In this document: positions 1 through 64,000 of the stretch, in pieces
How positions within the stretch are numbered: position 1 is the first letter of the stretch
Layout: each line of letters begins with the position of its first letter
Origin: Candidatus Stahliibacteriota bacterium
GTDB taxonomy: Bacteria > Hydrothermota > Tepidihabitantia > SM23-42
Direction: 5' to 3'
NCBI GenBank assembly: GCA_030602565.1
Contig: JAUVZL010000002.1
Span: forward strand, 1-64,000
Length of the DNA: 64,000 nucleotides
Translations under genes and position numbers: made by a program
The notes under the pieces: model-generated
What the model saw: only the letters and a program-made list of their open reading frames with translations
What the model was told of the DNA's origin: nothing
Database searches by the model: none

Positions 1-99
1 ATTGGGACGGAAAGAGGAAATTATTAACAAGCGGTATGAAAAACTGGCCTTGGCAAGGGCGAAAAGGATGGAATATAATAACCAATTTTCCACCTTAAA

Positions 100-951
100 T
101 CAGACCCCTGTTTTGTCCGATTCCCGCTGAACCAGTACAGACAATAGTACAACTATCTTACCAAATAATTCAAGACCCAATTTATTTTGCCATTCTTCAA
201 TATCAATTTTAATAACATCAGGTTCTGGCTTTCGATTACTATATTCAAGCATTAGTACTTCTTCAACACTATTTATTAAAGTTTTCGACATTCCATCGGC
301 TTTCTGTAATATATCCTCACATGTGCCATTATATTCTCCTTTTAATAATTCATAGTAAGCCTTTATTATTTCTCGCTTCTCTTTAGAAAACTCATGGTTA
401 TCCATTTGTTCCCTTGTTCTCAACAACTTATCATCTTTGAAATACGCTTCATATCGTATCGCCAATATTAACTGCTTCAATACCCATTTGTGTAGTTTTC
501 TTTCAATGAGTGATGCTTCATCTTCATTCGCTGTGATGTAATGTCGGACACTCATTAATACAAATGCAGAAAGTCTTCCTATTTCTAACAATATCTCTTT
601 CTTTGTTGGTGTAGGTAATTTTAGTTCTCCATGCAATATTTTTCCATCAAGAAAAAACTGTATTGGACTAAATTGATAAGTAAACGATTGACTGGATACT
701 TCTATAAATGTTGTGCATTGTGGATTTATTTCAGGTCTATTGCCAACATTCTGGATTATCTCCCCAACCTGTTTTAAATATTCCATTTTTATTTCTTTAA
801 AGAACACCCAAAGGTCGATGTCACTTTTATCGTGATAATCATCTCGACAAAAACTCCCTGTAAGCAATATACATTCAACATTATCACTAAAAGCGTCCAA
901 TATACTGTTTTTAAAATTATCTATTCTTTTTTCAACTTCCTTGAAATTCAT
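100..951 (-). CDS. Nucleotidyltransferase-fold protein with helical C-terminal region
   Basis: GSFCRDDYHDKSDIDLWVF matches the GSxxR..SDIDL nucleotidyltransferase motif; 283 aa. Confidence 0.75.
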   Translation of the reverse strand: MNFKEVEKRIDNFKNSILDAFSDNVECILLTGSFCRDDYHDKSDIDLWVFFKEIKMEYLKQVGEIIQNVGNRPEINPQCTTFIEVSSQSFTYQFSPIQFFLDGKILHGELKLPTPTKKEILLEIGRLSAFVLMSVRHYITANEDEASLIERKLHKWVLKQLILAIRYEAYFKDDKLLRTREQMDNHEFSKEKREIIKAYYELLKGEYNGTCEDILQKADGMSKTLINSVEEVLMLEYSNRKPEPDVIKIDIEEWQNKLGLELFGKIVVLLSVLVQRESDKTGV

Positions 952-1040
952 TCCATAAACTCCACCCCTTGCTGTATCTTCAAAGCATCTTCAGCAGTCA
1001 ATGTTGATAGGTACCTCATGGTCATAACTAGACTCACAGA
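948..1040 (-). pseudogene. C-terminal remnant of a tyrosine recombinase (30 codons)
   Basis: Translates to SVSLVMTMRYLSTLTAEDALKIQQGVEFME*; about 19/26 identical to the end of ORF 4406..4699; stop overlaps the ATG at 951 (ATGA). Confidence 0.75.
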
Positions 1041-1049
1041 CTAATCTCC

Positions 1050-4000
1050 CTAAATATTCAATATATATCGACAATCTGGATATCCTTTGCATCCCAAAAG
1101 TTGTTTACCCCTTTGTATGGTCTTGCTGATGATCGGCTTACCACATTTTGGGCACTTCTTATCTCTGTCATCCAATAACGCCAATATTTTCTCACCTGGC
1201 ACATATTTAAAGTGGTGCAATTCTCCTGTGCTACAATGATATGCTAAACATCGTTGCCTCGTCGAATAGAACGCCTCAATTGGCTTAAAGCATTTAGGAC
1301 AAAGACCATTATTTTCCGAATTGAGTTTCTGTAGAATTTGCATACGACGTTCAATTTGTTTGGTTCGTTGAAAAAAATCATCCAAACCATGTAAACGTTT
1401 GTACTGATCTGTAACGTCTTTATGCATTATTCTAATCATTGACTCCGATGTGTAGCCACCATGTGACAGGGAGTTTAGACTGCCATCCCAGGTAATAATA
1501 TTATCTATAACAATAATTTTTTCATGCATGATTCTTCTTGTGCTTTCTAATACTTTCACCCCTATCTTACGTAGTTCCTCAATTGTCGCCTTAACATCAC
1601 CGAACGAGAAATTTCTTTGTCGACTCGCTCTTCTCGTATATACTCCAATTTTTACTCCTTGCTTTGCTTTCGCATAAAATAAATCCATGAATTTTGCAAC
1701 ACGCTTATCTGTCAGAAAAGGACTACATATGATTATACTCTCCTGGGCTTCCTCAATGTCCTTTCGAAATCGTGAATCAAAATTCTTATGTGTATAAAGT
1801 CCATATGTTTCTGGCAGTTTATTTTGAGTATATGGGTAAAGCAATTTATCAGCCTGTATCACCTGATCGGCATCAATTGGACATGTACTTTCAGAAACAT
1901 AGCATACTTCATAATTTTTCTTTATATAATTAAGGACAGAAAGCACAAGTCTTGATTTCTCAGATGACTTTTTCTTGAAATAATCATAATTACAGATAAT
2001 ATGTATCTCGTTTTTTGCTCGGGATAATGCAACATTGAGCAATCGTATTCCATCAATACCCAGAAATGGTTTTCCTAAATATCTAAGAGGGTTCCCGTCA
2101 ACAAAATCAAGAATTAATCTGTTGGCTTCACGTCCTTGAAACTGATAAATACTCGATACAGTTATTTGATGTGACAATTGCTTTTGAGAATCAAGAAGCG
2201 TTTTCAATAATCTCGCTTGTTCTCTATATGGCGTAATAATTGTTGTCTTTTCTCTTCGAGAATTTCCTCGCCGATCATCGACTACAACCTTTTCAGTTTT
2301 CCGACGACCTTTGGCTATTTTCTTTGCTATTTGAAGAGTCAATAAAGCCTGTCTGACATTGTAATGCGACCAACTTATACTTCGCGAACACCACGGATTC
2401 CATTGAGAAGTATCGTACAGACAAATACGTGTTTTATCACTAATTTTCCGATCTTCAACATCATTCAGATCAAGCCCTCTTTCTTGATATATAAACTTCT
2501 TAACAATACTACTAATTGAACTAATCATCCGACTTTGCAGAGTTAAGGCTTTTATTCTATTTGGATTTTTAATTCTAAGGTTGTCATCAACAATACCTGT
2601 CCTTAGATATATATCGGATCCCAGCCATTTTTTCGCATTCAAACACTCGTTATCTTGAGCATGTGATGCCCTACAGATTGGACCGAGTTGGCAAAAATCA
2701 CCGAAGATTACATATTTTTCCTTTGCTAACCCAGATGTAAAGAAAATTGAAGGTAGGGGAGCCATACTTGCTTCATCCAAAACAATAACATCATATTGCC
2801 CTTTGTATAATTCTGAAGCAATATGTACCTTTGTAAGTGTCGTTGCAACCACCTTTGCATCCAACAAAATCTTGGCTCTTATATTGTCAATTTCTTCTTG
2901 GATCATCTTAATTCTCTGTTCAATTTCTTGAACCAAATTTTCATGTGCTTCAATACTTTTTTCCAAAACTGTTGACTGTACATCACGAGGTAATTCAATA
3001 CCTCTATATTTATATATTTTGCCACATTTAAGGCACACAATCTCACCATCAGGTGAATTTACTGTTGTTCTTAACGTCGTGCCACAGGAAGGAGTTATAC
3101 ACATGATTTCTATATTTATTGAAGGTTGGCTAAGTGCCTCTGAAAGGACTTTTATTTTCTTTGTTAATGATATTAAACGATGTTCTTGATCTTGAATAGT
3201 TTTTTGAATATCGTTTCTCAATGTTCTGGCATTGTTTAACTCAATTATCCTATCATTCTTTAGTGATTCTAACTTTTGAGGATTTAGCCCTAGGACAAAT
3301 TTCTTTAATGCATTCGAGTCATTTGCTTTCTCTAATTTCAGTTCCAATTCATTAGTTTGTTTTTGCATTGATACAATTTCCCCATCAACTTGTAACAATT
3401 TTTTCTTCTCCGTATCATTGTTCATTGAAATTGTTGTCAATTCCTGCTTTATTTGATTCCGTAACAGATACATTTCATAATACTTCTTCCAAGTTTCATC
3501 TTTAATGTGTTCAAAAAAGCACTGCTTACGCAAATCCATCAATTGTTCATTTAATTCTGCTGTTTTATCTTTGCAGATCACTTTGAAATCAGACAGTTTT
3601 CGTATTTTATCCTTTGTATCACGAAATTCTGGAAATCTAACAATCTTATTCTCTTGAGTAATTTGATAGTCGTTTAGCAGTTCCACAACCTTCTCAATTG
3701 CATTATCAACTGCAACATTTGCATGAGCAACGACAAGAACTCGTTTGTCTTTTTTTAGTAAGGCTTCAACCATCCAGGCCAGGGTGGTGGTTTTTCCAGT
3801 TCCTGGTGGTCCCCAGATAAATGAAACATCCAAAGCCAAACTGTGCTTAATTGCTTGTATTTGATCTTTTCTGGGAAGACTTTGTCTACCATCCTTATCA
3901 ATCGGTGTTAATTGTGGGATTTCAACGTCATCGTATTCTGTTTTAGAGGAAGGATATAGGGTCTTATATGATAAATCCTTGTTGAACTGCAGTTCACCGT

Positions 4001-4409
4001 TTCTAATTTCGTTAAGTCGTTCTAATAACTTCTTTAAAAGCCATGTCGGCTCAAATGAAAGTTTGGCTTTCGGTATTGATTTACCAAAATTATTCTTCAA
4101 CATTATCTCAATCTCAAATCCTTCCAATCGGATAATCGTACCGGATACAATGTTGTCTTCGATAGCAACATTAACCTCACTGTCTTCAACTGGAGGTAAC
4201 AAAGTATTGAGTTCAAATTGATATATACTTGAATCCCCAATTGAACTAATCAATATACCATTATTTACTTCGATAGTATATGCTTTGCATTCTTTCTCTG
4301 TGTATGTTATCTCTTCATCGATACCACATTGAAGATCATTAACTAATGCATCAAATGGGGATAAACTAGCTGATTGCTGAGTTGTAGTTTTTGCTTTATT
4401 AAGCTTCAT
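1050..4409 (-). CDS. SF1 (Upf1/DNA2-like) helicase fused to a PLD nuclease domain and zinc ribbons
   Basis: Walker A WGPPGTGKTTT, VIVLDEAS, YQFQGREANR, NVALSRAK; HEKIIVID (HxKx4D) PLD motif; C-terminal CPKCGKPI...CKGYPDC topoisomerase-type zinc finger. Confidence 0.85.
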   Translation of the reverse strand: MKLNKAKTTTQQSASLSPFDALVNDLQCGIDEEITYTEKECKAYTIEVNNGILISSIGDSSIYQFELNTLLPPVEDSEVNVAIEDNIVSGTIIRLEGFEIEIMLKNNFGKSIPKAKLSFEPTWLLKKLLERLNEIRNGELQFNKDLSYKTLYPSSKTEYDDVEIPQLTPIDKDGRQSLPRKDQIQAIKHSLALDVSFIWGPPGTGKTTTLAWMVEALLKKDKRVLVVAHANVAVDNAIEKVVELLNDYQITQENKIVRFPEFRDTKDKIRKLSDFKVICKDKTAELNEQLMDLRKQCFFEHIKDETWKKYYEMYLLRNQIKQELTTISMNNDTEKKKLLQVDGEIVSMQKQTNELELKLEKANDSNALKKFVLGLNPQKLESLKNDRIIELNNARTLRNDIQKTIQDQEHRLISLTKKIKVLSEALSQPSINIEIMCITPSCGTTLRTTVNSPDGEIVCLKCGKIYKYRGIELPRDVQSTVLEKSIEAHENLVQEIEQRIKMIQEEIDNIRAKILLDAKVVATTLTKVHIASELYKGQYDVIVLDEASMAPLPSIFFTSGLAKEKYVIFGDFCQLGPICRASHAQDNECLNAKKWLGSDIYLRTGIVDDNLRIKNPNRIKALTLQSRMISSISSIVKKFIYQERGLDLNDVEDRKISDKTRICLYDTSQWNPWCSRSISWSHYNVRQALLTLQIAKKIAKGRRKTEKVVVDDRRGNSRREKTTIITPYREQARLLKTLLDSQKQLSHQITVSSIYQFQGREANRLILDFVDGNPLRYLGKPFLGIDGIRLLNVALSRAKNEIHIICNYDYFKKKSSEKSRLVLSVLNYIKKNYEVCYVSESTCPIDADQVIQADKLLYPYTQNKLPETYGLYTHKNFDSRFRKDIEEAQESIIICSPFLTDKRVAKFMDLFYAKAKQGVKIGVYTRRASRQRNFSFGDVKATIEELRKIGVKVLESTRRIMHEKIIVIDNIITWDGSLNSLSHGGYTSESMIRIMHKDVTDQYKRLHGLDDFFQRTKQIERRMQILQKLNSENNGLCPKCFKPIEAFYSTRQRCLAYHCSTGELHHFKYVPGEKILALLDDRDKKCPKCGKPIISKTIQRGKQLLGCKGYPDCRYILNI

Positions 4410-4699
4410 AATTTATTAAAATCAACCTGGTTTTGTATTCTGAGAGAATCTTCTGCACTCAGGGTACTTAAATATCTCATAGTCATCATGAGTGATGAAT
4501 GTCCAAGAAAAATTTGGAGACTTTTAGGGTCAGTCTGACGCAATCTAAATATTGCTGAACTATGTCGCATGAGATGGGGAAATACCCTTTTCTGCAATCC
4601 TGCCTTCTTAGCCACCTGTTTTATCATTTTCCAAGCAGTTTGGCGAATTATGGGAAATATACGTTCATCCATATCTACCAATTTTGTTGCATATTCCAT
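4406..4699 (-). pseudogene. Truncated tyrosine recombinase (C-terminal part of catalytic domain)
   Basis: HLMRH, LGHSS and MRYLST (catalytic Tyr) present; N-terminal domain and first catalytic Arg missing. Confidence 0.75.
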
Positions 4700-5212
4700 T
4701 TACTGTTTGAAGGTACTTTTTCGATACTTTTCCAATATCACATCCCTATTTCTTCCACATTTCTTGCAGAGTTGCATTATCTTCTTGCCTTTTCCTTTTA
4801 TTGTATTCCGACGACCACACACACATACATATTCATTACCATCTACATACGAAAATCCTATAGCATCCTTTCCAGCAATTGCTTTAAGTTCTGCTAATTC
4901 TGTTTGCGAAATTTCTGTTGGTTCTTTTTCGTTTTCCTCTTTCTTCAGTTCTCTGCCACAATATCTGCAGACTATTGCTTCACGCTTTATCAATTCAGCA
5001 CAGTAGGGACACTTTTTCATAGTGCCACTTTGAATTTGGTCTTTTTCCTCTTTTGCAATATCTGATTTCAATACCAGCCCAATAATAAATCCTACAAGTG
5101 GGCTTAACAGTAAGGAGACCAGAAAACCACCCCCAAAACCTCTTCCCTTACTTTGCCAGAAAGCACCCACGAGTCCAGCAAAAACAACCCATAATGTTAT
5201 ACCTACTATCAT
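4700..5212 (-). CDS. Membrane protein with C-terminal zinc ribbons
   Basis: N-terminal TM segments; [24 protein letters not shown]; second CxC...CxxC. Confidence 0.7.
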   Translation of the reverse strand: MIVGITLWVVFAGLVGAFWQSKGRGFGGGFLVSLLLSPLVGFIIGLVLKSDIAKEEKDQIQSGTMKKCPYCAELIKREAIVCRYCGRELKKEENEKEPTEISQTELAELKAIAGKDAIGFSYVDGNEYVCVCGRRNTIKGKGKKIMQLCKKCGRNRDVILEKYRKSTFKQ

Positions 5213-5329
5213 AAAACAACCTTTCCTTTCTTTGCTTCTCCTTCAGCAAAAACTTCTTTTCTCTCCATTTTTCTCCTTCCAGACCCACATACAGGGTCTA
5301 AAAGTAGACATTCCTGTCTAGACTGTTCA

Positions 5330-5821
5330 CTAAAATCTCATTATTTTTTTCATCATGGTTACTTCAAAATTAATAAGCCACTTGCCATCGCAGTTTGTAA
5401 AATACCACTTATCGATTGATTCAGAGTATCCTGGAGAATTTGGTATACATTTCACCTCTAAAACCCTTAAGTTAAGACCCTCTTCCTCTTCATTAATAAC
5501 AATAAATTCAGCATCAGTAAACATTATGTCTATGAATCCATTTAACATTTCTCTCAATTCAACTGCCTCACGACTACTGTTGTTAATATTGGCTTTCACT
5601 TTCTTATCCATTTTAATTGCTTCTTCTTCACTATGTCCACGATTCTGATACACAATGGTTAAATCAATACATCTAACGAACTCCTGAAAATTCTTTGCTT
5701 TTGCAGATTGGACAAGTTTGTTCCAAGTTTTTTCTGCTGAAGAATATTGGTTCGATTTACCCTGACAATATACACACAATAATAGAGTTAATAGGACTAA
5801 TATTTTAGTGGTTATTTTCAC
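5330..5821 (-). CDS. Putative lipoprotein of unknown function
   Basis: Signal peptide/lipobox-like LLLCVYCQG; 163 aa. Confidence 0.55.
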   Translation of the reverse strand: MKITTKILVLLTLLLCVYCQGKSNQYSSAEKTWNKLVQSAKAKNFQEFVRCIDLTIVYQNRGHSEEEAIKMDKKVKANINNSSREAVELREMLNGFIDIMFTDAEFIVINEEEEGLNLRVLEVKCIPNSPGYSESIDKWYFTNCDGKWLINFEVTMMKKIMRF

Positions 5822-5935
5822 CTTTACTCCCTGTTATTTTCTTTTTATGATAGATTATCATTACTCCAATCATGCTTATCAATATGCCTTTTCTACTCTG
5901 CAAGTTTTCCCCTTTCCTTCTACAACGTTCTACTT

Positions 5936-6358
5936 TCAGTTCTCATCTACAAATAGACTTTTGTGGCACTTTGGGCATTCTGTCTCATTCGCTGACTTCA
6001 AACCAACGTTACAGAATGGACAATGAAAGAATTTGCCACTTTTGCTTATCTTTACAATTGATTTGTTACCTTTAAACTCATCATCTAATTCTTTGCCACA
6101 GTATCTACATATAATTGCTTCGCGCTTCACGACTTCTGCACAATAAGGACATTTTTTCATGCCACCTTCACTAACCTGCTTTGCTTCAATTGCCCTAATA
6201 TTGGGTCGCATGGCAATTCCAATAATAAAACCAATGAGTGGACTCAAAAATATACTACAAAGCAAACCACCTGCAAAACCATGACCTCTACTTTGCCATA
6301 ATGCACCTACTCCTGCTGATAAGCCAACCCAAAACAGCAGTAAAAATATCAACTCCAT
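5936..6358 (-). CDS. Membrane/zinc-ribbon protein, paralogue of 4700..5212
   Basis: [11 protein letters not shown] and [24 protein letters not shown] align with the neighbour. Confidence 0.7.
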
Positions 6359-6540
6359 CTTTCCCCCTTTTCTACTATATATAATATTCTATACGTAAAT
6401 GTAAGTTAGTCAATGCACCAGTTCCTGTTTTTATTGAGTTCCCTGTTTTTTGACCCCAAAATACTTTTCAGCAATGATTTTATCGAGACTTTCAGCATCT
6501 CAATTCTTTCGATATCTTCGACTTGACATTTCCCGATTAA

Positions 6541-7015
6541 CACCCTCACCCCTACCCTCTCCCTCAAGGGAGAGGGAAATATTGTAATCACTGATATCTT
6601 TTTATTTATCTCTGTAATCGAAAAGCCCCCTTCGGGGCATTTAAATAACATCACTGTCCCGCTTGGCGGGATCCTCGATTTCCCTAAATAAAATTTAGTA
6701 ATGATAAATCGGGATAATCTTTCTGTAATCTCTGCTATCATTTGGTTTTCGAAGAAAACCAAGAAGCCAGCGTCCGGATTCGAACCGGAGACCTGCTGTT
6801 TACGAAACAGCTGCTCTGCCGACTGAGCTACGCTGGCATTCACTTACTCATCACATAGTTACTTTTACACCCCCACCTTTATCCTCCCCCTTCAAGGGAG
6901 AGGAATGAAAGGGAACGACTGAGCTACGCTGGCGTATTTTCATTATAGTCAGTAGGTCTGGGTTGTCAATGTTATTACACCCTCCCCTTTATCCCCTCCC
7001 TTCAAGGGAGGGGAA
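6541..7015. repeat. Three copies of a CCCTY-rich/CCTTCAAGGGAGG palindromic repeat
   Basis: Copies at about 6541-6579, 6870-6908 and 6976-7015; a related copy at about 21086-21136. Confidence 0.6.
6766..6837 (-). tRNA. tRNA-Thr (anticodon CGT)
   Basis: Reverse complement folds: gccagcg/cgctggc acceptor, gctgt-ttcgtaa-acagc anticodon arm, tccgg-ttcgaat-ccgga T arm. Confidence 0.9.
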
Positions 7016-7175
7016 GATTGTTTGGGAGCTGGATTCATCGGGTTTTGTCTGATAAACCTGTCCTGCCTGTCCCGAGTATATCGAGGGGAACGCAGTTGAA
7101 GGATCAGGCCACTACATACTGCCTCAGGGCAGGCAAGCTCGAACAATAGAATATCCACCCTCACCCTGAAATTTT

Positions 7176-7198
7176 GTCTGATAAATCAGACAACTACA
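7176..7198. repeat. Palindrome + AACTACA repeat, copy 1
   Basis: GTCTGATAAATCAGAC AACTACA. Confidence 0.8.
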
Positions 7199-7266
7199 TA
7201 CTGCTTAGTTCCTAGTGCTTACTGTCGTCATGGTTGACTTATTGGGTTTTTTCGATAGTCTTATGC

Positions 7267-8325
7267 ATGGTAAAGAGGTTTAAGATTGATTTGCCAGCAT
7301 TTTTCGAAGTCGGTGAACATAAAACACTAACTCTCTGCAAAATCCTCAAAGCGCATGAATTGAAGTTCAAACATGTTCTACTGCTCGGTGATCATAGAAC
7401 CTTCTTAATTGGCGGCGGGCCGATTTCCAGGAGCTTTGAAGATGGAAGTATTAAAGTCTTCAAGCATCTCATATCAAGTAGTGACGAGCCGAATGTAGAA
7501 CACGTTGAAAACTTGATTAAAGAAAAAAAGCCTGACCTGGTAATCGGTTTTGGCGGCGGCAAGGTCCTGGATGTTAGTAAGCTTGCGGCTGGCAACTGCA
7601 ATATAAAATACATAAGCATCCCCACCACATTGTCAAACGATGGCATTTCTTCACCGGTTTCAGTAATCACTGATAAAAACAAAATACCAGTGAGCCACAT
7701 AACCAAAGCGCCCTGCGGCGTGGTCGTTGATACAAGCATAATCAAACAGGCACCGACCAGACACATCAAAGCCGGTGTAGGCGATCTGATATCCAACCTC
7801 TCAGCGGTCTTTGATGCTCGTCTCGCCCAATCAAAAAACTGTGAAAAAACAAATGATACTGCCCTTTCCTTAGCTGAAGCCGGTGCGTTCAAACTTCTCG
7901 AATCTAATGCGGAATCTGTTAAGGACGATGAGTTCCTCCTGATTCTTACTCAGGGATTAATCAAGAGTGGCTTTGCCATGTGCATAATGGGCTCATCAAG
8001 ACCAGCTAGTGGCAGCGAACACAAAATCAGCCATTCCATTGACTATCTGTACTCTCCCAGAAAAACCCTGCACGGCGAGCAAGCTGGTATTGCGACCTTG
8101 TTTACCATGGTTTTGCAGGAAAACGAATACCTTCAAAAAGTCAGGGCGCTTTACGAACGTATTGCTTTTCCTCATAGTCTAAAGAAACTCCATCTCAATT
8201 CTGACCAGTTCGTGAAAACCGTTGTGAACGCAACAAAAATCAGACCAGATAGGTACACCATTTTGGAAGAAAAAAAATTATCCGCAGCAGACATCAAAGA
8301 AGCATTACATGAAGCAAAACTATAA
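7267..8325 (+). CDS. sn-glycerol-1-phosphate dehydrogenase-like (EgsA/AraM family) iron-containing alcohol dehydrogenase fold
   Basis: GFGGGKVLDVSK, IPTTLSNDGISSPVSVI, GSEHKISHSID, LHGEQ; start moved to ATG 7267 because the TTG at 7234 lies in a -35 element. Confidence 0.8.
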   Translation: MVKRFKIDLPAFFEVGEHKTLTLCKILKAHELKFKHVLLLGDHRTFLIGGGPISRSFEDGSIKVFKHLISSSDEPNVEHVENLIKEKKPDLVIGFGGGKVLDVSKLAAGNCNIKYISIPTTLSNDGISSPVSVITDKNKIPVSHITKAPCGVVVDTSIIKQAPTRHIKAGVGDLISNLSAVFDARLAQSKNCEKTNDTALSLAEAGAFKLLESNAESVKDDEFLLILTQGLIKSGFAMCIMGSSRPASGSEHKISHSIDYLYSPRKTLHGEQAGIATLFTMVLQENEYLQKVRALYERIAFPHSLKKLHLNSDQFVKTVVNATKIRPDRYTILEEKKLSAADIKEALHEAKL

Positions 8326-8473
8326 AAACAGACACTCGTGCCGTTTCAAATTATCAATGTTCGAACAAAAATAAGACACGAACTATTTGAAACGGTACTA
8401 GATGCAAGATGATAGATGATAGATGTTAGATAGCTCCTTTGATTCAAGTGACCAAAATCATCAGGAGCGTTTT

Positions 8474-8496
8474 GCCTGATAAATCAGGCAACTACA
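8474..8496. repeat. Palindrome + AACTACA repeat, copy 2
   Basis: GCCTGATAAATCAGGC AACTACA. Confidence 0.8.
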
Positions 8497-8620
8497 TTTT
8501 CTGGTTTATTTGGTTTTCTTCGCTTTCAATTAATACTGCCTACTGCTTAGTTCCTAGTGCCTACTCACATTCGCCGTTTCTCCCATACTCCGTTACTCCG
8601 TTACTCTATATATGCTCTCT

Positions 8621-8896
8621 GCCCTTTGCCATAAGCCATCTGCCATCCGCCATCTGCTATCCGCCATAAGCCATTCGCCATCTGCCATTCGCCATCCGCT
8701 ATCCGCCATCTGCTATCCGCCATAAGCCATTCGCCATCCGCCATCTGCCATTCGCCATCCGCCATAAGCCATTCGCCATCCGCTATCCGCCATCCGCCAT
8801 TCGCCATCCGCCATCCGCCATCCGCCATCTGCTATCCGCCATAAGCCATCCGCCATTAGCCATCCGCCATTAGCCATAAGCTATTAGCCATAAGCC
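8621..8896. repeat. Degenerate heptanucleotide tandem array (GCCATNN / GCTATCC)
   Basis: About 38 consecutive 7-bp units such as GCCATCC GCCATCT GCTATCC GCCATAA GCCATTC. Confidence 0.9.
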
Positions 8897-8936
8897 ACGT
8901 AGTTGACACATGTCCTTTTTTGACTAATATATGATA

Positions 8937-10574
8937 ATGAAAAGGTTGTACTGTTTGCTAATAGTGCTTATGGTTTCTTGTGCTACTTTCGCATCTGAAG
9001 CAACGCAAGAAGATGGCGCTAAGGTCACTTCTGTAGCGATTGCTTCTATCTATGAAAAAGGCAATACCTATTTTAAAGCAAAGGAATATCAGAAAGCTAT
9101 TGATGAATTAAGCGTAATCATTGATAAACACAAGGAGAGCGTTGCTTATGAACCTGCCCTGTACATAATCGCCTTTTCAAATTACAAACTAAATAAATTC
9201 AAGAAAGCAACCCAATTTGGCGAAAAGTTACTAAAAGAATTCCCAAATTCTCAGTATCTGCTAAATATAATTTCACTCGTTGGCGAGTCGTTTTTCAAAA
9301 TGGGGGAAGATTACAGAGCAGCTTATTACTTAACTAAGTATCACACCCAGACTGAAGACACCACTGCTCAAAACAAGGCATTCAAACGTATTATGCAAAC
9401 CCTGCCCAACCTTTCAATAAACCAGCTTGAGAAACTGCACCGTGCCCATATGGCTGATCCCCTTGACGAACATATTCTGTATTATCTTGCCCAGATTGAA
9501 GCCCGTGAAGGAAAGAAGAAAGAAGCCGAGCGCGATTTCAACCTCTTATTAAGACGGTTCCCCAAAACAAGATATACTTTCGAAGTAAAGGAATATCAAA
9601 GATTCATTGATTTAGGTGAAGCATCTGGACGCGCCGGTATCCTGCTTCCTATAACTGGCGAGTATGCTAGTTTCGGACAGAAGTTCCTCGAAGTTATCAA
9701 GTCGTATGAAAATAACAATGCGCTACCCTTTTCCTTGCATTATCTGGACACCAAATCTGACCCTATTGAAGCCACCATGGCTGCGGCAAAATTAATTACT
9801 GACATCCATGTCGATTTCATCATTGCACCGATACGCTTGCTTGAAGCCTTTGGTGTTTGCGGTCTTGCCTTTGGCAAAGGCATCCCAGTAATCTTGCCCA
9901 TGACTTCTGAGGCGCGGCTTGAAAAAATCCCACTCGTCATCACCACAGGTCAGAGTAATGAAGAACAGGCAAAATGCGTTGCTCAGTACGCCATGTATGA
10001 TTTAGGTATGGACCGATTCGCGGTCCTCTTCCCCGATGTAGCAAAATACCGCTCAATTGCTCAGACCTTTGCTGATGAAATCACAAAAAACCACCGCGAA
10101 ATCGTTACTATGGTTGGTTTTGACCCAGATTCAATAACCTTAAAATGGGAACTCAAGGCAATCAAAAACAAACATCCAGAAGCGATATTCTTGCCCATGG
10201 ATCGGGAAATGGTCATCAATAGTGCGCCGCAAGTTGCGTATTACGGACTGGAGCATGTGAAGATATTGGGCATAGAATCATTCAAAGATGAAAAAGTAAT
10301 CCGGCTCGGTGAAAAATACGTTGAAGGCGCGGTCTTTGCTGCACCATCATCGATTGATAGCCTTTCCTTAAAAGAATTCGTCAGAGCAGGATTTAAAGAA
10401 GATGACCTTTCAGCCAAATTCTTTTATACGCTCTGGTGTCTAAAAGGGCTGATAACTTATAACCGGAGCAATCTTCCTGAACAAATTTCAATGATGTTAA
10501 AAGGTCGAGAAGTTTTCAATATTTACACAATCATGAATGGCGAATTCGTTAAATTAACGGAAATATCAAAGTAA
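8937..10574 (+). CDS. TPR protein fused to a type I periplasmic-binding (LivK/LpoA-like) domain
   Basis: Signal peptide, TPR-like repeats (YFKAKEYQKAIDELS), then GRAGILLPITGEYASFGQKFLE...; start could be 8931 or 8937. Confidence 0.7.
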   Translation: MKRLYCLLIVLMVSCATFASEATQEDGAKVTSVAIASIYEKGNTYFKAKEYQKAIDELSVIIDKHKESVAYEPALYIIAFSNYKLNKFKKATQFGEKLLKEFPNSQYLLNIISLVGESFFKMGEDYRAAYYLTKYHTQTEDTTAQNKAFKRIMQTLPNLSINQLEKLHRAHMADPLDEHILYYLAQIEAREGKKKEAERDFNLLLRRFPKTRYTFEVKEYQRFIDLGEASGRAGILLPITGEYASFGQKFLEVIKSYENNNALPFSLHYLDTKSDPIEATMAAAKLITDIHVDFIIAPIRLLEAFGVCGLAFGKGIPVILPMTSEARLEKIPLVITTGQSNEEQAKCVAQYAMYDLGMDRFAVLFPDVAKYRSIAQTFADEITKNHREIVTMVGFDPDSITLKWELKAIKNKHPEAIFLPMDREMVINSAPQVAYYGLEHVKILGIESFKDEKVIRLGEKYVEGAVFAAPSSIDSLSLKEFVRAGFKEDDLSAKFFYTLWCLKGLITYNRSNLPEQISMMLKGREVFNIYTIMNGEFVKLTEISK

Positions 10575-10588
10575 TAAAGGAGTTGTGA

Positions 10589-10822
10589 ATGGCCAAGAAG
10601 GACAAAAAGAGGAAGAAAGAAAAGAAAGAGAAAAAAGAGAGGAAGCAAGAACAACTCATCGATGTGAAATTCAAGAAGAAGAACATTCTTTTCTTTGGTA
10701 TAGGTGTTGTTTTGGGAATAATCGGTTTTATCCTCTTAGCAGCTGGTGATATTATACTCGCGCCGATACTCCTCATCCTCGGCTACTTGGTTTTCTTCCC
10801 GCTGGGCATCCTCTTAAAGTAA
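10589..10822 (+). CDS. Small membrane protein with Lys/Glu-rich N-terminus
   Basis: SD aaaggag upstream; two hydrophobic segments. Confidence 0.55.
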   Translation: MAKKDKKRKKEKKEKKERKQEQLIDVKFKKKNILFFGIGVVLGIIGFILLAAGDIILAPILLILGYLVFFPLGILLK

Positions 10823-10851
10823 ATTGACCCCCATAATACCTAGCCTCATTT

Positions 10852-11880
10852 GTGATTGAAGCCAAAGATATAAAGGCTTTTGGATACCGCATAGGTATTG
10901 ATGAAATCGGAATAACAACAGCTGAGCCATTTGACCAGGCGCTGGCAAAGTACAAGAAACAAAGAACCAAGGAGCTTTTCACTGACCGCCAACACAGGCA
11001 TCTTGAGGACACCAAACACTTTTATAATGTGCGCATTAAATTTCCCGAAGCCCGGTCAATAATCGCTGCATGTCAATGCTACCTCACTAATGAAAAAACC
11101 AACCTTTCAGAACCGGGTGATCCACACGGTCTTATTGCCCGGTACACCTGGCGCAATTACTATAAAGGTCTGAAAAACAGATTGCGCGAGCTGGCTCATT
11201 TTATAAAAGAAAAAACAGGCGCATCATTCCGCGTCTATTCAAACGGTCCAGTAGCTGAAAAACCCATTGCCGTGCGCAGCGGTATTGGTTATTACGGAAA
11301 ACACAGCGTCGTTGTTAACCAGACCTTTGGATCATGGATTGTCCTCGGTGAAATAATAACTGACATTGAAATTGAACCTGACAAGGCACTTGATATTAAC
11401 TGTGGTCAATGTGAGAAGTGTATTGATGCTTGCCCAACGCGTGCCATTGTTGCGCCCTACATTATAGACCGCCGGCGTTGCATTCAGGAACTTACAAACT
11501 GGTACGGCGTCCTGCCTGATGATATCGCTGAGGTTTGGGGCAATCGGCTATATGGTTGCACTGTATGCCAGGACGTGTGTCCGGTAAATTCTAAAGTGGC
11601 GGTGCGCCTCCCCTCGACTGACCTGGGTAGTGTCGGTTCTTCAATATCGCTACTCGACATTCTCAACATGTCGGAAAGTAAATACCGACAAAAATATCCA
11701 GACAACCAGATCACGGCGCGCTGGATCAATTTCAAAGCCATACAAAGAAACGCCCTCGTGTGTCTCGGCAATATCAAAGACAAACAAACCCTGCCCATTC
11801 TGGAGCGATTCAGCAAATCCAATGATGGAGTCTTTACAAAAACTGCACACTGGGCCATCGGCAAAATAAGAAATGCCTAG
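10852..11880 (+). CDS. queG: Epoxyqueuosine reductase
   Basis: CGQCEKCIDACPTRAI...CTVCQDVCPVN twin 4Fe-4S; GIGYYGKHS. Confidence 0.85.
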   Translation: MIEAKDIKAFGYRIGIDEIGITTAEPFDQALAKYKKQRTKELFTDRQHRHLEDTKHFYNVRIKFPEARSIIAACQCYLTNEKTNLSEPGDPHGLIARYTWRNYYKGLKNRLRELAHFIKEKTGASFRVYSNGPVAEKPIAVRSGIGYYGKHSVVVNQTFGSWIVLGEIITDIEIEPDKALDINCGQCEKCIDACPTRAIVAPYIIDRRRCIQELTNWYGVLPDDIAEVWGNRLYGCTVCQDVCPVNSKVAVRLPSTDLGSVGSSISLLDILNMSESKYRQKYPDNQITARWINFKAIQRNALVCLGNIKDKQTLPILERFSKSNDGVFTKTAHWAIGKIRNA

Positions 11881-12988
11881 TTTTGCGGAAAAAATAAGAA
11901 GCGTACTTATTAACTACAAACAAGCACCCGCCATGATATGGCGTCGTTGCAGCGCGACCTTGAGTTACCGCTTGTCAAACCTTGTAAGCCACCAGGCTTC
12001 ACCACCTGAAACCATTAATTTCTATCCTACTGATCGCTGCAATTTAAAATGCTCAATGTGTTTTGAGCGTCTCCGTAAACCACGGTCTGAAATGAAAATA
12101 TCAGACTGGCAGAAAATAATAAACCGGATGAAGAAATTCCAACCACGCATCCATCTGTCTGGTGGTGAACCATTTTTGTATCCGGACATCATTGAACTGA
12201 TATCATATATCAAAGCAAAAAATCTTTTCTTGGCGATTACAACAAACGGAACTTTTTTGAGTAAGTATGCTAATGATATTATTGTCTCAGGAGTAAACCG
12301 AATTCATATTTCAATTGATGGTCCTGAAAAAATACATGACCGAATCCGTGGTGTGCCTGGAACTTTCAAGCGCATTATGGAGGGGCTCAAGAGAATAAAA
12401 AAACTGCGTAAAGCCAGTCGCTTGTCGATTATCCGCATAAATTCCATGATCAATCTCACTGACCCAGCTGCCATGCAAGAAGTAATCAAGATTGCTTGCA
12501 ATATTGACGCAGACAGTATCCAGTTCCAACATCCCTTTTTTGTAGATTGCCAGAGTCTTACCAGCCACCGTTTCTTCCTGCAGAAAAACCTCGGGCTCGA
12601 TTTGAACTACTGGCAAAGTGCAGATATCGATTGTGATAAGCCCAAAGATTTTGCGAATGCCATGGATGTCATTCGTGATCTGCGTGCGGAAAAAAGTATC
12701 CCGGTAAAGGTATTTCCAGAATTATCCGCACCGCAACTTCAAGCATATTACGGTGCAGCAAATGATTTTTATGAAATCTACCCGGGGGAATGCCGCGCCA
12801 TGTGGAATACTGCAACGATACTCCCGTCAGGATACGTGGAGTCGTGCCCTGATTATGTCATAGGTAATTGCAAACAATCCTCGTTCCTCACGCTCTGGAA
12901 TAATAATAAAATGAAAGAGTTGCGCCAACGCATACGGAGCAGACATTTCTTCACGGTCTGCCGTGGTTGCTGCTTCTTCTACGATTAA
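11873..12988 (+). CDS. Radical SAM/SPASM-type protein
   Basis: CNLKCSMCFE; HLSGGEPFLYPD; C-terminal Cys-rich region. Confidence 0.8.
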   Translation: MPSFAEKIRSVLINYKQAPAMIWRRCSATLSYRLSNLVSHQASPPETINFYPTDRCNLKCSMCFERLRKPRSEMKISDWQKIINRMKKFQPRIHLSGGEPFLYPDIIELISYIKAKNLFLAITTNGTFLSKYANDIIVSGVNRIHISIDGPEKIHDRIRGVPGTFKRIMEGLKRIKKLRKASRLSIIRINSMINLTDPAAMQEVIKIACNIDADSIQFQHPFFVDCQSLTSHRFFLQKNLGLDLNYWQSADIDCDKPKDFANAMDVIRDLRAEKSIPVKVFPELSAPQLQAYYGAANDFYEIYPGECRAMWNTATILPSGYVESCPDYVIGNCKQSSFLTLWNNNKMKELRQRIRSRHFFTVCRGCCFFYD

Positions 12989-13884
12989 CAATGCGAAACC
13001 ATAGACAAAAAACCGAAGCCGAGGCAGAATACTGGAATAAAAAGGCTGATAATGAATATTGCGTTCCGGATATCAGAAATTTAGATACAAACAAGGATAT
13101 ATTGTATATATGGGATGATCCGGTAATTGAAGATATCGTTAGAGGCGAGTTTCGAAGATTTATCATAAACAAGGCATTGGAAAAAAAAGGTGGCGATGTT
13201 CTAGAAATAGGTTGTGGGACTGGCTGGTTATCTTTGGAATTGGCCAGAGCCGGAATGCACGTAAAAGGTGTTGATTTAAGCGAAAAAAGAATCGCCATTG
13301 CCCAGAGATATCTCGAGCAACTAAAGAAAAAAGAGAATATCAAGGGCGATATCGATTATATAGCATGTCCTATACAAGAGGTGTTATTCAAAGAATCTGT
13401 TTTTGATTTGGTGGTATGCTGGGATTCATTGCACCATATACAAAACATTGAATCAATAATGAGAAAAACAACTCAATGGTTAAAGCCGGATGGTCAATTG
13501 ATCATCTTTGAGTACATCGGCTTACGTTTTCTAAATAAGATTATCATTATGATCATTTATGCACTTCCTATAATCAGTAAAACAGGATTATTTAAAAAAA
13601 TTAGAAGTAAAATCACAAACGATACATCAACGCACAAAGCACCTTTTGAAGGAATAACAGGATTGGAGATGTTGCGCGCCGTAAAGCGATTTCTCGAGGT
13701 AAAGATTTTTAAGACGACACTCGCAATAAGCTACTATGTAGCGCCTTATGTCTGCGGAAACAGATCGTTAAAACATAAGCTTGTAAGGCTCTTGAAAAGA
13801 TTGGATGACGCTATAACAAATTTACACCTCCTGCGGGGGCAGTATATGTTTTTGTGGGCAATAAAAAAAGCGAAAGACTGTTGA
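12967..13884 (+). CDS. Class I SAM-dependent methyltransferase
   Basis: DVLEIGCGTGWLSLELA, VCWDSLHHIQN. Confidence 0.8.
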   Translation: MLLLLRLTMRNHRQKTEAEAEYWNKKADNEYCVPDIRNLDTNKDILYIWDDPVIEDIVRGEFRRFIINKALEKKGGDVLEIGCGTGWLSLELARAGMHVKGVDLSEKRIAIAQRYLEQLKKKENIKGDIDYIACPIQEVLFKESVFDLVVCWDSLHHIQNIESIMRKTTQWLKPDGQLIIFEYIGLRFLNKIIIMIIYALPIISKTGLFKKIRSKITNDTSTHKAPFEGITGLEMLRAVKRFLEVKIFKTTLAISYYVAPYVCGNRSLKHKLVRLLKRLDDAITNLHLLRGQYMFLWAIKKAKDC

Positions 13885-13913
13885 CTTCAAAGGATTCATA
13901 AATATAATTTTCC

Positions 13914-14264
13914 ATGACTGAAGAAAATATAATCAAAAACAATAAAGAAGAAGAGAAAAAAGATACTGGGCAAGAGTCCGGTGATGAAAAAGAACCACAA
14001 CCTCGCTTGCTTGACGAGCCTATAAAAATCATGGACTATGTCTATCTAACCCTGCTATCTTTGGAAGCTAAGGCTTGGGCATACCTTGACTTTGTAGTTC
14101 ACCCAGAGACTCAAAAGCATAAGAAGGATTTGAATGAAGCCCGGCTTGCCATCGACGCGATTAATGCCCTTTTCCAAACTGTGGAAAAACAGCTGAACCC
14201 TGAACAGAAAAAAGATATTCAAACCCGGCTCACAAATCTCCGCTTGAACTTTGCCAAGGAGTAG
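13914..14264 (+). CDS. DUF1844-family protein
   Basis: MDYVYLTLLSLEAKAWAYLDFV...LNEARLAIDAINAL. Confidence 0.75.
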   Translation: MTEENIIKNNKEEEKKDTGQESGDEKEPQPRLLDEPIKIMDYVYLTLLSLEAKAWAYLDFVVHPETQKHKKDLNEARLAIDAINALFQTVEKQLNPEQKKDIQTRLTNLRLNFAKE

Positions 14265-14613
14265 AGTAAAGGGAATCAGAGTATTAGGGTCAAGGTTATC
14301 AGTCTATCAGAATATCAAGGAATTTATTACTCCGAACATCAAATAGTTCTCATTTTGGGTAATGGATATAGAAACTCTATGAATCGGGCATTAATAATTG
14401 TAGTTGTCCCTGTCTGCCGTGGTTCCGGCACAGGCAGGCAATTTATTGGATAAAGCCTGATAAATCACCTGTCTGCCTCAGGCAGAGGCGACTACATCAT
14501 ATCGTGGATGATATGAGAACTATTTTATGTTCTCTTTAGTAACTCCTGTTACATTGATACCCTGGTATCCACGACCTCGTATCCTGGTGTCCTGATAGCT
14601 TTGTCTGCCAATT

Positions 14614-16329
14614 ATGTTTAAAAGAATAACACATCCTGCCTTTTTTATTTGTGCAACCATGGCAGTTGTCACTTTCATCATCTACCTCTTCTCCCTCTGC
14701 CCTACGGTATATCTCATCGATTCTGGAGAACTCGCGGCGGTAAGTTATACGCTCGGTATAGCCCATCCAACTGGTTATCCTTTATACACCATCATATCGT
14801 ATTTCTTTGCTCACCTACCTGGTGAACCTATTTTCAACCTCAACCTGTTATCTGCTTTGTTCACAGTTTGTGCTGCAGTATTCCTTTACGTACTGGTCAG
14901 CGGTATCATAAAAGATAAGTTCGCCGCGCTAATACCAGTTGCCATCTTCTCATTTGCACCAACCATCTGGCGTATCTCAGTCACCAATGAAGTCTACCCG
15001 CTAACCGCACTGTTTGGCATTATGATCTTTTATGTTTTATACAGATTGCGTGACATCAGACGTTTTTATCTTATTATGTATCTGGTCGGCCTGGCGTTCA
15101 CCAATCATATCATTGTCTTCTCTCTTGCCGTACCTGTTTTCGCATATCTCATGCTCAAGTACAAACCTGAATTCAAAAAAGTCTTGTTTGGAATCATCTG
15201 TGCGCTTTTTGCCGTATCCTTGTATGTCTATCTCGTGGCTCGAACCAATGGTAATGCTGCACTTGCCTGGGGCAATATTCATAATCTCCAGCGTCTATTC
15301 TGGCACGTTACTGGAAAACAGTATCAGGTGTGGATGTTCTCCCAATCCATTACTGAGCTGCTCAGGAATTTCGGTAATGGTCTGATGATTTTATTGAGAA
15401 ATTTCCTGTATGTTTTGATTATCCCAGTCCTGCTCGGGTTCTATTGCCTTTTCAAGTCAGAGCGCGGCAGATTCTGGTTGTTTATCAGTATCCCCTTACT
15501 CAATATCCTTTATGTTATAAACTATTCAATACCAGATATTGAATCCTACTACATTCCTGGTTTCATTACCTTGACAATTATTTCGGCTTACGGTCTGAAG
15601 GTGTTTAAAAAATACCTAAAACTTTATGTTATCTTGCCGCTCGTGATAATCATTGTGCTCTTGAATTACCGCACTTGTACATTGCGGGGTAATTCTTTTG
15701 GCATGGACTTTGGTCGTGCCCATCTTGAGCAACTACCTGAAAAAAGTCTTTTGCTATGCACTTTCTGGGATATTTACTCGCCGACCATCTATTTAAGAAA
15801 AGTAAAGAATACCAACGCAGATTTGATTGTCATCGACAAAGAACTGCTTCGACGAACCTGGTATATTAAATACCTTCAAGATGAGTATCCAGAATTCTAC
15901 AACGGGGTCAGCGCAGCGGTCGATGATTACCTTATTGAACTGCGTAAATTCGAATATGGCGAACCGTACAACCCAAAGGTAATCCAGATGAAATTCATAA
16001 GGATGCTCGAAGCATTTGTTAATAACAGAATACAAAAGGGCGTCTATTTTGCCACGCCATTTCCTGACCGCGACCTTGACCAAACATACCCTCAATATCT
16101 GCGTATCCCAAAAGGATTGGTTTTCGAATTGAGATCGGATACCGTTGAATACCATTCATTTGATTTTTCCAAACTCCAAATAAGAAAACCTGGTATAGTC
16201 AATGACGAACGTTTAGAACACAACATAACCGTCGTGCGCAGGATGGTGAACAATAATATTCTATACCTCGACGCTGCAGGTATGACTGAAGCATCAAAAC
16301 AGGCAAGAGCTTGGCTAAAGGATTTTTGA
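14614..16329 (+). CDS. DUF2723-like polytopic membrane protein
   Basis: LIDSGELAAVSYTLGIAHPTGYPLYTI motif; multiple TM segments. Confidence 0.8.
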   Translation: MFKRITHPAFFICATMAVVTFIIYLFSLCPTVYLIDSGELAAVSYTLGIAHPTGYPLYTIISYFFAHLPGEPIFNLNLLSALFTVCAAVFLYVLVSGIIKDKFAALIPVAIFSFAPTIWRISVTNEVYPLTALFGIMIFYVLYRLRDIRRFYLIMYLVGLAFTNHIIVFSLAVPVFAYLMLKYKPEFKKVLFGIICALFAVSLYVYLVARTNGNAALAWGNIHNLQRLFWHVTGKQYQVWMFSQSITELLRNFGNGLMILLRNFLYVLIIPVLLGFYCLFKSERGRFWLFISIPLLNILYVINYSIPDIESYYIPGFITLTIISAYGLKVFKKYLKLYVILPLVIIIVLLNYRTCTLRGNSFGMDFGRAHLEQLPEKSLLLCTFWDIYSPTIYLRKVKNTNADLIVIDKELLRRTWYIKYLQDEYPEFYNGVSAAVDDYLIELRKFEYGEPYNPKVIQMKFIRMLEAFVNNRIQKGVYFATPFPDRDLDQTYPQYLRIPKGLVFELRSDTVEYHSFDFSKLQIRKPGIVNDERLEHNITVVRRMVNNNILYLDAAGMTEASKQARAWLKDF

Positions 16330-16372
16330 TGTCTGACTCTTGACTTTTTTTTGTCAATCTCTATAATTTATA

Positions 16373-17317
16373 ATGAAAAAGGCGGTCATTGCACTAGGCG
16401 GAAACGCAATCGCCCAAACAGGCAAGGAAGATATCCACGAACAGTTCGCAAATACACGAAAAAGCTTGGCGGGTATTGTTGAGCTCATCCAGGAGGGCTT
16501 CAATTTAGCGATCAGCCACGGAAACGGTCCCCAAGTTGGCAATGCCTTGCTAAGAGTTGAGCGGACTGCTGAAGACATTCCAGCTTTACCCCTGGGCGTT
16601 ATTGTTGCCGATACTGAGGGTGGTATGGGTTACATGATTGAGCAAAGTCTTCAGAATCGGCTGCGTAGTATCGGCGCAAAGCGCGAGGTCGTAACGATCG
16701 TTACCCAAGTTGTCGTAGACCCTGATGACCCGTCAATAAAAAATCCAACAAAATTCATCGGACCATTCTACACAAGAGAACAAGCTGAAGATTTAATTAT
16801 TAACTTTGATTGGATTATCAAGGAAGATTCTGGTCGTGGATTCCGCCGAGTCGTAGCTTCACCCGCGCCCTTGAGAATCGTAAATCGAAGAATCATTCAG
16901 CAACTCGTTGACCAAGGCGTGATTGTCATTGCCGCGGGCGGGGGTGGCATACCTGTATACGTGGAGATCGACGGTTCTTATGAGGGCATTGACGCAGTCA
17001 TTGACAAAGACCGTGCCTCAGCAGTCCTGGCACGAGATATCAATGCCCAAACTTTTTTGCTTTTGACAAACATCGATTATGTCTACATAAATTATAACAC
17101 ACCGCTCCAAGAGAAATTAGAGGAAATCACTGTATCTAAAGCGAGCAAGTATCTGGCTGAAGGACAATTCCCAGCTGGCAGTATGGGCCCAAAGATCGAA
17201 GCCGCAATCAGTTTTCTTGAATACGGCGGTAAAGAAGTAATCATTACCTCTATGGACAAAGCCAAACAGGCTATATTAGGAAAGGCTGGTACTAGAATAG
17301 TAAAAGACCAGCCTTAA
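16373..17317 (+). CDS. arcC: Carbamate kinase
   Basis: ALGGNAIAQTG, SHGNGPQVGN, IAAGGGGIPV, DKDRASAVLA. Confidence 0.9.
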   Translation: MKKAVIALGGNAIAQTGKEDIHEQFANTRKSLAGIVELIQEGFNLAISHGNGPQVGNALLRVERTAEDIPALPLGVIVADTEGGMGYMIEQSLQNRLRSIGAKREVVTIVTQVVVDPDDPSIKNPTKFIGPFYTREQAEDLIINFDWIIKEDSGRGFRRVVASPAPLRIVNRRIIQQLVDQGVIVIAAGGGGIPVYVEIDGSYEGIDAVIDKDRASAVLARDINAQTFLLLTNIDYVYINYNTPLQEKLEEITVSKASKYLAEGQFPAGSMGPKIEAAISFLEYGGKEVIITSMDKAKQAILGKAGTRIVKDQP

Positions 17318-17358
17318 TGTGGATCCCTAAAAAACTGTTACAATTTAGATATTTGTGC

Positions 17359-17700
17359 TTAGATCTTTATCTTTTCAGCGATATCTCCAAGAATTGGCAT
17401 TTTCCAATATTTACCGGTGAGGGCTTGAATCATACCGATAATATCAAAAACACATATAACTAATACAACAAGCCATAGAATGTAATAAAGAACGAGTCCT
17501 AAGTATGGAATTATAAGCAATATGTGCATTACTATCAACACAGCAATAGCAGCTATACAAGCTACCATGCCTTGTTTGCCATGAAAGACGGCAAATTTAT
17601 TGTCCTTTTTAGCAAGTATTGGAACTAGAAATAAGAGTCCCCAATAACCAATAAACGCAAATATTTTCCCTTCTTCAATTGACTTATCGACTTCTGGCAT
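17359..17700 (-). CDS. DUF4870/Tic20-like membrane protein
   Basis: Four hydrophobic segments; strong SD aaaggaggt. Confidence 0.6.
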   Translation of the reverse strand: MPEVDKSIEEGKIFAFIGYWGLLFLVPILAKKDNKFAVFHGKQGMVACIAAIAVLIVMHILLIIPYLGLVLYYILWLVVLVICVFDIIGMIQALTGKYWKMPILGDIAEKIKI

Positions 17701-17866
17701 TTTACCTCCTTTATATTAAAGTATATCGATAACTCAGGGAAAGTCAAGAGGAAAAGATGGACGCAGTGGGTGATAGGTTTGGAACCTGGAATAGCAAAAT
17801 ACTAGATGCCCACGTTATTGCGAGAATGTAGTGGCAAAGCTTGCTTTGCAAAATGTAATTCGACCA

Positions 17867-19345
17867 CTACTCCGGTAACTTTGGATTTACAAAAACAACC
17901 TCTTCACGCATGAATATAACACTCCCTAACTTACCTTTTCTATTTCTCTTTAGATATTTGCGCTGGGTATATGACACCGGAGTATTTGTCTGCTTCTTTG
18001 CCTTGCTAAAATAAGCGGCAATCGATGCCGCATTTTCAAGGTCTCTTTTATTAGGACGTTGGCCACGGGGTATCTTAGCTCTGAGTATAACATGGGCTCC
18101 CTCATAATTCCTTATATGAAAGAAGTAATCATTTGGTCGGGCAAAAGCGAATGTCAACTCCTGGTTCGAACGTGCATGTTTGCCCACATATACGACTGCT
18201 CCTGAGGCGAGTTCAAAGGTGTGAAATGGCTCGGTTTTCTTGTCTTTCTCGCGCTGAGTCCTTGGCAAGTCAGGTAACTTAAAAGAAACGTCTTTGGTCT
18301 CAGTGATTTTCTGTTTCAATTGCTTGATCTTTTTTTGTATTTTTGGCAGACCACGTTTGAGTTTTTTGTATTTTGAAAAGTAGTGTTGGGCATTTTCCTG
18401 GGCGGTAATTTGGGGATCTAGTGCTATTACGATTTCCTTGTTATCATAGGGATTTTGCACGCAGGTGTGCCGGGCACCTTTTTTGATCTTTGTGAGGTTA
18501 GCGAGGATGAGTTCACCGATAATGCGGTGGGATTCAATTTCTTTATTGCTCAATGCTTTCTGCTGTAATCGGGCAAGCTGCCTTTCAATATTTTTGATGC
18601 TCACTGCTTTGCGTGCCGCAATTGATTCCTTGATTTTGGTTTCAAGGAACTGCTTGAAACCATCCTCAAACAGCAGATTCAATGAACTATACTCTTTCAA
18701 ATACTTGTCGGCAAAAAGGCTGAGTCGGAAAGGACTTACAGAAACCATACGGGGCTTCACTTTACCACGTTTAAGGATCTTCTGAAGATGGGTAATACGT
18801 ACTGGTGTCAGCTCACCTGCAAGGTATTTGTCTAACCCCTCGAATTCCTTTAATAGGTAGGCGGGGAATTTTGATGGTTGTTTTTTGTAGACCTGCTCTA
18901 ACTCTTGTACTGAAGCGTCAAGGATTGATCTCTTGGATTTTTTCTCGATATATCTCGAATACAAATGCTTCTGGACACTTGCAGTCTTTATGACAAAATT
19001 AGGCGCTTCACAGTATAAAGAAATAATCAGCTGAGCACATGTTCGGTTTACAACATGTGTTTTCTCAACCATAATCTTAAGGACCGGCATGAAATCAGGC
19101 TGTTCAAGACGTTCAATACGGCTTGAGCTTATAGTATTGGTGAATTTTTCAAGTTTATCAAAACCTATTTGTATTTGTTTTGATAAGTACACCGCCGGCA
19201 ATTCAGGATAAAGGGAAACAAATAGCGCCTGCTTGCCAAAAACGATCTGCAGCAGCCTCTGCTTAATACGGATCTCGTCGATATAGCGATTAATAACACT
19301 GCCCTCAATTTCACGACGCAGCAAATCAAGATAAATACCGTTCAT
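17867..19345 (-). CDS. rqcH: NFACT-family ribosome quality control protein
   Basis: C-terminal FELASGAVVYVGKHARSNQELTF...PNDYFFHIRNYEGAHVIL, typical NFACT-R. Confidence 0.8.
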   Translation of the reverse strand: MNGIYLDLLRREIEGSVINRYIDEIRIKQRLLQIVFGKQALFVSLYPELPAVYLSKQIQIGFDKLEKFTNTISSSRIERLEQPDFMPVLKIMVEKTHVVNRTCAQLIISLYCEAPNFVIKTASVQKHLYSRYIEKKSKRSILDASVQELEQVYKKQPSKFPAYLLKEFEGLDKYLAGELTPVRITHLQKILKRGKVKPRMVSVSPFRLSLFADKYLKEYSSLNLLFEDGFKQFLETKIKESIAARKAVSIKNIERQLARLQQKALSNKEIESHRIIGELILANLTKIKKGARHTCVQNPYDNKEIVIALDPQITAQENAQHYFSKYKKLKRGLPKIQKKIKQLKQKITETKDVSFKLPDLPRTQREKDKKTEPFHTFELASGAVVYVGKHARSNQELTFAFARPNDYFFHIRNYEGAHVILRAKIPRGQRPNKRDLENAASIAAYFSKAKKQTNTPVSYTQRKYLKRNRKGKLGSVIFMREEVVFVNPKLPE

Positions 19346-19393
19346 GGGTTCACCAAATATCTGTCTTTATTGAGATCTGGATGGGGTTAAAGG

Positions 19394-20395
19394 TCATCGG
19401 CAATTCGCTCTTAAGTAGTCGAGCACCTGGGTCATATCATCAGGCAAGGGTATACTAAATGTTACTTCTTTGTTTGTTCTTGGGTGTTTAAAAGTCATCT
19501 TTGATGAATTTAGTGCCTGACGATCAATGAGCGAAAGTATTGCCTTGAACTTTGGCAGGTCTTTTCCTTTGGTTATTACACCTGGACTTCTACCGCCATA
19601 ATCTTTATCGCCGATAACCGGACAACCAACGTGTTTGAAATGCACTCTTATCTGATGGGTCCGTCCAGTAATGAGTGAAACCTCCAAATACGTGGCAATC
19701 GTGAACCGCTCTTTCACAATATATTTGGTCATTGCATCCTTTGAGGAAAAAGGCGTCACTACCATCTTTTTACGGTCTAACCCGCTTCGACCTATCGGCG
19801 CCTCGATTACACCCTCAGGCATACCCGGATAATTCCAGCACAAAGCGTCGTACTTTTTTCTGACAAGCCTTTTCTCAATTGCCCGGGCAATTTTGCTGAG
19901 TGCCTCATCAGTCTTGGCAAACATAATGAGTCCAGTTGTGTCCTTGTCGAGTCGGTGCAAGACACCTGGCCGTACCCGGTCACCCAAAGTCGGCAGTCGA
20001 CCACAGTGGTGGAGTAAGGCATTGACCATAGTGTGTTCGAAATTGCCACGCGCTGGATGAACAACAACCCCTTTTTGTTTATTGACGACAATTATGTCGT
20101 CATCCTCATGGACAATGTCGAGTGGGATATCTTCAGCTTTTATCTCGGGTGCAAGTTGAAGCTCAAACCTGACTGAAATCTCGTCATCAGTCTTAACGCG
20201 GTATGAATGTTTAACCGGATGGTCATTCACCAAGACTTTACCTTTATCAATCAATTTTTGTGTCAAGCTGCGTGAGATACCAATACCTGCGATAATCAGG
20301 TAATGGTCAATGCGTTTGCCCAGTTGTTTTGCAGCAACTGTTCTTTGAAATTCTTTATATCTGATTTCTGCCAAGAAGTTTTTTCTCCAAGCCAA
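19394..20395 (-). CDS. rluD: 23S rRNA pseudouridine synthase RluD family
   Basis: S4-like N-terminus; HRLDKDTTGLIMFAKT; GRTHQIRVH. Confidence 0.85.
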   Translation of the reverse strand: MAWRKNFLAEIRYKEFQRTVAAKQLGKRIDHYLIIAGIGISRSLTQKLIDKGKVLVNDHPVKHSYRVKTDDEISVRFELQLAPEIKAEDIPLDIVHEDDDIIVVNKQKGVVVHPARGNFEHTMVNALLHHCGRLPTLGDRVRPGVLHRLDKDTTGLIMFAKTDEALSKIARAIEKRLVRKKYDALCWNYPGMPEGVIEAPIGRSGLDRKKMVVTPFSSKDAMTKYIVKERFTIATYLEVSLITGRTHQIRVHFKHVGCPVIGDKDYGGRSPGVITKGKDLPKFKAILSLIDRQALNSSKMTFKHPRTNKEVTFSIPLPDDMTQVLDYLRANCR

Positions 20396-21080
20396 TAATC
20401 TGCGCTATACCCTGGCCACCTAAATCGATCATCTTGTCAAATTCAGTGCGTTTAACTGGAAGGTTCTCAGCAGTAGCTTGGACTTCGATCATTTTACCTC
20501 GACCGGTCATCACAAGGTTCATATCTATTTCTGCTTCGCAATCCTCTTCATAGCATAGATCGAGCAGTATTTCATTATTAACAATCCCTACACTCACGGC
20601 TGCAACAAAATCAGTTATCGGGAAAACGGGGAATTCTTTATTAACCATCATCTTTTTCACCGCACTGTACAGCGCGAGAAATGCTCCATTGATTGCTGCG
20701 GTTCTTGTTCCGCCGTCAGCCTGAATAACATCACAGTCAATGATAAAGGTCTTTTCACCAACCAGGCTGAGGTCAAAGACAGGCCGCAATGAACGACCAA
20801 TGAGCCGTCTGATTTCTTGAGTGCGACCGCTCAACCCACCAGTTTTTGCCTCACGTTGGGTTCTCTCTTTAGTGGCGGCAGGAAGCAGGGAATACTCGGC
20901 GGTAAGCCAGCCCCTACCCTGTCCAAGAAGAAATTGAGGCACTCTGTTTTCTATATTGACTGCGCAGAGAACCTTTGTTTTACCAAAGGTAATCAGGCAC
21001 GAACCAGCAGGATAGTCAAGGTAATCCATTTCCGTAATTATTTTCCTTAGCTGATCAGGTTTTCTACCGTCGATTCTCAT
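20355..21080 (-). CDS. rph: Ribonuclease PH
   Basis: RIDGRKPDQLR, TAEYSLLPAAT, RQEIRRLIGRSLR-like segment, DCDVIQADGGTRTA. Confidence 0.9.
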   Translation of the reverse strand: MRIDGRKPDQLRKIITEMDYLDYPAGSCLITFGKTKVLCAVNIENRVPQFLLGQGRGWLTAEYSLLPAATKERTQREAKTGGLSGRTQEIRRLIGRSLRPVFDLSLVGEKTFIIDCDVIQADGGTRTAAINGAFLALYSAVKKMMVNKEFPVFPITDFVAAVSVGIVNNEILLDLCYEEDCEAEIDMNLVMTGRGKMIEVQATAENLPVKRTEFDKMIDLGGQGIAQIIGLEKKLLGRNQI

Positions 21081-21140
21081 TTCAATTCCCTTCCCCCTTC
21101 TTTATCCCCCTTAAAGGGGAAGGAAGGTGGGGGTGATTTT

Positions 21141-21941
21141 TCATTTCCCCTTCAAAGTTATCCTCGAGAAATTTCTCATCGGTTCGCCCAAGAAGCGCTC
21201 ACCGATCTCTTTAAAATTCATTGATAGGTCAGTCAGGTAAATCGCCAGGTCGCCGCCTTGCTCACCGCGCTCGAGATCCAATTTCCTCAATTCCTCAGCT
21301 ACCATGGTGCCTACTTCCCTGGCGGCATCTACATAGTTGATCTTACCCATGATTTTTTGAAAAACCTGCATTAATAGAGGGAAGTGCGTACAACCCAAAA
21401 GAATGGTATCGATATTATCTTCTTTGAATGGTCCAAGATATGTCTGGGCAATGCGTTCAGTCGCCGGGTGGTCAAGCCAACCCTCCTCAACGAGCGATAC
21501 AAACAAAGGACATGCCTTGCCTAATACCTCACAACGTTCACCGATTTTGCGAAAAGCTTTTTCATAGGCACCACTGTATATTGTCAGACTTGTACCAATT
21601 ACACCAATTTTTCTGTTCTTGGTCAACTCAACTGCCTTTTCAACACCCGGCTGAATTACACCAATCACCGGTACGGCGAGATTCTTCTGCACAATCTCAA
21701 GGGCGACCGAAGTAGACGAATAACACGCAATGACGATGAGTTTTGCACCCCTTGAAATGAGAAACTCAGCGTTCTCCAAAGAGAACTGAATAATCGCATC
21801 AACTGACTTTGTTCCATAAGGTAACCGTGCCGTGTCTCCAAGATAAACGATATTCTCGTTTGGCAAAATCCTGCGTATTTCCTTGACTACAGTCAGTCCA
21901 CCGATACCAGAATCGAATATACCGATCGGGTTATTGTTCAA
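21141..21941 (-). CDS. murI: Glutamate racemase
   Basis: IGIFDSGIGGLTV, YLGDTARLPYGTKS, LLGCTHFPLL. Confidence 0.95.
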   Translation of the reverse strand: MNNNPIGIFDSGIGGLTVVKEIRRILPNENIVYLGDTARLPYGTKSVDAIIQFSLENAEFLISRGAKLIVIACYSSTSVALEIVQKNLAVPVIGVIQPGVEKAVELTKNRKIGVIGTSLTIYSGAYEKAFRKIGERCEVLGKACPLFVSLVEEGWLDHPATERIAQTYLGPFKEDNIDTILLGCTHFPLLMQVFQKIMGKINYVDAAREVGTMVAEELRKLDLERGEQGGDLAIYLTDLSMNFKEIGERFLGEPMRNFSRITLKGK

Positions 21942-23173
21942 TTGTTCAGTCTCCTTTCATAGTTCTCAATATAATCTCTAATACCACTGTAAATGCAATA
22001 GGCAAGCTTTTTTCTAAATGATTTCTGCTTTAACAATTTCTCTTCCCCTAAATTCGATACAAAGGCGCACTCAACCAGAACTGCTGGCATATATGCTCCG
22101 CGCAAAACATAAAACCCGGCTTGTTTGACCCCGCGTGAAGGAACCGACAACTGCTTTTTCGCATGGTCCTGGATGTGTTCGGCAAACTTATTTGATTCCT
22201 CAAGATACGCAGTCTGCGCAAGATCTACCAGAATGTTAGTTACGATATCCGTAGGCTCCACGCCATCAAATTTGAGCGATGCATTTTCCCTCATGGCAAC
22301 TGCACGCGCCTCAGTGGTTCGTGCTTCAGAAAGAAAATAGGTTTCAAACCCGGTCATTTTAGCGGTTTTTGCTGATGCATTACAATGGATACTAACGAAT
22401 AAATCGGCACTATTGCGGTTGGCGATATTAGTCCGCGCTTTCAATGAAAGATATTTATCTTTTTCTCTGGTCATGATAACCTTGACATTGAGCGAATCCG
22501 TGATGTAAGTACGCAGAAATTTTGCAATGCCAAGGTTCGCATCCTTTTCATACAACCCCTTTTTACCAACCGCACCAGGGTCAATCCCACCATGACCTGG
22601 GTCAATGACAATCAATTGCACTTGTTTGCTAATCTTGTGGTATAGAACAACCTCTTTTTCTCTTTCCAGATACGCATTAATATCTTCAACTTCAAATTCC
22701 AAGCTTGTGTAGGTGTTGAAACGTGACACCTTCACTGATGTAACTGAACCAACCGGCTTGAGCCTCTCGGTTTTCTTGTACTGTCCATCGATCTCCACCA
22801 GCACTTTCTTGACCAGATATTGAACATCAAAGTCTATTGCTTTTTGCCAATCGAATTTCAGTATTGTCGAATCACCTCTTGTTGTGAGGGTTATGCTATT
22901 GATGAATGGCGCTTCTTTAATCTCTTTGATAAATATAAGTTTGTCAAAAATTCCTCCTAAGGTAGGGATTATTTCGTTCGTCGGGAAATAAATGTCACCA
23001 TTTATATAAAGAGGTGAAAAAGCCAGATTTTGGGCTACGCCATTGCAGATTATTGTGGCTATATCGCCAATGATAACAAGCCTACACTCGCCAGCACTGA
23101 GCAATAATCTTTGTGTGGTGTTATTCTGCACATAATGCAAACCGAGCAAACTAGCAATAGGTTTCAGAGGCAA
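21938..23173 (-). CDS. N-acetylmuramoyl-L-alanine amidase (Amidase_3)
   Basis: IDPGHGGIDPGAVG, SIHCNAS, LVECAFVSN. Confidence 0.9.
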   Translation of the reverse strand: MPLKPIASLLGLHYVQNNTTQRLLLSAGECRLVIIGDIATIICNGVAQNLAFSPLYINGDIYFPTNEIIPTLGGIFDKLIFIKEIKEAPFINSITLTTRGDSTILKFDWQKAIDFDVQYLVKKVLVEIDGQYKKTERLKPVGSVTSVKVSRFNTYTSLEFEVEDINAYLEREKEVVLYHKISKQVQLIVIDPGHGGIDPGAVGKKGLYEKDANLGIAKFLRTYITDSLNVKVIMTREKDKYLSLKARTNIANRNSADLFVSIHCNASAKTAKMTGFETYFLSEARTTEARAVAMRENASLKFDGVEPTDIVTNILVDLAQTAYLEESNKFAEHIQDHAKKQLSVPSRGVKQAGFYVLRGAYMPAVLVECAFVSNLGEEKLLKQKSFRKKLAYCIYSGIRDYIENYERRLNN

Positions 23174-23286
23174 GTAGTCCTGGAATTCTACACGCTCGGT
23201 ATCAATCTCTATGCTCGTATCTTCATATGCAACTTCATATTGATGAGGAAGGATTGAGAGAATTGATAATGATAATAGAATAATGG

Positions 23287-23736
23287 TTATCGCGCTGCCC
23301 TCTTTATTTTATCTATTTTACGCTTAATTTCTCGTTTTAGAATTTTCTCTTTTTTGTCGTACATACGCTTGCGTTGACACGCACCGATCGTAACCTTAGC
23401 ATAACCACGGTCATTAAAGTAAATCTTTAATGGTATTAAGGTATTTCCGCGCTGCTGGACCAAGCCGTATATCTTTTTAATTTCTCTTTGGTTAAGAAGA
23501 AGCTTACGCTTTCGTTTAGGAGCAGGTTTACCTACAGTAGCGTGTTTATATGCTGAAATGTGTAAATTGAACAAAAAAACTTCGCCGTTGACTACCCCTC
23601 CATAGGCATCGCTCATTGATACATTGCCCTGGCGCAGCGATTTTACCTCACCGCCGCAAAGCACAATACCTGCTTCATAAGTATCAAGTACATTGTAGTC
23701 ATACCTCGCTTTACGATTTATCGCAACAACCTTCAT
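23287..23736 (-). CDS. smpB: SsrA-binding protein
   Basis: RKARYDYNVLDTYEAGIVLCGGEVKSLRQGNVSM; KRKLLLNQREI. Confidence 0.95.
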   Translation of the reverse strand: MKVVAINRKARYDYNVLDTYEAGIVLCGGEVKSLRQGNVSMSDAYGGVVNGEVFLFNLHISAYKHATVGKPAPKRKRKLLLNQREIKKIYGLVQQRGNTLIPLKIYFNDRGYAKVTIGACQRKRMYDKKEKILKREIKRKIDKIKRAAR

Positions 23737-23863
23737 TTTATATTATAGCAATAATTCACAATAGAGTCAAGATACTCAAAGAAATTCTGGATAGGACTTT
23801 AAGAAATGTAGCACGAATTTTTAGTATACGTTATTTATCTACTAATTCATTCTAATAACTCAA

Positions 23864-23982
23864 TCAGGCTGTTGATTTAGTGGAGTAGGGGCTTTAGCCC
23901 CGTCAAAAGCAATGAAATTTCATCAGTTTTCACGAGCATAAATGCTCTACTCCAGTGAAAAATGACTTTTTCAACAGCCTGA
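23864..23982. mobile_element. MITE-like palindromic element with TIRs
   Basis: 12-bp perfect TIR TCAGGCTGTTGA/TCAACAGCCTGA, inner TGGAGTAG/CTACTCCA, flanked by ATAACTCA direct repeats at 23855-23862 and 23983-23990. Confidence 0.65.
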
Positions 23983-24052
23983 ATAACTCAGTTCCTCAAT
24001 TACTCAAATTCTGGTCGTTGACAGATTGGGAATTCTGACTATGATTAATTAG

Positions 24053-24712
24053 ATGATAACTTTCGATAATGTTACAAAAGTCTATCAAAAAGACTGGGTG
24101 GCATTACAAGACATTTCATTCTTCATTGACAAAGGCGAATTTGTCTTTGTCAACGGTACGACCGGTGCTGGTAAAAGTACGCTTTTAAAACTGATCTACA
24201 AGGACGAAGAACCAACCAAAGGCACAATAAAGGTATTAGACCAGAACCTCAGGTTGTTGAAAAAGAAGAATCTCCCTAAATTACGCAGGAAAATCGGAGT
24301 AATATTCCAGGACTTCAAATTGCTTCAAGACCGCACCCTCGAGGAAAATATCGCCTTTGCCCTCGATGTAACTGATACGCCAGCGCGTGATATGAGAAAA
24401 CAAATGCTGGAAATACTGACCTATTTGCGACTCAGCCACAAAAAATTCTCATTTCCTTACCAATTGTCAGGTGGTGAACAACAAAAGGTAGCTATTGCCC
24501 GAGCCCTGGTTAGAGACCCTTATATCCTCCTTGCTGACGAACCAACTGGTAACCTCGATGAAAAAAGCTCCCAGGAAATAATTGATGTATTGCTCGATAT
24601 CAATTATAAAGGAACAACCGTTCTCATGGCAACTCACAACCTGAAGTTGATAAAAAAAGTTAAGAAAAGGATGCTCCGCATCGAAGACGGCAAGCTCGCA
24701 GCCGACCAATAG
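24053..24712 (+). CDS. ftsE: Cell division ATP-binding protein FtsE
   Basis: NGTTGAGKSTLLKLIY, QLSGGEQQKVAIARAL; followed by ftsX. Confidence 0.9.
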   Translation: MITFDNVTKVYQKDWVALQDISFFIDKGEFVFVNGTTGAGKSTLLKLIYKDEEPTKGTIKVLDQNLRLLKKKNLPKLRRKIGVIFQDFKLLQDRTLEENIAFALDVTDTPARDMRKQMLEILTYLRLSHKKFSFPYQLSGGEQQKVAIARALVRDPYILLADEPTGNLDEKSSQEIIDVLLDINYKGTTVLMATHNLKLIKKVKKRMLRIEDGKLAADQ

Positions 24713-24714
24713 AA

Positions 24715-25563
24715 ATGTCACTGAGAATAGGTATACGGGAAGGGTTTCGGACCATAACAAGAAATGCTTCTCTATTCCTGCTATCTCTGCTCGTTACCTC
24801 GATAGCACTTTTCCTCTTGTCATTGTTTGCCTTTGTAACTGTCAACTTATATCATTTCCTCAATATCCTCGATGAGAAGATCGAGATAATCGCCTTTCTT
24901 GAGGAAAATGCTGATTATGAAGCGCTTACATCTAATATTTTGAAGATAAATGGTGTACGCGATGTTATCTATGTTTCTTCTGAGCAAGCCCTTAAGGATT
25001 TGCAGGCTGAATTACAGGAAACAGAAGAAGTTCTCAGCGTCTTTGAAAGCAACCCTCTACCCGCATCCCTGCGCATCAAACTGCTTGCAAAATCCCGAAA
25101 TGCCCGGGGCCTTGAGGAAATCAGCGGTAAAGTAATGCTCCTTCGGGGTATTAGGGAAACGATCTACGGTGGAGAGCTCGTCGACCAGTTGAAAAAAATA
25201 ACGAGTGTGATAACCAGTTTTGATATCGGTTTGTTGTTGATCATAATTTTTTCCGTAATCTTCGTAATTTTCCAAACCATAAAGCTAACAATATTTGCAC
25301 GCGCCACTGAAATCGACATTATGAAACTTGTCGGCGCGTCCAACTCTTTTATTGCTCTCCCGTTCACCTTTGAAGGCATTGTGCAGGGTATCCTGGGTGG
25401 TTTTATTGCATTTATTTTGACCGTTGTCACCCAGCGGGTTGCTGTTTCATTCTTAAGCAATATCTATTTTCCACAAGGGTACTTTTTTGTTGGCTCTTTG
25501 CTGTGCGGTATCATATTTGGCATCATCGGTTCAAGCCTTGCCTTACGTAAATTCTTGAAATGA
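24715..25563 (+). CDS. ftsX: Cell division protein FtsX
   Basis: FtsX-like permease with four TM; IDIMKLVGAS. Confidence 0.9.
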   Translation: MSLRIGIREGFRTITRNASLFLLSLLVTSIALFLLSLFAFVTVNLYHFLNILDEKIEIIAFLEENADYEALTSNILKINGVRDVIYVSSEQALKDLQAELQETEEVLSVFESNPLPASLRIKLLAKSRNARGLEEISGKVMLLRGIRETIYGGELVDQLKKITSVITSFDIGLLLIIIFSVIFVIFQTIKLTIFARATEIDIMKLVGASNSFIALPFTFEGIVQGILGGFIAFILTVVTQRVAVSFLSNIYFPQGYFFVGSLLCGIIFGIIGSSLALRKFLK

Positions 25564-26669
25564 AGTTCATAGTAATCCTTTTATGTCTGGTCACGCAGAT
25601 TTCTGAAAAGCAGAAAGAATTAGACGGGTTAAAGACAAGGCTTACCAATGTCAGAAAAGAAATAAGGCAACTGGAAAAACAGAAAATCGGTACCCTTGCT
25701 CACATCGAAAAAATCGATGAAGGCATTAATTTAACGTTAGAATATATCGATGAATTAACCTCTCAAGAAAATCGAGAAAAAGAGAATGTCTACGAGTTAT
25801 CAAGAGGAATTGCGAAACTGGAATCCAAGATGAAACTGCGCATAGATGATCTGCGCCAACGACTCATCCGACTCTATAAGTGGACACCGTTCTATAAATT
25901 AGAAATCCTCTTCTCCTCAAAATCATTACCCCAAATCCTTTCTTCATCATACTATCTCCAGATTCTTGCCAAGGACGACCAGCAGGCTTTCTTTGAATTC
26001 AAAGCGGATTGGGAACGCTATCTTACTGACAAAAAGATGAGAGAAGATTTAATAGATATTCTCGAGCAAAGGAAAGTGGAGAAAGAAAGTGAATTATCAT
26101 TCCTCGGTGCTGAGAGAAAGAGCAAGAAAGATATCCTGGATCAGGTAGGAAAGGAAGAAAAGAATAAAAAACAACTCGAAAAAGAACTGAAAAGTGCCCA
26201 GCGTAAACTCGAAGAATTGATCGTGGCGCTCGAAAAACAAAGGGCTAAAGCAAAAAGTTCACAAAAAAACGTTGAGAAGAGAATGGGCACCTTACCCTGG
26301 CCATGCCGGGGCAGTGTTGTAACGAAATTCGGTAAAATAATCCACCCTAAATACAACACAAAAACCAAAAACAATGGTATCGACATCAGTGCCAGTTACG
26401 GTGACAAAGTCCACGCTGTAGCACCCGGTAAAGTGGTGTATGCTGATCGCTTTATGGGGTATGGTAATCTAGTGCTCATCGACCATTTAGATGGCTATTA
26501 TTCGTTGTACGGGCATCTTGCTGAGATGCTCGTTGAAGTTGGTCAGGAGATTTCTGAAGGCAGGATTCTCGGTCGGATCGGCGAAAGCGGTTCGCTATCT
26601 GGACCAATGTTACATTTTGAATTGCGTAAAAACGGCAAGCCCGTAGATCCACTGGCTTATCTTAAGTAA
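25560..26669 (+). CDS. EnvC-like coiled-coil M23 peptidase
   Basis: Coiled coil followed by NNGIDISASYGDKVHAVAPGKVVYA...YGHL...LHFELRKNGKPVDPL. Confidence 0.85.
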   Translation: MKFIVILLCLVTQISEKQKELDGLKTRLTNVRKEIRQLEKQKIGTLAHIEKIDEGINLTLEYIDELTSQENREKENVYELSRGIAKLESKMKLRIDDLRQRLIRLYKWTPFYKLEILFSSKSLPQILSSSYYLQILAKDDQQAFFEFKADWERYLTDKKMREDLIDILEQRKVEKESELSFLGAERKSKKDILDQVGKEEKNKKQLEKELKSAQRKLEELIVALEKQRAKAKSSQKNVEKRMGTLPWPCRGSVVTKFGKIIHPKYNTKTKNNGIDISASYGDKVHAVAPGKVVYADRFMGYGNLVLIDHLDGYYSLYGHLAEMLVEVGQEISEGRILGRIGESGSLSGPMLHFELRKNGKPVDPLAYLK

Positions 26670-26818
26670 AACAGCAGTAATTGGTAATTGGGTAATTAAG
26701 TAATTAAAAGATGTTTTGATCGTTAATATCGTTTAGAACGTTAAGATCGTTTCTTTGTTGTTTTTTCTCCGGTTCTCCATTTCACCCGTTCTCCCATTCA
26801 TATCTCTCTGCTTACTGC

Positions 26819-27625
26819 TTAGTCCCGACTGCCTACTATTATTTTCTGTGCCCTCACCAGGTACGCGGTGTGTGTAATGCCGCGTTCTCTGGGTCGAACA
26901 CCCTGCTGGCGTACGAGAATTTCACGTTCAAGTATTTCGCTCACGCGTACGCGTATGAACTGATTTTCTCTTAGAACATCGACGGTCCTTTTCACTTGTT
27001 CCACATTGGGACTCCAGGAAACAAGATGATGACCACCTTTCAATGCATCAGCTGCCTTAGGTACAATCGCCCATGGTTCAGGTACATCAAGGAAAACTGC
27101 ATCAATAGCCTGCTCAGTAAAACCTTTTACCGCGACATCACGGCAATAGAACTTAATATTTCGTAGATAGCCAGCTCGCTCAATATTGCGCTTGGCATTC
27201 TCAATGAATTCTTCGCGCCGCTCGTATGAAAAGACCATGCCATCAGGCGCGACGAATTTAGCCAACACCATAGCTAATGCACCGCTGCCAGTACCCACAT
27301 CAATAACTCTGGATCCAGGGCCGATTGCGGTTTCAATAAGAAGGTAACCAAGATCCTTGGGGTAGACAATCGTTGTCTTCCTCTTTACTTTAAACATAAG
27401 ATCAGCAGTTGAAGGTCTAAGACAGTAGTATTTTTTACCGAGATGGGTCTCTCCTACATAGCCAAATGGTTTACCAATAATCTCACCCAGATTCATATTA
27501 CCGAGGTCAGAAGAAAGATTCAATTTCTCTGCCGCCTGAATCAAATACTGGCGCTTGATATCCAGGTAGATAAGGATAAGATCGCCCGGCGTGATTAAAT
27601 TATCCTCATTCGGCGGGGAAATCAT
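26819..27625 (-). CDS. trmI: tRNA (adenine-N1)-methyltransferase, TrmI-like
   Basis: VIDVGTGSGALAMVLA, DAVFLDVPEPWAIVPKAADAL. Confidence 0.8.
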   Translation of the reverse strand: MISPPNEDNLITPGDLILIYLDIKRQYLIQAAEKLNLSSDLGNMNLGEIIGKPFGYVGETHLGKKYYCLRPSTADLMFKVKRKTTIVYPKDLGYLLIETAIGPGSRVIDVGTGSGALAMVLAKFVAPDGMVFSYERREEFIENAKRNIERAGYLRNIKFYCRDVAVKGFTEQAIDAVFLDVPEPWAIVPKAADALKGGHHLVSWSPNVEQVKRTVDVLRENQFIRVRVSEILEREILVRQQGVRPRERGITHTAYLVRAQKIIVGSRD

Positions 27626-27644
27626 GGTTTCAATCTTGTGTTAT

Positions 27645-28766
27645 CTACCGCTGGCTAATTATACCCAGTTCCTGACCAATCAACTCAAACTTCTCGAGAC
27701 AGTAATCAATATCTTCCTTGCTGTGCTCAACTGAGAGGTTCAATCTAATGCGTTCTTTATTCTGGGCAACTATAATCTGCTCAAAGAATAATTTCTTAGT
27801 AAATTCACCAGCTTCTTCATTATTGCTCAATATTACAACAACCATTGGTGTATCGCTGTCCGTAGTAAAACCCAGCTGTTTCAAGCGAGTAATCAGATAA
27901 CGACTATGTTTCCACAATGCCCGTATTTTGCTGTTCTTGCCCTCGCCTGATTTGATCAATTCAAGACCTGCGATATTGACCGAAAACATAAACCGAGGTA
28001 GAGGTTTTCGTATCTCGGTTATGTTTTCTCTGATTTTATTGATTAAATATCTCTTGGCTCCGACATAAGATCCAAAGCCACCGAGAAATCTGCTATAACT
28101 TCCGACATCGATATTAACTGTATCGTAGAGATTAAAAAGATCTATGAAACCGCGACCTTCGCGGCCGAGAAGCCCGAAAGAGTTCATCTCATTGCCGATA
28201 ATAATGCATTCATTAGCTGCGGCGATCTTTATCAATTCGTTTACCGGCGCTACTCTGCCGAGCCATTCATATACACCATCGACGACAATCACCTTTTCGC
28301 TCTTGGTACTTAGAAGCTTGTCCAGTTGCTCAAGGTTCTTATGGTCATAGTATTCAAGATTGCGATACTGCAACACCGCGGTAATATCCGGTGAAGTCTC
28401 GTAATCAACAAAAAAAGTTGCTTTATCTCCAAAAATAGAAAATAGTGCAAGAAGTGCAGCTATTTCATCGTGGAAAACGAGTAAGGCATCAAGCTTCTTT
28501 ATCTCCAGCATCTTCTTTTGTAATTCATCCATCGCCTTGCTTCGTTCGCCTGCCGCAACAATACCACTCGATTCGATTTCCGTTTTGGCAACATCTTTTA
28601 AATAGTCATTGTTTTTCAGATGGAAACAATCATAGATGAGGAAATTTAGATACTTCTTGTTCTCATAAACAAAACAAGGTTCTGAAGGCAGGAAATCGGG
28701 GATTTTGCTATCGTCACTAAAGAGATGAACTTGATAGGGCTTCATGCGACATTCCTCCCACAACAC
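27645..28766 (-). CDS. AONS/alpha-oxoamine synthase-fold protein, probably catalytically degenerate
   Basis: LLGREGRGFID and overall AONS layout, but GSYSRFLGGFG replaces the S/G-x-G/S-K-x-G lysine motif and NEMNS replaces DEAHS. Confidence 0.7.
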   Translation of the reverse strand: MLWEECRMKPYQVHLFSDDSKIPDFLPSEPCFVYENKKYLNFLIYDCFHLKNNDYLKDVAKTEIESSGIVAAGERSKAMDELQKKMLEIKKLDALLVFHDEIAALLALFSIFGDKATFFVDYETSPDITAVLQYRNLEYYDHKNLEQLDKLLSTKSEKVIVVDGVYEWLGRVAPVNELIKIAAANECIIIGNEMNSFGLLGREGRGFIDLFNLYDTVNIDVGSYSRFLGGFGSYVGAKRYLINKIRENITEIRKPLPRFMFSVNIAGLELIKSGEGKNSKIRALWKHSRYLITRLKQLGFTTDSDTPMVVVILSNNEEAGEFTKKLFFEQIIVAQNKERIRLNLSVEHSKEDIDYCLEKFELIGQELGIISQR

Positions 28767-31696
28767 TTCTTATATTTTTTTCCACTGCCACAAGGACAAG
28801 GATCATTGCGCCCAATTTTTTTCTTACCACCAACTGATTGAAGCTTCTGTGGCATTGCTCCAGGCCGCGAAGTGGCACTCGGTTTATATTCTTTCGTCGG
28901 TTGTGACTTGCGGTGCCTTGGACCAGGCTGGGCGCGGAAGATCAAGCCGGATGAATGTTTGGCAATGTCGACGAGTAATTCATCATACATCCTAAACGAT
29001 TCGTGTTTGTATTCGATCAAAGGATCCTTTTGCGCGTAGGCGCGAAGCCTAATACCCTCGCGCAAAACATCCAATTCATATAAGTGGTCACGCCATTTAT
29101 TGTCTATTGTTCCGAGCAAAACGAACCTTAACAATTCAAGGAACATTTCTTCACCCAGCTCTTGCTCGCGCCAGGACAATTTTTCCTTTGCCCGATCAAG
29201 AAGTATATCGAGCAATTCTTCCTGTTTCATCCTGGGGATTTTATCTTTAGGGATCGCCATGTCGGTAAGAAAAAGCATATTGAATTCAGCCTTGATAGTC
29301 CCCCAATCCCATTGTTCAGGGTTGGTTTTTGAATCAGTGTGTTTCCAAAGAATATCCTCTATTGCTTCGTCGAACAACTGCATTGCCATTTCACTCAGGT
29401 TCTCACCCTTTAGAATCTTATCTCTTCTTTTGTAAATCCCTTCCCGCTGCTTGTTCATCACATCATCATACTCTAATAAGTGCTTTCTTATTTCAAAGTG
29501 ATTCTCTTCAACCTTTTTCTGGGCATTGGCAATCGCTCTGGTGACCAAGGGGTGAGTTAGTGGCTTTTGTTCCTCGCCGCCAAACCGGTCCATGATCTCA
29601 GCAACCCGGTCAGAACCAAAAATCCTCATCAGATTGTCCTCGAGCGACAGGAAAAACTTTGTCGAGCCGGGATCGCCTTGACGAGCGCTTCGACCGCGCA
29701 ACTGGTTGTCAATACGACGCGCCTCGTGCCTTTCAGTACCTATTATATAAAGACCACAAGGCACATCATCAAGACATTCTTTCTTCTGTTCATGGTCGCA
29801 ATTAGCGCAATCATTGGTCAGACATTTGATGCAGCACTTGCTGCACTTAACAACCTCTTTACCAAGTTTAATATCAGTTCCTCGACCTGCCATATTGGTC
29901 GCAATCGTTATTGCACCGGGCTGCCCCGCACTAGTCACAATAACAGCTTCTCTTTGATGGTGCTTTGCATTGAGTACCTCATGGGGTACGCCGCGCCGTT
30001 TGAGAAGTCTTGATAAAACCTCAGATACGTCGACTGAGGTCGTACCGACCAGGATCGGTCTTTTCTTTTCATACCATTTGACGATTTCATCGATAATCGC
30101 ATTGTACTTTTCGCGGCGTGAACGGTATACAATATCTTCATAATCAACCCTGCGCACTGGTTCTTTGGTCGGAATTTCAACAACGTCCAGTTTGTATATT
30201 TCCCAGAACTCGTTGGCTTCAGTCACTGCGGTACCGGTCATGCCGGCAAGTCTCTCATACAGGCGGAAGTAGTTTTGAATGGTTATCGTGGCAAAGGTCT
30301 GGGTCTCTTCCTGCACACGCACCTGCTCCTTAGCCTCGATCGCTTGATGGAGTCCATCAGAAAATCTCCGTCCGGGCATCAGTCGACCGGTGAACTGGTC
30401 AACGATGATCACCCGACTATCCTGAACAACATATTCGACATCCTTCTTGAATAGTGAATAGGCTTTTAAAAGCGCACGAAGGTTAGCTATAGTTTCATTC
30501 TTTTTGGCATATCCTTGATAAGCCTTTTCTTTGGCAAAAATTCTTTCCTTCTGGGTGAGTTTCTCATCTTTATCTATTTCGCCGATTTCTTCGCTCAAAT
30601 TTGGCAGCTCGAACATCGCCGGGTTATTAGGTGAAACAAACTGAGCACCCTTTTCTGTTAAGTCTATGATGTTCGATTTCTCATCAATAACAAAATACAG
30701 GTCATCATCGATCTCGGCAAAGGATTTATCACGCAGATAATTGAGTTCTGCACCTTCAATCAATTTCTTGATGCCTGGTTCCTGCTCGAGTTTCAGAAGC
30801 TGTATGTTCTTCGGTGCACCGCGATGCGCCTTCAAAAGCATCTTGCCTATCTCTTTTTCGTCCTCACCACTGTCAAGCATCTTCTTCGCATCGGCAACGA
30901 CTCGATTAACAAGTACTGTCTGTGTTGAATGCAAACGTTGGACAATTGGACTCAGCTCATTAAATGCCTTGGTCTCATGTTCAACCGGTCCTGAAATTAT
31001 GAGTGGGGTACGTGCTTCATCGACCAAGATACTGTCGACCTCATCAACGATCGCATAATGATGAGGTTTCTGAACCTTATCCTCAAAGCGCCAGACCATA
31101 TTGTCTCTAAGATAGTCAAAACCAAATTCATTGTTTGTACCGTAAGTTACGTCGCAGCGGTAAGCTTCTTTTCTCAACTCATTATCCATACCTGACTGAA
31201 GCACGCCAATCGTTAGACCAAGTGACTCATAGACTGGTCCCATCCACTCTCGGTCGCGTTTTGCAAGGTAATCATTGACCGTTATCAAATGAGCGCCTTT
31301 CCCAGTCATGCCATTTAAATAAAGGGGCATTGTCGCAACAAGGGTTTTTCCTTCACCGGTCTTCATCTCCGCGATCTTCCCCTCATGGAGCACGACCGCA
31401 CCGACTAATTGGACATCAAAAGGCACCATGTTCCACTCAGTTTCAATCCCTACCACTTCCCACTTTTTGCCAAGTAGTCTGCGACACGTTTCTTTAACCA
31501 AGGCAAACGCCTCAGCGAGTACATCATCAACTGGTTCACCCTGCTTGATCCTCTGTCTCAGATCTTCAGATGTTTTAAGGATATCAACGTCTTTGAATTT
31601 TTCGAAAAACCCGTTGATTTCCGCGACTCTTGGCCAGAGCCGCTTCATCTCGCGCTCAACCTGGGTGCCGAATATTTTACTCAAAAGTTTTAACAT
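28742..31696 (-). CDS. secA: Preprotein translocase subunit SecA
   Basis: MKTGEGKTLVATMPLYLN, VDEVDSILVDEARTPLIISG, C-terminal CPCGSGKKYKKCCG. Confidence 0.97.
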   Translation of the reverse strand: MLKLLSKIFGTQVEREMKRLWPRVAEINGFFEKFKDVDILKTSEDLRQRIKQGEPVDDVLAEAFALVKETCRRLLGKKWEVVGIETEWNMVPFDVQLVGAVVLHEGKIAEMKTGEGKTLVATMPLYLNGMTGKGAHLITVNDYLAKRDREWMGPVYESLGLTIGVLQSGMDNELRKEAYRCDVTYGTNNEFGFDYLRDNMVWRFEDKVQKPHHYAIVDEVDSILVDEARTPLIISGPVEHETKAFNELSPIVQRLHSTQTVLVNRVVADAKKMLDSGEDEKEIGKMLLKAHRGAPKNIQLLKLEQEPGIKKLIEGAELNYLRDKSFAEIDDDLYFVIDEKSNIIDLTEKGAQFVSPNNPAMFELPNLSEEIGEIDKDEKLTQKERIFAKEKAYQGYAKKNETIANLRALLKAYSLFKKDVEYVVQDSRVIIVDQFTGRLMPGRRFSDGLHQAIEAKEQVRVQEETQTFATITIQNYFRLYERLAGMTGTAVTEANEFWEIYKLDVVEIPTKEPVRRVDYEDIVYRSRREKYNAIIDEIVKWYEKKRPILVGTTSVDVSEVLSRLLKRRGVPHEVLNAKHHQREAVIVTSAGQPGAITIATNMAGRGTDIKLGKEVVKCSKCCIKCLTNDCANCDHEQKKECLDDVPCGLYIIGTERHEARRIDNQLRGRSARQGDPGSTKFFLSLEDNLMRIFGSDRVAEIMDRFGGEEQKPLTHPLVTRAIANAQKKVEENHFEIRKHLLEYDDVMNKQREGIYKRRDKILKGENLSEMAMQLFDEAIEDILWKHTDSKTNPEQWDWGTIKAEFNMLFLTDMAIPKDKIPRMKQEELLDILLDRAKEKLSWREQELGEEMFLELLRFVLLGTIDNKWRDHLYELDVLREGIRLRAYAQKDPLIEYKHESFRMYDELLVDIAKHSSGLIFRAQPGPRHRKSQPTKEYKPSATSRPGAMPQKLQSVGGKKKIGRNDPCPCGSGKKYKKCCGRNVA

Positions 31697-31861
31697 TATG
31701 ATTTTCCTTTAATTATATAGAAGAATATGAAACAGTCAAGAAAATTATCGATAAGTCAATGATAATTAGACCCTGATTAGGAAAATCTGGTTTATTTATG
31801 CATATATAGTCACTCCGTCATTCTGGTAATTACCAGAGTGTCGGATCGTGTAAGGTTCTAT

Positions 31862-32722
31862 CTATAGAATCTCACTGGCATGATATGAGAACCGCACTAA
31901 AGGTCCGCTTAAGACATGGTTTATGCCGATGTCCTCGCCGAGCTTACGGAACTCATCAAACTCTTCAGGTGTGTAGTACTTCTGGACAAAATGGTGTTTT
32001 TTTGTAGGCTGCAAGTATTGACCAATAGTAACAACATCAACACCTGTCGCATTTAGGTCTTTTATTGTTTGAATGATTTCTTGTTTCTCTTCGCCCAAAC
32101 CAACCATCAACCCGCTTTTCGTATAAATACTGCTGTTTAACTCCTTTGCCTGCCGGAGAACTTCAAGAGATTTTTCATAACTGCATCTTCGGTCTCTAAT
32201 ATACTCAGTGAGTCGCTCGACCGTTTCAACATTATGACCGATAACAAAAGGACGTACATCAGTTACTTTTTTTAGATATTCCTTACTGGAAAAATCCGGG
32301 ATAAGGACTTCAACTCTGATCTCTGGGTTTTCTTCTTTTATGGCGCTAATTGTCGCTGCATAATGTGTACTGCCATAGTCCTTTAAATCATCGCGGTCTA
32401 CTGAAGTTATTACCACATATCTCAAACCAAGTTTTTGTATGGCCTGAGCAACATGACTTGGTTCTTCCGGATCAAATTTGCCGCCTGGATCCCCGGTTTT
32501 GACCGAACAGAACCGACATGCACGCGTGCATATTTTTCCCAGTATCATTATCGTTGCGCACTTCTTATTCCAGCATTCATGCATATTCGGACAGCGCGCT
32601 TCCTCACACACAGTTGAAAGGTTATACTGTTTGAGTAGATCAAAAACTGCCCGGAATTCGTGACCCGACGGAATCCTGACCTTTAGCCACTCGGGTTTTT
32701 TCAAATAATCTCGTCTAAACAT
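31862..32722 (-). CDS. lipA: Lipoyl synthase
   Basis: CEEARCPNMHECWNKKCATIMILGKICTRACRFCSV. Confidence 0.95.
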   Translation of the reverse strand: MFRRDYLKKPEWLKVRIPSGHEFRAVFDLLKQYNLSTVCEEARCPNMHECWNKKCATIMILGKICTRACRFCSVKTGDPGGKFDPEEPSHVAQAIQKLGLRYVVITSVDRDDLKDYGSTHYAATISAIKEENPEIRVEVLIPDFSSKEYLKKVTDVRPFVIGHNVETVERLTEYIRDRRCSYEKSLEVLRQAKELNSSIYTKSGLMVGLGEEKQEIIQTIKDLNATGVDVVTIGQYLQPTKKHHFVQKYYTPEEFDEFRKLGEDIGINHVLSGPLVRFSYHASEIL

Positions 32723-33399
32723 TTTATAGTTGGCGTGCCCCTAAAAACTGAACCAAAGCTGTCTATAATACTATGTTTCACCTTATCCATTGACACTTCT
32801 CCCTGGATTATTTCCTGCATCGATGTCATCGTGACATTCTTTAAACCACAGGGAACGATCAAATTGAAATGGTCTAAATTAGTATTCACATTAAGGGCAA
32901 ACCCGTGAAAACTCACCCACCTCTTAACCGCAATCCCTATTGAGCAAATCTTCTTCTCCTTAGCCCAAACTCCGATCATCTTTTCCCTTTTCTCTCCTGA
33001 TATGCCAAATTTGGCGAGCGTCTGTATTATCGCATCCTCCATCTTATTAACAAACGGTCTTATCCCTGCTAACCCTTTTTTCACATTGAAAATAGGATAG
33101 CCAACAAGCTGACCTGGCCCATGATAGGTCACATCACCACCCCGTTCGATTTCATAGTAAGCAATCCCCTTTTGTTTAAGCATCCGGGGCGACAATAAGA
33201 GATTCGTATTTTTGCCGCTCTTGCCCATGGTGATAACCGATGGGTGTTCAACGAGCAATAAGGTATTGCAAAGTTTATCTTGCACCCTTTTCTCATGGAT
33301 TAGCTTTTGAATATCCCAGACTTCTTTGTAATCTTTTTGTCCTAAATCTACGACATTGAATTTTGCAGATGAATTTTTATCGATCAAGGTCTTCATCAT
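32701..33399 (-). CDS. lipB: Octanoyltransferase
   Basis: ERGGDVTYHGPGQLVGYPIF, KICSIGIAVKRWVSFHGFALNV. Confidence 0.95.
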   Translation of the reverse strand: MMKTLIDKNSSAKFNVVDLGQKDYKEVWDIQKLIHEKRVQDKLCNTLLLVEHPSVITMGKSGKNTNLLLSPRMLKQKGIAYYEIERGGDVTYHGPGQLVGYPIFNVKKGLAGIRPFVNKMEDAIIQTLAKFGISGEKREKMIGVWAKEKKICSIGIAVKRWVSFHGFALNVNTNLDHFNLIVPCGLKNVTMTSMQEIIQGEVSMDKVKHSIIDSFGSVFRGTPTIKCLDEII

Positions 33400-33466
33400 T
33401 TCTTATGCTCGATAAACCCCGTTCATCCATGATGGACGTGGGTAAATCGGGCCACTACTATTCATG

Positions 33467-33489
33467 GTTCGATAAATCGAACAACTACA
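33467..33489. repeat. Palindrome + AACTACA repeat, copy 3
   Basis: GTTCGATAAATCGAAC AACTACA. Confidence 0.8.
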
Positions 33490-33516
33490 GAATTAAGGTA
33501 ACCGGAAATATTATAA

Positions 33517-33771
33517 TCACTTATTTACTGTTGCACTAATCGGGATGGGTTTTGTGGGCGGTCGGTAAGTCGGTTGGACAATCTGTTCAATCGGAATACC
33601 GAGTTCTCGCGCCAGGATCTTAGCGATATGCTTTCTGCAACCCTTCCCCTGACAAAGTCCCATTGTGACACGGATGATCCTCTTGAGATCATCCATTGAA
33701 TGATAGCCTTCATGTATTTTCTCAATGATCTCTTCTTCAGTAACATCTTCACAACGACAAATAATCTTCAT
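33517..33771 (-). CDS. BFD-like [2Fe-2S]-binding protein
   Basis: IICRCEDVTEEEI...GLCQGKGCR (CxC...CxxxxC). Confidence 0.8.
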   Translation of the reverse strand: MKIICRCEDVTEEEIIEKIHEGYHSMDDLKRIIRVTMGLCQGKGCRKHIAKILARELGIPIEQIVQPTYRPPTKPIPISATVNK

Positions 33772-34049
33772 GCTGTATTATATTCGAAATCGAGTTACGG
33801 TCAAGCAGGTCAATTTAACCTTCGGTTAAATCAATTACATAGATTAACAGAATAGATTACAGCGATTTTTTTATAAGTCATTGTGTTATTACTGCTTACT
33901 GTCTTCTGTCAGCTGTCTACTGTTTGGTTCTCAGTGCTTACTATCTTTTCTCCGTTACACCATTACTCCATTACCCCGTTACTCTATATTCACCCTCTGC
34001 TCTATGCTCAACAGGTTGACATCCACGATTTTTTGGTTATCATAAGGTA

Positions 34050-34496
34050 ATGAATACGACACCTCCTCAAGCCCGTCGCAAAGAAAAACCATATGTGGTC
34101 ATTGAATGCCCGGAAAAAATCCCCTGCGACCCGTGTGTTGATGCCTGTGCTCAGGGCGCGATTTCAATCCCGGGCTCAATAATTGAACTGCCTGAGATTG
34201 ACTATGAAAAGTGCACAGGGTGTCTATTGTGTATCCCGAAATGCCCTGGACTTGCCATATTTGTCATCGATGAAACGCCCGAAGATCATTCAATAATATA
34301 TATCCCCTATGAGCTATTGCCCAAACCAAAAAAAGGTGATAAAGTTCTTGCGCTTGACCGGGAAGGCAAAAAACAGTGTGAGGCAACGATCACAAAAGTT
34401 ATAGACTCACCAAAGTTTGACCACTGTGCAGTAATCGGTTTCTCAGTACCCAAGGATTTGGTCAACGATGTCCGATTTATCAAGTTCAGGCAATAA
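34050..34496 (+). CDS. 4Fe-4S ferredoxin-type protein
   Basis: CPEKIPCDPCVDACAQGAI...CTGCLLCIPKCPG. Confidence 0.8.
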   Translation: MNTTPPQARRKEKPYVVIECPEKIPCDPCVDACAQGAISIPGSIIELPEIDYEKCTGCLLCIPKCPGLAIFVIDETPEDHSIIYIPYELLPKPKKGDKVLALDREGKKQCEATITKVIDSPKFDHCAVIGFSVPKDLVNDVRFIKFRQ

Positions 34497-34535
34497 ATCC
34501 TGACTGTGTAGTAGTGTCAAAAAAAAGGAGGTTGT

Positions 34536-36113
34536 ATGTTTAAAAAACTACTATTTCTTTATATGATTCTATGTATTATGTTATTTGCTGATACATATCT
34601 TGTAAGGGTTAGTCTTGGGAGCACAAGGCTCGAGCCTTTTGTTCAGACAAATATTGCAGTTGTTGCTGAGCTCGAGCATATAGCGATCCTCCTCGTTGAT
34701 GAGGAAGACTTAGACGTGATTTCAGATATGTCGTTTAAGATACTCGACCACAACCCCAGCGAAGGAGATTACTATCTCATCCGACGCATTGATAAAACAC
34801 TCGATCTTAATTTATACGGCGATGTCTTATTCAACGAAGCTGATGATTTTCTCCTCAGAGTCGACCATACTTTATTCGAAGAACTGATCAAACAAAAGGT
34901 TCAGGTCAAACAACTATTTCTGCGACCTATTATCCTCAGTGACAAAACCCTAGAGCCTGAAATACTGGCTGACCCGACGGTCCAGGAGATCGTCGATCTC
35001 GTTGATGCAGATTCTGTGCTTGCCAGCGTACAGCGGCTTCAGGATTTTGTATCACGATATTCGACCTATGATTCATGTTTATCAGCAGCGGATTGGATCG
35101 CAGATAAATTCAATGCCTATGGTCTGGATTCAGTATACTTTCAAAACCATACCAGTGGACACGCGCCCAATGTCATAGGTGTGAAACATGGTGTGCTCTA
35201 CCCGGATTCTATATATGTAGTTGTTTGCGGGCACTATGATGCGACCTCTTATATGGCGCCGGAAATAGCACCCGGGGCTGATGACAATGCCAGCGGTACA
35301 ACTGCGGCAATTGAAGCAGCACGTGTTATGCAAAACTATGATTTCGAATATTCTATCCGGTTTATGGCTTTTTCCGGTGAAGAATTCGGTCTCTACGGCA
35401 GTGAGTACTGTGCTCAACAGGCTTATACGCGGGGTGACAGCATACGCGGCGTCTTCAATGCTGATATGATTGCGTATTCTGATGTACAACCAGAAGACCT
35501 CGAAGTTATCGGTAAAATATCAAACCCTTCATGCGATTGGCTTGCTGACTTTTTTATTGCCGCAGCTGATACGTACACAACGCTTCTTACGAGCAAACAC
35601 TTAACTAATAACTGGATACCTTCTGACAATCAATCATTCCTTGATTATGGCTATGCCGCATTACTCGGTATCGAGGACTACGGAGTGACAAATCCCTGGT
35701 ACCATTCACCGGGTGATACGATCGGGTCTGGCTATAATGATAATGCTTTCTGTACTGAAGTAATAAAAGCTCATGTTGCCGCAGTGGCAATTATGGCGGT
35801 ACCCTATGATGTAGGAACCGAGGAGGCGACCAAGGTTAAACGGGTAATCCCAAAACTCAGCATTTACCCCACGGTGCACAGTTCACATTTCACTATTGCC
35901 TTTGATGGACCTAACCCGTCCATTGCTATATATGATGCTACAGGTCGTCTGGTCAAGAATTTCAATCTGAAATCTGAAATCTCCAATCTGCAGTCGGCAG
36001 TTTCCTGGCGCGGTGTTGATAACACAGGACAGAAACTTCCTAGCGGTGTCTATTTTGTACGGGCAGAGAGTAAGGATTTTAGGGCAGTTGAAAAATTGGT
36101 GTTAGTACGCTAG
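34536..36113 (+). CDS. Secreted M28-family metallopeptidase with C-terminal sorting/FlgD-like domain
   Basis: VVCGHYDA, PGADDNASGTTAAIEAARV, AFSGEEFGLYGSEYCA; C-terminal LPSGVYFVRAESKDFRAVEKLVLVR. Confidence 0.85.
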   Translation: MFKKLLFLYMILCIMLFADTYLVRVSLGSTRLEPFVQTNIAVVAELEHIAILLVDEEDLDVISDMSFKILDHNPSEGDYYLIRRIDKTLDLNLYGDVLFNEADDFLLRVDHTLFEELIKQKVQVKQLFLRPIILSDKTLEPEILADPTVQEIVDLVDADSVLASVQRLQDFVSRYSTYDSCLSAADWIADKFNAYGLDSVYFQNHTSGHAPNVIGVKHGVLYPDSIYVVVCGHYDATSYMAPEIAPGADDNASGTTAAIEAARVMQNYDFEYSIRFMAFSGEEFGLYGSEYCAQQAYTRGDSIRGVFNADMIAYSDVQPEDLEVIGKISNPSCDWLADFFIAAADTYTTLLTSKHLTNNWIPSDNQSFLDYGYAALLGIEDYGVTNPWYHSPGDTIGSGYNDNAFCTEVIKAHVAAVAIMAVPYDVGTEEATKVKRVIPKLSIYPTVHSSHFTIAFDGPNPSIAIYDATGRLVKNFNLKSEISNLQSAVSWRGVDNTGQKLPSGVYFVRAESKDFRAVEKLVLVR

Positions 36114-36202
36114 CCACTTGAGCTGAAGACGCAAGGTTCTAAGTGAACCGAATAATCCAAATAATCTGGTGATGTAATGGACTAAGTCCCTTTGGACTCA
36201 AG

Positions 36203-36236
36203 AAAGGGGTGAAGGTGGCTGCCCTCACCCCTTTTG
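36203..36236. terminator. Hairpin between convergent genes, candidate bidirectional terminator
   Basis: AAAGGGGTGA ... TCACCCCTTTT between CDS ends at 36113(+) and 36243(-). Confidence 0.5.
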
Positions 36237-36242
36237 TCGTAT

Positions 36243-36737
36243 CTATTGACAACCTCCGCAACCCTTTGAACCAGAGCCGCAGCCTTTACCAGATCTACCG
36301 CCATCATGCATTCCAAGTCCAAAGCACCCTTTTCCCATCATCTTCCTCTGTTCTGGGGTGAGAAGTTGATGTATTGCCAGCCGGTGACTCACCATCTTTT
36401 CCTGGAGTTTTGCCTTTAGTTCACTAACTTCTTTTGTTTTGGCAAGGATTTTCTTGGCATCCAGATTTTCTTCCTGCCATAATTCCTGAAGTTCCATTTT
36501 TTTTATCTTCATTTCAGTTTTTATAGGATCGGTCTCTCTCAACAAGTCTTTTTTTAGCTCAGTCATTTCCTTTTGCTGTTCCGCGCTCAAGTTTAACATC
36601 ATTTTTACATGCTTACCTTTCCCCTCTTTTGGACAATCGCCCATTGTATGATTTTGTTGTTGGGCCAAGCTAACACTGAATATTGCAAAGACCAAAGCAA
36701 TAATCAAAATGGGCATGGTGGTCAGTTTTCTTATCAT
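36243..36737 (-). CDS. Spy/CpxP-like periplasmic protein with Cys/Gly-rich tail
   Basis: LSAEQQKEMTELKKDLL, LTPEQRKMM; tail GKGCGSGSKGCGGCQ. Confidence 0.7.
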   Translation of the reverse strand: MIRKLTTMPILIIALVFAIFSVSLAQQQNHTMGDCPKEGKGKHVKMMLNLSAEQQKEMTELKKDLLRETDPIKTEMKIKKMELQELWQEENLDAKKILAKTKEVSELKAKLQEKMVSHRLAIHQLLTPEQRKMMGKGCFGLGMHDGGRSGKGCGSGSKGCGGCQ

Positions 36738-36752
36738 CTTATCTCCTTTATT

Positions 36753-36938
36753 TTATTTTTTCTGTTGTTCTTCTTTTATTATTTCATCAACTGCTTTGAT
36801 TTCACTTGTCAGCTCTTTCTTATACTTCTCAAGTCGAGCAATCCTTTCTTCCCGGCTCATAAACCGACGATGATGACCTTCACAACAACATCCCATAAAT
36901 CCGGGAAACTTGTGATGATACGCTAGATCTTTACACAT
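36753..36938 (-). CDS. Small Cys/His-rich coiled-coil protein (DUF5320-like)
   Basis: GCCCEGHHRRFMSREERIARLEKYKKEL. Confidence 0.5.
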   Translation of the reverse strand: MCKDLAYHHKFPGFMGCCCEGHHRRFMSREERIARLEKYKKELTSEIKAVDEIIKEEQQKK

Positions 36939-36941
36939 ATT

Positions 36942-37412
36942 CTATCTCCTTTCACATTCTTTATACAAAATATGATTCTCTCTCGGGCATAGATCTCTTT
37001 CCAGATGGCAGTAAAATTGCACCCGCTGTTCTTCGTTTAGCACTCCTTTGACGTCATTCATATGAATAACAACGGTCTTCTCAAGTCGATACTGGAGACG
37101 AACGATTTCAGATAACAGACTGTCCAGCCTGTCTTCATCAAGAGTTTCTCCTTTTTGCAGGATCAGCAATTCCCGACGTTTTTCTAGTAGCTCTTTTCTT
37201 ATTGGGAGGAGCTTTTCCTGCATTTCATTACGCTTTCTTTCTAAGATATCAATCTGTTCAGCGGTCAAATCGAATTGATCGCGCAGTGTACTCTGATGCC
37301 AACCGCATCCAGGCTGTCTTATCCCCCATATCCTCCAGCCAATAGTCAGGATCATCCCGAGATTGAATCCCATAGATACAATAAGCGCAATAATCAAGAT
37401 CCTTGTCTTCAT
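36942..37412 (-). CDS. Spy-like heavy-metal-resistance-type periplasmic protein
   Basis: FDLTAEQIDILERKRNEMQEKLLPIRKELLEKRRELL; LNEEQRVQF. Confidence 0.65.
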   Translation of the reverse strand: MKTRILIIALIVSMGFNLGMILTIGWRIWGIRQPGCGWHQSTLRDQFDLTAEQIDILERKRNEMQEKLLPIRKELLEKRRELLILQKGETLDEDRLDSLLSEIVRLQYRLEKTVVIHMNDVKGVLNEEQRVQFYCHLERDLCPRENHILYKECERR

Positions 37413-37867
37413 TTCGTTTCTCCGCTTATCATGCTATTATAGATGTCAGGAAACGACGTCGCAGGTGCATCATCGAATACAGTCAGGTTTAAAGTAAGCT
37501 TCAATGCTGCTGACTCTTCTTTAGAATATTGAGGCTCAAGACGCTGGACTATAAAGCTACTAATAAGACCCGAAACAAGAAATACGAACGAGAACAATGC
37601 AGGAACAAGTACTGGCTTGAGCCTTCGCATGATAACTCGTTGAGGCTCTCGTTCGTGGATCTTTTGCCTGATGCTCGAGAAAAGATATGGCGGAGCAGAA
37701 ATCTCTTCAGGAACTTCAATTGAGTTGAGGATCCTATATAAGTTTTCATATTCATGCTGGCAATCTTGGCAGACCTTCAAGTGTCTCAAAAGCTCAGCCT
37801 TCTCATCGCCACCCAATTCACCATCAAGATACCTCGATATATGCTTTTTCGCCTTAGTGCATTTCAT
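37409..37867 (-). CDS. zf-HC2 anti-sigma factor
   Basis: ISRYLDGELGGDEKAELLRHLKVCQDCQ, TM segment, adjacent to sigma factor. Confidence 0.8.
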   Translation of the reverse strand: MKCTKAKKHISRYLDGELGGDEKAELLRHLKVCQDCQHEYENLYRILNSIEVPEEISAPPYLFSSIRQKIHEREPQRVIMRRLKPVLVPALFSFVFLVSGLISSFIVQRLEPQYSKEESAALKLTLNLTVFDDAPATSFPDIYNSMISGETK

Positions 37868-37916
37868 ATCTGTTCTCCTATACTATTAGATGCCTTTTGT
37901 CGGCAAAAACCTGCGG

Positions 37917-38528
37917 TCATATTTCACCCCTTTCCTTAAAAGGCATTAGCTTTTTCTTCAAGTTTTGCTTTGCCCTGACTAATAATGATTCAACTGCAGA
38001 GACAGAAGTACTCATGATTCCTGCAATCTCGATATAAGAATAGCCTTCGTATTTAGAAAGGATAAAAGCGATTTTCTGATTGGGCGGTAGAGTATCAACG
38101 GCATTTTGAATGATTGCCATTTTCTGTTTTTGCTTGAATATCTTATCCGGCATAGTTGACTCGGGAGCACAAAATTCTCGCGCTATCTTGGTTGATGCCA
38201 ATGTCGCGTCCTCATCAAGGGATCTTAATATGAGCCTTTTCTTCCTTTTATATTTCTTGCAGACATTTACTGCAATTCGATAAAGCCATGTCGAAAACTT
38301 GGCTTTTCCCTTAAATGTTTTCGCTGCTTTGTAGATCTTGAGGAACACATCTTGAGTTAGCTCCTCAGCTTCGTGATATGAACCAATATACCGGTAGACC
38401 AGATTAAATATCTTGTGCTCGTATCTGTTAAATAGCGCCCGGAATGCAAATTCATCCTTTAGCGCAACTTTCTTTATCAGGGTCTCATCTGCTTCTTGGT
38501 CAAGGTGCAAGTTGTGATCTGCCATCAA
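37917..38528 (-). CDS. ECF RNA polymerase sigma factor
   Basis: AEELTQDVFLKIYKAA, FSTWLYRIAVNVCKKYKRKK, SVSAVESLLVRAKQNLKKKL. Confidence 0.9.
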   Translation of the reverse strand: MMADHNLHLDQEADETLIKKVALKDEFAFRALFNRYEHKIFNLVYRYIGSYHEAEELTQDVFLKIYKAAKTFKGKAKFSTWLYRIAVNVCKKYKRKKRLILRSLDEDATLASTKIAREFCAPESTMPDKIFKQKQKMAIIQNAVDTLPPNQKIAFILSKYEGYSYIEIAGIMSTSVSAVESLLVRAKQNLKKKLMPFKERGEI

Positions 38529-38573
38529 TCTAATATCTATATTTCAGCCACATTTATCACCTCAATGATTCAC

Positions 38574-38816
38574 TTATTCATTCTCCTCTTCAACCCATCT
38601 CTTTATATCGTCTTTGGAAGGTATCTTACCTGAACACTTAACCTTATCATTAATGACCAACCCCGGTGTCGCAAGAAGATTATACCCCATTATCTCTTTT
38701 ATATCAGTGACCTTTTGAACATCTGCTGCGACGTTCAATTCAGCAAGGACATCAATTGTCCTTTTTTCCACTTCCTGGCATCTCGGACAACCAGGACCAA
38801 GTATTCTTATCTTCAT
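38574..38816 (-). CDS. Small thioredoxin-fold protein (TM0996/MTH895 type)
   Basis: MKIRILGPGCPRCQEVEKR...TPGLVINDKVKCSGKIPS. Confidence 0.85.
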   Translation of the reverse strand: MKIRILGPGCPRCQEVEKRTIDVLAELNVAADVQKVTDIKEIMGYNLLATPGLVINDKVKCSGKIPSKDDIKRWVEEENE

Positions 38817-38918
38817 AATGACCTCCTACCTTTCTTGTGAAAGGTTTGATTCATATAGATTAAAGTGGATGCAAACAGATGTCTGTCTGAATCCGTTTGT
38901 ATCCGGTACAATTTCTGA

Positions 38919-39617
38919 TCACGATATTGCTATCAAGTAGATCCCGCCGAGAATTACGAGTATACCGCATATCCGTTTGACAATAACTGCACCTTTTGAT
39001 CTCTGGGTCCAGTGCAAATAATGACTTACCATTTCTGTCATGGAACCGGCAAAAACAATCACCAAGCAGTGTCCGATACCATAGACAAGCAGTAATCCAA
39101 TCGCAAAGTAGATTCTCTCGGCAGCAACCTTAAAGACAACGCCTAACATCGGCGCCATATAAGCAAATGTGCAGGGACCTAAGGCAAGACCAAAAATAAG
39201 TCCAATAATAAACGCACCTATCAATCCTCTTCTTTTTGTTTTCTTGCCGCCAGGTCCTGACCAGGGCAGCGGAATAATATCCAGAAGGTGCAGTCCTATA
39301 ACAAAGAAAATCACCGCAACAATATAATTACCATAAGCTCCGATATCGCCCAGCATACGACCTGCCAGCGCAGTTATCACACCGACCAGTCCAATAGTTA
39401 CAAGGATACCAAGGGCAAAAAGCACTGATATCCAGAATGCTCTTTTAATTGATATTCGACCCTGCTCGTCAATGTAGCCGATAATTAATGGAATACTGGC
39501 AAGGTGACAGGGGCTCAAGAGTATACTGAGTATCCCCCAGATAAATGCCGCAATAAAAGCAATATAAGGAGCGCCTTCAATTGTCTTAGTCAACCAGGAA
39601 AAAAGTTCTATTATCAT
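38919..39617 (-). CDS. CcdA/DsbD-type transmembrane thiol transporter
   Basis: LSPCHLASIPLI and LGPCTFAYMAPML Cys motifs in TM helices. Confidence 0.85.
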   Translation of the reverse strand: MIIELFSWLTKTIEGAPYIAFIAAFIWGILSILLSPCHLASIPLIIGYIDEQGRISIKRAFWISVLFALGILVTIGLVGVITALAGRMLGDIGAYGNYIVAVIFFVIGLHLLDIIPLPWSGPGGKKTKRRGLIGAFIIGLIFGLALGPCTFAYMAPMLGVVFKVAAERIYFAIGLLLVYGIGHCLVIVFAGSMTEMVSHYLHWTQRSKGAVIVKRICGILVILGGIYLIAIS

Positions 39618-40673
39618 TTATTCCACTCCCAAATCCTTTAGTTTTGCGACAATATCTGTCTCAGGCATAAACCCTTGATGCCGGTAAACCTCTTTTCCAT
39701 CCGAGTCAAAAAAGATCTGCGTTGGAATCATCATGACCCGGTACTTTCTTGACAAAGAACGATACTCGTCTACATCAAGAATGAGAATTGACGCCCTGCC
39801 CTCATATTCTTCCCTTAATTTCTTGAGAATCGGTTCCATCATCTTGCAGGGCATACAGGTTCCTTTACCAAAGTCAGCAACAACTGGCTGCCCGAGTTTG
39901 AGCGCATTGTTTAAGGGATTATCTACGGTAAGAGCTTCCTGGGTTTTTATCCATTTTTCATTCCTGATAATTTTTGCTGTTGACTTAAGGTTGTTAATGT
40001 ATTCTTCTATTGCCAGCCGCTGCTTCTCCTCCAACGCCATTGGACGCAACTGCTCCTTGATTGCCTTATAGTCTTTGTTTGGAAGTTGGTCTTTATACTG
40101 TTCAAAAAAATCCTTCAATTCTTGTTCACCAATTGAGACATCAGCAACGATATTCTTGAGTAGTAGATTGATCACAACTTGCTCTTCCTGGCCAGGATTT
40201 TGAGCAACAGCTGTTTTGTACTCGGACTGCTCCTTGATATTCTCTTGCCTTGCCGCATGGAGTAATAATTGCCTGGTGACAAGTTCTTCAAGAAATCCTG
40301 CTTTATCGTCTTTGAAATATTCCTTAAAATTGGGTGGCAGCGCGTCATATTGTTGATTGAATATTTCGAGCGTAATTTCTTCTTCATTAACAACCGCCAA
40401 TACATCTTCGTTCAAGGGGGACTTGCTTTTTACGGTCTCGACCTTCTTTACGGGAAGACTATCAACTGGTTTTAGCTCAGTAACCAGGCTCTCGGCTGCA
40501 ATGGTCTCCTTTTCCAGGCCAAGCCATGCAAGTGAATCTTCAGTTTTTCCTGAACTCTCAGTTGCCTCTTTCCCTACACTTCCTGACTTCAACGCTATCA
40601 CAATCACAACTACCACTACCAATAGTACAACAATGCCAATTCTATAAAATAGAGCGCTTTGATTTTTCTTCAT
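39618..40673 (-). CDS. SurA_N-like domain fused to thioredoxin
   Basis: VLAVVNEEEITLEIFNQQYDALP...; then VVADFGKGTCMPCKMMEPILKKL...MMIPTQIFFDSDG. Confidence 0.8.
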   Translation of the reverse strand: MKKNQSALFYRIGIVVLLVVVVVIVIALKSGSVGKEATESSGKTEDSLAWLGLEKETIAAESLVTELKPVDSLPVKKVETVKSKSPLNEDVLAVVNEEEITLEIFNQQYDALPPNFKEYFKDDKAGFLEELVTRQLLLHAARQENIKEQSEYKTAVAQNPGQEEQVVINLLLKNIVADVSIGEQELKDFFEQYKDQLPNKDYKAIKEQLRPMALEEKQRLAIEEYINNLKSTAKIIRNEKWIKTQEALTVDNPLNNALKLGQPVVADFGKGTCMPCKMMEPILKKLREEYEGRASILILDVDEYRSLSRKYRVMMIPTQIFFDSDGKEVYRHQGFMPETDIVAKLKDLGVE

Positions 40674-40738
40674 TATCGTTCTCCTTTTTCTGATTGTTTG
40701 ACTATTTTATCTTTCCTTCTGTTTTCTGTGCTGTCCTC

Positions 40739-41848
40739 TTAAGCTCTAAAAAAAACCTTGGTCTTTTTGCAGAGCCAGACCAGAAATAACATAATCGGCA
40801 CTTCAGTCAAAACACCAACCACCGTTGCTAATGCTGCACCCGATTTCACGCCGAAAAGTGTAGTTGCAACAGCAATGGCAACCTCAAAGTGATTGCTACC
40901 CGCAATAATTGCCGTAGGTGCCGCATCCTCATAACCAAGACCAAGTATTCTTGCCACTACATAGGACAATGTAAACACCAATATGATGTTGGCAAATATG
41001 CCAATTGCTATCATGCCAATTGCACCAGGCAAGTTTACAATGACATAGCCCTGTAGTATGAAGACAAGAACCAAAGTCGCTAATAACGCAATAACCGCCA
41101 CGATTTTCAAAGGTGCAACAATGCGCTCATTGAACCAACCAAGCCCTTTTCTTTTTATGCTTATTGTACGCGTAAAGTAGCCAGCAGCTAAAGGGATACA
41201 GATGTAAATCAATACTGAAAAGGCAATTGTTGCCCATGGTATCGAAATGCCGGAAATACCTAAAAGCAAACCTGCCATCGGCGCATACAAGAAAACCATG
41301 GTGAGAGAATTGACTGCGCACATGACCAGGGTATGCGCCATATTGCCTTTTGCAAGATAACTCCACATTAACACCATTGCAGTACAAGGAGCAACACCGA
41401 GCAGTATCATACCAGCACGATACTGTAAAGCAGTCTCTTCAGGTATAAGCCCCTTGAAAACAACACCAAGAAAAAGCCAGGCGAAGAATGCCATGGTAAA
41501 GGGCTTGATCCCCCAGTTGGCAATCAGTGTTGCAGCTATGGGTTTGGGTGTTCTGCTGGCAATTGCCACCCTGCGAAAATCTATCTGAACCATAATCGGA
41601 TAAATCATCCAGAAAAGGCAGACCGCTATTGGTATTGATACATTGGCTACCTCTAATTTGCTCAAGGTTACACTGAACCCGGGGAATAGCCTGCCCAGTC
41701 CAATGCCAATAATTATACATAAAAATACCCATAAGGTTAAATATTTTTCCCAGATGCCAAGCCCTTTGCTACTTCCTTTTGTTTCCATACCTACCCCCAC
41801 TTTTTCTAACAAAAAGTTGGATGCAGACAGATTAAAGTAGATATACAT
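40739..41848 (-). CDS. acr3: ACR3-family arsenite efflux transporter
   Basis: KYLTLWVFLCIIIGIGLGRLFP, GVAPCTAMVLMWSYLAKGN. Confidence 0.85.
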   Translation of the reverse strand: MYIYFNLSASNFLLEKVGVGMETKGSSKGLGIWEKYLTLWVFLCIIIGIGLGRLFPGFSVTLSKLEVANVSIPIAVCLFWMIYPIMVQIDFRRVAIASRTPKPIAATLIANWGIKPFTMAFFAWLFLGVVFKGLIPEETALQYRAGMILLGVAPCTAMVLMWSYLAKGNMAHTLVMCAVNSLTMVFLYAPMAGLLLGISGISIPWATIAFSVLIYICIPLAAGYFTRTISIKRKGLGWFNERIVAPLKIVAVIALLATLVLVFILQGYVIVNLPGAIGMIAIGIFANIILVFTLSYVVARILGLGYEDAAPTAIIAGSNHFEVAIAVATTLFGVKSGAALATVVGVLTEVPIMLFLVWLCKKTKVFFRA

Positions 41849-41911
41849 TGATATCTACCCACGTCTATTATTATCTGTCTGAATCCGCTCCCATCCGTCT
41901 TCATTTTTTCT

Positions 41912-43078
41912 TTAGAACAAAAATCCGTAGATCCAGCCGACAAAGGTCGACAACACGACAACCAGAAGAATATAAGTCAGTGTCTTCTTATTCCCGATGA
42001 CGCTGCGGATTACCAGCATGCTTGGCAGACTTACCGCTGGACCTGCTAACAGCAATGCCAGAGCCGGTCCTTTACCCATACCGCTGCCAATCAGTCCCTG
42101 GAGGATTGGAAGCTCAGTCAAAGTGGCAAAATACATGAATGCTCCAGAGATTGCAGCAAAGAAATTTGCCCAAATAGTATTGCCGCCAACGAGTCTTGCC
42201 ACGACGTTTGAAGGAATGATACCTAAATCAGTATTGGGCCTGCCCAGCAGAAACCCAGCAACCAGAACACCGGCAAAGAGTAACGGCAAAATCTGTTTGG
42301 CAAAAATCCACGTCGATAAAACCCACTCTTGTCTTTCTTCTTTTTTGAACCATTTGAAAAGCATGACAAACAGAATGATAAGCATCACTGCAGTTATGAA
42401 CCATTTTATGCCATATATTGTGTTCCATAAGCCAACTGGGTCTTTTGGTTTTGCCCAGGCAGCAAAAATAAGTATCAAAATCAAAACCAAAAAATACAAG
42501 CCATTCTGTACAAGGGACCGGGATTTACTCTTTGCCTCATCTGGTATAAGAAAATCATCGGTCTCTGTCTTTTTCTCTTTATAAATAGTTGCCATCAATA
42601 CACCGATAACTATGGAAAAACCAACTGCGCCCACAGCACGGGCAATACCCAGTTCAAAACCGAGAATTCGAGCAGTAAGAATAATCGCCAAAACGTTTAT
42701 TGCTGGACCAGCATAAAGAAATGCTGTAGCAGGACCAATGCCTGCACCCCGCGTATAGATACCTGCAAACATTGGTAATACTGTGCAGGAGCAGACTGCC
42801 AGAATCGTACCGGAAACTGATGCCACACCATAGGCAATGACTTTCTTCGCCTTGGGACCAAAATATTTTATGACTGCCTCTTTTGTTATGAAAATACTGA
42901 TCCCGCCGGCAATAAAAAATGCCGGGATCAAGCAGAATAGAACATGCTCCCGCGCATATTCCTGCACCATGAAAAATGCTTCGAGGATCGCACCCATTAT
43001 CCTGACGCCGTGCAAGGGCACAAAGTAAAGCACTAAAAAAACAACGATGAAAAGAATCAGCTTTATTCTATCTTTCAT
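41912..43078 (-). CDS. ArsP/DUF318-type permease
   Basis: CSCTVLPMFAGIYTRGAGIGPATAFLYAGPAINVLAIILT. Confidence 0.85.
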   Translation of the reverse strand: MKDRIKLILFIVVFLVLYFVPLHGVRIMGAILEAFFMVQEYAREHVLFCLIPAFFIAGGISIFITKEAVIKYFGPKAKKVIAYGVASVSGTILAVCSCTVLPMFAGIYTRGAGIGPATAFLYAGPAINVLAIILTARILGFELGIARAVGAVGFSIVIGVLMATIYKEKKTETDDFLIPDEAKSKSRSLVQNGLYFLVLILILIFAAWAKPKDPVGLWNTIYGIKWFITAVMLIILFVMLFKWFKKEERQEWVLSTWIFAKQILPLLFAGVLVAGFLLGRPNTDLGIIPSNVVARLVGGNTIWANFFAAISGAFMYFATLTELPILQGLIGSGMGKGPALALLLAGPAVSLPSMLVIRSVIGNKKTLTYILLVVVLSTFVGWIYGFLF

Positions 43079-43107
43079 CCATTCTCCTTATTGTCTTCTC
43101 TCGCGTA

Positions 43108-43440
43108 CTACTTTCTTTCTTTTGCTAAGATCCGCAAGATGTCTTTGCTCTTGCTTAGGTTCTCAACAATACAGTCATCGACAATGTCAATCAGCTTGAA
43201 AATCCGGGGGTTGACAACCTCATACCAGACTTCTAAACCATGTTTTTCACTGCGCACAATACTAGCATTTCTCAATATCGCCAAGTGATGAGACACGTTA
43301 GACTGTTCACCACCAACATAAGGAATTATTTTGCATACACAACACGCACCGTCGCGCAATTTCTCTAATATCATGAGACGCATCGGGTGCGCCAGGGCAT
43401 TGAAGACCCCTGCCTCAATTTCAAGAATATCTTTTTCCAT
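43108..43440 (-). CDS. ArsR-family transcriptional regulator
   Basis: ALAHPMRLMILEKLRDGACCVCKI...QSNVSHHLAILRNASIV. Confidence 0.9.
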   Translation of the reverse strand: MEKDILEIEAGVFNALAHPMRLMILEKLRDGACCVCKIIPYVGGEQSNVSHHLAILRNASIVRSEKHGLEVWYEVVNPRIFKLIDIVDDCIVENLSKSKDILRILAKERK

Positions 43441-43445
43441 ATATG

Positions 43446-43473
43446 ATTATATCTAAATATTGTCATATGTCAA
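43446..43473 (-). promoter_or_regulatory. arsR promoter with overlapping ArsR-like operator
   Basis: TTGACA-N16-TATAAT followed 5 nt later by ATG; ATATGA...TCATAT imperfect dyad covers the -10. Confidence 0.6.
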
Positions 43474-43483
43474 GAAGGATATT

Positions 43484-43721
43484 TGAGGTTTACCCACATT
43501 TCATGTTCTCGGTAATAATTTAAGAGATACAGCACCCTTCTTTTCTCTTTTATCCTTCGAGTAACCCCGCACTTTTGCAAAAGTGCGGGGGCATCGAGAA
43601 GTACCTTAAATAATTATAAGGAAGTTCTCGACTTGCCCTGCGAAATAAGTGAAAATTATTTCACCGGGCACACTCGAACGGTAATAATCATAATGAATTT
43701 CAAGAATGTGGGTAAACCTCA
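43484..43721. mobile_element. MITE-like element with 17-bp TIRs and internal hairpins
   Basis: TGAGGTTTACCCACATT (43484-43500) / AATGTGGGTAAACCTCA (43705-43721); GGATATT at 43477-43483 and 43723-43729. Confidence 0.75.
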
Positions 43722-43819
43722 GGGATATTATGATGTTCAATGTGCAAAGATGCTGGATTTAAGATTGGAAATTTATAGATTTGTAATTTATTGGGTATTT
43801 GGCTATTGCAATTTGCGAT

Positions 43820-44161
43820 TTATCTATTATGGTCTGGGCAAGTTACCTGACCAGTCACTGGATCATATTGATACGGGCTGCCAGTTACTGGACAAAAGAA
43901 CTCGTCTTTTGAAAGATCTTCCAAGCCATCGAGACTCGATGGGTATTGCCCATGGTCGATCCGATATATTTGCAGCGAGGTCTCAATGCGTCGAATTTGA
44001 GAAAGACACTGTACGCCTTTCCCTCTTTCAATAGGTGTCTTGATGGTCTGGTCAGTTCCACCAGTGTATAGGGTTATCGCCACATAAACAATAATCGCTG
44101 CAATTACGAGAGAAATCAAAAGAGTAATCACGGCCATGCCCTGGGTTCTTTTCTGCTTCAT
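43820..44161 (-). CDS. Pseudopilin-like protein
   Basis: KQKRTQGMAVITLLISLVIAAIIVY N-terminal helix; IETSLQIYRIDHGQYPSSLDGL as in GspG-type pseudopilins. Confidence 0.6.
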   Translation of the reverse strand: MKQKRTQGMAVITLLISLVIAAIIVYVAITLYTGGTDQTIKTPIERGKGVQCLSQIRRIETSLQIYRIDHGQYPSSLDGLEDLSKDEFFCPVTGSPYQYDPVTGQVTCPDHNR

Positions 44162-44263
44162 AGTATACTATTATACAATAACGCAAAGCCTTGTCAATAT
44201 GGCATCAAAGAATAGGGCTAAGAGAAGGCGGATCAGTGAGATTCGTTTTAAGGCAATCGGTAC

Positions 44264-44291
44264 TTGACATTTCTTGATATTTGGCTAAAAT
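44264..44291 (+). promoter_or_regulatory. Promoter for the rpsH operon
   Basis: TTGACA-N16-TAAAAT, followed by SD aaggag and ATG 44334. Confidence 0.65.
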
Positions 44292-44333
44292 AACAGTCTA
44301 TGAATAAAATGAAAAGTAATCTAAGGAGATCCA

Positions 44334-44717
44334 ATGGACCCAATTGCTGACATGTTAACGATCATACGTAATGGATGTCGAGCGCATAAGATTGAAGTAA
44401 CTGTTCCTTTCTCGCGGCTGAAGACTGAGATTTTAAGGGTCTTGCTTGAAGATGGCTTCATTAATAATTTCACGCTGGACTCCAAGAAAAAGAAAATCAC
44501 CATCATGTTAAAGTATGCGAAGAATGGTGAGTCGGTAATAAGAAATCTCGAACGCATATCAAAATGTTCTCGTCGCGTGTATGTTCCGAAATCGGAAATC
44601 CCCTATGTCTTGGGTGGCTTAGGCACAGCAATTCTGACTACATCAGAAGGCATTCTTAGTGACCGAGAAGCCCGGCGCAAGCAAATTGGTGGAGAAGTAA
44701 TAACGTATGTTTACTGA
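44334..44717 (+). CDS. rpsH: Ribosomal protein uS8
   Basis: DPIADMLTIIRNG; GLGTAILTTSEGILSDREAR. Confidence 0.95.
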   Translation: MDPIADMLTIIRNGCRAHKIEVTVPFSRLKTEILRVLLEDGFINNFTLDSKKKKITIMLKYAKNGESVIRNLERISKCSRRVYVPKSEIPYVLGGLGTAILTTSEGILSDREARRKQIGGEVITYVY

Positions 44718-44773
44718 TAAATATCCGTTTGCATCTGCCAAAATCCGTTTGCATCAACCCGCAGGAGGATAAG

Positions 44774-45343
44774 ATGGCGAAACAGCGTTTCAGTCCAGTT
44801 GCGATACCTGATAAGGTGAAGGTAAACTTATCAAATTCCCTATTTAAAGTACAGGGTCCGCTCGGCAGTTTGGAGATGAACATAAGTTCAAAGGTTATTG
44901 TAGACATAAAAGATAACGAAATTTTCATTAAAAACAGGGAAAACAGTAAAGAATCATCATCCCAGCAAGGAACCACGAGATCATTGATAAGGAATATGGT
45001 AAACGGTGTTGTCAAAGAATTCGAGAAGACACTTATCATTCAAGGAACTGGTTATCGCGCTCAGCTGGGTGGCTCAAACCTGCAACTTTTCTTAGGTTAC
45101 TCAAAACCAAAAACCGTTACCTTGCCCAAGCAAATCAAGTGCGAGCTAAAAGTTATCAAGAGTGCAGAAAAAGGAGACCTTACTTACATAACAATAAAAG
45201 GGATAAGTAAACAACTTGTCGGTGATGTTGCGGCGGAAATAAAAAAAACGAGAAAACCAGACCCCTACAAACACAAGGGTGTGCGATATGCCAAAGAGTT
45301 CATCAGGAAAAAGGTCGGCAAACGTGCGGTTGCACAGGCCTAA
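44774..45343 (+). CDS. rplF: Ribosomal protein uL6
   Basis: GTGYRAQ, KTRKPDPYKHKGVRYAKE; start revised from 44729 to ATG 44774 with SD aggagg. Confidence 0.95.
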   Translation: MAKQRFSPVAIPDKVKVNLSNSLFKVQGPLGSLEMNISSKVIVDIKDNEIFIKNRENSKESSSQQGTTRSLIRNMVNGVVKEFEKTLIIQGTGYRAQLGGSNLQLFLGYSKPKTVTLPKQIKCELKVIKSAEKGDLTYITIKGISKQLVGDVAAEIKKTRKPDPYKHKGVRYAKEFIRKKVGKRAVAQA

Positions 45344-45355
45344 GGAGTTGCGAAT

Positions 45356-45700
45356 ATGAAATTAGCCGGTCGAGAAAGACGCCATAAGAGAATTCGCAAG
45401 AAGATTTTCGGCACTAAGGAACGACCAAGGCTCTGCGTCTTTCGGAGCAACCGGCACATCTCTGCAATGGTTATTGACGACAGTCAACAAAAGGTAGTCC
45501 TCAGCACTTCCTCTTTAGGTAACAAAAGCCTCAATAAGAAGAAAAAAATCGAGGTGGCCCTAGAAATAGGTAAGAAAATTGGTAAGCTGGTTATAGAACG
45601 GGGTATTAAAAAAGTAACTTTTGATCGCGCAGGATATAAATATCATGGTCGTGTCAAAGCGATAGCCGAAGGAGCCAGAAAAGCCGGCTTGAAATTTTAG
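45356..45700 (+). CDS. rplR: Ribosomal protein uL18
   Basis: [52 protein letters not shown]. Confidence 0.95.
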
Positions 45701-45710
45701 AGGAGGTTGC

Positions 45711-46256
45711 GTGTTAAATAATTCTGATATATACATTGAGAAAGTCATTGAGTTGAAAAGAGTTATCAAGGTCGTCAAGGGCGGTAAAAGACTGAAGCTG
45801 TACGCATGCGTGGTGGTCGGTGATAGCGCTGGAGGCATCGGTGTTGGACATGCAAAATCAGCCGCGGTTGCCGACGCAATCAAAAAAGCAACCGTCATTG
45901 CAAGGAAAAACATGGTGAAAGTTGATGTCTCTGGCGGCACAATACTCCATACAGTCAAAGGGAAATTCTCCGCCAGCCATGTGTTACTGAAGCCTGCCAT
46001 GACTGGGACCGGTATCATTGCTTCAAGTCCGGTACGAGCAGTATGCGAAGCAGTGGGCATTAAGAATATTCTGACTAAGTCGCTCGGCTCAAATAACCCC
46101 ACGAACCTTGCTTGGGCCACAATCGATGCATTGAAGTCAGTCCGACCGGTTGCTGTTGTGGCTGAAATGCGCAACAAACCGGTTGAATATTTCATAAGGA
46201 AAAAACATGAAGAAAATAAAGGTGATACTGAAGAAGAGCCTAATAAAAAAGATTAG
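45711..46256 (+). CDS. rpsE: Ribosomal protein uS5 with acidic C-terminal extension
   Basis: KVVKGGKRLKLYACVVVGDSAGGIGVGHAKS; GTG start. Confidence 0.95.
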   Translation: MLNNSDIYIEKVIELKRVIKVVKGGKRLKLYACVVVGDSAGGIGVGHAKSAAVADAIKKATVIARKNMVKVDVSGGTILHTVKGKFSASHVLLKPAMTGTGIIASSPVRAVCEAVGIKNILTKSLGSNNPTNLAWATIDALKSVRPVAVVAEMRNKPVEYFIRKKHEENKGDTEEEPNKKD

Positions 46257-46404
46257 AAAACACAAATTAACCCTGAAAGCACTCGGTCTTACGAAAATCG
46301 GAAAATCAAGAGTGTTTCCAGATAATAAATCAGTACGCGGCATGATCGATAAAGTCTCTTACCTCGTCGAAGTTCATGAGATAACAAAAGATGAAATTAA
46401 ATGA
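46207..46404 (+). CDS. rpmD: Ribosomal protein uL30
   Basis: KVILKKSLIKKIRKHKLTLKALGLTKIGKS...RGMIDKVSYLVEV. Confidence 0.9.
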   Translation: MKKIKVILKKSLIKKIRKHKLTLKALGLTKIGKSRVFPDNKSVRGMIDKVSYLVEVHEITKDEIK

Positions 46405-46831
46405 ATTGAAACCGGCAAAAGGTGCCATAAAGAAATCCAAACGCGTTGGTCACGGACCAGGTTCTGGACACGGTAAAACCTCAACCAAGGGAGCGAAAGG
46501 CGATCAATCAAGATCCGGGTATCGTGTGAAGTTCGGCTATGAAGGTGGTCAGATGCCGATTACGCGGAGGATCCCGAAACGAGGGTTTACCAATATATTC
46601 AAGAAGCATTATGAGATAGTGAACGTTGAGCTATTAAACAGATTAGACGCTGGCGCTGAAGTGTCGCCGGAGTATCTCAAAGAAAAGGGCTATATCAAAG
46701 GTGGAAAATTGCTCAAGATACTCGGTCAAGGTGAGCTTTCTAAACCACTTTCTGTTAAAGCCCACAAATTCTCAAAAACCGCCGAGGAAAAAATTCTAAA
46801 AGCCAAAGGTAAGATAGAGAAAATATCATGA
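46391..46831 (+). CDS. rplO: Ribosomal protein uL15
   Basis: KKSKRVGHGPGSGHGKTSTKGAKGDQSRSG. Confidence 0.95.
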   Translation: MKLNELKPAKGAIKKSKRVGHGPGSGHGKTSTKGAKGDQSRSGYRVKFGYEGGQMPITRRIPKRGFTNIFKKHYEIVNVELLNRLDAGAEVSPEYLKEKGYIKGGKLLKILGQGELSKPLSVKAHKFSKTAEEKILKAKGKIEKIS

Positions 46832-48141
46832 TATCAACATTTCAGAATATCTTTAAAGTACCTGACCTGAAGAAAAAATTGGGGTTCACGCTCTTTGCTC
46901 TTGCTGTGTACCGGCTCGGTGGCCATATCCCTTTACCTGGCATCAACGCCCAGGCACTTGGTTTGCTCATGGCTCAATTGAAACAGCAAGGGTCTATATT
47001 CGGCATGTACGATATCTTTGTCGGCGGTGCCCTATCACGGTCAGCCATTCTTTTCCTCGGGGTTATGCCCTATATATCAGCTTCAATTATTTTCCAGCTG
47101 CTGGGCTCAGTGTTCCCACAGATTGAGCGGTTACAGCGCGACCAAGCCGGACGTAGGAAAATAACTCAGTACACCAGGTATCTTACGGTCGCGTTGGCAG
47201 CATTCCAGGCAATCGGTATCTCCATCTTTCTTGAGGCCCAGAAATTTACGAGCACGGCTGGTCCCATGGCGATAGTCTATGATCCAGGATGGGGGTTCCG
47301 GATAACTGCCATGCTAACCCTAACCTGCGGCGCGGTATTTGCTATGTGGCTGGGTGAACAAATTACAGAAAAAGGTATCGGTAATGGGATTTCTTTCCTG
47401 ATTTTTGTCGGCTGCCTTGAAGAATACCCTGGTTACTTCTTACAGACCGTACAACGGGTTCTTACCCAGGGTCTATCAATTATCAACGTGTTCGTGATGA
47501 TAGTAGTCATGATTGCTATTGTCGCCGGCGTGGTCATCATGACCCAAGCCGCACGCCGCATTCCAGTCCAGTATCCAAAGCGCATTGTTGGTCGTAAAAT
47601 GTATGGCGGTCAGTCTACTTTCTTACCTTTACGGGTTAATACAGCTGGTGTCATTCCAATAATCTTCGCGCAATCTCTGGTCATGTTCCCAAGTACAATT
47701 GGGGCTTTTCTACCAGCATTAAAAAACATCCTTGAGATGTTTAGACCAGGCTTCTGGGGGTATGACATCCTTTTCTTCTCGCTAATCGTATTCTTCACCT
47801 TTTTCTATACATCCATTGTCTTCAACCCCGTAGAAATGGCTGACAACATGAAACGTTACGGTGGCTTTATCCCTGGAATAAGACCAGGACCAAGAACCGC
47901 CAATTATATCGATGACGTGCTGTCAAGGATCACTCTGCCGGGTGCTTTCTTTCTTGCCTTTGTTGCCTTAGTACCCTGGTATTTAATAAATTTTATCAAT
48001 GTCCCTTTCTACTTTGGTGGTACGACTCTGATTATTATTGTTGGTGTCGCACTCGATACACTCCAGCAAATCGAATCACAATTAATGATGTACCATTATG
48101 AAGGGTTCATGAAAAAGGGCAAAATCAGGGGTAGAAGATGA
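46828..48141 (+). CDS. secY: Preprotein translocase subunit SecY
   Basis: Ten-TM protein; GGHIPLPGIN, GIGNGISFLIF, ADNMKRYGGFIPGIRPG. Confidence 0.97.
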   Translation: MISTFQNIFKVPDLKKKLGFTLFALAVYRLGGHIPLPGINAQALGLLMAQLKQQGSIFGMYDIFVGGALSRSAILFLGVMPYISASIIFQLLGSVFPQIERLQRDQAGRRKITQYTRYLTVALAAFQAIGISIFLEAQKFTSTAGPMAIVYDPGWGFRITAMLTLTCGAVFAMWLGEQITEKGIGNGISFLIFVGCLEEYPGYFLQTVQRVLTQGLSIINVFVMIVVMIAIVAGVVIMTQAARRIPVQYPKRIVGRKMYGGQSTFLPLRVNTAGVIPIIFAQSLVMFPSTIGAFLPALKNILEMFRPGFWGYDILFFSLIVFFTFFYTSIVFNPVEMADNMKRYGGFIPGIRPGPRTANYIDDVLSRITLPGAFFLAFVALVPWYLINFINVPFYFGGTTLIIIVGVALDTLQQIESQLMMYHYEGFMKKGKIRGRR

Positions 48142-48788
48142 TGGTTTTGTTATTCGGCCCCCCTGGCGTAGGCAAAGGAACCCAAGCAGATCTTTTGTCC
48201 AAACGCGACAAATTCATAAAATTTTCCACTGGCGATATGCTCCGTGAGGAAGTTGCTTCAAAAAGCAACCTGGGCAACGAAATCGCTGACTACTTGAATC
48301 ATGGTGCATTAGTGCCGGACAATATCATTTCTGCACTCGCCAGTCAATTTATTGAGAAACACAAGGCAGACCACATCTTATTCGATGGATTCCCACGGAA
48401 CTTAAACCAGGCTCAAACCCTGACCAAAGACTTAAAGCGTCTCCTCTTGTCATTAAAGGTAGCGATTGAAATGCACCTTGATAAAGCTGAGATAATCGAA
48501 CGTCTGAGGAACAGAAGATACTGTCCCCAGTGTAATAAGATATACAATTACGTAACAAACCCACCCCGTCAGGAACAAGTTTGCGACATCTGCAAAACCG
48601 CTCTCGTAAAGAGGAACGATGATGACGAAAGGGTTATCCGTAAGAGGTTAGATGTCTATGAAAAAGAAACTCGACCACTCGTTGATTACTATAAATCACA
48701 TCGCATCTATGAGCGCGTAGAAGCAACTGGCTCTCAAGACGAAGTGTTTAAGAAAATCTCCAATATTATTAATGGCCATACCGATTAA
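48138..48788 (+). CDS. adk: Adenylate kinase with Cys4 LID
   Basis: FGPPGVGKGTQA, DGFPRNLNQA, CPQC...CDIC. Confidence 0.97.
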   Translation: MMVLLFGPPGVGKGTQADLLSKRDKFIKFSTGDMLREEVASKSNLGNEIADYLNHGALVPDNIISALASQFIEKHKADHILFDGFPRNLNQAQTLTKDLKRLLLSLKVAIEMHLDKAEIIERLRNRRYCPQCNKIYNYVTNPPRQEQVCDICKTALVKRNDDDERVIRKRLDVYEKETRPLVDYYKSHRIYERVEATGSQDEVFKKISNIINGHTD

Positions 48789-49530
48789 GGATGAAGAGGC
48801 AATCAAAAAAATTGCCGTCGCCGGCAATATTATTTTCGGCATCTTCTCAGAGATTTCAAAAATGGACTTGGTCGGAATGAAAACAATAGAATTAAACGAT
48901 TATGTTGATACCGCAATCAATGATCGCGGCGCGTCGCCTGCTTTTCTTAACTATCGTGGTTTCCCAAAAAGTTGCTGTATTTCTTTGAATAACGAAGTTG
49001 TCCACGGTATACCAGATGAGCACAAGATTGCAAGTGGTGACCTCATTAAGATCGATGTCGGAGTCAAATACCACGGTTATATCGCTGATGCAGCAAGGAC
49101 TTTTGCTGTCGGTAAGATATCGAAAGACGCAAGAGTACTGATAGAGGTCACCAAGCAAGCGTTGCGAGAAGGTATAAAAGCTGCAAAAAAAGGGAATAGG
49201 ATATCAGACATCTCGCGCCGTGTCCAAACAATCGTCGAAACCAATGGTTTCAGTGTTGTTAGAGAATTAACCGGCCATGGTGTTGGTCAGGTCCTGCACG
49301 AAGAACCAGTCATTCCAAATTTTGTAGCCAGCGGACCAAACCCAGTGCTCTCTACCGGAATGGTTATAGCAATTGAACCGATGGTGAATAGAGGGGATTA
49401 CCAAGTTAAAACTGAATCCAATGGCTGGACAATATCAACACGCGACGGTTCACTATCCTGTCATTTTGAGGATACTATTGCGATCTTAGAAAAGGGGAAT
49501 ATTAATTTAACAAGAGTTGTGGAAAATTAA
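48772..49530 (+). CDS. map: Methionine aminopeptidase type I
   Basis: NNEVVHGIPD, DVGVKYHGYIADAART, GHGVGQVLHEEP. Confidence 0.95.
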   Translation: MAIPIKDEEAIKKIAVAGNIIFGIFSEISKMDLVGMKTIELNDYVDTAINDRGASPAFLNYRGFPKSCCISLNNEVVHGIPDEHKIASGDLIKIDVGVKYHGYIADAARTFAVGKISKDARVLIEVTKQALREGIKAAKKGNRISDISRRVQTIVETNGFSVVRELTGHGVGQVLHEEPVIPNFVASGPNPVLSTGMVIAIEPMVNRGDYQVKTESNGWTISTRDGSLSCHFEDTIAILEKGNINLTRVVEN

Positions 49531-49533
49531 ACT

Positions 49534-49752
49534 ATGTCACGAAAAGACTTAATCCAGACAGAAGGCACGATACTCGAGACTCTTCCCAACGCAATGTTTC
49601 GCGTTGAGCTAGACAACGGTCATAAGGTACTCGCTCATGTCTCTGGTAAAATGAGGATGAGTTACATAAAAATCCTTCCGGGCGACAGAGTATTGCTCGA
49701 ACTGACACCTTACGACCTTTCACGTGGTCGTATTGTCTGGAGATACAAGTAA
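49534..49752 (+). CDS. infA: Translation initiation factor IF-1
   Basis: [35 protein letters not shown]. Confidence 0.95.
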
Positions 49753-49835
49753 TCAGAAGGTTTAAAATGGTTAATAGAAGGCATAAGAAAACTACGAAGA
49801 CTTATTGCTTAGAAGGTTTACTAATGCAAAAACAC

Positions 49836-49863
49836 TTGATTTTTCCGTAGAATTGTGTATAAT
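49836..49863 (+). promoter_or_regulatory. Internal promoter upstream of rpmJ
   Basis: TTGATT-N16-TATAAT. Confidence 0.6.
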
Positions 49864-49886
49864 ATTGTTTAAATTAAGGAGGAATT

Positions 49887-50000
49887 TTGAAAGTTAAGAC
49901 GTCGGTTAAGAAACGGTGCATTTCCTGTCGGATCATCAAGCGCAAAGGCGTTGTTATGGTCATTTGCAAAAACCCGCGACATAAACAACGGCAGGGGTAA
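49887..50000 (+). CDS. rpmJ: Ribosomal protein bL36 (TTG start), absent from supplied ORF track
   Basis: [39 protein letters not shown] aaggagg upstream. Confidence 0.95.
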
Positions 50001-50090
50001 AGACAGATGTTAGATATTAGTAATTGACATAAATAATATCGAACTAGAATCTAGTATCTTGTATCTAGTATCTGGTTTGTAAGGAGGTTT

Positions 50091-50474
50091 ATGGCTAGAA
50101 TTTCAGGTGTTGATTTACCACCAAATAAAAAGGTTGAATATGGACTTACCGCAATCTATGGCATTGGTCTTCACACTGCACACAAGATTGTCCATACAAT
50201 CGGCATTGATCCAGTCAAGAAAATCAGAGACTTGAGCGATGAGGATATCATGAGAATAAGAAAGCTAATTGAAGCAGAATACAAGGTAGAAGGAGCTCTG
50301 CGCGCAGAGATCGCTGTTGATGTTAAACGGCTTATTGATATTGGAAGCTATCGTGGGTCAAGACATAAGGTTGGGTTACCAACAAGAGGACAGCGTACGC
50401 GGACGAATGCACGTACCAGAAAAGGTAGAAAGAAAACCGTGGCACGTAAAGCAGGGCCAGGAGGTAAGAAGTAA
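50091..50474 (+). CDS. rpsM: Ribosomal protein uS13
   Basis: [36 protein letters not shown]. Confidence 0.97.
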
Positions 50475-50893
50475 TGAGGAAGCCAAAGCCAAGGAGAACG
50501 CGCGGCGTAAGACCTAAAATATCCAAGCGTAAGAAGGCTGTTGGCACCGAGCAAATCGGAATTGCCAATATTTTCGCTTCATTTAATAATACCATCGTAT
50601 CGATATGTGACAGCAAGGGTAATGTTCTATGTTGGTCTTCAGGAGGGAAGATAGGTTTTAAAGGTACTAAGAAGGGTACTGCATATGCTGCCCAGCAATG
50701 TGCTGACCGCGTAGCAAGAGAAGCATTAACGCTCGGTGTTAAACGGATCGAATTGAGAATAAAGGGTCCAGGGCCAGGTCGTGAAGCAGCGATCAGAACA
50801 CTCCAGACTGTCGGCTTAATAATCACCGCAATCAAAGATGTTACTCCTTTGCCGCACAATGGTTGCCGACCACCAAGACGAAGGAGGGTGTAA
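50474..50893 (+). CDS. rpsK: Ribosomal protein uS11
   Basis: [30 protein letters not shown]...[12 protein letters not shown]. Confidence 0.97.
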
Positions 50894-50895
50894 AA

Positions 50896-51525
50896 GTGGC
50901 ACGTTATATCGGGGCAAAATGCAAAATCTGTCGCCGCGAAAGCGAAAAGCTGTTCTTGCGCGGAAGTCGTTGTTACACTGACAAATGCGCGTTTACGCGC
51001 CGGGGCTATCCGCCTGGCAGTCACGGTAAAGTTGGCAGACGAAAACTAACGAGCTATGCTATTCAGCTTAGAGAAAAACAGAAAGTTAAGTCGATCTATG
51101 GAATCCTTGAAAGGCAGTTCAGGAAAATCTTTAACGATGCAACAAGAAAAGCCGGCAACCCTGGCGAGAACCTTCTGATCGCTCTGGAAAAACGACTAGA
51201 TAACGTCGTTTACCAACTTGGCATAGCGTCTTCCAGAACCCACGCAAGACAACTGGTTAGACATGGTCATATTTTGGTCAACGACAAAAAAATGAACATC
51301 CCTTCGTATATGGTAAAGGTGGATCAAGTTATTAAACTTGTCGACGCACAAAAGAAAAATCCGCTTGTCAAGAAAGCACTTGAGGAACGCGATCCAGAAA
51401 AGATTGTTAGTTGGCTCAAGCTGAATAAGGAAAAAATCACTGGTACAATAGTACGCTCACCCAAACGCGAAGACATCCTAATGCCAATTCAAGAAAATTT
51501 GATAGTTGAATTATATTCTAAATAA
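50896..51525 (+). CDS. rpsD: Ribosomal protein uS4 (zinc-finger form)
   Basis: ARYIGAKCKICRRESEKLFLRGSRCYTDKC; start revised from 50863 to GTG 50896. Confidence 0.95.
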   Translation: MARYIGAKCKICRRESEKLFLRGSRCYTDKCAFTRRGYPPGSHGKVGRRKLTSYAIQLREKQKVKSIYGILERQFRKIFNDATRKAGNPGENLLIALEKRLDNVVYQLGIASSRTHARQLVRHGHILVNDKKMNIPSYMVKVDQVIKLVDAQKKNPLVKKALEERDPEKIVSWLKLNKEKITGTIVRSPKREDILMPIQENLIVELYSK

Positions 51526-51534
51526 AGGGGTACT

Positions 51535-52518
51535 ATGGCCTTAAAACCATTTGTTATGCCAAAAAGTATTGAAGTTGACAAAAAACTCACAAATGACACG
51601 TTTGGTCGTTTCATTTTATCGCCCCTGGAACGCGGTTTCGGGATAACTCTTGGCAATGCCCTAAGGAGAATATTATTGTCATCAATTCAAGGGGCGGCGA
51701 TAACTAGAGTGAGGATTGGTGACATCTTGCAAGAATTTTCCACAATCCCTGGTGTCTACGAAGATATTGTAGCAGTTATCCTGAACTTGAAACGTATCAG
51801 AGTGAAATTATTGACTGATGGTCCCAGCACCCTATATTTAAAAGTCAAAGGAAAAAAAGAATATACTGCTGAGAACATCGAAAAAAATCCTGATTTAGTA
51901 ATAATGACACCAAAACAAAAAATATTGACGGTAACTGAAACCAAGGTGAACCTCCCCATGGAAATGACTGTCGAAGCTGGCCGCGGGTATGTTCCGGCAG
52001 ATGCTTTCAAACTTACTGAGGCACCAATTGGAACAATATTCATCGATGCCATATTCACACCTATCTTGTCAGTCAATTTCAACATAAAGAATACGCGCGT
52101 CGGCACCAAGACTGATTATGATCATCTCTCGCTCGAACTCAAAACTGATGGCAGTCTAACTCCAGTTGAAGCAATTGTTGAAGCATCAAGTCTCCTCAAA
52201 TACCACCTGTCTTTTATCACCAGCCTCGGAGTCGAACCACAGTTCACATCAAAAGAGCAGCTCAATGCTGAACATCGCCGCATCCGGGAAATACTGAAGA
52301 GGAGTATCGATGAGCTCGAGATATCAGTCCGAGCATCTAACTGCCTTAAGAACGAAAACATTCAGACAATTGGCGACCTTGTCAAAAAGAGCGGGAAAGA
52401 ATTGCTGACCTATGAGAACTTTGGACGAAAATCGCTCAAGGAATTAGAAAAGAATCTGTCCAAGGAAGGGCTACACCTTGAAATGGATGTGGATAAATAC
52501 TTGAAAGAAGACATATAA
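51535..52518 (+). CDS. rpoA: RNA polymerase alpha subunit
   Basis: LERGFGITLGNALRRILLSSIQGAAIT; alpha-CTD. Confidence 0.97.
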   Translation: MALKPFVMPKSIEVDKKLTNDTFGRFILSPLERGFGITLGNALRRILLSSIQGAAITRVRIGDILQEFSTIPGVYEDIVAVILNLKRIRVKLLTDGPSTLYLKVKGKKEYTAENIEKNPDLVIMTPKQKILTVTETKVNLPMEMTVEAGRGYVPADAFKLTEAPIGTIFIDAIFTPILSVNFNIKNTRVGTKTDYDHLSLELKTDGSLTPVEAIVEASSLLKYHLSFITSLGVEPQFTSKEQLNAEHRRIREILKRSIDELEISVRASNCLKNENIQTIGDLVKKSGKELLTYENFGRKSLKELEKNLSKEGLHLEMDVDKYLKEDI

Positions 52519-52578
52519 ATGAAGAAGGCCCAGACAAGACAGAAGAGGGCAAAAACAATATTTTCGAGGTGAGCGAAT

Positions 52579-53205
52579 ATGAGACATGGTGATCGAGTAA
52601 AGAAATTGGGTAGAAAAAAGGAACATCGCATTGCCTTGCTGCGAAACCTATGTCGCTCTCTGTTCATTTTAGAAAAAATTAGAACAACCTTGCCAAAAGC
52701 AAAAGAAGCAAAGAAAATGGCTGAACACTTGATAGAATTCGCCAAACGCAATGACCTTGCCGCCCACCGACGCATCTATCGTCAGATTCAAGACCATAAA
52801 CTCGTTAAGATTATCTGTGACGAAATCGGCCCAAGGTTTAGCGAGCGTCACGGAGGCTACACGAGAATCTACCGACTCGGACCAAGACTCGGCGATGGTG
52901 CGGAAATGGCGATCCTTGAACTAGTCGAACAAAGTAACCCGGATACAATTACCATGAGAAGAAAACTGATCGAACGACGTCATCTAGTAGAAGCCCAAAC
53001 CAAGAAAAAGGCGAAGAAAGAGAAGAAGCCGAAAGAGAAGAAGGTAAAAGAGAAAGATACGCAAGCCGCCGCTAAGAAAGAGAAAAAAGAAAAGAAAGTA
53101 TCTAAAAAGAAGGTGGCTAAAAAGAAAGCAAAGAAAATAAAACAGGAAAGAAAGGCAAAAAAGAAAACCAAAGAGAAAAAAGGCAAGAAAAAACGTAAGA
53201 AATAA
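52579..53205 (+). CDS. rplQ: Ribosomal protein bL17 with long Lys-rich C-terminal extension
   Basis: MRHGDRVKKLGRKKEHRIALLRNL; tail KKKAKKEKKPKEKK...KKKRKK. Confidence 0.95.
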   Translation: MRHGDRVKKLGRKKEHRIALLRNLCRSLFILEKIRTTLPKAKEAKKMAEHLIEFAKRNDLAAHRRIYRQIQDHKLVKIICDEIGPRFSERHGGYTRIYRLGPRLGDGAEMAILELVEQSNPDTITMRRKLIERRHLVEAQTKKKAKKEKKPKEKKVKEKDTQAAAKKEKKEKKVSKKKVAKKKAKKIKQERKAKKKTKEKKGKKKRKK

Positions 53206-53337
53206 CACGCCCGATATTATGGTCGTTTAATAATAACTATTAACATCTCTGCTTGGTAATATCATCAAATGAAGGAGAACTTGATTTTGCTGCCGATTTC
53301 AATATAATTCCTCTACTTTCCAGAAAAATGGAACACA

Positions 53338-53502
53338 ATGTTTGATATTCTGACTTCAATACTCTCAAAAGTAGATGCAGACTATGCAGATATCCGTTAC
53401 GAGATCAAAAAAGAGGTGATAATTTCCTTGCTGGCAACCTTTATAAAACTCTGCAAAACATATACGCTATTTGACGATGTTAGTGTGGCAACAACAAATT
53501 GA
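53338..53502 (+). pseudogene. Possible N-terminal remnant of TldD/PmbA-like protein
   Basis: MFDILTSILSKVDADYADIRYEIKKEVII resembles a TldD N-terminus, then unrelated sequence and a stop. Confidence 0.4.
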
Positions 53503-55250
53503 TTTTATAAGAAACAACATATCCTATCTATGCGTGCTGATGGGTCTTGTGACCTGCACGCTGAAGTACCAGTCTTTCCACTATCCTACGATAGAAAAAA
53601 CAGCCGTCGCTGATACACTTCACGGCACCGTAATTTTTGACAATTATCGCTGGCTCGAAAGCAGTGAAGAACCTCGTGTGCAAACATGGTTACAAAAACA
53701 GGAGAATATAACACGGTCTATAATAGACAAATTACCCCAACGCAAGTGGCTGGTTGAACGCTACACTTCCTTATGGCGTTATGATGATGAACGAACCCCT
53801 CAAAAAGTACTCGGTAGTGACCGACTCTTCTTTTGGGCAACCAAGAAAGAATGGGAACGCTGGGCATACTATTATAGAGACCACGAATCTGCTCCGGCAA
53901 TCCTTCTGTTGAACCCAAATGAGTGGGGACCAAGAACACTGAACCTCGTCCAGCCCTCACGCGACGGGAAATACCTGGCTTTTGGAACTGCTGAAGCTGG
54001 CAATGAACAGATTATTATAAAGGTAATGGAGGTCGCGAGTCAAAAAATCCTTTCTGATTCACTCCGTGGCTGGCGCCAAAGCGGTGTTGCCTGGCTACCT
54101 GACAATTCAGGTTGATGTGGACAAACCAAACAGAGAAGAATGGAAAGTACTAATCCCTGAAGCCGATGACAACCTCTTATATATTGCCGGCATTGCCGGT
54201 CATCTTTTTGCAGTATACACGCATAATGCCCATACAGTGATTAAAATCTATTCAATAGATGGTGAATATCTAAAAGAGATTCCGCTGCCCACTTTGGGAA
54301 GCGCACGGGTATGGGGGTATTGGTCAACCTCTGATATCTAGGTGCAGTTTTCATCATTTACTTATCCGCGAACCACTTTCCAATACGATATTGATAAGGA
54401 CGAATTGGAGATCTTTCACCGACCGCCTATTGAGATCGATGTATCAAGTTACACGACTGAACAGGTGTGGTATGAATCAAAGGATGGCACCAGGGTCTCT
54501 ATGTTCCTCATCCACCGTAAAGATATCGTAAGAGACGGCACAAATCCTACGTACCTTACTGGATATGGTGGTTTCAATGTGCCAATGGAACCTTATTTTT
54601 CAACTATCTATGCCCTATGGCTTGAATCCGGCGGTATGGTCGCAATACCCAACCTGCGCGGCGGCGGTGAGTACGGTAAAGAATGGCACGAAGCTGGCAT
54701 GCTCGACAAGAAACAAAATGTGTTCGATGATTTCATGGCGGCGGCTGAATGGCTTATTGAAAATAAGTACACCCAGCGCGATAAGCTGGCTATTGGCGGC
54801 GGCAGCAATGGAGGATTGCTCGTGGGCGCCGTCGTGGTCCAGAGACCAGAACTCTTCAAGATCGTGTACTGTGCAGTACCTTTGCTTGACATGCTCCGAT
54901 ATCACAAGTTTGGCTATGCAAATATCTGGGCTGAAGAATACGGCAGTGCCGAGGATCCCGAACAATTCAAGTACTTGCATGAATACTCTCCTTATCATAA
55001 TGTAATCGATGGAACTGCCTACCCGGCAATGCTTTTTGTCGGCAGTGAAAATGATGCTCGGTGCTATCCGCTGCATGCCATGAAAATGGCTGCGCGTATG
55101 CAAGAAGCAAACCCTTCAGGTGAACCAATCCTTTTGCTCGTTCGAAGAAAATCCGGACATGGTGGCGGGACAACAATCACTGAATCAATTGAACAACAAG
55201 CCGAAGTCTGGGCATTCTTGATGGACAAAGTTGGCTTAACCCCACCTTAA
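53471..55250 (+). pseudogene. Prolyl oligopeptidase (S9A) broken by internal loss/frameshift and an in-frame TAG
   Basis: YPTIEKTAVADTLHGTVIFDNYRWLE start; frame change near 54112; TAG 54339-54341; C-terminal GGGSNGG, ENDARCYP, KSGHGGG catalytic motifs remain. Confidence 0.85.
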
Positions 55251-55393
55251 TAAATCCCATATTCATTTTATCATTTTGTCAATTAACGAAACAATAAAAT
55301 AACAACGCGACAATCGTAGGCTTTGTCCATCTTTCATAGCAACAAACAGGTGTAGGCGTTGACATTTCCACAAAATTACGATATAATAAACGC

Positions 55394-55933
55394 ATGGTTT
55401 TCGAACGTCTGGTTGTTGGAGAATTAGAAAGCAATTGCTACGTATTAAAGTCCGTTGGTATCGGGATAATCATCGATCCTGGAGCTGAACCTGATAGAAT
55501 CATAGCCGCGGCATCGGGCATTGAAATTCAACTCATCCTTGCCACGCACCGCCATTATGACCACGTCGATGCACTGACCGAGGTTAAAAAAGCAACCGGC
55601 GCAAAAGCCGCGATCCACCCTCTCGACTGGCTACATGGTTTTGACCTGAAGCTTCAAGATGGACAGATAATTAAATTCGGTGACGAGCAAATTACCGTGC
55701 TCCATACACCCGGCCACACACCTGGTGGATGTTGCTTTCTTATCGGCACTGATCTTTTTTCCGGGGATACGCTATTCCCCGGTGGACACGGCAACGTCTC
55801 TTTCCGTGGCGGCGACCAACAAGCAATTCTGAAAAGTATCAAGGAGAGACTTATGGTCCTGCCTGATAAAACAAAAGTCTATCCAGGACATGGTCCAGGA
55901 ACAACGATCGGTCAGGAGCGGAGTTTGTATTGA
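55394..55933 (+). CDS. MBL-fold hydrolase (glyoxalase II-like)
   Basis: ATHRHYDHVDA, HTPGHTPGGCCF, SGDTLF, YPGHGPGT. Confidence 0.85.
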   Translation: MVFERLVVGELESNCYVLKSVGIGIIIDPGAEPDRIIAAASGIEIQLILATHRHYDHVDALTEVKKATGAKAAIHPLDWLHGFDLKLQDGQIIKFGDEQITVLHTPGHTPGGCCFLIGTDLFSGDTLFPGGHGNVSFRGGDQQAILKSIKERLMVLPDKTKVYPGHGPGTTIGQERSLY

Positions 55934-56511
55934 AGATCAGCAGTCTTCAAGGTATCGCGTTTTGTATTAGAAAGGAATCGCTCAGCTTGTACACTTGTGA
56001 CCTGCGTAACTCAATAAAAAGGGTCGATCCAAAGCTGGCTATTGACATTAGCATCTTAGACCACCCTATTGAACTGGAGAACGCTCCTCAAGCCGTCGTC
56101 GCAGAGAGTCTCGCCTCAGGACAGACTATCTTTGTCGCCCGGCATCAGACAAAGCCAATCGGATATCTATCTGCGGCGACAGATCGATGTTGGGTAGGAG
56201 AAGTACAAGATAACCTTACAGTCGGTCCCAAAGAAGTATACTTTTTTGATGCCTATACGTTCACAAAGTTTCGTGGCCGGCGCATATATCCTGCCCTGAT
56301 TACGCATGCTGCACAGTATTACAAAGACCGATTCTATACAAGGGCACTTATCTTTACCACCGCGACCAATACAACTTCACTCAGAGGGATTGAGCAAGCA
56401 GGATTTGGCTGCTACGAGAACATAAATTTTCACAATCTTTTTGGCTGGAAATCGTGGAATCATAACCGGGTAAACAATGATGTCCAATCGCGCTTCTGCC
56501 ATGAAATTTGA
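55930..56511 (+). CDS. GNAT-like acyltransferase
   Basis: YFFDAYTFTKFRGRRIYPALITHAAQYYKD...GIEQAGF. Confidence 0.6.
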   Translation: MKISSLQGIAFCIRKESLSLYTCDLRNSIKRVDPKLAIDISILDHPIELENAPQAVVAESLASGQTIFVARHQTKPIGYLSAATDRCWVGEVQDNLTVGPKEVYFFDAYTFTKFRGRRIYPALITHAAQYYKDRFYTRALIFTTATNTTSLRGIEQAGFGCYENINFHNLFGWKSWNHNRVNNDVQSRFCHEI

Positions 56512-57418
56512 AAAAGTGAGTCGATGTTCAGCAATCTGGAATGAGGTCTTTTCCAATGCTGTAAATGTATCACCATTTGTGAGCTATGAGTGGTTCAGCG
56601 CCATGTGTCGCCATCTTCTTCATGATGACCCTGAGGTGATGATTTGCTGGAACAAAACCAAACCTATCGGTATCATACCTGGGATAGTCAAGGACCGAAC
56701 CCTGTCGTTTCTTGTCGATAATAGGATTACTGATCTCGTCGGCATCATTTCTCTGCCTGGTTATGAACAACAGATTATCGAAGAACTGGGAACGTTTGTT
56801 ACAAACAATGATTTGCACCTGGATATCTCTCCCCTTGAGGCAGAAAGCGCGCTCTGCAAATTATTCCCGACCATGGTTAGTGACGTAAGTATTGAACAAG
56901 CATATCTCTGTCCAATACTCACACTTGCAAATACCTGGGAAGGATATCTAAGCGGTCTTTCGGCAAAATTGCGTCATGAACTCCGGCGCAAATTGAGAAA
57001 AGCAACAGAAATTGAAATAAGAACGGTCGCACCAGCACACCTTGATGTTTTTTTCAAACTCATGGCTGCCTCAGACCCCGGCAAAAAGGATTTTCTCCAG
57101 GAAGAAATCCGCGATTTCTTTACCGCTATTGCCGGTTTCTTTGATGCGCATCAGTGGTTGAGAATGCGCACCGCGTTTTTAGATTCAAAGCCGATTGCCG
57201 CACTTTTCTCATTTCAAATGAATAATCATATTTATCTGTACAATTCTGGTTTCGACCCAGACTTCTTCCAGCTTTCACCAGGCATTGTCATCATCGGAAT
57301 GGATATTATGGCGGCGATTGACGAAGGCGTAAGACACTATGACTTCTTGCGTGGAGATGAAGAATACAAGTTTCGTTTTGGTGCAGAAAAAAGATATACG
57401 GTAAGGTTAACGAGATGA
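56477..57418 (+). CDS. CelD/BioF2-like acyltransferase (Acetyltransf_6/FemAB-like)
   Basis: WEGYLSGLSAKLRHELRRKLRKA; LYNSGFDPDFFQLSPG; DFLRGDEEYKFRFGA. Confidence 0.75.
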   Translation: MMSNRASAMKFEKVSRCSAIWNEVFSNAVNVSPFVSYEWFSAMCRHLLHDDPEVMICWNKTKPIGIIPGIVKDRTLSFLVDNRITDLVGIISLPGYEQQIIEELGTFVTNNDLHLDISPLEAESALCKLFPTMVSDVSIEQAYLCPILTLANTWEGYLSGLSAKLRHELRRKLRKATEIEIRTVAPAHLDVFFKLMAASDPGKKDFLQEEIRDFFTAIAGFFDAHQWLRMRTAFLDSKPIAALFSFQMNNHIYLYNSGFDPDFFQLSPGIVIIGMDIMAAIDEGVRHYDFLRGDEEYKFRFGAEKRYTVRLTR

Positions 57419-58482
57419 GAATTTGTGTAGTCTCGTTCCATACATCACCCCTGGCGCCAGCTGGCTCAGGAAAATCAGGTGGTATGAACATCCTCATCAC
57501 CAACCTCTATAAGCAGCTGGCAACATTGTGTGAAATTGACATCTATGTCTACGGTGATAAAAATATTAAGAAATTAGGGAAAAACATCCAGGTCATCTAT
57601 CTCAAGCAGAGTAATTTCCGCGATTTTGCTGAAGCGATCATCGACCAACACCATAATCTCAATTATGATATCCTGCACACCCACTATTGGCTATCTGGGA
57701 TAATTGGTATGCGCATCCAGAGAAAACTGCATATTCCGTGGGTACACAGTTTTCATACTATTGAGCGGTTTAAAAATTCCCTGCAGGATAATTCAAGGGT
57801 TGCAATTGAGAATGAGATCATCAGGAAATGCGATCTTGTGATGTCGCCAACAAATAGAGAAGCTTTTGACCTACACCAATTCTTCCCAAAAGCACGTATT
57901 ATCACAGTACCCCACGGCGTTGACACAAATAGGTTCAGACCCAGCCCTAACGGACATTCGACACTTCTCTTTGTCGGACGAGTAGACCCAATCAAAGGTC
58001 TGGATGTTCTGATTGAGTCGCTCAGATTAATAAAAAACAGCGTAAACCTCAATATCGTGGGTGGACCTTCTAAAGGTGAAAAAATCTATGAAGATCTAAG
58101 GTCTTATGCTCATAACCTAAGGGTCAATTTCGTCGGCCGAGTAAAACATGAACATCTTGCCACCTACTATAACAACGCAGGCATAATCGTGATCCCATCT
58201 TATTATGAATCTTTTGGCCTCGTTGGTCTTGAAGCGATGGCTTCAGCGCGACCAGTCATCGGCTTTGATGACACCGGTCTATCTGAAACTGTCGGCAGAA
58301 ATGCCGGGGTACTCGTCAAGAGAAATGAACAGAATCTGGCAGGGGCAATCAAGTATTTGCTCAAGAACCAAAAACTCCGCCACAAAATGGGTACCACTGG
58401 TAGAAAAAAGGCTCTTTTGCTTAGCTGGCAACGTATCGCTGAAAGGTATTATCAAATCTATGAAGAAATCAGCAAAGAATAG
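57415..58482 (+). CDS. GT4 glycosyltransferase with MshA/sucrose-phosphate-synthase-like N-terminus
   Basis: HTSPLAPAGSGKSGGMNILI; VGRVDPIKGLDVLIE; PSYYESFGLVGLEAMA. Confidence 0.85.
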   Translation: MRICVVSFHTSPLAPAGSGKSGGMNILITNLYKQLATLCEIDIYVYGDKNIKKLGKNIQVIYLKQSNFRDFAEAIIDQHHNLNYDILHTHYWLSGIIGMRIQRKLHIPWVHSFHTIERFKNSLQDNSRVAIENEIIRKCDLVMSPTNREAFDLHQFFPKARIITVPHGVDTNRFRPSPNGHSTLLFVGRVDPIKGLDVLIESLRLIKNSVNLNIVGGPSKGEKIYEDLRSYAHNLRVNFVGRVKHEHLATYYNNAGIIVIPSYYESFGLVGLEAMASARPVIGFDDTGLSETVGRNAGVLVKRNEQNLAGAIKYLLKNQKLRHKMGTTGRKKALLLSWQRIAERYYQIYEEISKE

Positions 58483-59137
58483 ACTCATCATAATGGCTCA
58501 CCCTGACGACCCTGAACTTGCTTGTGGTGGTACTATTGCTCAATGGGCAGAACGCGACAGGGTTCACTATATCATCGCGTCCTGCGGAGAAAAGGGTACC
58601 TGGGATAAGAATGCAGAACCGCTGGCTATAGCCCGTAATAGAGAAAAGGAAGCAAAGACAGCCGCCAAGTTCCTCGGTGTTCACCGGGTCATTTTCCTTC
58701 GCCACCCAGACGGCGAGATGGCATTTACTCCAACTCTGAGATTAGAACTCGCGGCGTTGATCCGCTCTATCAAACCTTATACCGTTGTCACCCACGACCC
58801 ATGGCGCAGGCAATTCCATCCTGACCACCGCGCAATTGGTTTTGTTGTCATCGATGCGATAATGATTGCGCGCGACTGGCATTTCTATCCTTTCCTCAAG
58901 GAAATTGGACTGAGAATCCACCGGCCAAGAGAACTTCTCCTCACACCTTCTGACAAACCGACTTTTATCAATGATATCACGGCTAATTTTGATAAAAAAA
59001 TCAAAGCCATAAGCCTACACAGAAGCCAATTACGCCAGCTGCCTGAATGGCAAAAGCGTATCAAACAGCGCGCGCTTAATGATGGAAAACTCGGTGGTTA
59101 CAAATTCGCTGAGGGATTCTACAAAATGCGCGTGTAG
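58460..59137 (+). CDS. PIG-L/LmbE-family deacetylase
   Basis: IMAHPDDPELACGGTIAQWAE; HDPWRRQFHPDHRA; start revised from 58205 to ATG 58460. Confidence 0.85.
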   Translation: MKKSAKNRLIIMAHPDDPELACGGTIAQWAERDRVHYIIASCGEKGTWDKNAEPLAIARNREKEAKTAAKFLGVHRVIFLRHPDGEMAFTPTLRLELAALIRSIKPYTVVTHDPWRRQFHPDHRAIGFVVIDAIMIARDWHFYPFLKEIGLRIHRPRELLLTPSDKPTFINDITANFDKKIKAISLHRSQLRQLPEWQKRIKQRALNDGKLGGYKFAEGFYKMRV

Positions 59138-59190
59138 TTCCTGAACCACTCCTGTCTTTACTTGTGATTTTCTTTTCAGTATAATAGCTC

Positions 59191-60087
59191 ATGGATGTAG
59201 CCATCCCATATTTAGGTGAAAGTTTAGCCCTGCTTACTGCTGTAGTTTGGGCATTTGCAGTCATTCTGTTCAAAAAAAGTGGGGAAACAGTCCACCCTAT
59301 CGCGCTCAACTCATTCAAGAACTTATTGGCGGTTGTCCTATTTATCCCGACTATATGGCTCTTTGGTGAAACATTACTGCATCCAGTTCCGGCGCATGTC
59401 TACATACTTTTATTGCTCAGTGGGGCAATCGGTATAGGCATTGGCGATACACTTTTTTTTAAGTGCCTGAACTTGCTCGGGGCTGGTCTGACTGCGATTG
59501 TCGATTGCCTGTACAGCCCTTTCATAATCGGACTGTCTATTATCTGGTTGAAAGAAAGCCTCACTTTGCTACAGATAGTAGGTGCGCTCGTGATTATATC
59601 TTCAATAATGATTGCAACCGGCATAACAGGAAGAGAAAGAATCAGCCGCAAAAACCTGGTTAAGGGGATCCTCTACGGCCTACTGGCGCTTGCCGCTATG
59701 GCGGTGAGCATTGTTATGATCAAGCCCCTGCTTGAACAGTCTCCTCTATTATGGGCGATAGAAATTCGCCTATTTGGTGGTGTTATGGCTCTGGTGCTCA
59801 TTCTAATTTTTCATCCGGTACGACGCACAATCATCGCTTCACTCTTCTCACACCATAGCTGGATCTACACGATTTCAGGCTCATTTTTCGGTGCGTATGT
59901 GGCAATGTTTGTCTGGCTGGCAGGGATGAAATATACGCAAGCCTCAATAGCCGCTGCATTGAACCAAACCAGTACCATTTTCATCTTTATTTTTGCGGCT
60001 TTTTTCTTGAAAGAACCGATAAATCTAAAACGCACAATAGGAATTATCCTTGCCTTTATTGGTTCTTTTCTTGTGCTGTTCGGGTGA
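59191..60087 (+). CDS. EamA/DMT-family transporter
   Basis: Ten TM with duplicated EamA halves. Confidence 0.85.
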   Translation: MDVAIPYLGESLALLTAVVWAFAVILFKKSGETVHPIALNSFKNLLAVVLFIPTIWLFGETLLHPVPAHVYILLLLSGAIGIGIGDTLFFKCLNLLGAGLTAIVDCLYSPFIIGLSIIWLKESLTLLQIVGALVIISSIMIATGITGRERISRKNLVKGILYGLLALAAMAVSIVMIKPLLEQSPLLWAIEIRLFGGVMALVLILIFHPVRRTIIASLFSHHSWIYTISGSFFGAYVAMFVWLAGMKYTQASIAAALNQTSTIFIFIFAAFFLKEPINLKRTIGIILAFIGSFLVLFG

Positions 60088-60114
60088 TAACAGGCTGACC
60101 GAGAATTAGGAGTA

Positions 60115-60220
60115 GGGCCTGTCTGCGTCTACCTGTGCCGTTGGCACGCCTGCCTGTCGCGTTGGCGACGCAGACAGGGCAGACAGGTGCGAACGCACAG
60201 GCAGGCGTTTACGCCCAGCG
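60115..60220. repeat. Dense nested palindrome cluster (CCTGTCTGC / GCAGACAGG family)
   Basis: gtgccgttggcac, gtcgcgttggcgac, gtgcgaacgcac nested within cctgtctgcgtc/gacgcagacagg. Confidence 0.7.
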
Positions 60221-60305
60221 TATTTCGAAGTTTTGAAGATATGAGGCTCTGAACTTCTTAACCTCGTAACTTCTTAAGTTCATCTTTTCCCATTAGCTAA
60301 AGGCT

Positions 60306-61145
60306 TTACTCAAACAAAGCTTCAACAAAAGCCGTTGGATCAAACTCAACAATATCGTCGATACCTTCGCCAATACCGAGATAAAGAACCGGTAGATCTA
60401 GTTCATTACATATTGGTATTATCGCACCTCCTTTTGAAGTGCCGTCGAACTTGGTGAGGATTAAACCGTTAATGCCGATTTCCTCGGTGAATATACAGGC
60501 TTGCTGTATTGAATTCTGACCAAGATTAGCATCGATTGTCAAAATATTCAAATCAGGTCCTTCTGGTCTGAATTTTGTAATCACCTTTCTTATCTTCCTC
60601 AATTCAGCCATCAGGTCGGCTCTCGTATGGAGCCGACCAGCCGTATCAACCAGGACTCTGTCAATAGACTTTGCCTGAGCTCTTGATATTGTATCAAAGA
60701 CCACGGCTGCAGCATCTTGCCCTTTTTGTGAAGTGACGATCTCAACATTTGCCCGACGCGCCCAGATTTCCAGTTGCTCGCTCGCTGCATCACGATAAGT
60801 ATCAGCGCACGCAAGGATTACTCGCTCAGATCGCTGATAAAGGTTTGCCAATTTTGCCACGGTCGTCGTTTTACCAGAACCGTTCACACCGCTCACCATG
60901 ATGATTACTGGTTTCTCAACATCGATTTTGGGGACATCTATACTAAGAAGATTGACCAACTCCTTTTTCAGGACTTCAACAAGGTCAACACCATCTTCAC
61001 CTATTCGTTGCAATATCTCATCTGTGTACTTAATGCCGACATCAGCTCTGAGCAAGATATCTTCAATTTCATTAGTTGATGCGCCTTTAGTGCGGGAAAA
61101 CAACTGGTTTGCTTTACTTAACGCCTGTTTGAACTTGTTAAGCAT
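60306..61145 (-). CDS. ftsY: Signal recognition particle receptor
   Basis: VSGVNGSGKTTTVAKLAN, ADTYRDAASEQL, VDTAGR, LTKFDGTSKGG. Confidence 0.95.
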   Translation of the reverse strand: MLNKFKQALSKANQLFSRTKGASTNEIEDILLRADVGIKYTDEILQRIGEDGVDLVEVLKKELVNLLSIDVPKIDVEKPVIIMVSGVNGSGKTTTVAKLANLYQRSERVILACADTYRDAASEQLEIWARRANVEIVTSQKGQDAAAVVFDTISRAQAKSIDRVLVDTAGRLHTRADLMAELRKIRKVITKFRPEGPDLNILTIDANLGQNSIQQACIFTEEIGINGLILTKFDGTSKGGAIIPICNELDLPVLYLGIGEGIDDIVEFDPTAFVEALFE

Positions 61146-64000
61146 CCAGATTTAGTTTTTCGAGGTCAGCAAGCTTTGCTGTAATTACCTTACTTTGACC
61201 ACGTTTTTCCATGGTCAACCCGTAGAGATAATCAGCATACTCCATGGTCGCGCGGTTATGGGTAATTATAACCACCTGTGTTCTTTGCGAAAGGTCGCGC
61301 AGAAACTTATTAAACCTTACCACATTTGCGTCGTCAAGCGGTGCATCAATCTCGTCAAGGATGCAGAAAGGAGCGGGTTTAACAAGGTACAAAGCCAGTA
61401 GCAGACTTACTGCCAGCAGAGTCCGTTCACCTCCGGAAAGTTGATTGATCACTTTTAACCGCTTGCCCTTCATACGGACTGCAATATCAACCTTTGACGT
61501 CAAGGGATTACTCGGATCACTCAGCACCAAATCTGCCTGTCCACCTTCAAAGAATTTTGAAAAAACGAAATTAAATTCTTTCTTAACTTCATCGAATATC
61601 GCAACGAAACGCTCCCGGGCGCGCGTATCAAGTTCGTCAATCGAATGCAGTAGGCTACTCTTCGCAGTGATTATATCATCACGCTGACCAAGAAACTCAT
61701 CAAGCCTTTTTTTCTCATTCTCAAAAAGTTCCAGACTGAGCGGGTTTACTTCGCCAAGCTTTTCCAATTTACCTCTTACTTCAACGAGCCGTGCTTCAGT
61801 ATTTGGGATATCTTCTTCAGGGACGTAGTCTCGAAGATCGACGCTGAATTCTTCTTCGCCTTTCTTCCAAACTTCATCTTTTTTGTAATTGAGTTGAAAT
61901 AATTCGTATTTTAGCTGCATGATTCTATTCTGAATCTCTTCGTGGCTTTTTTGCTTCTCCGCGAGTTGATCAAAAATCTTGTTGAGTCGATGGGTCAGGT
62001 CTTCAGCAAATTTTTCAGGCAGCAACGCCTCGATATCAGCCTTCTGGCTCTTCTTCGATTCCATCTCCTCTTTCAGTAGAGCAATCTGGCGCTCGACCTC
62101 ATCAAGGTTCTTGGCACCTCTGTCCTGCTTGAGCATACCTATCTCGCTCTCTACGGTCGTCATCTCAGACTTGAGTTGCTCAATACCCGTATCAATACTG
62201 CTGAGACGTTCATTATGAACAACCGCTTCCATTTTCTTCTCGTTCAGCAATACATTCTTGTCTTTGATATCACGTTCGATATCTCGGCTGTTCTCTAGCA
62301 AACTCTGCCGCTCATTTTCGATCTTCTTACTTAGTTCTTCCACTTCCTTGATCTTTGCTTCAATCTCTTGGATTTTTCCGGAGATTTGCTTGATATCATC
62401 TCTTGTAACCCTTTTATCGTTACCAATACTATCGTACTCTTTACCCACTTTCTCCAAATGGCGTTTCAACTCCTTTAGCTTCATTGATTGCTCAGATTTC
62501 TTGACATTTATTGCGAAAAGCCGATTTTTTTCTTCATCTATTCGGTTTTTTATCGCTTTTTGTTCATCGATAAGTCGTTTCTTTTCTTCATTGACAAAAA
62601 GTATCTCATTCTTTAAGGTTTCAAACTTCCCTTTATGTTCTTCAAGACGCTGACTGATTTTGAAGAACCCGATCTCACCCCGCTCAGTGATTATCATACC
62701 GTTCTTAATGAGTATTCCATCCCTAGTTACAAAACCACAATTATGATATTTGCTGGATAATTTATGCGCCTCGCTAAAATCGTCGACCAGGAAGTAACGA
62801 GTGAGTAAATTCTGGAGGACCATCTGTGACGACTTAAACTCAACAAATTGCGCAGCCGGAGTAAATTCCTCAGTTATCTCGACGGACGATTCTGCTTCGT
62901 GCGTTGCCTTCACGTCGATAAAACCAAAACGTCCTTCAGGGATATTGCTGAAATCACTAACCTTGTAATCATGTATCAGATAGTAATTCAGAATATCCCC
63001 AAGGCATATATCGATAACTGATTCGTAACCTGAAGTAACAGTTATATTATCCCTTAACAGACCCATGTTTCTGTTTTTAAAGTTCTCTTTTATCTCTTTA
63101 ACACTATTCTTTTCTTTGAGACGATGGGTCAATGTGTCGACAATGAGTTTGCATTCGGCCAAGCCATCCTGTCTATTTACCAAATCAGTCTCCAGCTCAG
63201 CCAGCTTTTTTTCATTACCCGTCAAGTCGCTATTGGCTTGTTCTAATCGCTGAGCAAGCTCATCCTGTTCCTTGACAACTGCATCCAACTCCACTTCCGA
63301 CTGTTCCATTGACCGCCGAGCCGTATCGATTTCTATTTGATGGGTATCGTATTCTTCATTAATGCGCGTTAGTATCGTCTCTTTATTTTCTTTTTCAAAA
63401 CGGAGTTTTGTGATCTGATTGCGGTACGCCTGGACGTCTGCCTGACCGCCAGCGATCAATTTATCTTTTTCCTTAAGTACCTCAGCAAGAGAAAAATACT
63501 TGCTGTCCGTAGCTTCCAATTGTTCTTGCTGCGCCTGAATGGAGGTTTTTACCTGATCTATTTGATCGGCAAGCTCAACTTTCTTACGGCCATATTCTTC
63601 AAGCCGATTTCGAGCGTTAACCAACGACTCCCCTTTTTCTTTAATGCTGGTTATGGTTCGTTCATTAGCAAGGGTTATCAGCCTTGCTTCTTCTTCTTCA
63701 TCGTTGATCTTCATGAGCAATTCTTCAAGAGCTTTATCAACTACGGCAATGTGTAAAAGGGTATCTTTCTTCGTGGTTTCAACTTGCGCCATCTTTTCCT
63801 TAAGCTGTTCTCTCTCTTCTTCCAGTTGTTTTATTTCTTGTATAATAGACTGTCGCTGGGTTTCGATACTGTCTTTCTGTACTTGAATCTTCGCTAATGC
63901 ATCGAGGCTACTCACAAAATCGTTCTTGAGCATGAATAGGGTCAAGACCTTGTATTCTTCCTTTAGTTCTTGGTAAAGCCTGGTCTGTCTTACCTGACGC
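61138..64000 (-). CDS. smc: Chromosome segregation protein SMC, 5' end beyond window
   Basis: Coiled coils, hinge, LSGGERTLLAVSLLLALY, CILDEIDAPLDDANV; reading frame stays open to position 64000. Confidence 0.92.
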   Translation of the reverse strand, partial: RQVRQTRLYQELKEEYKVLTLFMLKNDFVSSLDALAKIQVQKDSIETQRQSIIQEIKQLEEEREQLKEKMAQVETTKKDTLLHIAVVDKALEELLMKINDEEEEARLITLANERTITSIKEKGESLVNARNRLEEYGRKKVELADQIDQVKTSIQAQQEQLEATDSKYFSLAEVLKEKDKLIAGGQADVQAYRNQITKLRFEKENKETILTRINEEYDTHQIEIDTARRSMEQSEVELDAVVKEQDELAQRLEQANSDLTGNEKKLAELETDLVNRQDGLAECKLIVDTLTHRLKEKNSVKEIKENFKNRNMGLLRDNITVTSGYESVIDICLGDILNYYLIHDYKVSDFSNIPEGRFGFIDVKATHEAESSVEITEEFTPAAQFVEFKSSQMVLQNLLTRYFLVDDFSEAHKLSSKYHNCGFVTRDGILIKNGMIITERGEIGFFKISQRLEEHKGKFETLKNEILFVNEEKKRLIDEQKAIKNRIDEEKNRLFAINVKKSEQSMKLKELKRHLEKVGKEYDSIGNDKRVTRDDIKQISGKIQEIEAKIKEVEELSKKIENERQSLLENSRDIERDIKDKNVLLNEKKMEAVVHNERLSSIDTGIEQLKSEMTTVESEIGMLKQDRGAKNLDEVERQIALLKEEMESKKSQKADIEALLPEKFAEDLTHRLNKIFDQLAEKQKSHEEIQNRIMQLKYELFQLNYKKDEVWKKGEEEFSVDLRDYVPEEDIPNTEARLVEVRGKLEKLGEVNPLSLELFENEKKRLDEFLGQRDDIITAKSSLLHSIDELDTRARERFVAIFDEVKKEFNFVFSKFFEGGQADLVLSDPSNPLTSKVDIAVRMKGKRLKVINQLSGGERTLLAVSLLLALYLVKPAPFCILDEIDAPLDDANVVRFNKFLRDLSQRTQVVIITHNRATMEYADYLYGLTMEKRGQSKVITAKLADLEKLNLDA

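Follow-up and report, generated by a model that had tools for sequence, protein, structure and literature searches.

The question raised by the left end of this contig of Candidatus Stahliibacteriota is why the C-terminal ends of two different tyrosine recombinases stand directly in front of two other genes, each with its stop codon overlapping the start of the gene behind it. The window, the whole stretch of DNA that was analysed, is 64,000 nucleotides long. In the initial annotation, the tails were taken to descend from full recombinases translationally coupled to exchangeable cargo, and the site was read either as a decayed stack of recombinase-cargo modules or as a target site for cargo arriving at the 3′ end of the recombinase. 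The ancestral recombinases and the decay have held up under analysis; the exchangeable modules and the landing site have not. The locus is probably a horizontally acquired, partly decayed, operon-like island of defence type, with truncated recombinases remaining as short ORFs at which re-initiation would feed the genes behind them. Its features are as follows.

1..139, plus strand: end of a multicopy insertion sequence (IS), interrupting the island and terminating the contig (10 near-identical copies; flanks diverge after base 139)
100..951, minus strand: Pol-beta/MNT-type nucleotidyltransferase (Polbeta 2.5e-6, NTP_transf_2 5.8e-6)
948..1043 including the stop, minus strand: 30-codon C-terminal tyrosine recombinase remnant, SVSLVMTMRYLSTLTAEDALKIQQGVEFME and stop; ATGA overlap with the nucleotidyltransferase start
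1050..4409, minus strand: SF1 helicase with PLD nuclease and topoisomerase-type zinc ribbon, 1119 aa (AAA_11/AAA_12/PLDc_2/Zn_ribbon_Top1)
4406..4699, minus strand: catalytic domain of a tyrosine recombinase, C-terminal half, 97 codons; ATGA overlap with the helicase start
4700..5212, minus strand: zinc-ribbon membrane-type protein (Zn_ribbon_3 8.6e-9)
5330-5821, minus strand: short ORF with a signal-like start
5936..6358, minus strand: zinc-ribbon paralogue of the 4700-5212 gene (Zn_ribbon_3 1.8e-8)
6765..6837, minus strand: tRNA-Thr (CGT) (ARAGORN; Rfam RF00005, 69.3 bits)

The 97-aa ORF matches the Pfam profile PF00589 (Phage_integrase) at 1.9e-11 and 44.5 bits, against a cut-off of 27.1, over positions 104-167 of the 172 in the profile. 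The 30-aa tail alone gives no Pfam match, and its similarity to recombinases is instead seen in its match to a further recombinase on contig C82 of the same genome (19/23 identical, E=5e-8 in a local search) and to the 97-aa ORF (1.2e-5 in a search over the whole of its own genome). The two tails are identical at 19/26 aligned codons, the figure first given for them. They end in ..DFNKL-TGA (97-aa ORF) and ..VEFME-TGA (30-codon tail). The 97-aa ORF is a partial catalytic domain and the 30-aa tail retains little beyond the Tyr region; as half or more of the domain is gone, no recombinase activity is expected of the fragments. Upstream of the 97-aa remnant, the similarity may extend across the TAA and on into the zinc-ribbon ORF, with an IKGKGKK match and a PF00589 match reaching 4768. 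Compared with the post-stop part alone, this extension gains less than 2 bits, and its residues are also those of a CxC..CxxC ribbon.

The C82 recombinase belongs to the same subfamily: its open frame runs over 186 codons, shares 63% identity with the 97-aa ORF and matches PF00589 with 71.9 bits (cut-off 27.1). The frame begins beside a 28-bp repeat which flanks a REP-type transposase gene, and its N-terminal part is therefore missing there too. A 39-codon ORF with a TTG start overlaps its stop. In all three members the 5′ end is missing and an overlapped 3′ end remains, a regularity which is mildly unusual and, being drawn from three cases in one genome, no more than suggestive.

In a tree of short, partial rows that also took in plasmid relatives and the Xer-like genes of 150 related genomes, the three members form one clade with a long stem (support 100/98), separate from both of these groups. 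Synonymous differences among the three are saturated (pS 0.67-1.06) at a pN of 0.07-0.26, in keeping with the original view that the tails are not a recent duplication. With saturated synonymous sites and a dN of 0.08-0.32, the three are old recombinases which evolved separately, as working proteins, long before their truncation. The profile match, the constraint at the protein level and the single three-member clade all support full-length recombinases as the ancestors.

A full-length member of the clade was not found in the genome itself, the 150 related genomes, viral contigs, phages or plasmids. The related genomes contain ordinary Xer-like genes only, the viral contigs held no homologue of the clade, and the phages and plasmids held only relatives below 40% identity. 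A peptide-pattern search of genome contigs gave two weak matches in Bacteroidota; such patterns reach close relatives only.

Among known recombinases, the clade resembles XerA, XerC and XerD (NF040815, TIGR02225 and TIGR02224; PF00589), with which it has profile matches and the C-terminal signature H..RH ... LGHSS ... MTMRYL in common. It differs from them in that its members are truncated, score well below the equivalog cut-offs and form a long-stem clade of their own, and its ..L[ST]AE[DE]xLxIQ tail was not found in the relatives compared. In plasmid recombinase genes of Photobacterium and Salinivibrio, the stop likewise shares 4 bases with the start of the following gene, but there the downstream gene is a transposase and identity to the clade is 31-35%. 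This recombinase-transposase arrangement is presumably IS91-like. A search of the genome for Y2 transposases gave no match, and neither did the controls of that search.

Two further features of contig C82 (locus L006) are recorded here. A 162-bp stretch with two GTTCGC..GCGAAC inverted pairs is present in two copies, 83% identical, at 1529-1689 and 11588-11749. One copy directly precedes a 183-aa minimal tyrosine recombinase (11710-12261) and the other precedes a truncated version of the same gene; the stretch may be an attachment or control site of the 183-aa recombinase. At 6621-6719 on the minus strand, an attC-like hairpin (ATCTAAC ... GTTAGAC, folding z-score -4.7) lies behind a small CxxCxGxG-repeat gene, and together the two are possibly an integron-type gene cassette. 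A second, partial match to the hairpin lies on contig C50. Scanning the window for attC sites gave no match, and the same scan also missed the hairpin on C82.

The junctions at both fragments are as initially annotated. The TGA of the 97-aa ORF lies within an ATGA shared with the helicase start, and that of the 30-codon tail within an ATGA shared with the nucleotidyltransferase start. Upstream, the 97-aa ORF starts straight after the stop of the zinc-ribbon ORF and in the same frame (TAA-ATG), and the 30-aa tail lies in the helicase frame just past the helicase end. Purine-rich stretches inside the recombinase codons precede the downstream starts, read directly as GGGGTGGAG before the nucleotidyltransferase and AGGAGG on C82, and these can act as putative ribosome-binding sequences. 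The junctions therefore have what would be the anatomy of translational coupling, and it is as anatomy only that this part of the earlier reading stands: in a simple gene call over the window, NTGA overlaps occur at 10 of the 49 junctions between same-strand neighbours (~20%), and since they are this common, selection for coupling is not needed to account for them. No terminator-like site was found from 6358 to 100 on the minus strand, and the genes of this run may be co-transcribed.

Within 1-6500, the minus-strand order is zinc-ribbon gene, signal-like ORF, zinc-ribbon gene, 97-codon fragment, helicase-PLD gene, 30-codon tail and nucleotidyltransferase gene. The two zinc-ribbon membrane-type genes match each other at the DNA level (6089-6310 with 4949-5170, 69%). 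In the helicase protein, AAA_11/AAA_12 occupy 181-808 and PLDc_2 occupies 883-1005. Against PADLOC it scores best with MkoA (1.1e-52), over the helicase part, and second with MkoC (1e-42). As in the anti-phage system Mokosh type II, where MkoC combines the two, an SF1 helicase and a PLD nuclease are found here in a single protein, whereas the C-terminal topoisomerase-type zinc ribbon is an addition. The protein thus resembles the Mokosh defence proteins MkoA and MkoC, its membership being predicted from profile similarity only. Close homologues are rare, with two other matches below 1e-50 among 147 genomes of the phylum. The last ~13 codons of the nucleotidyltransferase, including the stop (100-139), derive from the inserted IS as judged from its aligned copies, and the native 3′ end is gone.

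The setting of these genes is that of an island. The GC content is 34-36% in 1-6000 and mostly 40-46% beyond the tRNA, to its right. At least 10 near-identical copies of the IS at the contig edge occur in the genome, many of them at contig ends. The one sister genome whose contig spans the site and so allows its content to be compared (G003) retains the tRNA together with the genes on its right, at ~94% identity, and has unrelated genes on the island side. In another genome, G013, housekeeping genes are found at the island side. Because both carry other genes there, the 6.5-kb stretch beside tRNA-Thr is, by comparison of gene content, an accessory site. Its description as decayed is borne out by the lost 5′ ends, by the IS which cuts the island edge and by a content unlike that of the one comparable sister genome.

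Tycheposons are one kind of tRNA-side genomic island, and such islands are likewise variable, low-GC regions which adjoin a tRNA and contain tyrosine-recombinase genes and cargo. The present locus differs from them in that no attachment repeat pair was found (1-6760 and C82) and in that the recombinases are remnants situated away from the tRNA. No repeat of the tRNA 3′ end occurs in 1-6760 or on C82, the far island side lying beyond the assembled contig, and the assembled part of the island (1-6550) contains no intact integrase. As a separate observation, 18 bp of the 5′ end of tRNA-Thr (6820-6837) are repeated exactly at 6916-6933, ~96 bp upstream of the tRNA, and a closely similar copy of this repeat is present in sister genome G003.

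A course of events can be proposed which would account for this arrangement. Two or more Xer/integrase-type tyrosine recombinases from a single orphan clade would once have been present in the island, each probably forming an operon with its downstream gene. Subsequent deletions would have taken the 5′ parts, fusing the leftover 3′ ends to whichever gene now stands upstream. The co-directional run that survived would read zinc-ribbon gene, recombinase fragment (joined by TAA-ATG), helicase-PLD gene (ATGA), a possible GTG restart, recombinase tail and nucleotidyltransferase gene (ATGA). The fragments may be retained for their ribosome-binding sequence and stop/start overlap, by which ribosomes re-initiating there would gain access to the next gene. 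Alternatively, not enough time may have passed for their loss.

Other readings of the locus differ in what they make of the overlaps. If the recombinases belonged to a mobile-element family in which the 3′ end is always coupled to exchangeable cargo, the locus would be a tandem stack of such elements that later decayed. All three clade members in the genome do overlap different downstream ORFs, and annotated transposase genes overlap the two distant plasmid recombinases by 4 bases (Photobacterium, 3558/3561; Salinivibrio, 3049/3052). This reading is nevertheless unlikely: none of the searches, from the genome itself to the plasmids, recovered an intact module, the other plasmid relatives are uncoupled, and NTGA overlaps are common in the window. 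The cargo itself also speaks against it, as no recombinase lies upstream of the three helicase homologues with a readable upstream region (on plasmids of Aulosira and Cytobacillus and in genome G067; the homologue in G096 runs off its contig). A bolder version is very doubtful, namely that an undescribed recombinase clade always carries cargo by 3′ translational coupling and that its tails, after inactivation, became standing leader peptides of defence genes. Nothing relevant was found in the literature on coupled recombinase-defence modules or on integrase remnants.

An att site at the 3′ end of the recombinase gene, with cargo inserting precisely at the stop codon, is highly improbable. The cargo does start exactly at the stop codon, twice, and each fragment follows shortly after the end of the gene before it. 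Against this, the saturated synonymous positions of the tails argue that the DNA is not conserved, as a conserved attachment sequence would hold synonymous positions too. Moreover, no direct repeats and no shared words above chance occur at the breakpoints, one 22-nt match being two overlapping slices of the query, and the upstream breakpoints are unlike (97 against 30 codons). That the fragments are plain junk, old recombinase pseudogenes with coincidental overlaps and no present role, would fit the IS-rich, fragmented surroundings and the frequency of NTGA overlaps among same-strand pairs. It is distinctly unlikely all the same, given that the fragments are still open, that both overlaps are exact and that the third copy overlaps its neighbour too. 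The partly decayed, operon-like island remains the preferred reading.

On this preferred reading, the recombinase remnants, real and odd as they are, look like mobile-element decay of an ordinary kind. Should the tails not be kept for coupling, the locus would be a clear case of ordinary island decay and a caution against taking ATGA overlaps as evidence of modules. If they are kept for coupling, defence genes would have gained regulatory sequence from mobile-element debris, and past integration events could be traced by short recombinase tails.
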